Source: Picochlorum sp. 'celeri' (Eukaryota > Chlorophyta > Trebouxiophyceae). Taken from it: DNA of 64,000 nt. This document shows, piece by piece, positions 1 through 64,000 of this stretch; position 1 is the first letter of the stretch, and every line of letters begins with the position of its first letter. The translations under genes were made by a program, and so were the position numbers. Below the pieces are notes generated by a model that was not told the origin of the DNA, did no database searches, and saw only the letters and a program-made list of their open reading frames with translations. The DNA lies in NCBI GenBank assembly GCA_010909725.1, contig JAACMV010000008.1:982172-1046171 (forward strand), given 5' to 3'.

Positions 1-310
1 CATATGGCCCATAGCATGAGTGGACCCATCTATTCTGCTGCAGTACTCATTAGGACATGCATGCTGCCATATGCGATGCAGCAAAGATTGAGACCACATT
101 CGTATATCCTAGACGACTATGTATATTATTAGACCATACACAATGTGTTTTGAACATTTTCGGCTCAATCAGATGACGCAAGTCGGAAATCGATGAGACT
201 CGAGATTTGAAAAGGGTCCTTTAAAAAGGACATTTCAAATACGCGGATGTGACAATCATTATGATCCAAGACCAGTCTACTACTCCAAAACTGATATACA
301 TATTTGTATA
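1..310. other. window-edge flank, promoter of helicase gene
   Basis: I see no coding exon here on either strand. The last 30 bases before the helicase start are AT-rich, with a TATA-like stretch (tatacatatttgtata) running up to the ATG at 311. The rest is unremarkable and may hold the end of a gene lying outside the window. Confidence 0.4.
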
Positions 311-2596
311 ATGGGCCATCGGTATAGGTCTTCTGATCGAGAGGAAGGAAGTAGCAGTCGGTTTTTGAGGCCTGGTGAAGGAAGGAAAAGTGCTTTTGGA
401 GTGTCGTTCCAGGATGTAGAGAGGCGGGGTTCTGATAATGCGTCTTCAATTCCTATATTCAATAGATACAGAGGATTGAGGATTGAGGAGCAGCAGCGGC
501 TGCTACCAATCTTCAAATATAAAAGGGAGATTCTGTATTTGGTGGAGAAACATGCCACGTGTATCATTGTCGGAGAAACTGGATCAGGAAAGACGACACA
601 AGTTCCTCAATACCTCTATAGTGCTGGCTGGGCGCCGATAGGAAGTATGATTGCGTGCACACAGCCACGGAGGGTGGCAGCCATGTCTGTAGCCGCTCGG
701 GTAGCAGAGGAAATGAATGTTGAGTTGGGGCAAGAGGTTGGGTTCGCTATTCGATTCGAGGATGTTTCGAGCCATCAGACTAGGATCAAGTTCTGTACAG
801 ATGGTGTGTTGATCAAGGAAATGGCGACGGACCCACTCTTGTCCAAGTACTCTGTCGTCATGGTCGATGAGGCTCACGAGCGATCTGCATCAACCGATGT
901 TTTACTAGGACTTTTGAAAAAGATACAGAAGAGACGGCCGAGTCTGAGAATCATTATATCTTCGGCTACTATTGACGCTGAAAGGTTTGCCTCTTTCTTC
1001 TTTGACGCGTCAACGAGCATTTCTCAAGAAGAAGCCCATGCTGATCGTCCTTCTGGCATGCCTGGGATGTTATCTGTTCAGGGCCGAACCCACTCTGTTC
1101 AGGTCCATTACTTGGAAAGGCCTTGTCAGGACTATGTGCAAACATCTGTGGAAACGGTGTATAAAATTAATGATGCTGGTTTGCCCGGAGATATTCTAGT
1201 CTTCTTGACAGGCCAGGAAGAATGTGACAAGGCTGTATCCTTGGTCCAAGAATCCAATCATTCCCAGTATACAGAAGGGCGCAGTCAGAGGAGAAGCGGC
1301 ACCAGACTTTATCCAGTCGCCTTATATTCAGGCCTTTCTGCAAAGCATCAGATGGAAGTCTTTGAGTCTCCTCCGAGGAACTGCCGCAAAGTTGTATTTG
1401 CTACAAATATTGCAGAGACGTCTGTCACAATAGACGGGATCGTGCACGTTGTGGATTGCATGTTCTCGAAACAGAGGAATTTCGATCCATTTATTGGCTT
1501 AGAAAGTTTACTTGTGGCTCCGATAAGCAAAGCTAGTGCAGTACAGCGATCTGGTAGGGCAGGGAGAGTGAGGCCTGGCTTTTCGTACCGATTATGCACA
1601 CAGGAGCATTTCGAAAATCTCGACACCGTAGAGATTCCGGAACTTCAGAGAAGTGATTTGACATCAATAGTATTACAACTCAAAGGCCTTGGGGTTGATA
1701 ATATGTTGCATTTTTCATGGCTGACTCCTCCACCATCAGAGTGTATGGTGAGATCATTGGAAAACCTCCATGCTCTGGGAGCACTTGGCGACGATGCAAA
1801 ACTTACACAATATATGGGAAGGTATATGAGTGAGATTTCTGTGGAACCCCAACTTTCTAGGGCGCTTTTGGTATCTTGGTCCGCAGGCTGTGTGTACGAA
1901 GTCGCAACAATATCTGCCATGTTGAATGTTCAAAGCATTTGGGCATCAGGGAGGAGGAGGGATCTTGACAGCGCGAAATCTCAATTTGCTGTCGAGGAGG
2001 GAGATTTAATAACCTATTTAAATGTATGGAAAGCTTGGGAAGAAAACAAGAGGAGCAAAAGTTGGGCGATTAAAAATTTTGTGAGCCACAGATGTCTCAT
2101 TCGAGCATCTGATATCCGAGACCAAGTCTTGCGACAGATCATACGCCTGAAGAAACAAAGTTCTCCGGACGACCCAATTTTCTGTAGAAGATCTTTACAA
2201 GATATTAGAGATAATATTCTTCTGCGCAAAGATCTGAGCCGTGAGGAAATACACGATCGCATAATTGCCATTCAAAAATCACTTGCAGCTGGACTCTTTC
2301 TGAATTCTGTGCAGCTTAGATTTGGGCCTCGAGGTGAGCCTGAGATTGACAATGAAGGAAACTCAACGTATAGATTCCTGAGAAACACTGGAGATCCTCT
2401 GACGGAAATGTCCAGGCTTCGAATCCACCCATCATCTGTCATGTACGGGCGCCAGCCCCAATGGCTCTGTTTCTACATGGCACAACAGACTGGGAAACAC
2501 AGTGTCGACATGCAAGAGGTTCACTGTGTGAAGCCTGAATGGCTCGCAGACGCAGCGCCAAACTTTTTCAATGCATCCAAAAAGAAAACTATCTGA
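311..2596 (+). CDS. DHX35: DEAH-box RNA helicase, DHX35 type
   Basis: Single-exon gene of 761 residues for an ATP-dependent RNA helicase of the DEAH family; DHX35 is a spliceosome-associated member, so a nuclear pre-mRNA processing role is expected. Helicase motifs are in order: GETGSGKTT (Walker A, ~residue 95), TQPRR, DEAH box (DEAHER), SAT, FLTGQEE, and QRSGRAGRVRPG (motif VI), followed by the HA2/ratchet region and OB-fold with IHPSSVMY near the C-terminus. Length and the segment VFNRY-like/LPIFKYKREIL before Walker A match DHX35 better than Prp22 or Prp43, which carry extra N-terminal domains. The start is the first ATG after an AT-rich promoter; no intron is needed. The stop lies only 12 bp from the left end of Fanzor element 1, so its 3' UTR must run into the element. 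Confidence 0.9.
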   Translation: MGHRYRSSDREEGSSSRFLRPGEGRKSAFGVSFQDVERRGSDNASSIPIFNRYRGLRIEEQQRLLPIFKYKREILYLVEKHATCIIVGETGSGKTTQVPQYLYSAGWAPIGSMIACTQPRRVAAMSVAARVAEEMNVELGQEVGFAIRFEDVSSHQTRIKFCTDGVLIKEMATDPLLSKYSVVMVDEAHERSASTDVLLGLLKKIQKRRPSLRIIISSATIDAERFASFFFDASTSISQEEAHADRPSGMPGMLSVQGRTHSVQVHYLERPCQDYVQTSVETVYKINDAGLPGDILVFLTGQEECDKAVSLVQESNHSQYTEGRSQRRSGTRLYPVALYSGLSAKHQMEVFESPPRNCRKVVFATNIAETSVTIDGIVHVVDCMFSKQRNFDPFIGLESLLVAPISKASAVQRSGRAGRVRPGFSYRLCTQEHFENLDTVEIPELQRSDLTSIVLQLKGLGVDNMLHFSWLTPPPSECMVRSLENLHALGALGDDAKLTQYMGRYMSEISVEPQLSRALLVSWSAGCVYEVATISAMLNVQSIWASGRRRDLDSAKSQFAVEEGDLITYLNVWKAWEENKRSKSWAIKNFVSHRCLIRASDIRDQVLRQIIRLKKQSSPDDPIFCRRSLQDIRDNILLRKDLSREEIHDRIIAIQKSLAAGLFLNSVQLRFGPRGEPEIDNEGNSTYRFLRNTGDPLTEMSRLRIHPSSVMYGRQPQWLCFYMAQQTGKHSVDMQEVHCVKPEWLADAAPNFFNASKKKTI

Positions 2597-2612
2597 TATT
2601 TATTAATGTACA

Positions 2613-2731
2613 GTAAAATTTTTTAATTTCGTTTGTCGGACGGAATGTTCCAAACTTGGAAGTTCCATCGTTCTCTCTGCTGTATCTTGAAGCATAGCGT
2701 CTGCAAAAAGCAGCCGACTTACATGCCGAAT
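2613..2731 (-). ncRNA. candidate Fanzor guide-RNA scaffold, copy 1
   Basis: In TnpB and Fanzor loci the guide RNA (omegaRNA/fRNA) is made from the 3' end of the nuclease gene and ends at the element boundary, with the guide lying just outside. Here the ~120 bp after the Fanzor stop hold a strong hairpin at 2639-2669: a 7-bp stem (one G-T pair), a 1x2 internal loop, a 5-bp stem (TTCCA/TGGAA) and a 4-nt loop. The element end follows ~30 bp later. The exact RNA ends, and how far the RNA reaches into the coding region, cannot be read from sequence. The assignment is an inference from family architecture. Confidence 0.45.
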
Positions 2732-5083
2732 TCATTGCCGTGTTGATGTCCTTTGCCTTTTCCTCGTCCTCTTGAAAGCCTTGATTCGAGATCCATTGTG
2801 ACACTTTTCCAAAAACAAGTCTTTGATATTGATACTGGCATTGACATCACGGTCCCAAACATTTCGAATGCATTCATTGTTGTGACAACGTTTCATCCTG
2901 AATTGTTTGTTGTACTGTTCCATTGCCTCATGACAGCAAGAACAGAGTTTGGACGTATTGAATTCATTAACCAACACAACTGTGGCACATTCCGATACCT
3001 TGTTGAACAGTTTTGTGCTCATGATAGGAGCAGTGCCCCTCATTGTGCCGTTATTATCACCATCACCATACGCCACGATGACTCTCTTCTGTGCCTCTTT
3101 GTTTCTTGTTCCACAGATTCGAGCAACCACATCCTCCATGGCCGACTTTTCCTTGCAAAATTTCCTCATCTTCTGTTTCTGATACCATTTTTTGTCATCG
3201 AAGAAGGCTTGTTGCAGTTGGGGCCACATAGAAACTTGGAATCTGTAACTCTCAAAAATTTTCTCAAAATCTACTGTCTTGCATGTTGGCACAGACACCC
3301 ATGCAGGACAGTATTCAGACATCCTTTTCTTCATTTTGGCTGTATACTGTTTCTGACTAGATAAGAAGATCCATTCTCCTGACCCCAGAGAATCACTTTT
3401 ATATCTGTCTTCCACCTCTGCATGACGACCATTTTCTGCATTCCACTTTGCATGGATCTTTTGCTTTTCCGAATCATGAAAAACCCACGTGGCCGCTGAC
3501 TTTTTACCTGGGTCCAAACCGACAATGATACAATCTGTGTGATATATACCATGGTCATCTTTGCGTATGCCAGCCAACCTTTTGATCCTTTCTGTGATGA
3601 CTGTCTTGTCTTTGTTTTTAGCCTTTCGTTTCTGTAGAACGTCCTTTTGTGACTTTAATGTATGCAACAATGGCTTCAGTAGAACATAATGTATGGTGGA
3701 AATGTCACCAAGGAGAATACGCAAAGGGTCATATCTGATCTTTTTTGCAATAATGTTGGTTGCAAACATCCCACAATAGGTGGCCCACAACTTTGCTTTG
3801 ACGTAATTCATATCATCCTGCAGATGGATTATCTTGCATTCCAGATCCGACTTCACAGTGTCTATAACAGCAGAAACAGAGACGCCATCAGTGCATATAG
3901 AGCATCCGAATCTGAGTTTCGTTTGGTCCTTCATGTGCTTTTTTTTCAATACTCGCTTCATGTTGAATATCGATTTCCAATAATAATACTTATTTGTATA
4001 GTCATCCAGTGCTGGACAGTCATCTACTATCTTTCTGATATATGGATATTTCTTTGCGAGTTGCTCAACCATAGTCTTCACTGCTGTGCTGGAGATATGG
4101 ATATGCTTTGGTTTCCAGGCCATCTGTGGACACAGACAAAATGTCCATTTCTGTCTTCCAAGTATACTCTTCTTCCCTTCAAACTCTCCGTTTCTGAACC
4201 TCTGTTGCAGTGATTCCACGAATGGCTCCAAGTGACCCAAAATGAAGAAGCAAATTCTGGATTTCTCAGAAAGAGTTGTCGTCTTTGGCACCAACGAGCA
4301 AATGATATCCAAGGCTCTCTGTGCTTCATCCCATACTGACACATCAGACGCAAATTCTGTCAATGATGGTCTACGTTCAACAATATCACTGACTTTCGTC
4401 CTCTCCCAGAATGCCTGTGTGATTGCAGAAAATACTTGTCCAAACTTCTTCTTTGACAAATTTTTGATTTGGTCAAAGTCCGTGTCGTCTCGAAATAGCA
4501 AATATCTCAGATACCGTAATGCATATACATTAAGATTGGTTTCCAAATGCGTGGTATGCATAACAGACGACTGCTGGGCCATCTGCTCCATTGTTTTGCC
4601 TCTCCAAGAAGAGAGACAACCCTGTGGCCAATCTGTTTTTAACCCAGTCTCCTCACAATATTCCTTGCACAAGTCGCGCAAGTTGGTATCAACATCCTTT
4701 CTCTCCTTCTTTTGTTGCAAATGATTAGCAAGGTGTCTGTAGATTTTGTTGTAGAGTTCGTAGAGAGTTTCATCTTTGTGGTCTCTAAATGCCCCACCGT
4801 TCCTCAATAACAATAGATGCATGACATGATGCACATGAATCTGTAGTCTACTCAGATAGAATACACATTCTTCAATTTCGCGTTGAACCACTTTGAACTT
4901 ACAAAAAGGCTGCAAAGTGCACTTGACGACTGTCTTATTGAAAAAACGGTCTTTATCCTTCTTTATAGCCACATCCAATCGAGTAAACTTCTTTTTCTTC
5001 ACCTTTTTCGATGGTGTGGCGGACACCTTTCTCTTTTTTTTCATTTTGAAATGACACGGTTGGCGATGGCGGCTCGACTTCAT
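2732..5083 (-). CDS. fanzor: Fanzor (eukaryotic TnpB-like RNA-guided nuclease), copy 1
   Basis: Encodes 783 residues from the first ATG at 5083. The frame is open to 5125 but without an upstream ATG. The C-terminal part is the TnpB/OrfB RuvC nuclease: VGLDPGKKSA with D524, VNEFNTSKLCSCC with E707, and WDRDVNASINI with D746, so all three metal-binding acids are present. A four-cysteine zinc finger (CSCC ... CHNNEC) sits between the second and third motifs, as in TnpB. The N-terminus has a dense basic run (KMKKKRKVS ... KKVKKKKF) that reads as a nuclear localisation signal. The ~500-residue N-terminal half, far longer than bacterial TnpB, is typical of Fanzor proteins and should bind the guide RNA and target DNA. 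No intron or disabling change is seen, so it is probably active. Antisense frames here are shadows. Confidence 0.9.
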   Translation of the reverse strand: MKSSRHRQPCHFKMKKKRKVSATPSKKVKKKKFTRLDVAIKKDKDRFFNKTVVKCTLQPFCKFKVVQREIEECVFYLSRLQIHVHHVMHLLLLRNGGAFRDHKDETLYELYNKIYRHLANHLQQKKERKDVDTNLRDLCKEYCEETGLKTDWPQGCLSSWRGKTMEQMAQQSSVMHTTHLETNLNVYALRYLRYLLFRDDTDFDQIKNLSKKKFGQVFSAITQAFWERTKVSDIVERRPSLTEFASDVSVWDEAQRALDIICSLVPKTTTLSEKSRICFFILGHLEPFVESLQQRFRNGEFEGKKSILGRQKWTFCLCPQMAWKPKHIHISSTAVKTMVEQLAKKYPYIRKIVDDCPALDDYTNKYYYWKSIFNMKRVLKKKHMKDQTKLRFGCSICTDGVSVSAVIDTVKSDLECKIIHLQDDMNYVKAKLWATYCGMFATNIIAKKIRYDPLRILLGDISTIHYVLLKPLLHTLKSQKDVLQKRKAKNKDKTVITERIKRLAGIRKDDHGIYHTDCIIVGLDPGKKSAATWVFHDSEKQKIHAKWNAENGRHAEVEDRYKSDSLGSGEWIFLSSQKQYTAKMKKRMSEYCPAWVSVPTCKTVDFEKIFESYRFQVSMWPQLQQAFFDDKKWYQKQKMRKFCKEKSAMEDVVARICGTRNKEAQKRVIVAYGDGDNNGTMRGTAPIMSTKLFNKVSECATVVLVNEFNTSKLCSCCHEAMEQYNKQFRMKRCHNNECIRNVWDRDVNASINIKDLFLEKCHNGSRIKAFKRTRKRQRTSTRQ

Positions 5084-5179
5084 ACCAATCCAAGGTTCTA
5101 GAAGATTCGGATTGACCAGAGTCAAATGGACTAGATGTTACATTCCTTAATTAAACGAAATTTAAAAATTTTGGAGTAT

Positions 5180-6289
5180 TTATTTCTGCTTCCCAACAAC
5201 ATGGAACCCCCCAACATCTCTCTTGACAAACTCAAAAAAGCAATAGACGAGAGGAACAGTTGCAAGATGCCACAATGCGTGGGCGTCTAGAAGATCTGCT
5301 ATCGGTGGGAAATCCAATATTTCTAACAAAACCGCAGCATTAACACAGGCAACAAAGAGCAATAGATATCTTCTTCCAGGATGCTGCTTGCCATGTTTTG
5401 AAAACATGGCCCATCCGATCCAAACCAGACTTTGCAGCACCCCTGCTGCCACACAGAGACCTACATGGTATCCGTAATCAAACTTGACGTAATGCATCAT
5501 GTACATATGACGGAGATAGAAAAGAATCAGACCAGCGGCAAACAGCATCCTACTTGTCTGAGAAGTCTGAAGCAAGTCAGAAAAGGCTCTGCTAAAACTA
5601 AGGTATGCATCAAAAATCATCACTGCGCCCGCAGAGAAATAATCTAATCTTTCGGTGATTGCCGTATCCCTGCTGTGGAAGACGGCCGACCAGATCCATG
5701 CATTGCTTGCAAGAATAAAGTGGCCATACCACAAGAAGTGATGGCTAAAACCCATCCTCTCCACACCTGTGACAGGTTCCATAGACCAAACGTACTTCCG
5801 TAGTAATAATATACAGTTTACATTAGCACCCAAGTTCAACAACGATAACACCACTGAAGCTGGCTCTTGCATGCCCAAGATCCTCACAAATGGCCATTTC
5901 CCATGGTACTTGTACACAGTCTTGTCCTGATCATCTGCGGTGCCCTGACGCCTCTTATCTCCCTCAATCTTCCACATACATTTGTATCGGCAATCACTCT
6001 CGCACCCCCACCGCATTATACGACGAAGAATGAATTCATCAAGCCTGGACAACCTGTGACCAGAATCATCTCCTCTGGCACAAAATGGGCTCTCAGAAAC
6101 GCCCCGTGCAACATCTTCCACACCACCTTTTGGTAATCCACCTCTACGGCATCCCACAAGACAGGACTGATAGATTGCACTTTGATCACCCTGACTTGCC
6201 CTTCCCAAAGCAGGCAGCAGTGTCATGAGCAGTAAGATGCGCCACACTGTACCCGATATGAAGCCTTCATACCCCACCATCGACTTCAT
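5180..6289 (-). CDS. PGAP3: Per1/PGAP3 GPI-anchor remodelling phospholipase
   Basis: A 369-residue multipass membrane protein of the Per1-like (CREST) family, which in the ER/Golgi removes the sn-2 acyl chain from GPI-anchored proteins. It begins with a signal peptide (hydrophobic run WRILLLMTLLPALG), then the cysteine-rich lumenal part (CLVGCRRGG, WGCESDCRYKCMW), then the family signature HGKWPFVRILGMQEPASV and about seven membrane segments. The conserved histidines of the hydrolase fold are present in VFHSRDTAITERLDYF (first core helix pair) and LDFPPIADLLDAHALWHLATVP (near the C-terminus). Length is close to human PGAP3 (320). No intron. The start follows from the signal peptide. Its stop is 7 bp from Fanzor element 1. 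It is divergent from the mS26-like gene, with ~220 bp between the starts. Confidence 0.92.
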   Translation of the reverse strand: MKSMVGYEGFISGTVWRILLLMTLLPALGRASQGDQSAIYQSCLVGCRRGGLPKGGVEDVARGVSESPFCARGDDSGHRLSRLDEFILRRIMRWGCESDCRYKCMWKIEGDKRRQGTADDQDKTVYKYHGKWPFVRILGMQEPASVVLSLLNLGANVNCILLLRKYVWSMEPVTGVERMGFSHHFLWYGHFILASNAWIWSAVFHSRDTAITERLDYFSAGAVMIFDAYLSFSRAFSDLLQTSQTSRMLFAAGLILFYLRHMYMMHYVKFDYGYHVGLCVAAGVLQSLVWIGWAMFSKHGKQHPGRRYLLLFVACVNAAVLLEILDFPPIADLLDAHALWHLATVPLVYCFFEFVKRDVGGFHVVGKQK

Positions 6290-6507
6290 ATGCCTTGAAA
6301 AATCAAAATAATTTAGGTTTAGGGAATTTGCCAGTGCTTTTGTGGACGTCTTTCCAAATTAATCAGTGTGGGTTACAGCACCATGCACATGCGAGTCTCT
6401 CTGCCTTTTTTTAAGGAAAGGAGGTCACTGTGGAACGAGTGTCATGCATGTTCACCTGCCTCTGAAGAGTTGTTAAATGATAAAATAAACAATTGATTGC
6501 CTTAATA

Positions 6508-7219
6508 ATGGGTGGTTGTCATCATGCTGGAAAATTGCTGCGACAGGTGGTGACCCAACGCCACGGAGACAATGTCGGTCGTGCCTTGTCCGATGCAGGG
6601 ATCAAGGGTACAGTCGAAGCAGTATTTGGATCTAGGTCGTTTTATTCTTCTCGATATCCCTCCGATGATGCAGTCAGTGTGGAGGCCACGAAGACCAGGC
6701 GTTCGTCCATAGAGTATGGGAGGGAAAGGAATGCGTATGAGAGGGATTTGTCCAACTTGAGAAAGAAATGGTACGAGGAAGTGCACTCCAAGAGAATACA
6801 GGAGGAGGAGGAGAAGGAGAAACTCATTCGAGCTCAAGAAGCAAGAAAAGAGGAGAGGGCGAGAGCCCAGGCTGAAAGGAATGCGCGCATGGCGATGGAG
6901 TTGGATGGCCAATTCCAGAAAATAGAAGAGGCTAGAAGGCAAAAGGTCGAAAGAAGAATAGAGAATGTGCGCAGGGAGTTTACACGCCAGTCAGTAATAG
7001 CTGCCTTCCGGGAGAAGAGGTATGTGTGATGCTCATGTTGCCTTATTTTTCTCTTCCTTTAAGACATCGATATGTTTTCTTGCCAGCAGGAAAGAAGTTC
7101 TATTGGAACAAAGCAGGCATTGGATTGCGACGGAAGCAGAATTGGAGTCAAGGATAGATGCAGCAGTTGAAAATCCAGAGCCTCTCTGGGTTTCTGAAAA
7201 GGTGGCCAGAAAGGCTTGA
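6508..7219 (+). CDS. mitochondrial ribosomal protein mS26-like
   Basis: Two exons: 6508-7019 and 7087-7219 (or from 7090, which removes one residue), with a 67-70 nt intron (donor gtatgt, acceptor gccagcag), giving ~214 residues. The protein has a basic, serine/arginine-rich N-terminus suited to a mitochondrial presequence, then a long charged helix rich in E, R, K and A (residues ~75-165), then a C-terminal stretch (TEAELESRIDAAVENPEPLW) resembling the end of MRPS26. The family forms a long helix on the mitochondrial small ribosomal subunit. Similarity is in pattern rather than strong motif, so another coiled-coil mitochondrial protein is possible. I chose the ATG at 6508 because the frame upstream has only non-ATG codons. 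Confidence 0.5.
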
Positions 7220-7333
7220 TTCTACTGTATCCGCCGCCGCTTGGACAGTAGGGCGTGATGTACTGCGGCAGATTTACAACAAACAATAAACAAGACTTAA
7301 TATATGAGCAAAACTTGATTCACATTCATTTTT

Positions 7334-8731
7334 CTATTGCAACTTCACAAGGTTGAATTTTGTCCTCTTTGAAGCGTTTGCTAAAGGACACTTCACTTCC
7401 TCCACCACAGTATTATATCCACGTTTTTCAATCAAGACAGTATATGTTCCGGGGGCAATAGGGCGGTAAAATTGTCCTTTCTCTGTGGAGATCACGTAGG
7501 AATCCAATCCATCAATGTAAACTTTGGCACCTTTCAAAGCCCGCTTTGATCCATTTCTATTCTTCGTCCGAACAACGCCATTGATCCCTTTGAATGCAGT
7601 GGTTTTGATGAATTCCAAGACAGATTTCCTGTTATCCTCAAAGAGGCCTGGCAGCATCTTTGAGTTTGGCCATTTTGTCTTGCCTGCCTCGATGGTCAGT
7701 TCATATACATGCTCCATCAAATAATTCCAATCACCCATACCTCCATAGATCGGATACCAAGCAGCTCCATTTGTGATACCGCCTGGAAATTGTCTCTGAC
7801 GGAAGCTGCTCAGGACTCTGTGATTCTCAGCATATTCCCTGGCCAGGTACCTGAATGTTTCGTCATCAGGGCTCTTTGCATAATGTGTTCTCCCATCAGC
7901 TGTGCCATCAAAGGGATAACTAACCACCAACTCGCCACCGTGAAACACAAGGCTAGAGACAAACGGATAATCCTGTGTCCATCCCATGATTGCCACAGTC
8001 TCAGGTTGTCTCCCTAATGTGTTACTCGTCATCCCTTCGTCGTCGAAGCGATCGGGAAAATCTCTATTTAAATCCACGCCATTCGCATTCCATCTTGTTT
8101 TAGCCTCGAATCCATCTGGGTTCATCCCTGGAAGCACCCATGTATGCACCCCAGAGACAATAGCAGACGCAGTAGGATCTGATTCATACTTCTCACATAG
8201 CCACTCTGCAACTCCCATAGAAACCACCCTTCCAACAGCCTCATTCCCATGAATTCCTCCGACTATTTTCACATGAGGCTTGCCATCCTTGAGTCCCTTA
8301 TCCAAGGTGTTGGATATCTCCAGTGCCTCAATAGGCCGGCCTTTTACAGACCTGCCAATCTGCACCAGTCGCGCGATATCGCCACATCTGGAAGCGAAAT
8401 TCAGCATATGCACATGCAGCTCTTCGCTATCTAGATATCGTGTTGTCACAAACTCCAAAGGCGTCTTGGTAGTACCATCATCCCTGTTCTTCCTTCCCAA
8501 GGAGAATCCCTTGGGGGGCACGTACCCCTCCCATGACGCTGTCACGTCCCCATAGGTGAGGTTTTCAAATCTCTCTTTCATTCGTATGGCATCACCATCC
8601 ATATACGCCAGAAGACCCTCATTCCCTTCTCCGTGGGCGACTACCACCGTGGCTACTACCACCCAAAGCAGCAGCAGTCTGACAGAGTGCGATACGCACC
8701 CAACCATCTCCACAACACTCGGCTTTTTCAT
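7334..8731 (-). CDS. secreted metallocarboxypeptidase, M14B (CPE/CPD type)
   Basis: A 465-residue zinc carboxypeptidase of the N/E subfamily, whose members trim C-terminal Arg/Lys from peptides in the secretory pathway. A hydrophobic signal region lies at residues ~17-33. Zinc ligands H161 and E164 are in GGIHGNEAVGR and the third ligand is in VFHGGELVVSYPFDG. The substrate-binding residues appear in TRWNANGVDLNRDFPDRF and the catalytic Glu in YELTIEAGKTKWP. A transthyretin-like domain closes the protein (GVVRTKNRN ... GTYTVLIEKRGY), as in carboxypeptidases D, E, M and N. No C-terminal membrane anchor is visible. A TATATA box lies 11 nt before the ATG. Such enzymes usually act after a dibasic endoprotease, of interest given the RR-repeat precursor gene at 20.1-20.8 kb. 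Confidence 0.93.
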   Translation of the reverse strand: MKKPSVVEMVGCVSHSVRLLLLWVVVATVVVAHGEGNEGLLAYMDGDAIRMKERFENLTYGDVTASWEGYVPPKGFSLGRKNRDDGTTKTPLEFVTTRYLDSEELHVHMLNFASRCGDIARLVQIGRSVKGRPIEALEISNTLDKGLKDGKPHVKIVGGIHGNEAVGRVVSMGVAEWLCEKYESDPTASAIVSGVHTWVLPGMNPDGFEAKTRWNANGVDLNRDFPDRFDDEGMTSNTLGRQPETVAIMGWTQDYPFVSSLVFHGGELVVSYPFDGTADGRTHYAKSPDDETFRYLAREYAENHRVLSSFRQRQFPGGITNGAAWYPIYGGMGDWNYLMEHVYELTIEAGKTKWPNSKMLPGLFEDNRKSVLEFIKTTAFKGINGVVRTKNRNGSKRALKGAKVYIDGLDSYVISTEKGQFYRPIAPGTYTVLIEKRGYNTVVEEVKCPLANASKRTKFNLVKLQ

Positions 8732-9400
8732 TTGACAATATATACGTCTATTCGTTCAGATCAGTGCTACCTCTCTCTCTCTCTCTCCACCACCACCACG
8801 TAGACTGGCTTGTCAGAGACGTACCGGCTCTCTTCTTCCTGCGCCTTCAAGGATATGCCTGATTGCTCGTTCCCTTGAACTAGAACTAATGAAAAATGAC
8901 ACTGTAGTTCCAATTTCAACACACAAAGTCGCGCAGATCGCACCACGTGTGATGCTCAAACCTCCCCGTGATTCCAGAGAATCGTACTTCCCAAGCAGCA
9001 ATGGTACCTCCGAAACACGACTTCCGGGAATACTATCGACTTGAATAAGTAAATGAGGTGAAAGAACGTGGCTTTTTTAGTATGTACACGAATTGAGAGT
9101 CGGTGCAGCGGAAGTTGGTCATGACGTCAGATCTGGCGCCGCGTGCTCGAGAGGAGATCTGTTGCTGATTTCGTCCTCCACATCACTGAGATCCACTGGT
9201 CTGCTGATTTTTGACAGGGTGTTACATCTTGTCATGGACAAAATGGTGGACAAATTCACCTTGCATCGATCTTACAATGGAAAGAAAATGGTCCTGGTGT
9301 GAGCACAACAACCCCTGCCAAGACTAACGGGTATGCCATTGATCTTGCATCCATATCTTCCATACCGAGCAGAACGCCATAGATAGAGAGTACTCATAAG
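8732..9400. other. intergenic region with CRE-like site
   Basis: About 670 bp between the M14 gene start and the S28 gene stop. It must contain the M14 promoter (TATATA at ~8739, a CT microsatellite at ~8770-8788, CACGTG core at ~8944). A perfect palindromic CRE/bZIP site TGACGTCA lies at 9122-9129. Short open frames on the plus strand (9093-9302) match no family I know, and I could not assemble a convincing gene. Confidence 0.4.
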
Positions 9401-11125
9401 TTACGACAGATACTTTCTGAGATTATCCAGAACCTTTGCATTCACAGCATTCCACTGGGATAACACCTTGGGATTTAGCTGATTTGACTTTGGGGTGAGA
9501 TCTATAGTGGACATGCAGTGAGATCCAAGAGGAACAAAGAGGACACTGTTCCCATCAGGAACCAGATTCTCATTCTGATTGCAGAATGTGCGATTTCCTG
9601 GATCTGGGCAGTAATTGTGCCATGGAGTTCCTGGAGGTGTGATCCCAAACATTTGCCATGGATCGAGTCCCTCATTGACAAATGTAACATTTGTCACCTG
9701 AATTTGTCGTCCAGCAAAGTTGGAATTGGTTGCCTCAACACCAGCTGCCACATCCTCCAATGTCCAGTTTTTTTCAAAATACTGTGCACATGTAGTATTC
9801 ACCTTGTATTCAAGAGTATTACTTTGAAAAAGGTTGAAGACTTTCCATGCCGGAACCTCTTGTTGAGGGTCCACACCAAAGAAAGCCTCCAAATACCCAA
9901 ACTGATGACAATACTGATACGCCCATAAGCGACCTGCCATTGTCGCTTCTTCCTCTGGAGTTTCAGGCCATGTTACTACCGAAAGAGCATCGCCATCATC
10001 CGTCGTGATGTTCAAGCAAGATCTCTTTGGAATGGATGCGGTTGGATCTACAGTATCATTAAAGAAGGCCTTTTCCACCAACCAGTTCAGCGCATTCCAT
10101 GTCCCACCCTTGGTACGCATATTATTATCAGCAACCATACAAGAAAGTCGAATGTTTGATTTTTTCTGATCACCAGACACAGAATCAACCACGTTTTGAG
10201 TACCAGTAAGTGCCTCAAGCAGGTCGTCAATAACATTGTCCAAAAAATAGCTTGCATTCCTTGCTGCGTCGTCACATGGCTTCAAAGGAGCTGGAATCTT
10301 TCCATTAGGATCCAACCATCGCGATGCATACAAATTCAACGCATCATCCCAAAAGTTGAAACAGGCGTCACTTCCACCCACATCAACATTTTTCATGTTA
10401 TTGCTCAACACGGTAAAAAATGCATGGTAATCATACTGTGGGGACAGTGGGCCAGAATATGAAATAGCACCAGAGATCACATCGCCGTATTTTTCCTTCA
10501 TCCACGCAGCCAAACTCCCAGGGTAGGAGCCACCAGTCACAGCCCATCGAGTGTTCTTCATACCATATGTCAGGTTCAGAGGAGGGGTTGAGATCATATC
10601 AGGCTCTTGTGGCACGATATTGCTGATATACTCGATGAATTGCTTGGTATCTGCTAGCGCTTGTTCGGGGGTTAAGTATTGCAGATTTTCTGTGGACGCA
10701 TTTGGGAGCACGGCTGGGTACGATGCCCCATAATACCTGTGCTCCAATTCAATGTACACTCCATTCAGATTTCGCATCAATCCCCCACCGATTGTGACAA
10801 GGAACAAGCCATCAGTGCTTACAGGTCCTTCGCCTCCGACTTGGATCAGCGCCGGTGCATCATCATTAGCAGCATACTGTTGACACATTATGTAACGTTG
10901 GGAGAAGGTCCTGTCATCGCTTTCTGAAAAGTGGTCCAGTCTCTGGTCATTGTAAAAGTGAGATGAACATCCACTTGGAAACGTCTGTCTCTTGGAAATC
11001 TGAAAATGCTGACCAAAATGCCGCTGTCCGTGCATTCCACTGACGAAAGACAGCGGTGAAGCGGCAACGCGCCATACAGCTGCCGCAAGCACAAGACAGA
11101 GAGGAGGAGACAGAAAGCGAGCCAT
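9401..11125 (-). CDS. secreted serine peptidase, family S28
   Basis: A 574-residue prolyl-carboxypeptidase/DPP7-type serine peptidase, an enzyme family that cleaves after proline in the lysosome/vacuole or outside the cell. It has a signal peptide (PLCLVLAAAVWRVAASPL). The N-terminal signature FYNDQRLDHFSESDDRTF, with the following QRY, is family-typical. The nucleophile Ser is in GGSYPGSLAAWMKEKY, the catalytic Asp in NEGLDPWQMFG and the His in GSHCMSTIDL. Several N-glycosylation sequons are present (NLT, NTT, NVT). Length is normal for the family (~490-580). No intron. A TATAAATATATA box ends only ~7 nt before the ATG. It is divergent from the MORN-filamin gene. Confidence 0.92.
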   Translation of the reverse strand: MARFLSPPLCLVLAAAVWRVAASPLSFVSGMHGQRHFGQHFQISKRQTFPSGCSSHFYNDQRLDHFSESDDRTFSQRYIMCQQYAANDDAPALIQVGGEGPVSTDGLFLVTIGGGLMRNLNGVYIELEHRYYGASYPAVLPNASTENLQYLTPEQALADTKQFIEYISNIVPQEPDMISTPPLNLTYGMKNTRWAVTGGSYPGSLAAWMKEKYGDVISGAISYSGPLSPQYDYHAFFTVLSNNMKNVDVGGSDACFNFWDDALNLYASRWLDPNGKIPAPLKPCDDAARNASYFLDNVIDDLLEALTGTQNVVDSVSGDQKKSNIRLSCMVADNNMRTKGGTWNALNWLVEKAFFNDTVDPTASIPKRSCLNITTDDGDALSVVTWPETPEEEATMAGRLWAYQYCHQFGYLEAFFGVDPQQEVPAWKVFNLFQSNTLEYKVNTTCAQYFEKNWTLEDVAAGVEATNSNFAGRQIQVTNVTFVNEGLDPWQMFGITPPGTPWHNYCPDPGNRTFCNQNENLVPDGNSVLFVPLGSHCMSTIDLTPKSNQLNPKVLSQWNAVNAKVLDNLRKYLS

Positions 11126-11438
11126 CTCGGTATATATTTATAATGCTGATACTATGGTTATTAAGATCTATTATAGATTTAATAATAATAACCCTAGGTA
11201 GAATACTGTCTGGCGATCTTGCCACATGAGGTACAGGTACATGTACCTGATCTCGAGGGCACTAGAGAAGTCACCCATATATAGTATATGGGTGCATCAT
11301 CCGGATGGGGTCCTTTCAGAAGCTGATTGTGACCGGCCAACTTTGCGCAGGGGTATGGTCAAACTTTTTTTAAATGGTTCCACGCCACTGTGGCCCGTGT
11401 TAAAGCAATGATAGATTAGTGAGATAATAAGAAGAAAA
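11126..11438. promoter_or_regulatory. divergent promoter, S28 peptidase and MORN-filamin genes
   Basis: This 313-bp gap separates two outward-reading starts. It contains the S28 TATA stretch and an AT-rich segment (11140-11200). Near 11240 the sequence ggtacaggtacatgtacctg forms an imperfect inverted repeat around GTACATGTAC. A second short palindrome, atatatagtatat, lies near 11277. No coding exon is seen. Confidence 0.35.
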
Positions 11439-13901
11439 ATGGTGAACGTAGACACACTTGTTAACAGGATGCAATCTTCAGGGCGCCGTGGGGTGGATCA
11501 GCTAGAGAGTGGAATTGACCGAGTCAAACGGCGTACTGGCGACAGCAAGGTGGATATAAGTGACGTCACTGATGATACAATAACATATGATGCGAGCAAG
11601 AGTGAGGATACTGTGCAGTATGCAGAGGTGAGGGAGGAGGTGAGGAGGAGCGTCGAAAGGCTTCGGCTGGAGGTGGAGATGGCATCTTCTCAACGGGAGA
11701 TGGGTGGTGTTGAGCTGTCACCAGAGGCTCTGGCCAAAGGATTTACATGCCCGGAAGATTTCCAGATTCGAGAGGAGAGGATCGAATACGGAGATGGCGT
11801 GTACTACGAGGGCGAAGTGCTGGGGAAGATGAGGCATGGCAGGGGCGTGTATCGGGATGCAACAGGGGCTGAATATTCAGGAGAGTTTCGATACGATGTC
11901 GTTGAGGGAAAAGCACGAGCAAAGATGCCAGATGGAAGCACCTATGATGGGGATTGGGTCGCTGGAAACCCCCATGGGATGGGCAAGAGCACGTATCCCA
12001 ATGGGGGGGTGTATGAAGGCGACTTTGAAGGGGGGTCACGAAGCGGTTGGGGGAAGATGGTATTTATCAATGGAGATTGGTATGAAGGTGAATGGAAGGA
12101 TGATAAGATTCATGGAGAGGGGAGGTGGACGAATGCCGATGGGTCATATTTCCAGGGGAGCTTTGATGCAGGTGAGAGGGTCCATGGCAAGTTTGCATCA
12201 CATGATGGATCGGAGGAATATGTTGGGGAATGGCGGGGCGCGGCTCGGCACGGTAAGGGCATGCTTTATATAAAGAGTTTCGGCAAGTATGATGGGGAAT
12301 TCAAAGATGATGCGCCACATGGGGAGGGCACATGCATCTATGTAGATGGATCAGTTTACGAAGGAGAATTTATGAATGGGGTCAGATGTGGAAAAGGGAT
12401 ACTCAAGCGCGACTCATTTCTCTATCAGGGTGAGTGGAAAGATGACCGCATGCATGGAAAGGGATTTCTCATGGCTGAGTCTGGGGACAAGTACGTGGGG
12501 GAATTCAGGGAAGGGGAGAAGGATGGGAAAGGGAGGATGCAGTATCACAGCGGGACCGCGTATGAAGGGGAATGGATGCGCGGAAACCGACATGGTCGAG
12601 GTACATGTAAATATGATAACGGGGATGTGTATGTTGGAGATTGGGTCGATGATAAGAGGCATGGAAGAGGCACATGTAAGTTCAAGGATGGCACCAAGTT
12701 TCGAGGGGAGTGGGAAGACGACGGATGGGTTCAGACAGCAGCTGATCCCCAACGAACAAGGATTGCTGGGGCAGGAATTGTAAGGGCCGAAGTTGGAAAT
12801 GTTGCCAAGTTCATGATTCAGGGAAGGGATGCCCAAGGCAATAGGCGCCTGAACGGAGGGGACGCATTCCAAGTCCAGCTTGTTTTGCATGGCGAATGCG
12901 GGAATCCAGATATTCCACAGGATGAGATTGTTTCAGTTACCGGCCACGTGACGGATAATGATGATGGGACGTATGAGGTGACGTACTGTTCCGAGATTTC
13001 AGGAGTGTATGAACTGAGTGTGTTGACCGAGATTGGCCAGGAGCACGTTGCGGATTCCCCATATCCAGTGAGGCTGCTCCCTGGTGCGCCTTGCTACAAG
13101 ACATCTTTGATCCGAGGAGAGGGGAAAGCATGGGCTACATGCGGGCAAAAGGCAAAGTTTGAGATTTTGATTCGTGATAAATTTGGAAATTGTTGCTCGG
13201 GCCATCAGTGGCAGGATTTAATCAGGCTGAAGCTCAGATTAGAGGGCAGTCTGTCAGAAAAGCATGTCGACTGTATTCCTACTGGTGATGGAAGGCTTCT
13301 ATGCTCCTATAGTGCGCCTGAGGAGGAAGGCTATTACAGACTGCACATTGAAAATGAAAAGGGCATTGCTGTGCCAGGGACACCATTCTCAGTCCATGTG
13401 AGCAATGGACAAAAGGCAGCCGTCAGCCAGGAAGATCAAGTTGAAAACTCTACTACAATCCCGGATACCAATAGATTTTGGGAGCAAGTTGCAATGGAAT
13501 CGTACATGCAAGATGGCAACGTTGCTGGGTGGGACAGCGCTGATGATGAAACCGAATCCCCAGAGGACAACTATTCCAAATCTCATCCTGGCGTGCCTGT
13601 CGTCGAAAATCTAGAAGACTTATGGCTCGTTTCAAAGCTACAACAGGAGCGCAAGTCGAAGGAGGAAGAGAATAAGCAGAAGAAGTTGCAGGAAATGAGG
13701 TCAAAGCTGCAGGACACATTCGGCCCAGGCCAAGAGCCATCAATAGATGAGGCCCAGAATGCCATGAAAGAAATAATTGAAGGCGAGATGAAGCAAGCAG
13801 TTGCGGAGTTGCAGGCACCAGACCAGAAAAATGCTTCACAAGGAGAGAAGAAACAAAGGGATCTCCATGTTCTGGCAGCATCTCTGGATGATCTCGCCTA
13901 A
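11439..13901 (+). CDS. MORN-repeat protein with filamin-type Ig domains
   Basis: An 820-residue intronless gene. After a ~110-residue charged N-terminus come about a dozen MORN repeats (residues ~115-430; pattern YEGEW-x-GKGxG, e.g. YEGEWMRGNRHGRGTCKY), which usually bind phospholipids or scaffold membrane-cytoskeleton contacts. Two filamin/ABP280-like immunoglobulin repeats follow (~435-670). The first ends VADSPYPVRLLPG and the second VPGTPFSVHVS, the classical filamin ending. The C-terminal ~150 residues are charged, probably coiled coil. There is no membrane segment, kinase or lipase domain, so this looks like a structural adaptor, perhaps cortical or flagellar. The MORN-plus-filamin combination is uncommon to my knowledge. 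Confidence 0.85.
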   Translation: MVNVDTLVNRMQSSGRRGVDQLESGIDRVKRRTGDSKVDISDVTDDTITYDASKSEDTVQYAEVREEVRRSVERLRLEVEMASSQREMGGVELSPEALAKGFTCPEDFQIREERIEYGDGVYYEGEVLGKMRHGRGVYRDATGAEYSGEFRYDVVEGKARAKMPDGSTYDGDWVAGNPHGMGKSTYPNGGVYEGDFEGGSRSGWGKMVFINGDWYEGEWKDDKIHGEGRWTNADGSYFQGSFDAGERVHGKFASHDGSEEYVGEWRGAARHGKGMLYIKSFGKYDGEFKDDAPHGEGTCIYVDGSVYEGEFMNGVRCGKGILKRDSFLYQGEWKDDRMHGKGFLMAESGDKYVGEFREGEKDGKGRMQYHSGTAYEGEWMRGNRHGRGTCKYDNGDVYVGDWVDDKRHGRGTCKFKDGTKFRGEWEDDGWVQTAADPQRTRIAGAGIVRAEVGNVAKFMIQGRDAQGNRRLNGGDAFQVQLVLHGECGNPDIPQDEIVSVTGHVTDNDDGTYEVTYCSEISGVYELSVLTEIGQEHVADSPYPVRLLPGAPCYKTSLIRGEGKAWATCGQKAKFEILIRDKFGNCCSGHQWQDLIRLKLRLEGSLSEKHVDCIPTGDGRLLCSYSAPEEEGYYRLHIENEKGIAVPGTPFSVHVSNGQKAAVSQEDQVENSTTIPDTNRFWEQVAMESYMQDGNVAGWDSADDETESPEDNYSKSHPGVPVVENLEDLWLVSKLQQERKSKEEENKQKKLQEMRSKLQDTFGPGQEPSIDEAQNAMKEIIEGEMKQAVAELQAPDQKNASQGEKKQRDLHVLAASLDDLA

Positions 13902-13995
13902 CTCCATCAGATAGATTCATCACCCCACATGTGCTGGGTACCAAATTCTATTAAACTATTCAGTACAGAGCTTCCAAACGTGTGTAAAAAGAACA

Positions 13996-14559
13996 ATGCA
14001 GAGAGTTGCTTTGACTCGACTCACTCCAACTCTGGGACAGTTGCGAACTGGCTGCAGCAGGGTCTCAAACCCTACCCAAATGCTGCATACAAACTCATTA
14101 AATAAACATGCGTTGACATCACAGTCTCTATGCATGCTGATCGATGTTAATTCTCAGAGATTTTCCTCATTTTCCTGCGGTGCCACACCGTCTGGAGGTT
14201 CTGCAGGGGTACCAACAGCGTCTTGCAAAGAGGCTTATGATTTGATTAATTCTGGTTTTAAATATCTCGATGTGAGGACCCCCGAAGAATTCGCTGGAGG
14301 ACACATTGCAGGCTCTGTCAACGTGCCAGTCTGGGTAAAGGATGAAAACCAGCAAATGGTTCCCAATGAGGCATTTGTCCAGGCAGTTGAGGAGCAATTT
14401 CCAGATAAAGAGGGAGTGAAGTTGTGCGTTGGATGCCTGAGTGGAAAGAGATCGGATGCTGCGACGAGGTTATTGGTGAGTGCTGGCTACAGAAACTTGA
14501 TCGACATGACTGAGGGATTTTCAGGGTGGTGTGGGCAGGGCTTGCCAACCGAGCAATGA
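13996..14559 (+). CDS. rhodanese-domain sulfurtransferase, organelle-targeted
   Basis: A 187-residue single-domain rhodanese with a ~75-residue serine/threonine-rich, basic N-terminal extension that looks like a mitochondrial or plastid presequence. The domain runs from ~residue 78 (KEAYDLINSGFKYLDVRTPEEF) to the end. The active-site loop CVGCLSGKRS carries the persulfide-forming Cys, and its CxxGxR(S) form resembles plant thiosulfate sulfurtransferases STR16/18 and the GlpE group. VRTPEEFAGGHIAGSVNVP is the CH2A-type conserved motif. The substrate is unknown; thiosulfate or cysteine persulfide transfer is likely. The gene lies in a run of four plus-strand genes with separate short promoters. 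Confidence 0.87.
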   Translation: MQRVALTRLTPTLGQLRTGCSRVSNPTQMLHTNSLNKHALTSQSLCMLIDVNSQRFSSFSCGATPSGGSAGVPTASCKEAYDLINSGFKYLDVRTPEEFAGGHIAGSVNVPVWVKDENQQMVPNEAFVQAVEEQFPDKEGVKLCVGCLSGKRSDAATRLLVSAGYRNLIDMTEGFSGWCGQGLPTEQ

Positions 14560-14631
14560 CAATATACGCGTCTATAATATAAGATTCAATACAAATGATT
14601 TCATCTTCATGTAAGAGCATTCATCCATTCT

Positions 14632-15936
14632 ATGGAGACGTCTGCTGGTGCTGAGAAGCACAAGGGAGAGACAGCCGTGGTTGTCTTGGTGCTCGTAGGT
14701 CTACAAGGAAGCGGCAAGACGACCTTTAGATCTCGATTAGAACAATGTAATTCGTTAGAGGTGGTGGGGGTGTGTCAAGACGTTCTGGGTACGCGGGAAA
14801 AGTGCCTTTGTGTGTTTCGCAGGGCCCTTTCGGACTGGGAAGGGCCCGAGGGAAAGGCTTTAGGCAATGCATCTGAGAGAAGGATTAGATTCATAGTAGT
14901 TGATAGGACAAATTTGTCAAAGGAGCAGCGTCGCATCTGGACGGATGAAATCAAGAGGGCTCAGGGAGGAACTGTTGGGAAGAGCCTGGCACTTTTCTGG
15001 GACATGCCTGCCAAATTTTGTGCGAAACGAGCAGCTGATCGTAAAACACATGAGGGTGGTTTGCAGGGAAGAGGAGCTTATCCAGTAGTCCATCAGAGCA
15101 GCAAGGGTTTGCAGAGGCCTGATGTGGAAGAAGATTTTGATTCTGTGGTGACGTTTACATGTGATGAGCACGCTTTTGCATTTGCAGATCACCTAATTGC
15201 GGTCAACAAAGAATTTAAAGATACTGGGATATTACATATTGATACGAAAGTGCATAGGAAAGTGCGTCGGGATGCGTTCCAGATTTTGATGTCACAGAGG
15301 AAGAAGAGCAAGAAAACATTGTCGTCCTCCTCAAACGAGCACACCTTTGGCAGATTTCGAGGATGGGACACTTTTGTGAAATATACTTCATCTGTCCCTC
15401 AGGAAGCTTTGTTCTCGGATGAGAAGTGTATTGTCATTTCGGACAAGTTTCCAAAGGCCAAAACACACCTTTTGGCCATAGCAAGGTGTGGAGCGCTGCA
15501 AGGCCCTTTGAATCTTAGGCCAAGGCATATTGGGCTGCTTCGCCATATAAAAGATGTCTCATACCAGGTACTTTCGACCCTAACCGATGCAACAATAGAA
15601 CAAATGAAACAACAGAACATGTATCAGATGGGTTTTCACAGTTCTCCATCGCTTTCACAGCTCCATATGCACGTAATCTCAAAGGATTTTGATTCAGAAT
15701 GCCTCAAGACAAAAAAGCATTGGACAAGCTTTACAAACCCTCAGTTTTTCTTGAATGTTGATGACGTTTTGGCCCAATTTGAACGTGGAATTCCTGCCTT
15801 GGATTACAACGTGGAGGAGAAGAATGCATTGCTCAAGGACACTCCTCTTACCTGTCCTGTTTGTCAGTGTCAATCTCTTCGCACATTACCAGAGATGAAA
15901 GACCATTATCGACAGTGCTTCATTCGAGGCAGTTGA
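14632..15936 (+). CDS. APTX: aprataxin-like protein: P-loop kinase, HIT and zinc finger
   Basis: 434 residues. The N-terminal third is a polynucleotide-kinase-like P-loop domain (VGLQGSGKTTFRSRLE; DRTNLSKEQRRIWTDEI). The middle is a HIT domain whose catalytic string LHMHVISKDFDSECLKTK matches aprataxin closely. The C-terminus is the aprataxin-type zinc finger (CPVCQCQSLRTLPEMKDHYRQC; C-C-H-C). Aprataxin removes AMP from abortive 5' DNA-ligation ends in single-strand break repair. Animals have an FHA domain at the N-terminus, whereas plants fuse HIT to a kinase-like domain, as here; this supports a plant-lineage host. The nucleus is the expected site. No intron; the start is the first ATG in frame. 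Confidence 0.9.
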   Translation: METSAGAEKHKGETAVVVLVLVGLQGSGKTTFRSRLEQCNSLEVVGVCQDVLGTREKCLCVFRRALSDWEGPEGKALGNASERRIRFIVVDRTNLSKEQRRIWTDEIKRAQGGTVGKSLALFWDMPAKFCAKRAADRKTHEGGLQGRGAYPVVHQSSKGLQRPDVEEDFDSVVTFTCDEHAFAFADHLIAVNKEFKDTGILHIDTKVHRKVRRDAFQILMSQRKKSKKTLSSSSNEHTFGRFRGWDTFVKYTSSVPQEALFSDEKCIVISDKFPKAKTHLLAIARCGALQGPLNLRPRHIGLLRHIKDVSYQVLSTLTDATIEQMKQQNMYQMGFHSSPSLSQLHMHVISKDFDSECLKTKKHWTSFTNPQFFLNVDDVLAQFERGIPALDYNVEEKNALLKDTPLTCPVCQCQSLRTLPEMKDHYRQCFIRGS

Positions 15937-16054
15937 GTTCATAGCGGGAGTTGACTGGCCCAAATGCAGATGACAAGTCATCTTGCCTCTGCCCAATCAT
16001 ATGTATCGTGCATTGCTCAAGGCGCATTTCTAACAAATAAAAGTACATTATAAA

Positions 16055-16945
16055 ATGTTTCGAACCCTTTCTAGAACTGGACGGCGCTGCTACTCAAGCC
16101 TCCTCACACAAAACTTGGCCCAGACAGGAGAAGGTATCAAAGAGTGTGAGGTGGTACAGTGGTTTGTCAAACCGGGAGATACAGTGAAAGAGTATGATAT
16201 GCTCTGCCGCGTACAATCAGACAAGGCAACAGTGGATGTCACCAGTATCTTTTCGGGTGTGATTCACAAGGTGTCTTGCCCAGAAGGAGGCCTCGTTGCT
16301 GTGGGACAGCCTCTTGTGGAGTACTACGGTGATGATACGCATCGTATACCATTACGAGGGTATCAGAGAGCCATGGTTAAATCCATGGAAATATCAGCGA
16401 CCATTCCACACTGCTATGCCTTTGACACCTTGGCCCTGCCCCGGAGCATTCCTAGCTCAATTACAGCCCATGCAGTACATGCCCTTGCAAAAACAGTGCG
16501 ACAAGTGCCTCTGATGCAAGCAAAATTTGTGCAGAATGCAGACTTAATTGAGATTCCCGGTGAAGTTCACGTTGGAATTGCTATAGATACTCCACAGGGT
16601 CTAGCTGTTCCATGCATTCACAGTGCACAGGACAAGAGTGTTGAGGACATTGGCCGAGAGATTCAACTCCTGAAACAGAAGGCCGTAAATCGCCAGCTTA
16701 CCAAGCAGGACATTGAGGGAAGCACCATCACCATTAGCAATATTGGTTCGCTCGGTATAAAGGCTGGACTGGCATGCATCCAGCCAGGCCAATGTTCCAT
16801 AGTTACCTTGGGGAAGATTACTGACGATGGCAGCAAAAAGTCCATGGATGTTAGTGTTGCTGCGGACCACAGACTTGTCGATGGGAGCATAGTTGCGTCT
16901 TTTCTATCAAAATTTTCCACCAACATCTGTAAGATGCGGTCCTGA
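16055..16945 (+). CDS. DBT: 2-oxoacid dehydrogenase E2 (branched-chain type), shortened
   Basis: 296 residues, against ~420-490 for normal E2 of the branched-chain 2-oxoacid dehydrogenase. A mitochondrial presequence (MFRTLSRTGRRCYSS) is followed by a lipoyl domain with the lipoylation motif RVQSDKATVDVTS (~residues 25-100). The acyltransferase domain begins almost at once at RIPLRGYQRAMVKSM and keeps the active-site string ADHRLVDGS. The peripheral-subunit-binding domain that docks E1/E3 is absent, as is the linker, and about 10-40 residues of the catalytic core after TLALPRS are missing. The frame is unbroken and no splice sites would restore these parts, so this seems a genuine compact form or a derived paralogue. 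TTATAAA directly abuts the ATG. Confidence 0.82.
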   Translation: MFRTLSRTGRRCYSSLLTQNLAQTGEGIKECEVVQWFVKPGDTVKEYDMLCRVQSDKATVDVTSIFSGVIHKVSCPEGGLVAVGQPLVEYYGDDTHRIPLRGYQRAMVKSMEISATIPHCYAFDTLALPRSIPSSITAHAVHALAKTVRQVPLMQAKFVQNADLIEIPGEVHVGIAIDTPQGLAVPCIHSAQDKSVEDIGREIQLLKQKAVNRQLTKQDIEGSTITISNIGSLGIKAGLACIQPGQCSIVTLGKITDDGSKKSMDVSVAADHRLVDGSIVASFLSKFSTNICKMRS

Positions 16946-16961
16946 TCATCAGGCAAAACAA

Positions 16962-17068
16962 TGATCCTACCAGGGATCGAACCTGGAATCTCCTGTTCAC
17001 TTCCGCAGAGGGCATGCCAACCCTCGTTCCACCGTAGACAGGCGCCTTATCCATTGGGCCATAGGACC
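16962..17068 (-). tRNA. tRNA-Arg(ACG) with a 34-nt intron
   Basis: The minus strand folds as a complete cloverleaf. The acceptor stem is GGTCCTA with TAGGATC, and the D arm is GCC-CAATGGATAA-GGC. The anticodon stem is CCTGT/ACAGG with loop CTACGGA (anticodon ACG), and the T arm is TCCAG-GTTCGAT-CCTGG with the GTTCGAT loop. The 34-nt intron (16998-17031) lies one base 3' of the anticodon, the canonical nuclear tRNA intron position. The mature length is 73 nt with discriminator A. A34 would be edited to inosine to read CGN codons. CCA is not encoded. The gene lies between the E2 stop and the TrpE 3' region. Confidence 0.95.
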
Positions 17069-17284
17069 AATCGGTCAAATTGGTTTTTTCTGGCATATAT
17101 TAATGGGTTTCTTTAATTCCTTAATTGAGACATAAGAAAACCTGGTAGGAAAATGAAAAATGTACAATTTACATTGGTGCCGGAGTACACGATATTATTA
17201 TAATTTACACGGTATTACACGATAATCAGATAGGGGACAAAAAATTGATCGAGCATGCCTCTCGCCGCTCTGTTGCGCCGAGTC

Positions 17285-17318
17285 TTCGGGAAAGACCCTA
17301 AAGCCTGTCTTTCCCGAA
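17285..17318 (-). other. perfect 12-bp hairpin in TrpE 3' flank
   Basis: TTCGGGAAAGAC at 17285-17296 is followed, after a 10-nt loop, by its exact complement GTCTTTCCCGAA at 17307-17318. It begins 10 nt after the TrpE stop codon on the minus strand, so it should form in the TrpE 3' UTR. It could protect or process the transcript end; no protein or histone-type consensus is recognisable. Confidence 0.7.
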
Positions 17319-17327
17319 AGAGTACCC

Positions 17328-19181
17328 TTATCTTCTCTGGAGAGAGTGGATGAAGGAACTCTCAGCCAGATCTATGGCCCGGCCAAGAGCGGCAGCCTTG
17401 TTCACTGTCTCTTCGAATTCATTCTCTGGAATGGAATCGGCAACAACCCCTGCCCCTGCTTGCAAATGAATGGTCCATTCCCGCCTGGCAGACATGCTTT
17501 GATCATCATATTTGTACAGGCACGATTCTTTTGTTGGAATGACCATGGTGCGCAATGCTAGGGCCATATCCATCCCTCCTGTAAACGAAACATGCCCAAA
17601 ACCTCCCCCGTATGGCCCTCTCTTGGAATGCTCCAGCTCATCCAAAATCTGCATAGCCCTGACCTTGGGAGCTCCTGACACGGTTCCAGCTGGCAGGGCC
17701 GCTCTCAAAGCATCCCAGCACGATAGCTCTGGTTTGAGTTGCCCAGTCACAGTCGACGATATGTGCATAACATGGGAATACCTTTCTATCTCCATCAATT
17801 TGTCCACATTCACTGTTCCAGCCTGTGCAACTTTTCCTACATCATTTCTACCCAAATCTACGAGCATTACATGCTCTGCTAATTCCTTCTCATCCTGTAG
17901 CAAATCTTTCTCCAACTCCTCATCCTCAGACTGGGTCAAACCTCGCCTACGTGTACCTGCAAGGGGTCTATTGGTCACCCTCCTGCTCTCTTCAACCCTG
18001 CACAAGATCTCTGGAGACGATGACACTAAAATGGACTCCCTCGAGTTCAGATACGCCATATAAGGAGAAGGATTAACAACCCGGAGGGCCCTATATACTT
18101 CAAACGGATCAGCAAATGTTGTTCTCTCAAAGCGCTGTGACAACACCAACTGAAACACATCCCCAGACAAAATATGCTCTTTCGTCTCCGCAATCGCCTC
18201 CATGAACTCGTCTTCTGTAAAATTGGAATTCTTAGGCTTCTCGGGTCTCTTGTGAAGAGACAAATCCACCTGCCCGACAGCCAAGTCAGGACGCTCCTGC
18301 AGCTGGGCTGTCAAGGATGCAAGTCTTCTTTGTCCGTGAGCATATGCGCTCTCCAGGTTATCAAACTCATCCAGTCGGACCCAAGATACAGCATATGCTA
18401 ATTTAGTTGCATGGTCAAAGAGGACTGTGTCCGAATATAACGCCAAATGCATATCTGGGATGTTGCGATCATCCCTTGGGGCATTGCTGAATGGCAACTT
18501 GCCCTCATACACGTATCTCACCGTATCGTACCCACAATAGCCCACCCAACCGCCAGTGAATACTCTAGGCAAATCTTCTGGAACGATCGGATGCCAGTCT
18601 CGACTCAAAACTTCCGGAATCTCCAGCGGATCAGAGCAGTCTTCTATCTCTTCCTTGGTCCCTTTGCCGTGGTCCAAGATTTGGACATGATGTCCCTTTG
18701 CTATGATTTCCAACTGAGGCCGAGCTCCCACAAAACTGTATCTCCCTTGCTGAGTGCCATTTACAACAGATTCGAACAGGAATGACGGAGCATCCCTGTC
18801 GTCGCTCTGCACGAGAGCCTTGTACGCCATGATCGGAGTAAGTTGATCGCCCATAATCCTGTGAAACATAGGCACTAGATTGACATTTCCATCGCCATGT
18901 ACCTCAATCAGATGCCTGAACTCCTCCAATCCGTCCTGCACGGAACTCGGCTGTGCAGCCCTCGTCACCCACCGAGGTCGACGTGGTAATGCACGCACAC
19001 GGGACCCGATGGTGCCATGATTTACCGATTCTAGTGATATTGTTTCAGCATTCGTCCCAGCGTAGATTCTTTTGACCTCGCTTCTGGCAGCATTAACGCC
19101 GCGAACTTGCTGCTGGGGACCACAGTTCCAACTACTCCCAATGCTGAGATCCTGCCGATGATGATGCCGCATCACCCTCAT
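17328..19181 (-). CDS. TRPE: anthranilate synthase alpha subunit (TrpE), plastid
   Basis: 617 residues, intronless. It converts chorismate to anthranilate in the first step of tryptophan synthesis, using ammonia from a TrpG partner. A ~75-residue basic, serine-containing leader suits plastid import. The N-terminal domain carries the tryptophan-feedback region (FLFESVVNGTQQGRYSFVGA, plant-like FLFES form). The chorismate-binding domain shows LSGDVFQLVLSQRFE, PSPYMAYL, GTRRRG, DEKELAEHVMLVDLGRND, VMHISSTVTG, AALPAGTVSGAPK and LQAGAGVVADSIPENEF. TATATATTT ends 4 nt before the ATG. It is divergent from the uL29m gene. Confidence 0.96.
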   Translation of the reverse strand: MRVMRHHHRQDLSIGSSWNCGPQQQVRGVNAARSEVKRIYAGTNAETISLESVNHGTIGSRVRALPRRPRWVTRAAQPSSVQDGLEEFRHLIEVHGDGNVNLVPMFHRIMGDQLTPIMAYKALVQSDDRDAPSFLFESVVNGTQQGRYSFVGARPQLEIIAKGHHVQILDHGKGTKEEIEDCSDPLEIPEVLSRDWHPIVPEDLPRVFTGGWVGYCGYDTVRYVYEGKLPFSNAPRDDRNIPDMHLALYSDTVLFDHATKLAYAVSWVRLDEFDNLESAYAHGQRRLASLTAQLQERPDLAVGQVDLSLHKRPEKPKNSNFTEDEFMEAIAETKEHILSGDVFQLVLSQRFERTTFADPFEVYRALRVVNPSPYMAYLNSRESILVSSSPEILCRVEESRRVTNRPLAGTRRRGLTQSEDEELEKDLLQDEKELAEHVMLVDLGRNDVGKVAQAGTVNVDKLMEIERYSHVMHISSTVTGQLKPELSCWDALRAALPAGTVSGAPKVRAMQILDELEHSKRGPYGGGFGHVSFTGGMDMALALRTMVIPTKESCLYKYDDQSMSARREWTIHLQAGAGVVADSIPENEFEETVNKAAALGRAIDLAESSFIHSLQRR

Positions 19182-19375
19182 TTTGAAATATATATGACTT
19201 TAGGAATCAGATTAAGTGCCCATCGTACTTCAAGGGAACCGAAGACATTGGATCTTCATGAAAGATGAGCAAGACTGCTCGCCATTCATTGCATGGCCAT
19301 AGAAATACCACCATCAGCACTTTATATGTACATGTATAGATGAATATTTATATGTAGGGTAGTGAGGGAACTGTG

Positions 19376-19923
19376 ATGGCGTCGTTGGTGAGAAGTGTTT
19401 CGCGAACGGCCTTCATCTCTCAGCAGCAGTCGCTCTTTGCTAGATCATGGTACACGAGTACATCATGTAGATTTGGGTTGGATGAACTGATAGGTTCTAC
19501 ACCTACGGTGTCTTCATCGTCAACGCAGGAGGATATAGTCAAACAACATCAGGCAACGAATGCTAGCGTCACAGGTGCGTCTTCAATCTCATTACCGCTC
19601 GTGTATATATGTCAACTCGATCACAAGCATTCGCATGTTGATGGTCAGGGAGGGCTTGGCAGGCTGAGGATTTGCGACGGAAGTCGTGGGATGATTTACA
19701 TAGGCTGTGGGTTGCCTTGTACAAGGAGAGGAATGCCTTACACGCTGAGAAGCTGGAGTGGAGGCGACTGGGCCAAAGAATGCCTCAGGCTACACGGTTT
19801 AGCAAGGTCCGTTTGTCCATGAACAGGATCAAGCAGGTCATGTCTGAGCGTGCGAGAGATCCAGACATGGGGTATGACACAAACACGAGGGCATACTTGA
19901 AAGCCTTCATTGATGCCATGTAG
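19376..19923 (+). CDS. MRPL47: mitochondrial ribosomal protein uL29m (MRPL47)
   Basis: Two exons, 19376-19574 and 19649-19923, with a 74-nt intron (gtgcgt ... ggtcag). Splicing joins the presequence (MASLVRSVSRTAFISQ ... STSCRFGLDELIG) to GRAWQAEDLRRKSWDDLHRLW, the hallmark of the MRP-L47 family. The remainder (LYKERNALHAEKLEWRRLG, KVRLSMNRIKQVMSER) continues the family pattern, total 157 residues. The protein is on the mitochondrial large subunit near the exit tunnel. The match across the junction confirms the intron. The ATG at 19376 is preferred over an upstream GTG. Confidence 0.9.
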
Positions 19924-20078
19924 TTGTACAAATGTATAAAGTTTTTTTTTTTACATGATAAGGGTTGTAATTCTATGACTCAGTTCACAATTACCTACGT
20001 ATACGCCTCTCCTGATCGGATATATGAAAGAAAAAATGGTTTCGCAGGACAGATTCTCAGCCCATGATGTTGCCTGGA

Positions 20079-20836
20079 TTAGTCCATTCGGCGAGACCCA
20101 TACTGATTCAAACGGCGACCATACTGATTCAAGCGGCGTCCGTACTGGTTAAGACGGCGTCCACCATACTGATTCAAGCGGCGTCCATACTGATTGAGAC
20201 GACGTCCACCATACTGACTCAAACGGCGTCCATAGGCCTGGCCCATGGCAGATCCGCTAAGCAAGGCCACAACCAGTGCCAAGAGCGCGAGAATGTTGAA
20301 AATCTGCAATCAAATTCATAAAAGTTTAGATCGTTTGTCCCGAAAAAGGCCCAAAACCTACTCGTTCCCCTCCCGGTGATCCTACCCATTTCTCCCATCT
20401 GGGCAAGCCCCCAATGGGAAAGAAAGGCCAACCCCGGCGACGCCACTCGGAGGGAGAAACCAACAACGCTCTTCCTCCCAAAGAGACGAACCGGGCACAT
20501 CTTCTCCACATGATTGACCCCCAAAGACTGTATAAGACTAATTGTGGGCGCGGTTCTGCCTTTTCCATGGAATAGACAGACGACAGATTCACAACACGAC
20601 GGTTGCTCACATGTGGGCGTAGATTCGTGCAGTAGGTACAACTAAACCATCCCAAACAAGCCGGTATACGTCAATCAAAGCCTAAAGATTTATTCTTTGT
20701 GCCAATCTGACGCAACACACAACCAGACTCGACCTCGTCTGCCGACTCTGGGCCGGGCTGCACCTAGGCGAAATCTACCCCTCGCGGACCAACTCAGGAC
20801 ACCAGGTATATCCCTTCTCAAACGTACCTTCATCAT
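20079..20836 (-). CDS. secreted precursor of RRLNQYG repeats
   Basis: Exon 1 is 20828-20836 (ATGATGAAG) and exon 2 is 20079-20303, joined in phase 0 across a 524-nt intron (donor GTACGT, acceptor TTGCAG). Exon 2 alone has no ATG; splicing supplies one and completes a textbook signal peptide (MMKIFNILALLALVVALL, cleavage near SAMG-QA). The mature part is only ~52 residues, built of six units of (G)RRL(N/S)QYG, ending GSRRMD. RR pairs are typical Kex2/furin-type cleavage sites. A Gly just before several of them is the amidation signal in animal neuropeptides. TTTATAAG lies ~25 nt before the ATG. I recognise no homologue. A structural or antimicrobial basic peptide is the alternative. Confidence is good for a secreted repeat protein, lower for processing. 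Confidence 0.65.
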
Positions 20837-21131
20837 TTTAACGTAGACTAACTTATAAAGACAAATGTTTTTATTGGTAGGCGACGAGGGGCGCACGCTT
20901 TCACCGTGGATGTCCAGAATCCAAGATTTCCGTGGACGTTGATGCTCTCCCCAAATCCCTCCCATCGAGATGTGTCAACGACCGGTGATCGAGGTATGTT
21001 CGCCCCAATTCATCTGCTACCATTGAGCATGTAGGTTGATCGAGAGATGATGCAATGTTGCAGGCTACACATGAATGAGATTTACAATTTACAATCGCTG
21101 CATTTACATGGCCTTTTACTCAATCAATCAA

Positions 21132-21587
21132 TCAATATTGCTTGCTTCTCAGCCGCATGAGATTCTGCACAACACCATCCTCAGTGACATTCATCATGTT
21201 CCAGTGCTTCTCCACCGCAGTCTCCAGTTCCTGTTTGGAGCTCTGAGGGTGCACGTTCGGCAACTCATACACTTTCGTATATTTCCTTAAAGCCTGCACC
21301 GTCATTTTTTTCAAATCTACTCTAGCATTTGGATCTCCGCCTTCGGTTCCGTAACTTTGCTGCAGACCCAAAAAAAGAGCACATCACAAACAACACTAAG
21401 ACAGTCAGACAACGACCACCCCCTGAGGGCAACTACGCACCGGTGTCTCTTCTTCCCCGAAAAATCCATTCTCTGTCTTCATATCAGCGTATTTATGCTG
21501 CTGTGCAGCCTGTCGGGTTGGTCTGCTCCGAGCTTTCAAAGCCGTGCCACCACTGGTTCCCCCCGCACCGGTTCCTTGCGAACTCAT
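21132..21587 (-). CDS. SAP30: SAP30-like Sin3-binding protein
   Basis: Exons 21441-21587 and 21132-21359, with an 81-nt intron (gtgcgt ... tctgcag), 124 residues. The N-terminus is short, Gly/Ser-rich and basic. The C-terminal ~70 residues match the SAP30 Sin3-binding domain: VDLKKMTVQALRKYTKVYEL, SSKQELETAVEKHW, and a final helix with VVQNLMRLRSKQ. SAP30 links Sin3 to the class I histone deacetylase complex, so a nuclear repressor role is expected. The N-terminal zinc-finger domain of animal SAP30 is absent, as in other short SAP30-like proteins. An (ATCA)n microsatellite follows the stop. Confidence 0.8.
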
Positions 21588-21993
21588 GCCTCTTTGCGTT
21601 AAGATTTATTTAATAGTAGAATATGTTTGATCAAGGCAACTCCATGCACGCGTCAAGTGAGTACTGTCGATTGGTGCTTTGTTGACGTGGTCTCACTGCT
21701 CTGGTATGAACTACCGCCACGCGTCGTCAGTCACGCAATAGATATGTATTTATATTCGAGCTAGTGATTTAGTTCTGCACTGTGACAAACTTTCTCCTGT
21801 GGAAATGCACACAGCGCATGCTTGATCAGAGGCCCTCTGACAGAGGGAGACGTTTGATCAGTCATCATGATTGCGTGATTTTCACTGGACTGACCGATTG
21901 GCCATGATATCGCTTGCAAACATTTGAGAATCAATACAATGGGCTATGTCATGCCTAAATAAATAAAGAAATACATGTAGCTACATGTGATTT
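21588..21993. other. intergenic region, no gene seen
   Basis: About 400 bp holding the SAP30-like promoter and the 3' side of the bromodomain gene. An imperfect inverted repeat flanked by TGATCA lies at ~21823-21862 (tgatcagaggccctctgac ... tgatca). No open frame with family similarity is present. Confidence 0.35.
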
Positions 21994-23457
21994 TTATTCC
22001 TCTTCGGACGATTCGGAATAATGGTAATACTTTGGAAACATGTTTAGCATTGTTTTCCTTGCCTTCTGGAACGCTGCAGCCGACAGAGATTTTGTAAACT
22101 TCTTGAGGCTGTTTGCATATGGAACAACACTGGTATCATCCGTCAATAGAGACATGAAAGATTGCCTGAAGAACCCAACATACACACCATCTGCTGTTTT
22201 AGAGGCAGCCAATCCTTGCCATGTGTTGTGATACATGCCTTCGGTTCGCTTTCTAAAGGAGGAACGGTGCGCAACATTATCCTCTACATCGACCCCTGCT
22301 CGTTTTAAGATTTTGGCCTCTTGCGCAGCTCTCTGTTCTGCACGAGCCTTCTTTATTGCCTCATTCCTCTTCTCTCGGGCATGCATTTTGGCCGCAATAG
22401 TTTCCTTCCTTGCAGCATTTGCCGCCTGAGCTTTGGCATTCAGCATTATCTTGCCCTGACGTGCATTTTCAATCAGGGACCTTGCATGCATCTGCTGTGT
22501 CTTTGCTAATTTCCACACATCATGTTCTCTGTTATTGTACTTCAAGGCATTTTTGAACATCAAATGTATATCAGATGCCACAGATTCCCATGATGTATAC
22601 ATCCCTGCCTCGTTCTTGCTCTTTATCGTGCTTAAGTCTATAGGATTCGTAATTACGTTAGAGTACCCAGGGGCCTCCTCATCTGTGACTGGATGCTTGA
22701 ACAAATCATCATAGTCTCTATCCCATATTTTCTCTATCAAAATGCTAATATCTTCTGGCGAGGCAGGAGTATTCCCCGTCATCAGCTTTGGTTTTCTTCC
22801 AGGGCCAGCACGGGCGCCATCGCCCTCCTCCTGCTCTGCTTGAGCATACATGAGCTCGTCCTCCCAGACCAAATCTTCCTCCTCCTCTGCCTGACTCTTT
22901 TTGGGGGGTCGCCCCCTTCCCCTCCCAGGCTTTCTGCCCCTCTTCGCCCCAGGATAGCTCCTCTTCACACCTGGAAGGGCATTGACTACTTTGTTGCCCA
23001 AATTCTTCAAGTTCAGTTTTATCTTGTTCCCGGTGGAGAGCTTGATCTTTTTCGTCAGGCCAATAGACATAGACCCACCCACAGGCGCCATGGAAGGCTG
23101 GACCTGATGTTCTAAAATGCTGTCTCCGTGTGATCGCTTCCTCCCTCTTCCTCGTCCCCGTCCCCGTTCCATATTCCCCGCTCCTCCTCTGTAGGGCTGA
23201 CGTTCCTGCGAAACAGTGGATACATCGTGCCCAGATATGCTTCGAGGCTCGCTCAGTTTGAGTTTCAATCTATTTGGAGAAGCAAAACTGATAGTTTCTC
23301 TCGACGTGTCCGCTGCCGCGTTCAGTCCTGCCTGAGAATCGACAGGCTCCACGACAGCAGAAGCACCGGGCGTTTGCTCCTGATTTTCTGCTCTCTTGGC
23401 CGTCGATAAGACTCCTCCAAGGTTAAGCTTAATCTTAAGACTGCCCTTGGTATTCAT
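21994..23457 (-). CDS. bromodomain protein
   Basis: 487 residues, intronless. The N-terminal half is basic and low in complexity, with repeated KIKLNLG/KLKLSEP-like strings and Arg-Gly and AT-hook-like runs (GRGRGRGRKR; KRGRKPGRGRGRPPKK), suited to DNA or nucleosome binding. The bromodomain spans ~225-330: HPVTDEEAPGYSNVITNPID with the ZA loop, then NALKYNNREHDVWKLAK, which has the acetyl-lysine-binding Asn. A lysine/alanine-rich helix (~340-400) and a C-terminal acidic tail (YSESSEEE) follow. It resembles single-bromodomain BRD7/9-type or plant BRD proteins of SWI/SNF complexes; exact orthology is uncertain. Confidence 0.85.
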   Translation of the reverse strand: MNTKGSLKIKLNLGGVLSTAKRAENQEQTPGASAVVEPVDSQAGLNAAADTSRETISFASPNRLKLKLSEPRSISGHDVSTVSQERQPYRGGAGNMERGRGRGRGRKRSHGDSILEHQVQPSMAPVGGSMSIGLTKKIKLSTGNKIKLNLKNLGNKVVNALPGVKRSYPGAKRGRKPGRGRGRPPKKSQAEEEEDLVWEDELMYAQAEQEEGDGARAGPGRKPKLMTGNTPASPEDISILIEKIWDRDYDDLFKHPVTDEEAPGYSNVITNPIDLSTIKSKNEAGMYTSWESVASDIHLMFKNALKYNNREHDVWKLAKTQQMHARSLIENARQGKIMLNAKAQAANAARKETIAAKMHAREKRNEAIKKARAEQRAAQEAKILKRAGVDVEDNVAHRSSFRKRTEGMYHNTWQGLAASKTADGVYVGFFRQSFMSLLTDDTSVVPYANSLKKFTKSLSAAAFQKARKTMLNMFPKYYHYSESSEEE

Positions 23458-23903
23458 CTACACGTCTCCTTTCAGTTCTAGCACATGTCTCGCTAATCGT
23501 GGCTGTGTACAACACAATGGTGTGATGTAGTGCTGTCGTATGCGTATATATGCATGTGATTATCAGAGATTTTTCAAACTTCTTTGCCCACTGGCCTGCT
23601 GTCCATGCAACTACGGAGCAGCGGACAGAGGCTTCCATAGCGGATCCTCGCTCACTCGGTCAAAAGAAAACTTTGACGGTACCAACCAGGCGATGACAAA
23701 ATGCTACTCGCAACCCTACTCAAACAAGTGACAGGGCGTAAATCAGAACCATTTGTTGATTGCATATCTATAAAACATTACCTTTTGAGTGGGCTTTGTC
23801 ACGGTTGACGCGTGCCGGAGCGCAGTGGTGATTTGCAAACTCGTCACTTTCATCTACAGGTTCTCGCGCATCGTGTATCTCCTACGATTACAACATAAGC
23901 AGT
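23458..23903. promoter_or_regulatory. divergent promoter, bromodomain and V-ATPase E genes
   Basis: 446 bp between two outward starts. No exon is supported. The segment is of mixed composition with an AT-rich patch near 23760-23780 (tatctataaaacatta) about 130 nt before the V-ATPase start, a plausible TATA element. Confidence 0.35.
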
Positions 23904-24696
23904 ATGAATGACACAGAAGTGAATAAAACCATCCAACAGATGGTTCGGTGCGTGATCTGATCAGTGTCTTGGTTGAAGTTTTTTCTTTGTTCTGGCAGGT
24001 CTGATTCACCTCTTCCGTTGGGTCGGTGTTTATAGGTTCATCAAGCAAGAAGCGGAAGAGAAATCTTCCGAGATTTCTGTTGCAGCGGAAGAGGAATTCA
24101 ACATCACAAAGCTTCAGCTCCTGGAATCGGAAAAAGCCAAAGTCAGGCGTGACTACGAGAGGAGGGAAAAGGCGATTGTCGTAAAGAAAAAAGTTGAACA
24201 TAGCAAGCTCTTGAATGAAAGCAGGCTCAAAGTACTACAGGCGCGGGAGGACGCAGTGCAGGCGGTGATCAAAGATGCTCAGAAGAGCTTGGGTACCCTG
24301 TCCATGAACGCCTCAGAATATGAGAGCCTCATGCTGGCATTGATCGTGCAGGGTATGTACAAATTGAAGGAAAATGCGGTCAAAGTTCGGTGCAGAGAGA
24401 TTGATGTATCGTTGGTGCAATCTCTGTTGCCGCGAGCTAGCAAACTGTTCTCTGAGAAATATGGAAGTAAGGCCCCTGATGTGACGCTGGATGAGAAGAA
24501 CCCCCTTCCTCCTCCACCAAGAGATGTGCCATCGAGTGACGGCTTCCATGAATATTCGTTTTGTTCCGGTGGAGTTGTCGTGGCGTCAGCGGATGGGAGC
24601 ATCGAATGCTCAAACACATTGGATGACAGATTACGAATTGCATACACAACCAATCTCCCAGAGATCCGGAGTAAGCTTTTCGGATCCCTTGAGTGA
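23904..24696 (+). CDS. VMA4: V-type ATPase subunit E
   Basis: Exons 23904-23947 and 24036-24696 with an 88-nt intron (gtgcgtg ... tttatag), 234 residues. The first exon gives MNDTEVNKTIQQMVR, and splicing continues FIKQEAEEKSSEISVAAEEEFN, the conserved N-terminal helix of subunit E. The rest matches the family, including the C-terminal GGVVVASADGSIECSNTLDDRL and the final LPEIRSKLFG. Subunit E forms the peripheral stalk with subunit G on the vacuolar proton pump. Length fits (226-240 usual). The match across the junction confirms the splice. Confidence 0.95.
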
Positions 24697-24757
24697 TCCC
24701 AGCACTTAGGCTGTATTTTGTCGAGCACCATGTAGGAAAAAATGAATTGCTACTCAA

Positions 24758-25924
24758 TCACTTTGACTCAGAATGCTGTTCATCAACAGCATCCTTTGAT
24801 TTTTTAAGCCGTAACCTATACTTTTGCAGATGCGAGGATACATTCTCTCGCGTTAATCCTTCGACCTTCATCTGTTTCATCACTGGCTTGGGCAATGCAT
24901 GCTCAACACCTCCACAAGCATCTACTGCTTCCAGAAACTTTCGATGCAATTTTTCTGTCCATACAAGCCTCGAGCGCTTGGTAGTTTGATCTTCTTCATG
25001 AACATCAGCCTCGGTTCCCCCATAGAACCTGGCCCCTTTATCTCCTGGTGGGAATGGAAATGGATATGGGATTGATGAGAATGGTGGCTGCTGCCCTGGG
25101 AACATATACCCTGGAGGTACTCCAGGAAACCCAATCGGTCCCCCAGGAGGGAAAGAATTCGGCTGTGATGAGCCATATGCAGCTGCCATGGCAGCCTGTT
25201 GATTCTGCTGTTGCATCTGTTGAAGTTGTTGCTGCATCTGTTGTTGCTGTTGAAACTGCCTCTGCAGTTGCTCCTGGAAATGCTCCTGGTTCCATTGCAT
25301 TTGTTTCTGATTTTCTCGCATCTGTTTCTGCTGTTTACCCGTGTGCCCATGGCCATGCTTTTTCCTAGCATCGTGCCGGTGCTCCTTTTCCTTTCTGGCA
25401 ACAGCCTTTGTGCCTTCGTGCAACTTTTTTCCCTTTTCTCCGGTTCCCGTGCCTGGATCATCCGTCGTATTCGCATTATTTCTACTTGTTGTATTATTAT
25501 TAATCTCGTCACGCCCGCGTTTCTGACCGCTTCCAACAAGAGGAGTCTCACCGAGAGGTCCAATACCTCCGGAAGCACGCAACTGCTTGGGCAGCCTCCC
25601 CTCGGCCCCGGTCACATTCCCATTCTGTGTCATTGTATTCCCTTGACCTCCATTTGACACAGAACTCCAAGGTTTTCCGCTTCCCTGTCGCCTGTCGTTG
25701 CTACCCTGTCCTCCAATAGAACTAGAATCAGCGCTGAGCCCAAGTCCGCGAGACAAGACTGTCGGAACCAGCTCTGCATTGATACTCACAGGGTTTTTTA
25801 CTAGAACATTCTCCAAGAAGCTCTCGATATCGTGGAAGTTATTTATCACATTTTCCGGACACTCGGAGTTTCCCGTGCCGAAAGGCGGTTTTTGTTTACC
25901 CTGCCCAAACGGGGCACTTTGCAT
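24758..25924 (-). CDS. GARP-type Myb transcription factor
   Basis: 388 residues, intronless. A single Myb-like GARP domain lies at ~residues 315-375: RLVWTEKLHRKFLEAVDACG ... ALPKPVMKQMKVEGLTRENV, ending in SHLQKYRLRLKK. This is the SHLQKYR signature of plant-lineage LUX/ARR-B/PCL factors. The centre holds a glutamine-rich tract (~190-240; QQQQQMQQQLQQ pattern) and a proline/glycine-rich segment, likely activation regions. There is no receiver domain, so it is closer to LUX/PCL or G2-like proteins than to type-B response regulators. This family is restricted to Archaeplastida and some relatives, and is strong evidence on the host lineage. A TATATAATG context abuts the start. Confidence 0.88.
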   Translation of the reverse strand: MQSAPFGQGKQKPPFGTGNSECPENVINNFHDIESFLENVLVKNPVSINAELVPTVLSRGLGLSADSSSIGGQGSNDRRQGSGKPWSSVSNGGQGNTMTQNGNVTGAEGRLPKQLRASGGIGPLGETPLVGSGQKRGRDEINNNTTSRNNANTTDDPGTGTGEKGKKLHEGTKAVARKEKEHRHDARKKHGHGHTGKQQKQMRENQKQMQWNQEHFQEQLQRQFQQQQQMQQQLQQMQQQNQQAAMAAAYGSSQPNSFPPGGPIGFPGVPPGYMFPGQQPPFSSIPYPFPFPPGDKGARFYGGTEADVHEEDQTTKRSRLVWTEKLHRKFLEAVDACGGVEHALPKPVMKQMKVEGLTRENVSSHLQKYRLRLKKSKDAVDEQHSESK

Positions 25925-25986
25925 TATATAATTCGATGTATCTGGTTAGTTTAAATTTTAAAAGATCATTTGTTGGTTGTATCGCG

Positions 25987-27093
25987 TCACAGGGCTACGC
26001 CTTGCTCTTGTAAGATGGAACGGATGCATGGTACCAGGCCGGAATTGTGCTCTGCGTATTCCTGCAACAATCTCTCCGCAGCAAGATCGCCGAGGCCATC
26101 ACTCTCCTCGAAGTTATCCAGTTTCCTTAACCTTGCAGTACACAAACAGACTCCATAAAGAGATTTGACATTGCTTCCTTCGCTCATTTCAACCACGCTG
26201 GCATAGTACTTCCTTGCCAGCTTCACGTTCTGCAGACCTCCAGCAGCATACAGAGAGTCCGCCATTAGCAATTGTACCGCCAAATCCGCTGTATTATGCA
26301 TCAATACTTCTTCCAGACAAAATATGGCTTCTGTGTACGAACCACGGGACAGGTGCAACTTTCCTGCCTCGTACCAGGCTTGCCAGTCTCCCAGTTGGGT
26401 TTCTATATGCCTGTGCAAAAGATCCAAAGCCCCCTGAATATCTCCTTTTCCTTTCCTCAGAGCGATTTGTCTGTGGATGATCATGAGGTTTTGGCCATCA
26501 ATCTGCTGCAACGCTGCGTCGTACTCTGCCTGTGCCTCATCAACTCGTCCAACACTCTCCAAATACATTCCCTGCAGTCAGGACGGAAGCAACACCGTGT
26601 GGATACCATGCATAAAAATTACAACGGAACAATCAATCAATCCATTCGTGTGGAGTACCTTGAGCCGCGCTGCCCGACAACTAGCAGGGAATTTTGCTAC
26701 AGTCTTGTTCACTAGGTCCGCTGCTTCTCCTGCTTTACCAAGCTGCATACAAGCTATTGCAAGGTCTTCCCGAACATTCCACACTGCGACCACCAATATT
26801 CCTTCGTAATTCAAATGCACGCAGTTATGAGAGACTCAACAGGCATCCAACGTACACTCAGACTCGCTGAGCCTGGAACCGTGCTTGGACAAGAGCACGT
26901 TGCAGAGGGAATGAACTCGCTCTGGCCGATTGAAATGAGAACCACGAATCTGCATCAATATTATAATAAATTAGAAGCATTAATTACGGGTTTGTGGCTC
27001 TGCACCGACACGCACCAGTCCGAGATACTTAAGAATGTCGTCAGGGTGATGGTTTTGGGCGGCCTTCAGGGCCTCTCGTATGTCATCAGCCAT
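25987..27093 (-). CDS. EMC2: ER membrane complex subunit 2 (TPR)
   Basis: Four exons: 27016-27093, 26856-26949, 26659-26783 and 25987-26571, with introns of 66, 72 and 87 nt in matching phases, giving 293 residues (human EMC2 297). It is a cytosolic tetratricopeptide scaffold of the EMC membrane-protein insertase. Repeats are visible in YLESVGRVDEAQAEYDAAL and DWQAWYEAGKLHLSRGSYTEAIFCLEEVL, and the junction ARLK-GMYLESVGR follows the human pattern VKRLTGMRFEAM. Its start codon lies only 22 bp after the stop of the upstream gene on the same strand, so its promoter must overlap that gene's last exon. Confidence 0.9.
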
Positions 27094-27116
27094 ATTTTTT
27101 TCCAATCCACAATGTG

Positions 27117-27777
27117 TTAATTTGGATTTCTTTTCGCAACCAATCTGCCATCCGCCGATCTATCAATCCCCGGCAAGGTGGCAAAGTCTATTACAGAAGC
27201 CAATACATCCTCTGGGACATTACTGAACTCTCTTGATAAAGATCCAATGTCTTTATAATCACCTCTGCATGACGCAGCATCGTCATTTGTTAGTACCTTT
27301 CACTCTCTATCGTCACATGTACATGGTGCAAGCAGGCCACAAACCTCGCAACCTTCTCCATCAACAACCTGATATCCCGAGTCTCAAGCCTGTGCAGCTT
27401 TCTCTCCTCGTTGATCAGTTTGCTAGGAACCTGTCGTAACTTCTGCATGACAAAATAAGTATCATATACGATCATTCTGCCGTGCTACAAAGCAACAAGA
27501 CGACCAGGCATACCTCAGTTTCGCTGACAAAAGTCTCTGTCCTGGAGGAGATCATGCCAAACAATCTACTTGCCATATCCCCCTCCGGTAACTCTGGAGT
27601 TGTCGATCTACTTTCGAGCTTTGCTCCTGGGTTCTTGTTGAAGCTTCCCTTCGCCGTGATGGCGCTGTGTTCATGATTCTCCTGCCTTGGTTCTGGGACT
27701 ACTTTGGAGTTCAGAGTGTCCAAACGCTTCGTGGGACCTGCCCGTCGACGAAGTATCTTTGTGGATGCATTTCCCAT
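27117..27777 (-). CDS. small N-myristoylation-type protein, possibly NDUFAF4-like
   Basis: Exons 27514-27777, 27345-27442 and 27117-27264, introns of 71 and 80 nt, 169 residues. The second intron contains TACTAAC, the ideal branch site, 24 nt before its acceptor. I therefore prefer donor gtttgt over a nearer GT that would leave a 32-nt intron. The N-terminus MGNASTKILRR has the Gly2/Ser5 pattern for N-myristoylation. The N-terminal part (RAGPTKRLDTLNSKVVPEPR) and the C-terminal helices (RDIRLLMEKVARGDYKDIG ... VPEDVLASVIDFATLPGI) follow the layout of complex I assembly factor NDUFAF4, which is also N-myristoylated. The similarity is weak; treat the function as a guess. Confidence 0.5.
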
Positions 27778-28084
27778 ACTTGCAACACAACCTATTCTTT
27801 AGCGTCAAATTCAATACTTCAGGCGACAAGGCTTGGCCAGATGGCATATGCATACATATGTACTCTATTTACGGAACAAATCGGCGTCCGCACTGGTTAT
27901 CAGGCAGTCAATATCCTCCGCTGCTTAAATATTTCTTTGGAAAATGATTTAATGCGTGCGTGCGAGTTGTAGGTTGGGGAGAAAGAGAGATTCGAACAGT
28001 TCACTCGAGTCCACCGTTTCGTCAGCGGCGGTGACGGGAAGCAGCGCGCCAGATCGATCATTCATTTTAACCTATTTGTCAGAG
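27778..28084. promoter_or_regulatory. divergent promoter, NDUFAF4-like and PRP40 genes
   Basis: 307 bp between outward starts. The PRP40 reading frame is open for 43 codons upstream of its chosen ATG without family similarity, so I treat that as leader sequence. An AT-rich patch (cttaaatatttctttgg, ~27924) may be the core promoter of the plus-strand gene. No other feature is seen. Confidence 0.3.
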
Positions 28085-29783
28085 ATGGCTGGGAGAGGTC
28101 GGGGTGCTGTGATTCCTGCTTGGATGAAGGAAGGGGGAAAAGACGTTGCTCCTGGGAGCACGGCAGTCCCGCCTGTGGGAGCTTGGACAGAGCACACCTC
28201 TCCAGATGGAAGGAAATATTACTACAATGCAGTGCTAAAGAAATCTTCATGGACAAAGCCGGAGGGGTTCGCTCCTCCTGCTGAAGGCCAGAGCGGAGGG
28301 GCTTGGGAAGAGCACAAAGCTCCGGATGGGCGTACCTACTACTACAATAGAGCCACGAAAGAATCAAAATGGACTCTTCCACCAGGTTGTTGCGTTGTAG
28401 CAAAGCCTCAGAGCATCTCACAAGCACAAAGACCACAGCGACCCGGGTTTGTGCCCCCCTCTGGATCTTTGCAGCCTGGTCCAACCCCACAATACGCAAC
28501 AACTGCAGAAGCTCGAGATGCATTTCGATCTCTTCTGCGCGATTGCCAGATTCCTTCATGGTTATCTTGGGAACAAGCAACGGCAATTATATCGGCAGAT
28601 AGGAGGTTCGGAGGCCTACGCTCTCTTGCTGAGAGAAGGCAATTGTTTGACGAGTACATCATGGCAAAGAGTAGAGAGGAAGGACAAGAACAAGCAACAC
28701 ACCAGCAACAGGTACCATATTGACTTCTACTGCGTATATGGCCTATGATGTCACTAAATTTTACGTTGAAGATTGATAACCTGACATGGATGTATCCATC
28801 CGTTGTGTTGACCTAATCTATCCTCTGAGGCCGTGACTGTCGTGTTGATTTCTCTGCGCTTGATTTTGTACTCACATCGTTTTGAATAAATGCAGTTTGA
28901 GGAGCGGTTCTTTGCCTTACTTGATTCTTGTCCAGATCTTGCGGATACTTCTGTTCCAAAGTTTGATGATGCCAAGAGGATGTTGTCATCACAGCAAGAT
29001 TGGAACATGGTTTCAACGGATGAGCAGAGATATGACCTATTTGAAAAATGGATCGACAGAAATATAGAAAGAAAGCAGGAGGAAGAGGAAGCTCTTCGGC
29101 AGGAAAGAAGGAAGGCACTGCATGATTATTTAGAGGGCTGCTCTTGGATTACTTTGGAGACCACGTGGCGAAAGGCACAGAGTATGTTAGAAAATGTAGA
29201 TGAATATCTTAGTTTGGCCAAGTTCGATAGAATCGATGTGTTTGATGAATTTATGAGGAAGTACGAGGAAAGAGAGATGTCAAACAGAGATGTTGTGGAA
29301 GAACTTCGCATCAGGAAAGAGAGACTCAATCGGGCAACACTGCGAAGATTGTTCAAAAATCACCTACAGCAGGGTATCATTCATGCAAAGATGCGATGGA
29401 AAGAATTTCTTAAGCAGATGGGGAGCTGTGAGGAGATCAAATCTGTTGAAATGAACCTTACAGGCTCTCGGCCAAAGGATTTGTTCATGGATACCATAGA
29501 GGAGGCAGAGATCATGTATGAGAAAGAAAAGCCATTGATCGAGTCCATAATTCGAGAATCCCCAATCGAGATAACCGATTCGACTCCAGATTTGGAGAGT
29601 TTCAAAAGTCACGTTGTGGCAGGCCAAAAGAACAATCACGACATTGCTTTGGCGTCAATCAAATTGTATCTTCTAGAAAAGCAAAGCATGTTGTTGAGAG
29701 AGGAGGGGTCGCCAGAATCCCAAAAACGAGGCACTGCAGTACTAGCAGAGAATCCAGTTAAAAAGAAACCAAGAGAATCCTGA
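28085..29783 (+). CDS. PRP40: PRP40-type splicing factor (WW and FF domains)
   Basis: Exons 28085-28711 and 28896-29783, intron 184 nt (gtacca ... aatgcag), 504 residues. Two tandem WW domains (~33-62 and ~72-101) each keep both tryptophans and the Y-Y-N core ([30 protein letters not shown]). FF domains follow, the first at [22 protein letters not shown], others in [35 protein letters not shown] and [18 protein letters not shown]40 bridges U1 snRNP to branch-point proteins early in spliceosome assembly. The C-terminus is basic (VKKKPRES). It is shorter than yeast PRP40 (583). The stop is 34 bp from the convergent SET-MYND gene. Confidence 0.9.
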
Positions 29784-29817
29784 TTCTTACAGAATAAATA
29801 CATGTATTAAACGAATG

Positions 29818-31011
29818 TTAATTTTGCAATTCTTGAAGAAACTCTGCTTCAGTTCGAGATTTTGAGCACACATTGCATATCTGAGCCTTGTCCTGACTCC
29901 CCAGCACAGGAACCATGGTTCCTTCACAATCTTCATCAATACAGCTATACTTGAGTAAAAATACGCTGACATAATGTTCATCCGCAACCTCGTTCTTCGG
30001 ATTCAATACCTGACCCTCAGATTCCATGGCACAGCGTGGACATGTGCAAGTAAATCCATACACTTGAGAGCATCGAGTCTGTCTGTCCTCAAAATCCCAG
30101 CATAATGGAAAATAACTCTGCGTTATTTCTTCCCCAGCAGGTAAATCATGAAGAGCACGGAATGTCATAGACATGTTGGTAAAAGGAGAAGACTGCTCTG
30201 GTGTAATCTGATCAAAGTCTTCACACCTACACACGTTTGGCAAACACTCATGATTGATCCGTGCCGCCTGACTATACAAGGCTGTGCCACGGATCAAACA
30301 GGAGTCGCTTCCAAACCTCAGAGGCGCTCTGATACCGTAAGCATTCACCAAATCCTTCATTGAGATTGATGCAAGGAATTCTGGGGATGTAAAGTTCCTC
30401 GGAAGATGACAAAGTTTGTGCTGCAAAGGTGGGACAAATCTATCATAAACATCTTTCAGCCAATCTGTATAACTTTTATCCTGCAGCATCACTGCCGAGT
30501 TCCCTTCCGAAAGCGAGAACAGTGCAGCAAGCCTTGCCATCGATGGCCCATCATTCTCGACATGGCCAGCAAAAATTAGACCAAATACTCTCGAGAGAAA
30601 ATGTAACGCTGAAAATGTTTCATCTGAAGCGCCATCAGCATTCACAGATGACACTAAAGAGCATACCAATGCTGAGTGGCTACCTGGGTCACTCTGTGCT
30701 GCAAGCATGCACGTGTTGCTACAGAAAACAGCCTTCTGACATCCAAAAGCGCAGGGCAACACCCTCTCTGCAAATTCTCGACCACAGTCCATTCAGACCA
30801 CAGATATGAATCGAATACTAGAGTACTCACCTGATGCACCAACATCACGGAGGCAATGAGAGCAGAATTGGCTAGACAGTGAACCTTGGGGATATACCAA
30901 GATTGGTGGCTCGCACAGAATGGTCTCGCCAGCTGCAATATCTCGTGTTGCAAAGGCACCTAATCCCTTGTTACCGCTCCCACCAGCGTCGCGTATTTCA
31001 TACAACCCCAT
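29818..31011 (-). CDS. SET-MYND domain protein (SMYD/ASHR type)
   Basis: Exons 30831-31011 and 29818-30767, intron 63 nt (gtgagt ... tttgcag), 376 residues. The split SET domain starts at YEIRDAGGSGNKGLGAFATR (SET-N). The splice restores the inserted MYND zinc finger: FCSHCLRDVGAS-ERVLPCAFGCQKAVFCSNTC. The SET core carries INHECLPNVCRCEDFD (the SAM-binding NH.C.PN motif) and GEEITQSYFPL, and the post-SET cysteines are in GFTCTCPRC and CIDEDCEG. Such proteins methylate lysines on histones or cytosolic proteins; the substrate is unknown. The start ATG at 31011 was chosen because no in-frame ATG lies between it and an upstream stop. Confidence 0.86.
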
Positions 31012-31443
31012 TTCAAACTCCTCCCTCGTGCATGTGGAAAGCAACTCTTGCTCTTTTCTACTAATGCAGCGATTTCCCTCTTAGATACAAAATTTATAAA
31101 TTGTTTTGTTATCAATGCAATCAATGCATGCCACTTGATGCTCAGATTCTCGTCACCTGCCTTGATCAAGGTCTTGATTGATGGTCCTTAAGGGCCCCCG
31201 GGGGTGCAGCGATGATGGGCTCCCAGTAGATTCGAATTCGTTAGCTCTTGGCAAGACACGTGCCTTCATAATCAATTTGCCGTGAAATAAAATGATGTGG
31301 TGTTGCACATAATTTGGCCCCACGAATCGTCCCTGAGACTCAGGGAGAGCACAAACCGTATTTGAAAGAGCCATACCCTGCATGCAGCACTGTAGGGTCT
31401 ACTCCTAGGATCAAAGAAGAAATCTTTTGTTTTATAGGGTGGC
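31012..31443. promoter_or_regulatory. divergent promoter, SET-MYND and GH125 genes
   Basis: 432 bp between outward starts. A TTTATAAATT box (~31090-31098) suits the minus-strand gene. A GC palindrome CCCCCGGGGG sits at 31195-31204 inside a longer gggcccccgggggtgc run. TTTTATAG lies just before the GH125 start. No exon is supported. Confidence 0.4.
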
Positions 31444-33309
31444 ATGGGCCGAGTGCACGTTCGAAGGAGTCATTTTGGCAAAAAGCCAAGCAACTGGCTT
31501 GCGGTTGCAGCCCTCATTCTCTGCGCTCAAGGGGCCCTGAAGCTTTCATACAGCAAGGAAAACAAAAGGATCACCAATCAGGCAAGTTTTGGTCGAGAGG
31601 AGACTACTTTGTTTCCGAGGATGATTTGGTCCTCCCAGCCAGGACCCCTAACCCCAGAAATTACTCGTGTGAGGGAAGAGTTGGGGGAGCAACAGATGAA
31701 TCAACTTGGAGATTTGTGTGGCAGGACCTTGTACCACGGTATCATGAATGTCGTAGTGAGCCATGGTTTCGGCCGCTACGCTTTCTTCTCAACCGGGTGA
31801 GTGGCTGCTCGTTTCTGATTGGTGCAAGTTCGCGTTGTGATCCCAGGTATGGTTTCTCTGATTGCAGGGACCTCCCCCTCATGTGGATTCGAGATAGTGC
31901 ATTTCAGATTGGCAGTTTAATTCCAAGAATTAATAGGCGTCCGGCTTTACGGAGCACTGTCGAGGGTGGAATTCGGTTGCAAGCATTTTATATCATCCAG
32001 GTGAGCGAAACTGTCTGTGCCTTCATGTGCAAGAGCCATCGGGAGATTTGCCATGCTGACGATTGGTTTTCTGTAGGATCCATACGCAAATGGCTTTTAT
32101 CCAGAATGGAGAGACCCTGAGAAGGAAAATGAAGAGGACAAGAGGCTGGGGAGGGGTGGCTGGGTGGGTGTGAGAAACTACGAACTGGACTCTGGAGGTT
32201 TTTTCCTCAGTCTCCTGTGGGATTATTACACATCGGGACAGTATGGAGTGCGATTTTTGTTGGAAGATCCAATGATATTTGATGCCGTAAATGTACTCGT
32301 GGATACTTGGATAGTGGAGCAGAACCACAATGAGTCCTCACCCTACAGATTTGTGGAATTGCCAAACAATGGTTTAGGAAGAGAGGTGGGCTACACAGGA
32401 ATGATATGGTCTGGTTTCCGACCGTCTGATGATGCAAATACGTACGGATACTCTATTCCAAGCAATATGTTCGTGGCTGCTGGGATCGAGAAGGCTCTCA
32501 TTTTGAACAAAAAAGTTTGGAAAAGCGAGGATTTACACACAAAAATGTCAGAGTTGCTGCATCAAGTGGAGACAGGTACGAATGATGCTGCGTTGAGACG
32601 GTGCTGTTCGCCATTCCTAGAAATATCGCTGTGTATGTTTGCAGGAATTCAGCAGTACGGCATCGTCGAAGTTGAAAAGGGTGTCAAGGTGTATGCATAT
32701 GAGGTGGATGGTTTGGGCAATTTCTTGGCAGACTTTGATGACCCAAATTGGCCGTCAATCGTGTCCATACCGTTACTTGGATGGAGCAAGTATAGTCATA
32801 AGATATATCAGATAACTAAATCTAGAATTCTTTCGGAGAAGAATCGATATTTCTTCAAGGGCAAATTCCTGAGTGGACTAGGCAGCCCCCACACTGCAGC
32901 TGGGATGATTTGGGCGTTGGGTGCTTTCAGCGAAGCATTAACAGCTGACACAGTCAGATTGAAGGTCAAAACTATAGAAACACTTCTCCAGCTACAGTGC
33001 AGTGATGGACTGATGCACGAAAGTATACACGTTGATGATCCCTCAAAATGCACCAGGCGTTGGTTCGAATGGGCAAATGCCCTCGTTGTCACAACAGCGG
33101 AACACCTTACAGGGATTGACTGCGATAAATCCGCTGAGCGCCTATACAGAATCTCTCTAGCGAAAAGAGGGAGTCGTATCGCAGAGGGAGGTCTCCAAAA
33201 TGGGCAGTCTATAGCTACTCACCGACAAAGTATAGAGGCACATGTCCAGCATGGTGGCAAGTATGTCTCCAAAGTGGAAGATTGGAAAGGCATTGGATGG
33301 ACAATATAA
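31444..33309 (+). CDS. GH125 exo-alpha-1,6-mannosidase with signal anchor
   Basis: Exons 31444-31796, 31868-32000, 32077-32575 and 32645-33309; introns of 71, 76 and 69 nt, total 549 residues. The third intron is a multiple of three and has no stop, so the frame stays open through it, but its splice sites (gtacga ... tttgcag) and the fit of the spliced protein argue for removal. A hydrophobic segment at ~residues 17-35 (NWLAVAALILCAQGALKL) suggests a type II Golgi protein. GH125/Mug157 signatures: TGDLPLMWIRDSAFQ, GGWVGVRNYELDSG, GLGREVGYTGMIWSGFRPSD, YGYSIPSNMF, MHESIHVDDPSKCTRRWFEW. The family trims alpha-1,6-linked mannose from N-glycans. The glycan substrate here is unknown. Confidence 0.9.
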
Positions 33310-33428
33310 AACAGAAAAACATATATTTTTATCCCTTACAAGGTATTTATACGTATATGTTTTCATTTCTCTTCCTCAAAGAGAAATGAAAAACAGTCAA
33401 CATCAAAACACAAAATCAATTGACATCA

Positions 33429-35317
33429 TTATGCCTCATTCAGAGCAGCCACTCCTGGAAGCACCTTTCCTTCCAAGAGCTCGAGAGATGCACCTCCTCC
33501 GGTAGAAATGTGGCTCATTTTATCAGCGACTCCGGCCTTCTCGACAGCAGCAACGGAGTCACCTCCTCCAATAATGGTGATGGCATCAGACTTCTGGGCA
33601 AGAGTATCAGCAATAGCAAAGGTTCCCTTGGCAAAGGCATCGAATTCGAACACTCCCATTGGTCCATTCCAGATCACAGTCTGGCAGTCTCCCAAACTCT
33701 TCTGGAGGAGTTCGATAGACTTTGGTCCAATGTCGAGTCCCATCCATCCATCTGGAATGCTGTCAACATCAACAATCTTGGCATTGGCATCTGGGGCGAA
33801 ATTGTCGGCAACGACGACATCGACTGGAAGAATGAATTCAACTCCCTTCTCCTTGGCCTTGATCTCAAGCTCTTTGGCGAGATCAAGCTTGTCCTCCTCG
33901 ACCAAGGAGGATCCCACGCTGAGCCCACGTGCCTTGTAGAAAGTGAAGATCATTCCTCCTCCGATGATAATCTTGTCGCAGCTCTCCAAAAGGGACTCGA
34001 TCACACCAATCTTGGAGGACACCTTGGATCCACCCACGATGGCTGCAAATGGGCGTTTTGGGTTGGCCACAGCTCCATCAAGGTAAGTCAACTCCTTTTC
34101 CAAAAGGAATCCAGCAACGGCTGGGGAGAGATACTTGGTCACTCCCTCGGTGGAAGCATGAGCACGATGGGCTGTACCGAAAGCATCATTTACGTAGAGG
34201 TCAGCAACGGAGGCCAACTTCTTGGCAAACTCTGGGTCATTGGCCTCTTCCTCCTTGTAGAAGCGAACATTTTCCAACAGGAGCACGTCTCCATTGCTCA
34301 TGGCCTTCACCTTCTCCTCGACCTCTGGACCAATGCAGTCATTGGCTTTGATCACCTCCTTTCCAAGAAGTTCGGACAGGCGTGGCACCACTGGGGTCAA
34401 TCTGAACTTGTCCTCTGGTCCATTCTTTGGGCGTCCCAAGTGGGAAGTAAGGACAACCTTGGCACCGTTGTCAGCGAGGTACTTCAGGGTTGGCACAGCA
34501 GCTCTAATACGAGTGTCATCGGTAATTTTGTCACCATCAAGAGGAACGTTGAGATCAGCACGGACAAATACAACCTTTCCCTCGAGATCAGCCTTGGAGA
34601 GGTCTCCGACGGACTTCTTCGCCATGGTTGCGACAGCGCGAGTTCCAGTTTTCTGCATCACAAACCAATATCACATGTAAATTTCATTTCGATTGCACCC
34701 AAATGCAGAAGCTCCAGAAACCCCAGTGGTCGAACCAAGAAGGCAGCACTACTTCCAAGGGGATCACACCTAGAACGACGATGGTCTCCGCCTTCGACTC
34801 GGTATTAGCAAAAGAAAGTCAAGGCTTATTCAATGATTTAATTCACAGAGCACTGATGGGATCTCACTCGATGCAATGCCCCATCGACCATTCTAGAAGC
34901 AAGAGCTGATCAACCCCACCCCGACCCACTGGAGACTCTCGTTGACAGAACCGTGAGCCATTCCAGCGCCCTACCCTTATCCACTCGTCCCCCGACGAAC
35001 TGGCACTCGCAAGGATCGTCACAATCAATCTGTGATGTGACTCAATCCCTGCTGATGCATCAATCCAGGTCCAACATTCCTCCATTCACGACGCCATCGG
35101 GAGGATCTTGTTGTAGCATTGAACATACCTTGACAGAAGACACTCGAGCAGCCACGGAAGCTGACAAGGTCGATCCCTTCACTGATGGGATAGTGTTCAT
35201 CTTGTTAGGGGCAACAAATCCACTGAATGCTCCCACACGTGGAGCAGAAGTGGCTGAAGTGCGCCCAGCCTTGGCAGCCACACGGGCAGAGTTTGCGGTC
35301 ATGGAAGCAGCAACCAT
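33429..35317 (-). CDS. PGK: phosphoglycerate kinase, plastid-targeted
   Basis: Exons 35129-35317 and 33429-34652, separated by a 476-nt intron (gtatgt ... gatgcag), 470 residues. Exon 1 encodes nearly the whole transit peptide (alanine/serine/arginine-rich, [19 protein letters not shown], with GAFSGFVAP). Exon 2 begins [18 protein letters not shown] and then the enzyme. Motifs: [102 protein letters not shown]. It interconverts 1,3-bisphosphoglycerate and 3-phosphoglycerate in the Calvin cycle/glycolysis. The simple, non-bipartite leader suggests a primary plastid with two membranes. The intron is much longer than the others here and may carry regulatory sequence. Codons are strongly biased, as expected for high expression. 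Confidence 0.95.
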
Positions 35318-35567
35318 TCTGAATTGATACTGATGCTTTTAAAACAAAGTTGTAGGGATAGAAAAATGAAGTGCGAGATTTTAGAAGGGGGATCAAGAGG
35401 GTCGATGGGTGGTATTGTGTCGTCGACAAACGAGCGTTTCTCATCCGGATAAGGCTCATCGTCGGGCGCCTTCACCAAGCGGTTGAACCAAAAGGTAAAA
35501 ACCAAAGGCATGTAATGTAATACATTGTAAATATTTTACAGATGGTGATGCTGTGAAGACGATCTTG

Positions 35568-37491
35568 CTATACGAGTGATGGCATGGATTCTACTTCTTC
35601 AAGGCAGGCCATGACCTTTTCTTCTGTTGCTCTGACTTTTGACTGAATGGCCATTTTCTGATCCAAAATCATCTCCAGTGCAGCAGCCAAGTCCCTATGG
35701 AGAGTCGCATTCTCCAATTCACATGCCCTGCAATGTATTCATGCGACAGAAGACTATGTCAGCCTTTGAAACAACACCAGCAAACACGGATGCATACCTT
35801 TGTAAGTCCTCATAGTCCCCAGTCACTTGCCGGAGTCTCTCTTCGCTCTCTGACAATCCTGCATCACAAGCTCCCCGTATATTCGCTACTTCGCTGGCTA
35901 GACCCTCTACCTGTGCAAGGGCTGATGCTACTTCATCCTCCAGTTCTTGTTTGATAATTCTGTACTGGTTCTCCAAGTCGCGCACTTGCTTGCCCCTAAT
36001 GGCATTTTCTTCTGCATGCTTGGTCACATGCTCCTGAACGCTATCCGCTTTCTCACTCAAGGCAAGCTCTTCTTTCACAAGAGATCTTGCTTTAGCGTTG
36101 TACTGCTCCTGAATGCGCTGGAGCATGGGCTTCACGATTCCTTTGAAATCCAATGTGATCATGGATCCACTTGTTGTTGCGCTGCGATTGAGTTTGGTTT
36201 CAAAATTGAAGCCTTCCGCTCTTTTTGCAGTAGCTGGAACCAGTTGCAGCCTGTGAGCGAGAGACATGTATTCGCTCACCTTGTCCTCGATACCATCAAA
36301 GTGCGCTCTGAGCTCACCCTCCGTCTCCTCCCCTTTTGATTCTGCCGCCTCCTTCTGTTGTCGAGTTTCGGCGAGAATCTCCTGAAGCTTTGACTTTTCC
36401 TGATTCATACGAATAACATCCGCTGGATGTACTGTCTGAGCAGCAATCTGACGCCTCAAATCATCGTTCTCCTCTTCAACCATCTGCACCTCTGCCTGCA
36501 GCGACGATATATCAGCGCGGCGTTCTGCCAACTTCCGCACAAGGCTACTGTGGTGCGATTGCAGATTTTCAACGAGCTTCAGGAATTTCTCCTTATCTTC
36601 TTTGGTCTCTTTGAGCCTCTGCTGTGCCTCCTTCAAAGGCCTTGGTGCCATTCTCAAAGCCTCTATTTTCTCCCTCAGTACTGCATTTGCATTGCTCAAC
36701 TTTTCGGCCTCTTCCTTGACCACCACAGCCTTTTCTTCGATGGATGATCCCTTTTCTGCATCTATCTGGGCACATTTTTCGTCGTCGCCAGACATAAAGT
36801 AGTGATACGACTCTGCCACATACTCAAAAAAGTCAGCCTCCATCTTGGCCCTGTCATCTGCAGACTCCATCCGCAACTCCTCCGCCTTTTCGCAGTAATT
36901 TATCAACTCAACCACCCAAGAAAGAGCTGCCAAGATAGATGGCCACGTGTGTGGCGATCCCACTGCCGTCAGGTTGGATTTACTAATGGTGTACGGGTAC
37001 CTCAGGCGCTTGTACAGCTGAGGAATCTCATCCTCGATCTTCGAAAACCCTTTCAAAATACTGGGATCCAGGTACCTCACGATAAAGAGCATGATATTCG
37101 TGTAATCCTTTGTTGTAGGACTCGATAGCGTTTTCAGCGTCACCTGAAACTCGTATCCATGGCTTGACAGGAAACTCATGACATTTCTCGCACAGGCAGC
37201 CTGGTATGCCTTATCACTGATGGGTCTTGGATCGCCCTTCACACCTGGTGGTGCTTTGACAGTCGTATACGCAGATGAGCGCCGCTGCACTGGACCAGCC
37301 ATAGACATACGCCTCGACATCGGTCCACCTCGTTGCACCGTGGCGTCATGGCCCCCAAACTTTGGCGGTGGAGGCATCATATCCTTGTTCCCCATTCTTC
37401 CAGAATTGGAATTGATTGTATTACTATTGCCAAGGAGACTAGAGGACATTGTTTTCCTTCTCGCTCCCCTGTTCTGCGACGGATCCACCAT
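35568..37491 (-). CDS. NDC80: kinetochore protein NDC80/HEC1
   Basis: Exons 35798-37491 and 35568-35727, with a 70-nt intron (gtatgc ... ttgcag), 617 residues. A basic unstructured N-terminal tail (~1-75, several RRMS/RRSS sites for Aurora-type kinases) precedes the calponin-homology microtubule-binding domain (~80-200: DKAYQAACARNVMSFLSSHG, LKTLSSPTTKDYTNIMLFIV, RYPYTISKSNLTAVGSPHTWP, which is diagnostic). The remaining ~400 residues are coiled coil, interrupted by a loop. Exon 2 supplies the last 53 residues (ACELENATLHRDLAAALEM). NDC80 couples kinetochores to spindle microtubules. The start at 37491 is the first true ATG of the frame. Confidence 0.93.
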
Positions 37492-37834
37492 GGCGAGGAC
37501 CAACAACCAACCAACGGTACGTCTCTTTCGTCAACAGAATTCGACTGCCCTTTCCTCGGGATTTATGTCGCACTTTATTAGGGTATTGGTATTTTTTTAA
37601 TGGATCCTCTGGACACCATGGAATCCATTGGTACTCATCCAGGTTTTCCACTGATGCGTGCGAAAGAGCGATGCAAAAACATGACCCCATCAAAGGTGAC
37701 CCTCGATCGGATCCCCAAGAGTTCTTGTTCTCATGCTCGAGAGCATTGCATTCATCCATCCATAACTCCACAACTATACCCTGCATATTTTATTTATTTT
37801 GGAGATAGATCTCAAACTTCGTTCCGCGGCACTG
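37492..37834. promoter_or_regulatory. divergent promoter, NDC80 and MsrB genes
   Basis: 343 bp between outward starts. The MsrB side has a run tattttatttattttgg at 37786-37802, about 35 nt upstream of the chosen start, which fits a TATA element. No exon is supported on either strand. Confidence 0.35.
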
Positions 37835-38488
37835 ATGAAACCACGAACGACACACACGAGAACCACACACGGAGCGGGCCCTTTGTCTCAGAATCGCTGT
37901 ATATGGGGGACTCGAGGACGTTATGAGAATGTTTTAGCCAGAGCAGAGGGATCCCGAGATTCTTGCTCGGTGGATGGCGAAATTGGTGGGCCACGGGCCA
38001 CGAGTCGTCGAACAGCTTTGCACTCCTTGGTTGCTTCGCTCGCCTTCGCCAACAGCCAAGCGATGGGATCGCATGCATCTGATGCAACGATGGATTGGGC
38101 TTCCCTTGCCGATGACGAGTGGAAGAAGAGGCTGTCTCCCGATGCATACAAGGTGCTGCGCAAGGCAGCAACAGAGTTGCCGTTTTCTAGCCCCCTGAAC
38201 AAAGAGTACAGGCCAGGAACATTTTTGTGCGCTGGGTGTCAATCTCCATTGTTCGATTCTTCGGCGAAGTTTAACAGCGGCACGGGATGGCCTTCTTTCA
38301 CGCAGGCCTTGCCTGGAGCTGTTGATGAATCTGAGGATTTGTCCATTGTCTTCATGCCAAGGACAGAAGTCACCTGCCACACGTGTCATGGGCACCTAGG
38401 ACATGTATTTCCGGACGGCCCGGAGCCTACTGGATTGCGGTACTGTATGAATGGAGTCGCCCTGTCCTTCGAGCCCCAGGAGGCTTAA
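37835..38488 (+). CDS. MSRB: methionine-R-sulfoxide reductase B, plastid-type leader
   Basis: 217 residues from the ATG at 37835. The catalytic domain (~85-215) carries WKKRLSPDAYKVLRKAATE, zinc-binding CAGC and CHTC pairs, SGTGWPSFTQAL, GHLGHVFPDGPEPTGLRYCMNG with the catalytic Cys, and a normal ending. It reduces methionine-R-sulfoxide in proteins. The ~75-residue leader is basic and ends with a twin-arginine stretch, SRRTALHSLVASLAFANSQA, resembling a thylakoid Tat lumen signal followed by an AxA-like site. If the ATG used is instead the one at NSQA-MG (~38060) the protein would be cytosolic. Intronless. Confidence 0.88.
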   Translation: MKPRTTHTRTTHGAGPLSQNRCIWGTRGRYENVLARAEGSRDSCSVDGEIGGPRATSRRTALHSLVASLAFANSQAMGSHASDATMDWASLADDEWKKRLSPDAYKVLRKAATELPFSSPLNKEYRPGTFLCAGCQSPLFDSSAKFNSGTGWPSFTQALPGAVDESEDLSIVFMPRTEVTCHTCHGHLGHVFPDGPEPTGLRYCMNGVALSFEPQEA

Positions 38489-38673
38489 AGGACAATCAAA
38501 GTTAGGTAGTTTCAGGAGGCTTGTGTGAATCCAACTTGTATGTCCTAGCATGCCTTGTGCTGCACGCGAGGGTTTTGAATATTTCTGTAAAATTCATTAA
38601 TTGTCTCTTTTCGGGGTGAATTAACGTCCTCTTTTGACAACGTGGTTGATCTGAGCAAGAGATAAAACCCAGA

Positions 38674-39696
38674 ATGGAGGGAACCTTATCCGTTAATCGA
38701 GGACCTTTGGCACGTGGGGGTGGAAGGACTCGTTTGGGATCAAATCATCGTCATTACAAGCAGCGATCTCTCGCCGTGCGGGTGCACGCAGCAGGAGCTT
38801 TGCGAGAACTGGGCGGACTCTCAGTGCAAGGGACGTCTCGCAAGCGCAATGAAGATCGGTACATGATCCACCCTTCGAACGTATCAAACATTGACACTAT
38901 TGCTGCCGTGTTCGATGGGCATGGTGGGTACGCAACGGCTGACTGGCTGAAGAGCAATTTTTCAAAATACGTGGAAAAGTTCTGGACTGACGTGCCGTCG
39001 CCAGAGGCTGCGATAACGGAAGCTTTTCTGGCTGCGGATAGAAAGATTTTGACTCCCAAGAAAGGTTTCATGGGTATGATGGGAGAGCGAGGCATTGGGG
39101 GGTCAAAATGTGGGGCAACAGGTGCTGTGGCCATTGTGCATAAAGGCAGCGACGGAGCAGCGGCAGTGCTTGCAGCTAACGCGGGGGATGCTCGAGTGAT
39201 ACTGGGCAGCAAAGGGAGCGCACTTCAAATGACAGTAGACCATGTGCCAGACAGCGAGGATGAGAGGAAACGGATTGAGGGCCAGAATCCAAACCCGAAC
39301 ATGCCTCTAGTGAGATACATTGGGGGCACTTGGCGAGTTGGTGGCCTGTTGGCCTTATCTAGAGCTTTCGGGGATGCATACCTGAAAGGTACTGGCCAAT
39401 TTGAAGGTATACAGGCGGGTAGTGACAATTATTCTTCGGGTTTTGGGGTGATTGCAGAGCCAGATATCATGACGAGGACTCTGTCAGAGGATGATGCATG
39501 GCTGATCATTGCATCGGATGGGCTCTTCGAAAACGAAGTTCGAGGCGGCGGAGGCGGGTTGAGCAATGATGAAGTTATTCAACTGTGCGATAAGAATGCC
39601 AAAAAGTCCTGCGAGGATATTGCAGCCTTGCTGATAGACGCTGCCGTTGAGGCAGGCACAACGGATGACGTTACAGTGATTGTGGGCAAATTTTAA
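38674..39696 (+). CDS. PP2C-family protein phosphatase
   Basis: 340 residues, intronless. A Mg/Mn-dependent Ser/Thr phosphatase with all standard motifs: GTSRKRNEDRY, AVFDGHGGYATADWL (metal-binding DGHGG), CGATGAVAIV, NAGDARVILG, TVDHVPDSEDERKRIE, LALSRAFGDAYLKG, WLIIASDGLFENEV, TDDVTVIVGKF. Metal-ligand Asp residues are all present. The first ~45 residues (GPLARGGGRTRLGSNHRH ... LAVRVHAAGALREL) are basic and look like a plastid transit peptide with a VRVHA cleavage-like site. Target proteins are unknown. The stop lies 22 bp before Fanzor element 2. Confidence 0.9.
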   Translation: MEGTLSVNRGPLARGGGRTRLGSNHRHYKQRSLAVRVHAAGALRELGGLSVQGTSRKRNEDRYMIHPSNVSNIDTIAAVFDGHGGYATADWLKSNFSKYVEKFWTDVPSPEAAITEAFLAADRKILTPKKGFMGMMGERGIGGSKCGATGAVAIVHKGSDGAAAVLAANAGDARVILGSKGSALQMTVDHVPDSEDERKRIEGQNPNPNMPLVRYIGGTWRVGGLLALSRAFGDAYLKGTGQFEGIQAGSDNYSSGFGVIAEPDIMTRTLSEDDAWLIIASDGLFENEVRGGGGGLSNDEVIQLCDKNAKKSCEDIAALLIDAAVEAGTTDDVTVIVGKF

Positions 39697-39722
39697 TGAT
39701 TACAGTGCAGTATGTTATTACA

Positions 39723-39841
39723 GTAAAATTTTTTAATTTCGTTTGTCGGACGGAATGTTCCAAACTTGGAAGTTCCATCGTTCTCTCTGCTGTATCTTGA
39801 AGCATAGCGTCTGCAAAAAGCAGCCGACTTACATGCCGAAT
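39723..39841 (-). ncRNA. candidate Fanzor guide-RNA scaffold, copy 2
   Basis: Identical in sequence to the copy 1 region, including the hairpin (39749-39779). Only the DNA beyond the element end differs, so a guide RNA reading out of this copy would carry a different guide (starting ataacatactgc on the minus strand, versus cattaataaata for copy 1). Inference from TnpB/Fanzor architecture; no RNA evidence. Confidence 0.45.
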
Positions 39842-42193
39842 TCATTGCCGTGTTGATGTCCTTTGCCTTTTCCTCGTCCTCTTGAAAGCCTTGATTCGAG
39901 ATCCATTGTGACACTTTTCCAAAAACAAGTCTTTGATATTGATACTGGCATTGACATCACGGTCCCAAACATTTCGAATGCATTCATTGTTGTGACAACG
40001 TTTCATCCTGAATTGTTTGTTGTACTGTTCCATTGCCTCATGACAGCAAGAACAGAGTTTGGACGTATTGAATTCATTAACCAACACAACTGTGGCACAT
40101 TCCGATACCTTGTTGAACAGTTTTGTGCTCATGATAGGAGCAGTGCCCCTCATTGTGCCGTTATTATCACCATCACCATACGCCACGATGACTCTCTTCT
40201 GTGCCTCTTTGTTTCTTGTTCCACAGATTCGAGCAACCACATCCTCCATGGCCGACTTTTCCTTGCAAAATTTCCTCATCTTCTGTTTCTGATACCATTT
40301 TTTGTCATCGAAGAAGGCTTGTTGCAGTTGGGGCCACATAGAAACTTGGAATCTGTAACTCTCAAAAATTTTCTCAAGATCTACTGTCTTGTATGTTGGC
40401 ACAGACACCCATGCAGGACAGTATTCAGACATCCTTTTCTTTATTTTGGCTGTATACTGTTTCTGACTAGATAAGAAGATCCATTCTCCTGACCCCAGAG
40501 AATCACTTTTATATCTGTCTTCCACCTCTGTATGACGACCATTTTCTGCATTCCACTTTGCATGGATCTTTTGCTTTTCCGAATCATGAAAAACCCACGT
40601 GGCCGCTGACTTTTTACCTGGGTCCAAACCGACAATGATACAATCTGTGTGATATATACCATGGTCATCTTTGCGTATGCCAGCCAACCTTTTGATCCTT
40701 TCTGTGATGACTGTCTTGTCTTTGTTTTTAGCCTTTCGTTTCTGTAGAACGTCCTTTTGTGACTTTAATGTATGCAACAATGGCTTCAGTAGAACATAAT
40801 GTATGGTGGAAATGTCACCAAGGAGAATACGCAAAGGGTCATATCTGATCTTTTTTGCAATAATGTTGGTTGCAAACATCCCACAATAGGTGGCCCACAA
40901 CTTTGCTTTGACGTAATTCATATCATCCTGCAGATGGATTATCTTGCATTCCAGATCCGACTTCACAGTGTCTATAACAGCAGAAACAGAGACGCCATCA
41001 GTGCATATAGAGCATCCGAATCTGAGTTTCGTTTGGTCCTTCATGTGCTTTTTTTTCAATACTCGCTTCATGTTGAATATCGATTTCCAATAATAATACT
41101 TATTTGTATAGTCATCCAGTGCTGGACAGTCATCTACTATCTTTCTGATATATGGATATTTCTTTGCGAGTTGCTCAACCATAGTCTTCACTGCTGTGCT
41201 GGAGATATGGATATGCTTTGGTTTCCAGGCCATCTGTGGACACAGACAAAATGTCCATTTCTGTCTTCCAAGTATACTCTTCTTCCCTTCAAACTCTCCG
41301 TTTCTGAACCTCTGTTGCAGTGATTCCACGAATGGCTCCAAGTGACCCAAAATGAAGAAGCAAATTCTGGATTTCTCAGAAAGAGTTGTCGTCTTTGGCA
41401 CCAACGAGCAAATGATATCCAAGGCTCTCTGTGCTTCATCCCATACTGACACATCAGACGCAAATTCTGTCAATGATGGTCTACGTTCAACAATATCACT
41501 GACTTTCGTCCTCTCCCAGAATGCCTGTGTGATTGCAGAAAATACTTGTCCAAACTTCTTCTTTGACAAATTTTTGATTTGGTCAAAGTCCGTGTCGTCT
41601 CGAAATAGCAAATATCTCAGATACCGTAATGCATATACATTAAGATTGGTTTCCAAATGCGTGGTATGCATAACAGACGACTGCTGGGCCATCTGCTCCA
41701 TTGTTTTGCCTCTCCAAGAAGAGAGACAACCCTGTGGCCAATCTGTTTTTAACCCAGTCTCCTCACAATATTCCTTGCACAAGTCGCGCAAGTTGGTATC
41801 AACATCCTTTCTCTCCTTCTTTTGTTGCAAATGATTAGCAAGGTGTCTGTAGATTTTGTTGTAGAGTTCGTAGAGAGTTTCATCTTTGTGGTCTCTAAAT
41901 GCCCCACCGTTCCTCAATAACAATAGATGCATGACATGATGCACATGAATCTGTAGTCTACTCAGATAGAATACACATTCTTCAATTTCGCGTTGAACCA
42001 CTTTGAACTTACAAAAAGGCTGCAAAGTGCACTTGACGACTGTCTTATTGAAAAAACGGTCTTTATCCTTCTTTATAGCCACATCCAATCGAGTAAACTT
42101 CTTTTTCTTCACCTTTTTCGATGGTGTGGCGGACACCTTTCTCTTTTTTTTCATTTTGAAATGACACGGTTGGCGATGGCGGCTCGACTTCAT
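39842..42193 (-). CDS. fanzor: Fanzor (eukaryotic TnpB-like RNA-guided nuclease), copy 2
   Basis: 783 residues from the ATG at 42193; identical to copy 1 except for four substitutions in the first part of the RuvC region, after the first catalytic Asp: A to T in NGRHAEVED, M to I in TAKMKKRM, C to Y in VPTCKTV and F to L in TVDFEKI (copy 1 residue first). RuvC acids D524, E707 and D746 and the zinc-finger cysteines are unchanged, so both copies should be catalytically able. The lack of any synonymous difference over 2.3 kb shows that the copies separated very recently or are kept alike by conversion. The gene has no introns, as expected for a mobile element. Confidence 0.9.
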   Translation of the reverse strand: MKSSRHRQPCHFKMKKKRKVSATPSKKVKKKKFTRLDVAIKKDKDRFFNKTVVKCTLQPFCKFKVVQREIEECVFYLSRLQIHVHHVMHLLLLRNGGAFRDHKDETLYELYNKIYRHLANHLQQKKERKDVDTNLRDLCKEYCEETGLKTDWPQGCLSSWRGKTMEQMAQQSSVMHTTHLETNLNVYALRYLRYLLFRDDTDFDQIKNLSKKKFGQVFSAITQAFWERTKVSDIVERRPSLTEFASDVSVWDEAQRALDIICSLVPKTTTLSEKSRICFFILGHLEPFVESLQQRFRNGEFEGKKSILGRQKWTFCLCPQMAWKPKHIHISSTAVKTMVEQLAKKYPYIRKIVDDCPALDDYTNKYYYWKSIFNMKRVLKKKHMKDQTKLRFGCSICTDGVSVSAVIDTVKSDLECKIIHLQDDMNYVKAKLWATYCGMFATNIIAKKIRYDPLRILLGDISTIHYVLLKPLLHTLKSQKDVLQKRKAKNKDKTVITERIKRLAGIRKDDHGIYHTDCIIVGLDPGKKSAATWVFHDSEKQKIHAKWNAENGRHTEVEDRYKSDSLGSGEWIFLSSQKQYTAKIKKRMSEYCPAWVSVPTYKTVDLEKIFESYRFQVSMWPQLQQAFFDDKKWYQKQKMRKFCKEKSAMEDVVARICGTRNKEAQKRVIVAYGDGDNNGTMRGTAPIMSTKLFNKVSECATVVLVNEFNTSKLCSCCHEAMEQYNKQFRMKRCHNNECIRNVWDRDVNASINIKDLFLEKCHNGSRIKAFKRTRKRQRTSTRQ

Positions 42194-42285
42194 ACCAATC
42201 CAAGGTTCTAGAAGATTCGGATTGACCAGAGTCAAATGGACTAGATGTTACATTCCTTAATTAAACGAAATTTAAAATTTTTACG

Positions 42286-43250
42286 TTATTTCATCTTCTG
42301 ACGCCTGGATTTTCCTGGACGCTGTCTCGGTTTGGATCTTTTCGGATCTCCCGAGGCAGCCGAATACGCATCATTCTGCTTACTTCGCCTCTTGGGACCA
42401 CCAAATCCATACTTGGCGTCTCGCTTCGTCCTCTTCAAAGATTTGCCGCGTGCCGAAAATCTATCGCCTAATTTTTGGCCCTTTGGTTTTTTATCGCCTA
42501 ATCCCACCTCATTCAAGTCAAAGTCGCCTTCAAAATTGTTCTTGGCCCTAGCTTTCCTCATGTTTGCGACACTCTCAATAGCTTGCTTCCTCTGCTGAGA
42601 CCTCTCTTTGCGCCTCTCTGCTGCCACCTGCTTGCTGAATTTCCTACTCTCCCTTTCTTTACGACGCTGTTCAGACTCTTCTATGACTGTGCGCTCATGC
42701 ACGAGCTGCTCTTTCACTTTGGCCATGTGGGCATCAGTCTTCACCATCTCTGCAAGATAATCATCTGGCCTCCTCCACGGTATGCCCTCCTTCTCAAACT
42801 TGGAAATCGCCTCGAAGGCTGCCCTCTGTGCCTGATTGTAAAATGCCAACTCCCTTTCTAGATCATTTTCTACATCTTCAATCTCAGTTTCCTCCCTGCT
42901 CAACAACACCAACCCTTCCTTCCACATCTGGGACTGGCCTCCCCAGGAAATGTCTTTCAGGATTTCAGTCATTTTTTCCGCTGCATACACGCCGTTTTCT
43001 TCTGCCGTTGCTTCTTCGAGTTCATCTTCATCTTCTTTTTCATATTCTCCGGATATATTCTCAAGTCGCAAACGACTCTTCACCTTGGGGTCTTGCAGAG
43101 CAACTTGAATCTCCTGCGCAGCGAGTCTCGTTATGAACCACAATGCCCAATGTCGAGTATATACAACACCATACATACCTCATCTTCAGAATCATGAATG
43201 TCCTCCGAATTCTCCTCTTCCGACCAGTCTTCTTTCCTTTTCCTGGCCAT
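42286..43250 (-). CDS. EBP2: rRNA-processing protein EBP2
   Basis: Exons 43179-43250 and 42286-43113, with a 65-nt intron (gtatgt ... gcgcag), 299 residues. EBP2 is a nucleolar factor for 60S subunit assembly and 27S pre-rRNA processing. An acidic N-terminus (RKRKEDWSEEENSEDIHDSE) leads into the conserved core: ELAFYNQAQRAAFEAISKFE, GIPWRRPDDYLAEMVKTDAHM, KVKEQLVHERTVIEESEQRR. The end is a typical lysine/arginine tail (KRTKRDAKYGFGGPKRRSK ... KSRRQKMK). Its TAA is 4-5 bp from the right end of Fanzor element 2. Its start is 97 bp from the divergent SCC2 start. Confidence 0.92.
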
Positions 43251-43347
43251 AGATACTATGGCATGCGCCCAGCGGATGCAACAAAAGCGAGCGAGCAATT
43301 AATATCCCTACACCGATTGATGGAAGTCTTGTAACTTGCTTTATTCA
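43251..43347. promoter_or_regulatory. short divergent promoter, EBP2 and SCC2
   Basis: Only 97 bp separate the EBP2 and SCC2 start codons, so both must share core promoter DNA. AT-rich blocks are small (atagatactatgg near EBP2; aattaatatccc in the middle). No other feature. Confidence 0.4.
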
Positions 43348-46300
43348 ATGATCCAATGCCTGCCAAGAATGAAGCTTTCGTTCCGGCGCATTGGCATGAC
43401 CTCATTCAAGACTGGCAATTTTAAAATCTTATTTACGAACACTTCGAAGACATCTGCCGAACACAGCGACACCGTCGTCACAAACCCGTATATTGAATGT
43501 ATAATGTTAAATGGTGCCCCTAAAAACGGTCAGGGCGGGGAAAGCCTGGAGTCCTACCGGCTCACGGACCTTCACCAGCCCACGACCATTAACTTGTTCG
43601 GCACACCCGTTCCAAAGTGGCCGCAGACAATTTTCGCGAAATCTAGATATATAGGAGAGGATAATGAAGAAAGAGATTCGGAAGGGGCATCAACGAGTGC
43701 AGACTTGGGCAGAGTGTCGGAGTCGACAGTTCAGGAGGTTTTGAAACTGCTCGAGGGAGTCGAACTCTCTTTCATGTGCGTAAAATATTTCTTAAATATT
43801 AGTGTTTGCTTGCACTGGACCATCGTGTACAGTTGATCGATCGCCCTGGAACTAAACCGAAAGTTGAATTTGAACCGCTCTGCAGGAAACGGCGACATCT
43901 GGGTGTAGAGAGGAAGAAGAATACGTCTTTCAAGCAGAACACTTCATTGATCGAATTGTTTGAGGAGAGGAGACCTGGAATCTTCGACCTTTCGTATCGT
44001 AGGAGCCACTTGGACTCTCCGGACGAGCAAGGAAAGGGTGCGTGATTTGTCGTGTTCCGCATCGTGCTGTAGATTTTGTAATTGTTCAACTTTGATGTTT
44101 GCCTTCAGGGAGGAAGAGAAGCCAGCATCACCTCGAAGAGCTGGACGCTGGGACCCCAAAACAGACCAAAGTGAGGTTTCATGAACTTCCTGCCTCGGCT
44201 GCAGATAGGACGCCGCGCTCTCGATCAGTGCCAAAGAAAAACAAGAAGTCCAATTCAAAAGTCTCTATTAAAAGTGGACTCGAAGGATCCAAGATGAGCA
44301 TGGATGGGGAAGCACCTAATGTGGAGACGCAGGTATCGAATGCCCTGAATGAGCTCATCACTCTGTGCACGTCATTCAATGCAAGGTTCAGGAATGATGA
44401 TGGGCTCGAATCAGAAGATTATATGAGCAAAACGTCTCCGCAAGAAATATTGCGTGACGTCCAGCGGTTCAGTGCGGAGATTTTACGGTTGACGCCGCAT
44501 GCAGAGGTTTTCCAGAAATTGCCAAGGGATGTGGTCTTCTCGTGCGTACACAATCTGGTGAACGTTATCCGTGCAGGATCTGAAACGTTGATATTTGCAT
44601 CTAGCACAGACAAATGTGAGTCCAGTGTGCGTATAATGAGTTCCTTGGAAGCGGTGGTTCTTGTGGAGAGACTCGTTGCCAGGGTGTCGAATGCAATCGT
44701 GGTCCCAGAGGAGAGCCTTGGACTTTGTATCGATGTCACCAGATTCCACTTGCACAAAAATATTTTGCCTTTCTACGATGCGAGAATAATGGCTGCAGTT
44801 CGACCAAATATCCACGATGATATGGGAGAGACATCACAGCCAAGGAAGGAAAATGCTGGGGCAGGAAGGAGGGGCCTCAAGGCTAAAGCACCCAAGCCTG
44901 TCGACATGGTCAAAGATAGAGTTTTAGCTTCTATGGATCTGCTCGGAGATATTACTCCATCGGTGAAGATCCAAGCGTCGGTCTCGTACCCGCTGATTCG
45001 AGCTGCCATCCAGTGCATGACGGTCCATGCTGTGCCTGAACTCAAACCAAAAGCTGTCAGCTTGATATCCTCGCTATATACCTCGTATCCTGATTTGCGA
45101 GAAAGCATATTAGATGATACCTTTGGGACGTTGACCCCCTACCTCGGTGTCGGCAGAAAGTGCAGGAGAGATGTTCCGCTGCCGTCTGAAGCAGGGACCA
45201 TGGAATCTGTGAATGTCATGACTGCACTCCTAGTGCAACTGGTGCAAGGATGTGCTATCATGCCTTTGAACTCGTCTCCTGAGGCTATTCGATCCGCCTA
45301 TGCGGCATGCATTTCGACAGCCGACGATTTCTGGGCACGCTGCATGGGCTGCATTGGGTCGGCGAGAGCAATGAGAATGGAATCGGATGCAGACTTTGTG
45401 TGTGTGATGGTGGGGATGGTGCAAGATCTCCTGCAAATTTCGTGCTCAAAGTACTGGCCTTCGGCATCGACGATTCTCATCCGACTGGTGACCAATTTGA
45501 ACAGTAGCATGGGCCTTCTGTCACCTGATCCAGTTGTCAGACAGTTCTGCGTGGACATACTTGGTAAAATCCTTTCTGCTGTGCACAAAGACAGCGCACA
45601 CCTCGCCACGTCCGCCGATAGGTTAGATGATGTAGTCTCCGAAGTAGGACATGAAAATATATCCGAAGCTGCCGTGGAACTCGTTCTTAAGATCCTCCAA
45701 AGCTCTGATGCATCCTCGGCTGCATCCGCAAGAGTGTTCCTTTGTTTACGAACACTATGTGAAGATTTAGGAAAATTCGAGGCCAGCTCCCAAAATCTTG
45801 ATGATTTGCATGATCATGCAGCTGATCTTCTAGCAGCCGCAAATGAAACATTGAGTTCCCACGCAGCAACTTCATGTGAAAACACTTTGTCACAGGAGGA
45901 TGTCACTTTGGTGATGAAAGTGACGGTTCATCAGCAGTTCCTGACTGCTGCTCCGGCGATGCTTTCTTGGCTTTTGGAAATTATTGATTCCAAAAAACAG
46001 GCCCCGACAACGAGGGCGAAGGCGGTCAAGGCTCTTGGGGATGTGGTGTCAGCAGACCACAGGGTGTTGGATTATCCAGGGATGGTTGTAGGGGTAGAAC
46101 GAGCTTTGCAAGATGATGCTATATCCGTCCGAGAAGCCGCATTGACTCTCGTAGGCAAGCATATGGTACAGGATGCTTCACTGGCCTTGAAGCTTCTTCG
46201 TATGGTGATCAAAGCGACTGAGGACCAAGGATCCAGTGTGAGACGAAGTGCTATAAAAATCCTCAGAGACTGTGCTCTTGTGATTCCCCAGGAACATGCT

Positions 46301-48789
46301 GACCGTATCAGCGAGGCCTACCGGGCTATTTTGAATAGATCCACCGATTCAGAAGAGAGCGTGAAGGGCATTGTTGTGCGCTTGTTCAAATCTCTGTGGT
46401 TTGATCCGGTGGCAGGGGAGGATGGCCTCAGGGTGGAAAGGTCCCCAACCGAGAGAGCGCAGTCGCTTGCTGGCCTCGCCACATCGATCGTGGATGCATC
46501 GTCTAGTAACTCTTCAAATACCAGGAATCTGATTGATCGCTCCCATCCTCTCATAGTCCTCCTGAGTGATATCCAGGATGAAGTTAATCAGTCAAAAAGG
46601 GCCAACATGAACAGAGAAGAATTGAGAACCGCCACTGCCCTTCTGGATTTGTTCATGTATGACAATGGCGATTCTATAACGTATTTGCATGCTATGTATG
46701 CTCTGGTGCTTTCGAACCCCAAGGCTTGTATCCCAGAGAGCGATCCCTTGAGGTTTCTCAGAGCTTTGTCTCCACATTTGAGGAGGGTCCCAGCTGTTGA
46801 AGGATCTCAGGCAGACTCTCGCCCGCATGCAGAGGAAATACTGTACACCCTTGGTATCATAACACATATTTTAGGAGATATGGAGGAAAAGAGGGCGCTC
46901 ATCTCTGATATAGCTACAGAGATGACAGAAGACCTGGTAGATTTGATAAACAAGCACAGATTTACTGCAGTTGTGTCAGCTGCCTGCGAATGCCTGGCGG
47001 CATGCTCAATCTCGAGCCAGACCGCAGCTGCACGCCTGCTAAATGTGGCGGCCATTTACCTAACCTGGCTCAAGGAACCCCAGTCTCACTCAAAGAATTT
47101 GCCGAGATTCCTCTTCATCATAGGGCAAGTCTATCGCTTTGGCATCAGACTTTTGGGGCAAGTTGAGGCGTATTTGACAGATAATCCAACCCTTGCGAGA
47201 ACACTCACTCCAAGAGCTTGCATGAATACGTTGAGTGGATTTTGGAGCTTCAATCTTGACGGTCAGCCAGCCCTTGTGTCACAAGTACGCAGAAGTGCTC
47301 TGGAGTCAATCTGCCAGGTGATGATTGCTTCCCCTTTGGTTGCCATGAATCGCGAGTCACAAACTCAGAGTATAATATCCAAAGGTACGCCAAGCTCAAT
47401 GGGGCGATTTATTGCATATGTGTTCGCGCCAGGGGTGACTAACCGTGTCCTTGCATTGCAGCATTGAGTTTGTCTTCACCACCCCCAATGAAACTGGCGG
47501 CCTTGAATGGGCTCATAGAACTGGTGCAGGCCGATGCACATGCACTCCAGCGCCGTCAAGTGTCTGACGATAGATTACAGAATGGACGCAGCGCCTCCAT
47601 TTCTGGGCAGGCAACGGTGGCCTCTGAGAACGGAGAGGGTGATGTGTCTCAAAGCAGTGCAGTACTCCAAAATCATTGGGGAGCTATTCTTGACCTTGCA
47701 AGCGAGGCATATCCACACCAAAAAGCTGAGGAGCAAACATTGCTGGCAATCAGGAGACGCATCCTCTTTCTCGTGGAGATTGCTGTACGAGATGGACTTG
47801 TGGGACCATGGACTACTGTCCCAACTCTGGTGCTGTTTGTGATGGATAGCATGCAAGATGTCTCGGCAAGAGCCCTAAAACAGCTTAAGCATCTATCTAC
47901 GAAATATTCACAGTATATAGACGTTGGAAGAATTCTTAAAGGAGTTAAGGATTCTTATCTGGCACATGCGAAAGTGATCACCAAGCGACACAAGGACGAG
48001 GGCTCTCATCTTCCAGACTGCATAAAGATTTCTCAGTCCAGGCTGAAAGTCTTGTACAGAGACATTATTTGTGCATCTCGCTCAAAGCGGAATGAGTTTC
48101 TTAGGCTTTGTATCCGATCGTTCAAGGGGGAAATTGTTGGACTAAAGCAGCCAAACAGCAGGGCCCAGAGGGCATCATCTGTTGGAGGAGAGGATCTGAG
48201 CACATACCCCCATTCGATGTGGCCCTGGTTTGCCCTCCTTGTTTCCAGCATACCATTCAAGAAAGTAGAGGAGGTCTGCTTGGTGATTCATGAGATCGAT
48301 TCCCTGATGGCTTTGAAAATGTCATCCATCATTGCAGAACTTCATGAATTTACCGAATCAGATATGCCTGTAGAGCACCCATCAGTGAGGGAATGCGCCG
48401 CGAAAGCTAAAATTTTGTGCATTTTATTCCGCCTCAAAATCTATCTTCTGAAGGGATACTGCATTTCCTCTGAGAGACAGGCAGTTTTTGCAAACAGCAC
48501 AAAGAGGATGTCGACTGGCTCTTCACGAGGCGCAGAGGGACCTTCCATGGAATCTGCGGTCCATTTCAATCAGAAAGCAGCGAATTCAAATGATATACTT
48601 CACAAGCTATACGCCATATTTGATTTCAAAAGGGCATCAGAGGCTGCACAGCCTGAACCCTGCAGTCTTCACCCAATTTCACAGGGGCCATTAGTCACAA
48701 CACCCCTGTCTGTCCTCAAGGAACTGTACCATGAATTAGACACGGCAAATGTCGATCATGGAACGGACGAATTTGACCCGATGTCATAA
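43348..48789 (+). CDS. SCC2: cohesin-loading protein SCC2/NIPBL
   Basis: Four exons: 43348-43775, 43886-44037, 44109-47384 and 47462-48789, introns of 110, 71 and 77 nt, all phases consistent, 1727 residues. It loads cohesin onto chromosomes. The HEAT-repeat body shows the NIPBL signatures: LLEIIDSKKQAPTTRAKAVK (conserved loop), GDVVSADHRVLDYPGM, VREAALTLVGKHM, SSVRRSAIKILRDCAL and EESVKGIVVRLFKSLWFDP. Length suits the family. The start exon also contains a short overlapping ATG frame (22 codons) that could act as a uORF. The C-terminal stop at 48789 is taken at face value; no further exon was needed. Confidence 0.9.
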
Positions 48790-48889
48790 AGTCGACTGTA
48801 GTACCTTTTGTAACTTTTGGTCAACTCTTGACTGTATCAGCTTCCTCCTTGGCTTCCTCCAACGCCTGTGGCCAGTGCCACGGGCCTCG

Positions 48890-49243
48890 ATGTCCCATCT
48901 GGAGGCAGAGATTTACGATATTGCCATCTGTGCAACACATTTGAAGGAGCTAACACCGCGACATCGGACCACAGGTGCTCCAGCAGTAGTGACTGGCCAT
49001 CTCGTCTATTGCGCAAAATTTGGACCGGTATCCATCGGTTGTACTGGACTGTTGCCAAACGCATCGTGTTCGGTAGGTATTTGCGTTCTCAACGCCGGCA
49101 CAATGTTTTAAAAACATTAATAAAATTGAAATCGCAGCGTTAATCTGCAGTTGCTTCGTGACAAAGTTGAAGAGGAATTGGTTTTCGAAAACGTGCGCTT
49201 TTTTCTTGGATCCAATTTCCTGGGCGAATACCCATGGTTATAG
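48890..49243 (+). CDS. unknown small protein, two exons
   Basis: Exons 48890-49072 and 49151-49243 with a 78-nt intron (gtaggt ... ctgcag), phase 0, giving 91 residues. Neither exon alone looks like a gene, but the donor, acceptor, intron length and continuous frame agree with the other introns in the window. The product begins MSHLEAEIYDIAICATHLKE and ends EEELVFENVRFFLGSNFLGE-YPWL. It has no signal peptide or membrane segment and is mostly helical with a hydrophobic end. I recognise no family. The alternative is noncoding 3' flank of SCC2, or exons of a gene with further upstream parts. Confidence 0.4.
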
Positions 49244-49429
49244 GAGCAAATAGTTCCTTTTGTTCTATAGAGAAAGTTTTGACATGAAGTTTGTGGCAAT
49301 GTGCAGATTCAGGGTAACGCGGTTACGGGAAACGAATTAGATTACCAAGAGTTGGGGTTGCGCGAGTGGTGCTCGTAGAGCTCGAGCAAGCTGATTTGAA
49401 ATTTGAATTAATAATCTGAAGGCTGCGCC

Positions 49430-51490
49430 ATGTCATCGTCTGTTGGCCAACAGCAACCTTTGGTGCACCCCCTGCAAACACTCAAATGTCTCCAGTTCCG
49501 TCACGACTGCCAGCACTTGGGTTGCGCTCATCCCAAGTGCCCGCAGTGTGTCCTGTGTCAAAAGAGAAGATGTGCTGGGAGCTTTAAGAAGAAATACCTG
49601 GCTCCGAGTGACGTTTTGGAGGCAGAATGTGGGGCTCAGGTCTACGTGGTTGTGGTGGATGCTGCTACTGGTGCCCTAGTGCAGTATGGACTCGAAGACA
49701 CGTATCTGCAATTATCCTTGGTGGATGGGAGAAAATTAGAGTTAGAAGGAGAGAAAGAAGAGGCCCTTGATGGCTGCCAACTGCTTACGAATAAAGCAGG
49801 TCAGGCCCTTCTCGTGCATGGAAGGAGTGGAGCATACACGGATGACAAGAGGGTGGTGGTGCCCATGATATCTGGCCAAGCGATGCTTCCAGATTTGAAA
49901 GTCACAGACTCCTCCGAAGCATTATTGACAGGAAGAGCGCCACCATTCAGGCTGTTGGCGAGGGTTGTGCAGCGAGGCGGCATTCCTTTGCCAGGAATCG
50001 CTCCAGTGTTGTCAGAGCCATTTGTCGTGGCCACAGCAAGGGTGCGGGGTGCCGCAAAAGCCGAAATTCCCCACGTCGACGATAGTGTAAGTAAACTAGA
50101 GGGCCTTGGGGTGCAAACACAGAAGAAATTAGAGGATATCGGCGCTGCTGCTCGTGCAAGCAATGTAACCAATTTGCAAGTTCCCATCAACAGTGTGACA
50201 AAAGTGGGACAATTTCGTGAATTAGTTGAGACTGCGGAAAGGAATAAACCATTGAGAGAGACGCTGAAGCAAGTATTGAGATTGACGAAAATGTGGGATG
50301 TGGCCCGGGATCATGTCAGGAAAGCAGTCCATACTGATGTCCAGCTACGTGTGTATCACCCCGACGGGCGGGAGGACGTCGGTCTGGTGTACAGATGCGG
50401 CGCATTCAATGTAGTCGACATCAACAGACCCGTAGGACTCCTGAGGAAAAGACAAGAATCGACGAAACCAGGCCAGCAGCTTGTAGACATAATATGGCTA
50501 GCCTCGGACATTTCAACATGGCCTGACGCTGTCCGCAGGATTGTACCCAGGGCAGCTTCTGCTTGGTGGCAAGACGGGCATCCTGGTTGGGCTTTTTTGC
50601 CATTGACTACTTCTCATCTGCCCGAAATAAGTCCGAATGGTGAACCCAAACCTTCAATGTCTTCATTCTCTTTCACAGCAAAGCCTCAAGGGGGTATAGA
50701 TAGCGGGGGGAGGTCTCAACTCCCGTTGTCAGGAGGAGATGTGCATGCTGGACCTCAACCTGGATATAGAACTGTGCCAAACTACTCGCAGCCACCTTTT
50801 CCTCCGTCTAGCGTTCCTGGGGGCTTCAATTCAGGAGGCCTTCCGCTGAGTGGGGGAAGCTCTGGAGCTGTCCCAAATGCATTGTTCAACAACAATCCCT
50901 CAAATGGATCTCCGTTCGAGGACCCATCATTTCAAAAGCTGATGCATATGGTTTCTGGAAACCCTACAGAAAGAGGCCCACCGCCCAGGAGTACGGAATC
51001 AGATGGCGGAAGCAAGGGAAAGAGGAAGGCTGATGCATCTCTGGAGACTTGGATGAACATGAATAAATCAATCGATATCGACTTGGACCTGCCGTCTACT
51101 CTTGCGGGGGTTGAATCGCTGCTTGCCGCAGGTATGTTTGGGTCAGGTGGGAAAGGCAAGCTCAACGGAGGGATGGATGGCTCGCTCCTTGCGGGCCTTG
51201 GATCCTTGGAAGGACAGGACAAACAGGCGCCGTTCCAAATGAAACCCAGCTCGCTCCCTGACAGTGCTCCTGTACAAATCCCTGGCCTTACAATGGGTCA
51301 ACTGCGAGAGGAATTTGCACATTTCCTGCAGAGTGACGACCCTGATGCAAAAGCTGGGATGGAGGCATTCCTCATGAAGCATGGTCTGTTGCCCCAAGCA
51401 CAGCGTGTCAAGGACGATCCTGGAGGGCTAGAAACAATGAAGAGCATTGAAAACAATTTGCCTGATCTCGATGGCGACGTACAATCGTGA
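49430..51490 (+). CDS. CBP60-domain-like protein
   Basis: 686 residues, intronless. The N-terminus has a cysteine-rich patch (HDCQHLGCAHPKCPQCVLCQKRRC, metal-binding in appearance), then a region patterned like the plant calmodulin-binding protein 60 DNA-binding domain. That region includes VYVVVVDAATGALVQYGLED, LQLSLVDGRKLELEG, a FRLLARVV strand, LSEPFVVATARV, and VSKLEGLGVQTQKKLEDIGA, with later helices ending MWDVARDHVRKAVHTDV. The second half is low in complexity (Pro, Gly, Ser). In land plants CBP60 factors (CBP60g, SARD1) drive salicylate immunity. The assignment rests on order and spacing of short motifs, so it is tentative; I cannot place a calmodulin site. Confidence 0.45.
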   Translation: MSSSVGQQQPLVHPLQTLKCLQFRHDCQHLGCAHPKCPQCVLCQKRRCAGSFKKKYLAPSDVLEAECGAQVYVVVVDAATGALVQYGLEDTYLQLSLVDGRKLELEGEKEEALDGCQLLTNKAGQALLVHGRSGAYTDDKRVVVPMISGQAMLPDLKVTDSSEALLTGRAPPFRLLARVVQRGGIPLPGIAPVLSEPFVVATARVRGAAKAEIPHVDDSVSKLEGLGVQTQKKLEDIGAAARASNVTNLQVPINSVTKVGQFRELVETAERNKPLRETLKQVLRLTKMWDVARDHVRKAVHTDVQLRVYHPDGREDVGLVYRCGAFNVVDINRPVGLLRKRQESTKPGQQLVDIIWLASDISTWPDAVRRIVPRAASAWWQDGHPGWAFLPLTTSHLPEISPNGEPKPSMSSFSFTAKPQGGIDSGGRSQLPLSGGDVHAGPQPGYRTVPNYSQPPFPPSSVPGGFNSGGLPLSGGSSGAVPNALFNNNPSNGSPFEDPSFQKLMHMVSGNPTERGPPPRSTESDGGSKGKRKADASLETWMNMNKSIDIDLDLPSTLAGVESLLAAGMFGSGGKGKLNGGMDGSLLAGLGSLEGQDKQAPFQMKPSSLPDSAPVQIPGLTMGQLREEFAHFLQSDDPDAKAGMEAFLMKHGLLPQAQRVKDDPGGLETMKSIENNLPDLDGDVQS

Positions 51491-51561
51491 TAAAACTTAC
51501 ATATGTACTATGCAATAATATCGCTACCGCTACCGCTAATGTTTTTATCTCTCTCTCTCTC

Positions 51562-53301
51562 TCATCTCCAACAAAATAATTTAGAAAAAAACTTCCCCTG
51601 CTTTGACGACTTCTCCCCATATATCGTGCATCTGTTCTGAAACAGGGACAACTTCATTTGCGCATCAGAATTCATCAGCTCTAAAAAATTCTCAAAATCA
51701 ACGGCCACGAACTGATCATCTTTCCTGACACCCCTCTTCTCACGAATTGAGGTCATTTTCAATAGGACATCGTGAACAGCTGCGTCCACTTCATACTCAC
51801 ATAAGTTGCTGTCAAATGCGCTGGCAATCTCCTCCATGCTCAGAGACCCATCCCTGTCCTGGTCGAGCTCGTCGAATACTTTTCTGAGGCTCGCAATCCA
51901 TCTATCTTTGAACGTGTCCCTGAATTGGTTCCAGTCTATCAAGCTCACAGCAATATCATTCCTGTCAATATGTCCTTTTCCATCTGCATCCAACATTTCA
52001 AACATCTCCTCTGCCTCTGTCAACTCCAGCGAGTGCCCGAGCTTGACCAAAGAGGCGTGAAATTTCTTCTTATCGAGCGTGCCTTCTTTATTTGTTTCTA
52101 GTTGGTCAAGAATAGCGGTCAGACTCTGAGAATAAGGGGAGTCCTGTGGTAAAAATTGCTGGAGAGATCCGGAATGCTGTGCATCCATCCCCTTTCCGGC
52201 CCTCACACTCCTCTCAAAAAATACAGCCTCAGCATGCTGAGATTTGTCCTGCGAATTCCCAAAATGCATCGACACCAAATCCCTTCCAATCAATTCCATG
52301 ACGGAGCATTTGAATGCGCCCTGCTGGGACCAAGATTGAAGCTTCTGCACCACGGAAGGAAGCGGGTTGTCAGACAAACTGACAGGATCTTGAATCCAAG
52401 GATGCATCCAACACTCTACGGCGCTGGGCCTCTTGGTTGGATCTTTAACAAGGATATACTTGAGAAAGCTGGCCGCTTGCTGGCTCAATCCACCCCAAGC
52501 CTCGCTAGATGTGTCAATTTGTTCGAAACAGATAGACTTCAGTGTAACTGCCAAGTCTGGTGACATTGGTGCATCCCGATCGGTGAACGGAAACGTCCCA
52601 GTAAGCATATAATATACCATGATTCCACACGACCACACGTCACACACGGGCGACCACTGCCCCCTGCATGCCTCCGGAGCCATGTACCATATGTTGCCGT
52701 CAGTTGAAGATGCCGCCACTGGGAGCGACTCTGGAATGAACTGCAACGCATTGCCGAAATGGATTGCTTTCAAAGGAGCATTTTTTGACTTGTTCAAGAA
52801 CAGGAAATTTTCGGGCCTGACATCTCTGTGAATTATATTCCTTGCGTGGCAGACAGACAGAGTCTGCAAGATGCCGTGCATCCACTCAGAAACCTGTTTC
52901 TCGGAGAATGCCTTTCCCTTGCGGCGCATCCGGTCAAGTATGGACCCACCTTTGCACATCTCCATGACCATGTATATATGGTCGTCATCCTCGTACACTT
53001 GACTCAGCCTCGCCACCGACAGGGACCCCCGCAGAGCCACTAGCAGTTCGATTTGCCTCTGTATACTTTCGGCGTGCCTGGCCTGCCTTTCGTTCGACCG
53101 CACGGATCCATTGATACCAGCCACCTTCGGAATTTTCTTAACTGCGACTATCTTCCCGTCGCGTCGCCGTCGACCCTGAAAGACCTCTGATGAGCTCCCC
53201 GTGCCGATGGGCTTGCTGCCAAGCTTGTAGTCGGACTCGATATCGCGTTGATACCGCCATTTCCGCCGTTCGCGTTTCTTATCCATTCTGTCATTGATCA
53301 T
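51562..53301 (-). CDS. CDPK-like kinase with altered DFG motif
   Basis: 579 residues, intronless. A CDPK-type kinase domain (~28-300) is joined to a calmodulin-like region. The kinase has the glycine loop (IGTGSSSEVFQG), the ATP lysine (VAVKKIPK), the HRD loop (HRDVRPENFLFLN) and the APE motif (MAPEACRGQW). The magnesium-binding DFG reads HFG (KAIHFGNAL, H181), and the usual Lys after HRD is Arg (HRDVRPEN). EF-hands are partly degenerate: ETNKEGTLDKKK is weak, DADGKGHIDRND is near-canonical and DQDRDGSLSMEE is canonical. It may be a calcium-responsive pseudokinase or weak kinase. The start follows an AAATATAC box. It is divergent from the SABATH-like gene. Confidence 0.88.
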   Translation of the reverse strand: MINDRMDKKRERRKWRYQRDIESDYKLGSKPIGTGSSSEVFQGRRRRDGKIVAVKKIPKVAGINGSVRSNERQARHAESIQRQIELLVALRGSLSVARLSQVYEDDDHIYMVMEMCKGGSILDRMRRKGKAFSEKQVSEWMHGILQTLSVCHARNIIHRDVRPENFLFLNKSKNAPLKAIHFGNALQFIPESLPVAASSTDGNIWYMAPEACRGQWSPVCDVWSCGIMVYYMLTGTFPFTDRDAPMSPDLAVTLKSICFEQIDTSSEAWGGLSQQAASFLKYILVKDPTKRPSAVECWMHPWIQDPVSLSDNPLPSVVQKLQSWSQQGAFKCSVMELIGRDLVSMHFGNSQDKSQHAEAVFFERSVRAGKGMDAQHSGSLQQFLPQDSPYSQSLTAILDQLETNKEGTLDKKKFHASLVKLGHSLELTEAEEMFEMLDADGKGHIDRNDIAVSLIDWNQFRDTFKDRWIASLRKVFDELDQDRDGSLSMEEIASAFDSNLCEYEVDAAVHDVLLKMTSIREKRGVRKDDQFVAVDFENFLELMNSDAQMKLSLFQNRCTIYGEKSSKQGKFFSKLFCWR

Positions 53302-53676
53302 ACTTTTGTATATTTTTAATGCCCATCAGACTCAGAATGGCTGCAGAATTTTTGACAACACGTGCATGGCATCCCTGCCGTACACCCGCTCTTCTCACGA
53401 TCCCCTCGACACAGCAGGGAAGATAGCAATATTTGAAATAAATACTTACCTAATGAAATAATGTGCCATTCGGAGGAGCTTTTGTGCCACGTTTGTTTTT
53501 GAGATCCCCCTAGGGGGCCTTGAGATTGGTCGATTGACCGGTCCGCTCGGTCAAACTTTTTGACTGAGACGCTCACACTAAGAGTGTGCTTTTCCAAGAA
53601 CAACACGTCAGCCTGCACTCCATACCATCACATCCAATTCTCAAATAATAAATACTGGAATAAATATCTCTTCGCC
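53302..53676. promoter_or_regulatory. divergent promoter, CDPK-like and SABATH-like genes
   Basis: 375 bp between outward starts. It holds a perfect GC-rich palindrome CCCCCTAGGGGG (53506-53517), a direct pair of GGTC-rich motifs (gattgaccggtccgctcggtcaaac), and AT-rich stretches near both genes. The plus-strand frame is open upstream to 53560, but the ATG at 53677 has the better context and starts the conserved protein. Confidence 0.4.
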
Positions 53677-54843
53677 ATGGCCGAAAGCAACGTCCATAAG
53701 CCAGTGGGAGAAGATGGCAAAGGGGAGTACACTGCTGCGACGAAAGGTTGCTTCGATGTCATCAACGCAGCGACGCCTGAGATCCTCTCGTCCGTCGAAT
53801 CCTTACAGATCCAAGATGATGGAACCCCTTTCGTCATCGCTGACTATGGAACAGCCGATGGCGGGACCAGTTTGGGTCTCATGTGTCGAATTATATCTTG
53901 TGTCAGATCGAAGCAGCCAGGGAAGGAAATTTCAATCATCTACGAGGATCAGCCTGCCAACGAGTGGAAAAGTGTCTTCAACCATGCATACGGAATGATT
54001 CAAGTGGAGGATGCATACGGTGAGAAGGTTGAGTGCCCGACAAGGGTCTTTGACAAGGTATTTGCCTCAGCAGTAGGGCTCGGATTCCACACGCAGGTGT
54101 TGCCAAGCTCTACGATCGACCTTGGGGTATGCTTCACTGCCATGCATTGGCTCTCTAAGTCGCCGGAAGGAGACGGGCTGCGCGGTTTTGGCGGAGCCAT
54201 GCAGTGTGCTCAGCTGGAGTATGGGGATGAACGGACACTGCCTCATGCCAAGCAGGCTGCCAAAGACTGGGAAAGCATCCTCAGAGCGCGCGCGGCAGAA
54301 ATGAAAAAGGGAGCACGATTTATGTGCGTGAATTTTTGCAAATCAAACGAAGGGTATTTCCTGGGGAAGACCGACAAGGGGGTGTCCATGTTTGACAGCT
54401 TTGTCACCTGCTGGGATGCACTGTGGGAGAAAAAGGTCATCTCTGACGAAGAAAGACTGGCGGTCTCCTTCCCTAGCTACTACAGGACACTCGAAGAAAT
54501 GGTCGGACCGGTGCAGGATGGAGGAGCCCTTTCGGACATCGGACTGCGAGTGGTGTCGGCCAATGTGAGGATTGTGAGGTGTCCATACAGACAGGCATGG
54601 GAATCCGGAGCCTCCCAGGCTGCAGGAAGGGATGCCGCAGCGCATGCGGCATGGTACGTTCCAACAACAAGAACGTGGAGTAACTCGACGTTCGAGAGTG
54701 CATTGAGCTCCTCGCGGCCCGCGCAGGAGAGGTCTGCCATCGTAAAGCAGTTCTGGGGAGAGTACGAGGCACTGGTGGCCCAGGCCCCAGAGAAGCATGG
54801 CATGGACTATGTTCACGGCTACTGCCTGTTTGAAAGGGTCTAA
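53677..54843 (+). CDS. SABATH-type carboxyl methyltransferase-like protein
   Basis: 388 residues, intronless. It resembles Methyltransf_7 (SABATH) enzymes, which use S-adenosylmethionine to methylate carboxyl groups of small acids such as salicylate, jasmonate or indole-3-acetate. Supporting strings: FVIADYGTADGGTSLGLM (SAM-binding motif I, where plants have ADLGCSSGPN), IIYEDQPANEWKSVFNH, GVCFTAMHWLSKSPEG (family SxxWLS region) and CVNFCKSNEG. The plant substrate-pocket residues are not recognisable, so the acid is unknown. The product is probably cytosolic, since there is no leader. Confidence 0.78.
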   Translation: MAESNVHKPVGEDGKGEYTAATKGCFDVINAATPEILSSVESLQIQDDGTPFVIADYGTADGGTSLGLMCRIISCVRSKQPGKEISIIYEDQPANEWKSVFNHAYGMIQVEDAYGEKVECPTRVFDKVFASAVGLGFHTQVLPSSTIDLGVCFTAMHWLSKSPEGDGLRGFGGAMQCAQLEYGDERTLPHAKQAAKDWESILRARAAEMKKGARFMCVNFCKSNEGYFLGKTDKGVSMFDSFVTCWDALWEKKVISDEERLAVSFPSYYRTLEEMVGPVQDGGALSDIGLRVVSANVRIVRCPYRQAWESGASQAAGRDAAAHAAWYVPTTRTWSNSTFESALSSSRPAQERSAIVKQFWGEYEALVAQAPEKHGMDYVHGYCLFERV

Positions 54844-54979
54844 TAGAACGCAGAATGGCAATTAATGCTCTTTTTTGTTGTTGTTTATTTTACATGAACG
54901 CGATTTGTTGTTGAAACCGAACGGCTGCAACGTGAAATTCGTGCAAAAATGTCTCGGTGATTTCTTTCACAATACGGGC

Positions 54980-55647
54980 ATGGAATCCTCTCAGTTGGAC
55001 CCTCGATCACCATACTTTGATCCACTGCTGGCATTACGATCGGGTCGGGTGAGCTTGCCGGTGCCAGACGCGAAGCCCCGAGATCACATTTTGAAGTGTC
55101 GATCTCTGTTGCCACCGTCTCACCCATTGGCCATCTCCACGGCAGAAGAGGTACGACAACATCACATGTTATCATGAGGTCGTGTCACAAATGTGTGGGG
55201 TTGATACGGGCATCCTCGGTGTTCCAGTCTGTAGGGGTTGAACATGGCACGGCGAGGCTGGACAAGCATCGGACAGCGGCCGTCATGTTTGGTCAGAAGG
55301 ATGGAAATAAAGACATCATGAGCACGATGATGGATCAATTGAATAGTGGAGGGCCCTTTTCGTGGCTCCATTCAAAGGTTGCAGGGGGAGGGCGCGTTCG
55401 GGTTGTGACACGACACCGCAGGGGAGGAGTGCGGGGTGAGGCGATTGGAAAGCTGGTGGCCTTCGACAGGCACATGAATCTAGTGCTTCGTGATGTTCAG
55501 GAGACCTACTGTGTCAGATTGATGGTGGACAAGCAGACGGACCAGGGTGGGCACGTCAGGAGGCCAATCCTGGACAAGCGAAGAAGGACTCTCCCAAATG
55601 TCCTCTTGACGGGAAGAAGTATAGTTTTACTGAGCGACAGTCTATGA
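54980..55647 (+). CDS. LSM11-like Sm protein
   Basis: Exons 54980-55150 and 55228-55647, intron 77 nt (gtacga ... ttccag), 196 residues. The N-terminus SPYFDPLLALRSGRVSLPVP matches the start of metazoan LSM11 (SFDPLLAL then proline-rich), the U7 snRNP protein of histone pre-mRNA processing. A split Sm fold follows: Sm1 (GRVRVVTRHRRGGVRGEAIG, LVAFDRHMNLVLRDVQETY) and, after a short insert, Sm2 (PNVLLTGRSIVLLSD). The insert between Sm1 and Sm2 is much shorter than in animals. If correct, the host may have a U7-like system. The alternative is another divergent Lsm protein. Confidence 0.7.
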
Positions 55648-55674
55648 CGACGGCTTCATTCATTCATTTATTTA

Positions 55675-57980
55675 TTAATGTAATTCGTTCATCACGGCAG
55701 CCTTGAATGCGGTGAAACATGCATCTTTATCCAAGCACCACTCTTCCAGATGGTCGTCCCTGTCTGTGGCACAAAAGATAGGAGTTGGAATACGCATCCT
55801 CCGACAAGAAGATATGTACTTCATGATGCTGCTGCTGCTGCTCCTCTTTTGTCCCAGCCCGTGCAAGAAAAGCCCATCATATGTGTCCAGCAACCAGGCA
55901 GCACCCTGATTTCTGAGGTCTTCAACCACACTCTTGCTCAGAGGAACGCCCATTGACAATGGAGTGTTTTCATCTTTCCAGACGCATAGCCTGGGATACA
56001 CTGCTGCCCTCAGGTCATCACATGTGCAGGACGACCAGTGTAGCACCTTGAGGAGATCTGTTCTGTCATTGGCAGACTCTTCATCTTCACCCCTTATAAC
56101 TTTGACGAGATTGTATATCGATCCCATGAGAATTTCTCTGTCCTTCAGTCCTTCTCTCTTCTTTTCGCCCCCCTTGGAGTCAGTATACTCTCCATACTCG
56201 GACCACCTGTGACTGGCAGTAACTGTATGTCGAAGGCTCTCGAGCAGTGCTGACGTTGCCTGTTCCTTTCCTGCTGAACATGCTAGGGCCATGCTGGAAT
56301 GAAATTCGAGAAACAGGTGAACATCAACGTCATAGTTTTCAAACACATCGCCGAGGTAGTGGGCTAGGGGATAGCAATATGTGATGATTCTCAAATATCG
56401 ATGTAGAGACAGACATTTTCCACCTGCAGAAGGACGCAGCATGCTGAATGCAATAGCTGCCTGAACACACACTGGAGTCCTACCAGACATTCCAGAACCA
56501 TTCTTATGGTCAAGAAGCACTCCCAGCCCGTCCCCTTGGCACATTCGAGGTGCATGCAACAGATCAGGATGGCGACTGTCTTCCTGGACTCTGCCATCCA
56601 CACAACCAACAACAGTCACTTCGGGGGAGGTCCTCACTTTAATGCTGCAGTCAAGAAACTCCATCCGACTAGTCAATTTGTACAGGTCTTCGCTCAATGA
56701 AGACCCCCATGTCGTCTTGTCACCATACAACCCAAGTCTGCCTCCACTCATGGAACACAGGGGAGCCATTGCTTCCAAGCCTTCTGTGCTCTCCCCGACG
56801 AATAGCACATCAACGGCAACACCTAGCACTGCTGCTGTGGCTCCTGCGCCGATATAAAACTTGTGGGCGTCGGGATCCGCCACGGGGAGGCTATTGCCAT
56901 CCTTACCATGCATCTTTGACTGGACATGCATCGGGATGTCTGCATTCAGCGGATCCAAGTAGAACTGCTCTGTTTGACTTCCAAGCCTTTCTAATCTCTC
57001 TCCCATGGAGGAAACTGCCCCAGCTCCTGCATGGGGACACTTGCTCAGGAAAACACTCAGCCGAGCCCCTACTAGCCTCCCACCTAGGTGGGTAGGCGGA
57101 TGACCCTCTTGAGCTCGGGCCAAGAACTTCAAAAACCCTTTGATGGCCTCTCCAAACAGTACACTTCGCCTTCGATCGTCCTTCGCAGGCTTGGGCTCCA
57201 GCATGTTGATGAGCTCCCGAGCCACCTCCTTTGATTCCTCGGACAAAAATGGCTGCACGACATCTCCATACTCTATCTTTTCAGACATTTCATCTAGATC
57301 GCTTTTATCACTACATACAACTCTATGAAATCGCTTTGATTCCCAATTCATGATATACATGCACCCCTCATCGATCAGTGCGAGCCCAAAATAGTACGCA
57401 GGAGGCAATGTTTCTAGGGTTGTCAAAAGCGCCTCTTGGACCAAGGCCAAGCTCGAACTGTCCCCGGTGACATCCACTATTGCCCAAAAGAGAGGATTCA
57501 CCTGCCTTACAGTCCCGTCCGCCTGCACAGCCACCACATCATGCCAGCAATAGTACTAGGAGTGGTTGCAAAAGGTGGACATGATTGATAACAACAATGT
57601 CAGAACAGCCAACCTACCTCTGCATCCACATCAGCGTATAAATCAACAATGTTGCCTCTCAACTCTGGCAGTGTATCCCTATGGTCCAGGCCCCCCATAT
57701 ATCGCGCATTGCACCCGTCTGCGAACTCATTCAACGTTTGGCACAGTGAGCATACCCAGCCAGTCCGCAGAAAGCTGCAATAGGCATTCACATATGCACT
57801 ACACCCGCGACAACGGCCCACCGAGGGAGCAAGAGTATCCTCACAATTATTCGCCATAGGTTCCAGGAATGGCTCAATAAACCCACCCAGGGGAAGACCA
57901 CTCGCCCTCTGCAGGCTCGCTACATGTTCAAACAAACAAAGAGGAGAATGAGTCAAACGCGGGAATGCTCGGTGTGCCAT
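55675..57980 (-). CDS. Sec23/Sec24-like COPII coat protein
   Basis: Exons 57618-57980 and 55675-57522, with a 95-nt intron (gtaggt ... gtgcag), 736 residues. The N-terminal zinc finger (CRGCSAYVNAYC ... WVCSLCQTLNEF, C-x2-C/C-x2-C) and the following vWA-like trunk (FWAIVDVTGDSSSLALVQEA, LPPAYYFGLALIDEG, GARLSVFLSKCPHAGAG) place it in the Sec23/Sec24 family. The beta-sandwich and a helical region follow, and the gelsolin-like end is reduced. It is closest in style to the divergent plant Sec23-type proteins rather than the canonical GAP Sec23; I cannot see the Arg finger with certainty. Role: cargo or coat function at ER exit sites. Confidence 0.75.
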
Positions 57981-58030
57981 TCATATTCGTTTTACTATTT
58001 CATTTTTCATTAATGTGAATCAATCGTTAT

Positions 58031-58745
58031 ATGGCCCAAGATCTGCTCCCACGACGTACCTGAGATTGGAACTCGAGGTGTTGAGAGCCGTATACTACCA
58101 GGGCTTTCCATTGTATTTGTGGGTGTATCTATCCAAAAATACTCATTTCAGGAATAATAAGAGGCCTCTGCCAAATTCCTGCGGTGATTGATAACATCGG
58201 TGCCAGCAGCAATGACGAAGATGCCATCATTTCGAAGGCTGGAGTCACTCCAGTGGAGTGGATGCTTCGCCGCACAGAGTGCTTTCGAATTTGATCAAGA
58301 GTGACATGGTGAAGGCTTTCAACACGTCCAAGTCGGCAGTGAACATCATGAGCGTTCGGAGCATGCCTAATAGCCATTTTGAGACCTCACTGCCAGTGTA
58401 CATTGCACCATCTGTGCGACAGAGGAAGACATATCCGCAGCGCTCGAGATTGAAAAACTGTCGGCAGACAGTCCCCTCGAGCTTCTGGAAAGGGATCCGG
58501 ATGCATTCTTCGGAAGGACGACAGAAATACTGAATGTTCACGTGGAGTCCACAGACGTGCGAACGGAGGACCATTTCCCTGAAGCCAGAAACAGTGGGTT
58601 GATGATTGGTCTTCTGCTTACTGGTATAGTGTGCCTACTGGGTGGTATATCGCTTCTCTTCGGCGCCATAAGGCGGCACCGCCGTGGCAAGGCCATCGAG
58701 AGAAGCGCTTTGCTGGGGTTGAACTTCCAGCACAGCTCTGCATGA
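58031..58745 (+). CDS. unknown small single-pass membrane protein
   Basis: Proposed exons 58031-58055, 58152-58278 and 58397-58745; introns of 96 and 118 nt (gtacct ... tttcag; gtgctt ... tgccag, with CTAAT 28 nt upstream), 166 residues. The only strong feature is a C-terminal membrane helix, SGLMIGLLLTGIVCLLGGIS, followed by a basic stop-transfer (RRHRRG), preceded by an acidic region and a CTIC pair. The first exon is only 25 nt and the second donor is weak, so the 5' structure is uncertain, while the last exon is more credible. It starts 50 bp from the divergent Sec23-like gene. No family recognised. Confidence 0.35.
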
Positions 58746-59151
58746 AAGTAGCATCGTTATTATTGGACAGGGGTCTTGTTGTAATAAATGTTAAAGCTAA
58801 AGTGGCCATCTCCTGCTTTCCTTCTTCCCCGACGACACAAGGTGAGCATGGCCGAGGTGGACAGTTTGGAGAAAGTCGCGCGAAGACACGCGGTTCTTCT
58901 TCGTCTTCTTCTGTGTTGCTTTACTGTACATGATTTCAGCAAAGAAACAAGAACCTATTTGCACATTATGTGTTCACGATGAATGGATCAGCACCGTTTG
59001 TCGTTTTTTCCACGGAGAGCAAGTCTTCTTCTGTGTCGTATTCTTCGGTCCAGAGGATCAATGGATCGAAGCATTGTGCGTCTCCTCTGGCCTGGTCTGA
59101 AGGGTGCTTCTGCGACGCTTGGTGTCCAAAAACTGTCCACTTTTATCCTGT
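58746..59151. other. gene-poor transition region
   Basis: About 400 bp after the last plausible gene. Short open frames overlap on both strands with arginine-rich, low-complexity products and no recognisable motif. The composition begins to shift here towards the repeat-rich right end. Confidence 0.3.
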
Positions 59152-60863
59152 GGTCGTCTTTTTTTATTGTGTCTTTTTACGGACGAAAACACGACGAGCG
59201 TTTTGTTGAAATGTGTCTCCGGTCAAATGGATGACAGGAGCGGACACCATTTCAGTGAGAGAGCCACAGGGTTGAACAAGCTAGCGTGCTCCTCTTGGCG
59301 CAACACACTCACTGCCAACCGCCTGCTTGAGCTTGGTTTTGTTCTTCTGCCTTCTCATTGATTTGATTCAACAGTATTGCAATTTCAATTAACGATTCGT
59401 GCAGAAATCCATCAGGAGAAAGAGAGGTCCTGGACGTCGTGGCTCTGTCCACTGTGATTGCCAAGGCACTGCCGTGGAACGGTGCGGGACCCCTCTCTGT
59501 GGACGTGGCCATACGTGGGTCGTATGATAGACTTGTTATGAGTCTATGAATCAAATTAATCGCCCTTCCTGCGCATGGGTGACAGCTCTGCAGGCCCCTC
59601 CCCCTCGTCCCAACCAATGTGATGCGAACGGAATTGACGACGACCCGCTGTGTTTATAATAACTTTCATTCGTCGCGGTGTCGATGGGACGTTTTTTCAA
59701 GTATAATAATGGCATGTTCAATGCAAGTGGACACTCTAGTATATACTGATCGACACACATTCATTCCCAAGTACCCAAGTGTCTTTTCCTGCTGTAATTG
59801 AACACAATAAAAAATCGTGACCCATGGCCGGTGTGCCGGTGTGCCGGTGTGCCGGTGTGGTCGCCTGTTTTTATTGTGTCTGTTTACGGACGGAGAGAGA
59901 GAGAGAGACGACGAGAAGGAGACATATCCGATCGAGTGGATGCCAGGAGCGGACGCTGTCAGAGAGACCTACACAGACTCTCTGCTCCGCTCCCATCAAG
60001 TACTCCTCCTCCTCCTCTTGAGAGTAATAAACACCAGGATTAACCTGTTACATGGTTTATGTGTCCATAATTTTGCAAGCCAACCACAGATACTCCTCTC
60101 AACAAGCAAGCTTGTTGGCACTCGTGCCAACATACACACAACCATTCGCTTCCTTGAGCTTTGGAGTAGTCTGCCGTCTCCTTGATTTGATTCAGAGGGG
60201 TTGTAATGACAATCAACGAGGGATTCGTACAGAAACCCACCATAAGAAGGTCCTGGACGTCGGGGCATGTTGCTAAGGCAATGCCGTGGAACGTTCAAGG
60301 ACACCACTCTCTCGCTCTCGCTCGCTCTCTGGAAGTAGCCATACATGGGTGGTATAATTGGTTTAGTATGAATCATATCAATGGCTCTTCCTGCCCATGG
60401 GTGACAGCTCTGCAGACCCCTCCTCCTCCTCGTCCCAACCAATGCGAACGGAATTGACGACGACCAGCTGTGTTTTTAATGGGGTATATTCATTCGTTGC
60501 GGTGTCGGCAGGACGTTTTTGCAAGCATAATAATCCCATATTCAACAATTGTGTACACCAGATTGATCAATACACGTTCCCAGTACCCAAGACTTTTTCT
60601 GCTGTAATTGAACACAATAAAAAATCGCGACCTTGCACAACTTGCCAAACTTGTCAAACTTGTCGCGTGGTCGTCTTTTTTTATTGTGTCCTTTTACGGA
60701 CTCACGACGAGCGTTGTTGAAATTGTGTCTCCGGTCGAGTGGATGACAAGAGCGGACCCTACGTTGTGTCAGTGAGACCAACACAGACTCTCCACTCCCA
60801 TCAAGCACTCCTCCTACGACTCTCAAGTAATAAACATCATTATTAATCTGTTACATGGTTTAC
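59152..60863. repeat. diverged tandem repeat, ~0.7-0.8 kb units
   Basis: Two full units and one truncated unit in direct order begin at about 59152, 59859 and 60669. Shared landmarks appear in the same order: ggtcgtctttttttattgtg; tacggac with acgacga; tggatga/gccaggagcggac; gattcgt(g/a)cagaaa; ggtcctggacgtcg; gcatgggtgacagctctgca; gcgaacggaattgacgacga; and aattgaacacaataaaaaatcg. Identity is clearly below that of recent duplicates. An inverted fragment of the same block is at ~62349-62391. A GTGTGCCG-type octamer array (~59828-59860) marks the second junction. No protein is conserved between units. This looks like a subtelomeric satellite or decayed element. Confidence 0.75.
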
Positions 60864-61005
60864 TAGTGGTCTGTATGCAATCATCGTGTGTCATCGTGGT
60901 GGTTTGGCAATGTACGCATACATTCTAAGGCTATGGATGGACGGTCCATCTGAGGTTCCATCCGAGGCAAGATGGACCAGCACATGTAGCATGTGGACAT
61001 CCATT

Positions 61006-61041
61006 CTCATGTGGACTCTCATGTGGACTCTCATGTGGACC
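61006..61041 (+). repeat. 12-bp tandem repeat
   Basis: Three tandem copies of CTCATGTGGAC(T/C) in the intergenic right arm. The related word atgtggaca precedes the array by a few bases. No function is apparent. Confidence 0.8.
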
Positions 61042-64000
61042 AACCGTGAGTTCAGCCATTTCTCTGCGCAGTATTGATTGTGTAAGATTAGATCAAATCT
61101 TACACGTGTCAATCCAACATTTAAATACTAGTTTTATCGAATCAAGTCAAGGAGACGACAGAAGAAAGAAAACCAAGTAAGGGGGGTGGTTGTGGGATGC
61201 ACCTCTGGGCCTCTTGTGGTGAACCCCTTTGTTTGTAGTCGAACGTTGCACCTTTTGCTCTGTGCTTTCCACCCTTCCTTTTGTTTTTCTTTTTCGAACA
61301 GATGGATCGATTTGTCCTGCGAGCCTGGCGCGTGGCTTGGTTTTTTCTTGCCTCGGTTTGGGGCTGTGCCTGCTGTTGCAATCATCTTTTCAACTCCTTT
61401 TCTTGGTTCTTGGCGGTCTTTTGAATCTCGACTATTCGACACGGTGTCACATACTAGTAGAGCCCCATTCCACAACCAATCTATCGAGGGTGAGCTCACC
61501 TCCTTTCTTGTCACAGGCTCTTTTTGTATTGTTGTTCCAATCTGGTATACAAACGCATGGGAATACATTCTGTTTGTTCTTTGTTTTCGTTTTGATTGTT
61601 GTTGTGCAGCAAAGAGGCCTTAATTTTTATTCATTTTCTGTAGTTGTAGCTCCTGTATTCATTCATTCATCCAGGTCAGAGCAGCTCCTGTGGTGGCCAC
61701 ATTCCCTAGTCTTTTGCTGGACAGACAACACCTACTATCATTTCAATCAAAACCAGATTGATTCTGCTATATATCTTTTGTTCTGTTCATTTTGTACAAG
61801 GATATGACATACTACTAGAAATACTGCTCAAAAAGCAGTCGCGTGTCAGGACAGCAGCAGGGTGTGTTGCATGATTCCCAACAGATCTCTGTGTGTGTGA
61901 GTGTCCACATCCATCCTATATTCACACGTTGTCCTACTCCTTAGCATACGATAGAGTAGACCGATTAGAACACACTTTTTGATTATTCGTGTTATTATTG
62001 TGTTTTCTGAATCCACGAATCAGTGTGTGTGGAGTTATGTATGTATGGAGGTGTTTTGCTGTTTTGTTGGTTGAGTCTGTGGACGGTGGGTGAGCACACA
62101 TTGTGTGCTACTCCTCTCTTCGTTCTTTCTACCTCTCGAGCAGCTACAGCAGTAATTATTGTTGTTTGTTTTAGTAGTAGTAAACCAATAGTAATAGTAG
62201 TTGTAGAGAAGAAGAAGAACAAAAGGTGTAGCTCTTCTTCTTCAAAGGTTTTTTTATCCCTCTCCATCAAGAGGGTAGATAGACTGAAGGCATCGGTCCG
62301 ACAGGGTATTGGACCGATCGGTGAGGTCGGCCTCCTTTTCTTTTTCGGGCGTGTCCGTCCGTAAATGAGGACAATAAAAAAGGACGACCATGGGCCAGCC
62401 CACACGCTTTAAAACCGCTCGGCCACACTCAGCGTGCTTTTTTCATCTCCCATCACAAGAGACATTTGACCGATGGTATGGTAGTTTCACTTTTGTTGTT
62501 TCTTTCATCATCCTATCGAAGACCTCTTCTGATGGGGGAGCCTGGATATGTGGAGCACACACAGGTGGAGGAGAGAGCTGTGGAGCAGTCTTTCAACACC
62601 ACAACACAAGATCTTCCCCATTCCCACCATTCCAAGAAGCGTCGCAATTGTATATATACTATCCTACTACTATGCTGACTGCAACACATGTAGTCTAAGG
62701 AAGACAATGTGCCATGCATGATGATGATACTGAGATAGTAGTTGCTCCACCATTGGTGCAACGTTACTCCAGTGCTTGCTACAGCTTGCTTCTTGTTGTT
62801 ATTGTTGTTGTGAAGGAGGATCTTTTTCATTCATTTTCTTGTTTCATGTCTTCTATTTATTCTTTTTATTATATACTACTACTATTATACCTCCTCTCTC
62901 TATCTCATATGTTGTCTGTGTAGGGTAGCTCCAGGTTGTTCTTCTTCTTGTGTGCTTTGTTCTGTTCTGTTATTATTGGTTGGTATTATTGCTCGTGTCG
63001 ATTGTTGTTGTGCATGTTCTTATCATTATTACTAATATTATGAGATATTTACTCTCTTCTTCTTTTGATTGCTTTGCTTCTTTGTTGGTGTGTTGTCTCG
63101 TGTTGTAGCAGCAGTAGCAGTAGCAGATCTTGTGGTGTGTGTGGTGTCCGAGGAGGAGTTGTTGTTTTCACGTGGTGTGCGACGCTTTGATGAGTACTGT
63201 TTTTTAATTATACAACACACCCTTCTTTTTGATTGGCTAGGTTGGTATGTTTTTGGTGGTGGTCCCAGTCAAGTCAAGGGGGTGGTGATGGGAAGATCGA
63301 CATTCTTCTTCTTGTTGGGAGAAGCTCTCCCTCTCTTCTTCAGAAATGTGGCAGCAGACCACTGTTTGTTGTTTTGCCCTGGGTGTGCGACGTTTCTTTT
63401 TTATGATGGGTGTTTATTATTATTATTCTTTAAAATTGCTATTCTTCTTATCTTTTTACTTACTCCTCTTACTTACTTACTATTGTGTCCTTCTGTTGTT
63501 GTTGTTGTTGTGAAGAAGAAGAAGACAGAGATTCTTTTCATTCTTTGATCTTTATTTATTCTTTCCACATATATACAGTGTTATTATTATACTTCATATT
63601 ATATATCTCATATGTTGATAGATATGTTGTTTGTGGGTCTACCTCCTGGGTGTTGTTGTTGTTGTTGTTGTTGTTGTATATATAGTAGTAGTAGGTGCTT
63701 ACTATAATAATAATAATAATAATTCTTCATATTTTGTTGTATATTTTTGTTGTTTTTGTCGTGTTTTTTTTGGTTGGTGTTTTTTTGGTTAGGGTATTTG
63801 GTCTTGTTGTGGGTTGTTTTTTTGGATTTATTTTGTCTTTTTGTGATGTTTTCATATTTTTGGATTGGTTATTATTTGTTTTATTTAGAAATTGTGTTTA
63901 TTTGTCACGTGGCAGAGTGGAAGTGGTGCTACTATTGTCTTATTTACCCTCATTACCCTTGGCCACCAAGAACGACGGTGGCAGAGGGTATAGGGTATAG
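61042..64000. other. T/G-rich, gene-free, probably subtelomeric DNA
   Basis: Nearly 3 kb without a credible gene. The plus strand is strongly enriched in T and G, with many TTG/GTT runs (for example ~63490-63515 and ~63650-63677), TATTAT and AATAAT tracts (~63705-63723) and CTTCTT runs. Long open frames exist only because such DNA lacks stops; their products are Val/Leu/Phe/Cys polymers. An inverted copy of the tandem-repeat block lies near 62349-62391. The window ends with cagagggtatagggtatag, two GGGTATA units. Confidence 0.55.

Follow-up and report, generated by a model that had tools for sequence, protein, structure and literature searches.

What is the 2564-bp block that occurs twice at the end of a contig of the green alga Picochlorum celeri, how does it move, and does the nuclease that it encodes help it to spread? 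The window, i.e., the whole stretch of 64,000 nucleotides that was analysed, is C8:982172-1046171, the end of contig C8 in a genome of 27.41 Mb and 30 contigs. Comparison of the copies within the window places the block at 2609-5172 and 39719-42282, with five mismatches, no gaps, and unrelated flanks; the first-pass annotation had likewise seen two near-identical copies in unrelated flanks. We explain it best as a non-autonomous element of the Tc1/mariner superfamily (pogo-like) that carries a Fanzor1-type RNA-guided nuclease, a reading to which we give a probability of about 0.78. Behind it stand the ends of the element, TA found duplicated at one site, the motifs of a nuclease, the number of copies, and a relative with similar ends in which genes for a Fanzor and a DDE_1 transposase occur together.

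The element is about 2.57 kb long, of the terminal-inverted-repeat type, and bordered by TA on both sides when the copies are compared (2609-5178 and 39719-42288 with the TA duplications; Table 1). Its left end reads TA-CAGTAAAATTTTTTAATTTCGTTT and its right end, read inward, TA-CCGTAAAAATTTTAAATTTCGTTT. The imperfect inverted repeats of the first-pass annotation stand, but the right end lies 4 bp further out and the repeats are 24 bp long, not 20-22. A changed right tip in copy 1 (L001/2; CTCC for CCGT, read inward) had made the block appear to end at 5172; a single base is altered in copy 2 (L003/4). The stop codon of the EBP2 gene adjoining copy 2 (window 42286-42288) is formed by the TA duplication and the last base of the element, which is T there and G in most copies.

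Table 1. Features of the two element copies, in positions of the window.
Feature	Position	Strand	Basis
Element copy 1, 2566 bp, one Fanzor gene	2611..5176	-	Copy comparison
TA target duplication left of copy 1	2609..2610	.	Duplication of TA seen where the 5.3-kb version entered the deacetylase gene
TA target duplication right of copy 1	5177..5178	.	Copy comparison
Left terminal inverted repeat CAGTAAAATTTTTTAATTTCGTTT, downstream of the Fanzor gene	2611..2634	+	Identical across compared copies
Right terminal inverted repeat, upstream of the Fanzor gene; copy 1 tip CTCC	5153..5176	-	Copy comparison
Fanzor1-type gene, 759 aa	2732..5011	-	ORF, Pfam, profile search, motifs
Non-coding 121 nt beyond the stop codon; putative scaffold of a guide RNA that would continue into the flank	2611..2731	-	Two blocks common to the 6-kb relative
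Element copy 2	39721..42286	-	Copy comparison
Fanzor gene of copy 2, differing from copy 1 at four residues of the protein	39842..42121	-	Pfam, motifs
TA target duplication left of copy 2	39719..39720	.	Copy comparison
TA target duplication right of copy 2	42287..42288	.	Copy comparison

A genome-wide search with the element found at least 20 near-full copies and three partial matches, these counts being lower bounds, and 14 of the 20 near-full copies found encode all 759 residues without a stop. The end pattern, allowing up to 3 mismatches, matches 48 times in the genome, and its reversed control pattern never does. These two results exclude a chance origin of the block, and the copies bear out the claim that the element was recently mobile. 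No clean empty allele was found for any 2.57-kb copy. The TA duplication is demonstrated at one site by a 5.3-kb version of the element, inserted within the coding sequence of a histone deacetylase (L051, C15:911900-918300, at 552-5874; and C27:932120-937442), because its removal together with one TA restores an open frame through the conserved region of the deacetylase. This version is present on both haplotypes, and other deacetylase genes exist in the genome. We considered and rejected the idea that it hides a transposase: its extra 2.75 kb mostly resemble DNA beside subtelomeric copies (in segments 90-95% identical), and the open reading frames therein, which lay outside the Pfam scan, have at most 167 aa and were never assigned as a transposase. 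The element thus has the terminal inverted repeats and TA duplication of the Tc1/mariner superfamily (pogo-like) and contains no DDE transposase, which makes it a non-autonomous member by its ends.

The sole gene of the element, at 2732-5011 in copy 1 when counted from its ATG, encodes a protein whose nuclease motifs and zinc finger are intact. A number of arguments identify it as a Fanzor. First, it matches the Pfam model Cas12f1-like_TNB above the cut-off (E=4.7e-8). Second, a profile of three paralogues, compared with solved structures, has Guillardia theta Fanzor1 as its only significant solved relative (E=1.5e-6), the other 15 chains having E-values of 0.12 or worse; the single protein retrieved just two lectins from the solved structures (E 0.15 and 1.1). 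Third, it has DPG at 500, E683 six residues ahead of the first zinc-finger cysteine, C690/C693/C709/C714, and R721-D722. The motif given by Bao and Jurka for Fanzors, D-X(125,275)-[TS][TS]-X-X-[C4 zinc finger]-X(5,50)-RD (PMC3627910), is found here as D500, T686-S687, the four cysteines, and R721-D722. Another description lists DPG, a glutamate six residues before the zinc finger, and CxxC...CxxC (PMC10711439); the protein has the DPG and E683-x6-C690, and its second cysteine pair is C709-x4-C714, not CxxC as written there. Guillardia theta Fanzor1 likewise has C-x4-C in its alignment to the profile. What had been read from the sequence as a single Fanzor gene with intact RuvC D/E/D and zinc finger is supported by motifs, Pfam, and profile. 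That the protein is instead a TnpB-type nuclease of recent bacterial origin is very improbable: a weak match to a phage family labelled transposase (E=0.0024) and the naming of the Pfam model after Cas12f1-like proteins point that way, against which stand the DPG and relocated glutamate, the length of 759 aa, the best solved relative, a eukaryotic host genome, and the lack of any match in the bacterial and archaeal library NCBIfam. An AlphaFold2 model built from three sequences had low confidence (mean pLDDT 45.7, pTM 0.36), and viral contigs scanned with the Fanzor, its profile, and the transposase described below gave no confirmed relative. The same genome also contains more distant Fanzor-like genes (L056, C20:45000-48900, at 163-3225, and others on C10, C11, C14, C16, and C19), at 29-38% identity, some of them having an open frame of about 1000 codons.

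Which transposase could move the element? A 6.0-kb relative (L052, C20:33800-41000, at 689-6713) encodes a Fanzor of 809 aa, 50% identical to that of the 2.57-kb element, and an intact transposase of 893 aa (DDE_1, PF03184, E=5.7e-13); we take pogo-like to be the name for a DDE_1 transposase. Its ends differ from the 26-base end pattern by 2 and 6 mismatches and other matches in that stretch start at 8, which places the 6-mismatch end only a little above background. The end upstream of its Fanzor is 81% identical to that of the 2.57-kb element over 53 bp, and its upstream junction is CTTA, not ATA. The transposase gene is one open frame on C20 and lies in three pieces on C5; further DDE_1 genes occur on C2, C3, C22, and C23, and a genome search for PF13358 (DDE_3) gave no match. 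Since this relative with similar ends has both a Fanzor and an intact DDE_1 transposase, the 2.57-kb element would most likely be a transposase-less, internally deleted derivative moved in trans. The transposase of the relative, or close kin of it, would excise the element and paste it into TA. This agrees with the first-pass annotation, which had noted the absence of a transposase and proposed movement in trans. The ends are not internal to something larger: the 5.3-kb and 6-kb relatives use ends of the same kind. A gene-less element of 531 bp with similar ends is found on C2 and C22 (L053, C2:1321900-1323050, at 313-843; C22:1296350-1296880). We also noted a lone similar end on C3/C23 (L059, C3:1012600-1013400, at 522-544) and, within the 6-kb relative, a perfect 22-bp inverted repeat upstream of each gene (L052 3277-3298 and 6577-6598).

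The copies are concentrated towards contig ends, with nine of ten independent sites at most 62 kb away (binomial P about 4e-8, assuming 26 long contigs and with the cut-off set once the data were known). The C1 member stands for the subtelomeric group in this count, the C21 members of which lie at 96-104 kb, and the exception is C22:1203113. Two side features of the window may be recorded here: its last part (62000-64000), at the end of C8, is subtelomere-like, with low G+C, a strongly T-rich strand, and simple repeats; and Rfam finds one tRNA (16962-17068), whose 107-base match suggests an intron by its length.

Does the Fanzor contribute to the spread of the element? The junctions give a first indication. 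All 11 junctions on the upstream side of the Fanzor gene have an A in front of the TA, so the element follows ATA. These are the junctions of L001/2, L003/4, L006/7, L008/10, L009/11, L012, L013, L015, the L005/16/18 (+L014) group, the C22:14.1-kb fragment, and the 5.3-kb copy; L017 was left out, that end being lost. Downstream, L017 included, the mirror base is found at one of ten junctions (Fisher p=3.4e-5, with counts entered by hand). In the window, T follows 34.9% of the TAs, which gives 0.349^11 = 9e-6, or 5e-5 with an AT-rich background. The Fanzor of Spizellomyces punctatus, SpuFz1, is reported to require CATA, and its element to keep CA upstream of the 5' repeat (PMC10432273); the one-sided ATA resembles this target motif. 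We disfavour a palindromic preference of the transposase as the cause of ATA, since symmetrical ends should not yield a one-sided motif. The same contrast (11/11 against 1/10) weighs against seeing here an ordinary transposase-dependent element whose Fanzor is cargo without a role in spread, ATA being the target choice of the transposase and equal alleles the outcome of loss of heterozygosity or allelic gene conversion. We put this account somewhat below an even chance; the presence in the genome of Fanzor-free elements of the superfamily is in its favour, and the haplotypes, to which we now turn, bear on it in both directions.

The P. celeri assembly is described as a phased diploid of 27.43 Mb (2 x 15 scaffolds, 46% G+C, 0.8% SNP heterozygosity; PMC7225527), and many copies occur as allelic pairs. 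Both haplotypes are occupied at 7 of the nine sites that could be paired (C8/C17 twice, C15/C27 twice, C22/C2, C4/C30, C19/C11). The other two appear singly occupied: at C27:10470, the left flank is found on C15 (98.6% over 351 bp) without the element, the other flank being unaligned there, and for the fragment at C22:13.7 kb, the matches listed include none on C2. A further five copies, in subtelomeric DNA that is duplicated (C29, C13, C1, and C21 twice), could not be paired. When flanks and element are compared between alleles, gaps set aside, five pairs have divergent flanks around a nearly invariant element: L006/7 (9/2991 mismatches in the flanks, 1/2570 in the element), L008/10 (12/2989 and 0/2570, one gap), L009/11 (8/2991 and 0/2569, one gap), L020/19 (9/1500 in one flank and 0/2490), and L013/17 (46/1445 in one flank, with 14 gaps and differences mostly beyond 1 kb, and 0/2490). 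They sum to 84/11,916 in the flanks against 1/12,689 in the element, or 38/10,471 against 1/10,199 without L013/17, sums that overstate independence because the differences are clumped. Left out of them are L001/2 (0/2994 and 1/2570) and L004/3 (2/2994 and 0/2570), whose almost undiverged flanks show that long equal tracts occur, as the cargo account would have it. Against that account, guide-side differences come as close as 17-83 bp in four of the five pairs; the nearest lie at 83, 31, 23 (an indel, the first substitution being at 326), 537, and 17 bp (an indel, then 67). For L006/7, extending the flanks to 5.5 kb per side gives 47 differences in 10,994 bp against 1 in the element, and among 118 overlapping control windows as long as the element, none has as few as one difference (minimum 3, median 7.5). 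In L009/11, 36 substitutions fall in the following 3 kb of the guide side, and none in the element or in 1.5 kb on the other side.

The haplotype comparison rests on one single assembly, and the element of one haplotype might have been written into both phases by the assembler. The use of FALCON-Unzip, FALCON-Phase, and polishing with long reads only, as described in PMC7225527, and single-base indels in some copies that look like read errors, would fit such an artefact. We regard it as unlikely: in L006/7 and L008/10, both flanks still differ close to the element, and the junctions of L013 and L017 differ. Four private substitutions are common to both alleles in L008/10 and four in L009/11. 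Between sites, copies are set apart by 1 to 17 positions (L012 and L013 by one), if the rearranged L018 and the members of the subtelomeric group are disregarded. Near-identical elements and shared private substitutions imply that the alleles have a more recent common ancestor than their flanks. This pattern would be compatible with homing or with allelic conversion after insertion, and does not show that the Fanzor is its cause.

L017, allelic to L013 (C19 and C11 ends), carries a scar. The alignment opens a gap of 66 columns at the Fanzor-upstream end of L017, which on the guide side is 14 bases shorter than L013; there, read by eye, AG stands in place of the 16 bases after TA (the alignment itself splits the shortfall into gaps of 10 and 4). 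SpuFz1 is reported to cut the non-target strand after bases 16-17 (PMC10432273). The loss at a SpuFz1-like cut position is one case and possibly a coincidence. Neither an excision footprint nor simple strand invasion explains both junctions, and we rejected them.

The predicted guide-RNA scaffold is the 121 nt between the stop codon and the element end. Two collinear blocks there are common to the 6-kb relative: one behind the stop, ATTCGGNNTGTNAGTCG, and AAGATACAGNAG. Their conservation is moderate, the score of the first being reached by 19/500 shuffles. Against shuffled sequences, the putative guide RNA of the window element shows no better fold (z -0.67 and -0.53); that of the 6-kb relative folds clearly better (z -3.53, 0/200 shuffles).

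The one-sided ATA and the identity between haplotypes suggest that Fanzor-guided homing may have acted on the non-autonomous element. The process would involve 1) an RNA from downstream of the Fanzor stop codon that runs over the element end into the flank, whereby each copy would make a guide to its own empty site; 2) a cut by the Fanzor, beside NATA, at this site where the homologue or the sister chromosome lacks the element; and 3) repair that would copy the element into the cut site. We give this sequence of steps about even odds. Its strongest form, a eukaryotic RNA-guided gene drive in which the empty homologous site is cut at NATA and the element copied in with very short co-conversion, is possible but doubtful; it would explain the one-sided ATA, the double occupancy by near-identical elements in diverged flanks, and the L017 scar. 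The earlier proposal that the Fanzor may aid copy retention finds indirect support in the ATA junctions and the haplotype identity.

The element is less unusual than the first-pass annotation implied. According to PMC3627910, Fanzor1 genes inside Tc1/mariner elements, with and without transposase (SPu-1, PUl-4, PUl-1, PGv-1), have been in print since 2013. SPu-1, the SpuFz1 element of Spizellomyces punctatus, is the closest in kind: about 2 kb, one Fanzor1 gene, inverted repeats, and putative TA duplications (PMC3627910), with conserved bases upstream of the 5' repeat that agree with the target motif CATA, and non-coding ghost elements (PMC3627910, PMC10432273), which the 531-bp element on C2/C22 resembles. 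The Picochlorum element differs in host and protein, in an ATA without fixed C, in having a candidate autonomous relative, and in its phased diploid copies; guide RNA and cleavage are here predicted from sequence alone. PUl-4, PUl-1, and PGv-1 similarly combine Fanzor1, with or without a Mariner-like transposase, and TA duplications (PMC3627910), but are described as oomycete and viral elements, whereas the Picochlorum partner is a DDE_1 (pogo-type) transposase. In Auxenochlorella, a Fanzor-coding element is reported as the most abundant repeat and called uncharacterised (PMC12636532); the likeness, drawn from that description, lies in the abundance of a Fanzor element in a trebouxiophyte alga whose diploid genome is phased. 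The TnpB of IS200/IS605 has been shown experimentally to act as a retention factor and plasmid gene drive (PMC11870625). It offers the parallel of an element-encoded RNA-guided nuclease cutting its own empty site, which in Picochlorum would be the case by inference, and differs in being bacterial and moved by a TnpA transposase. Among the papers listed for Fanzor with Picochlorum, haplotype, or homing, no title or abstract opening describes the Picochlorum element.

This kind of element has thus been known since 2013, and the value of the present case lies in the arrangement of its copies on both chromosome sets. Saito et al. (2023) state that the biological roles of Fanzors remain unknown. 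P. celeri may serve as a test bed for Fanzor function, since it combines a phased diploid genome, 14 full-frame copies, a candidate autonomous partner, and a predicted target motif, and Cas9 editing of the alga has been published. The hypothesis that a Fanzor serves the retention or homing of its element would be directly testable there.
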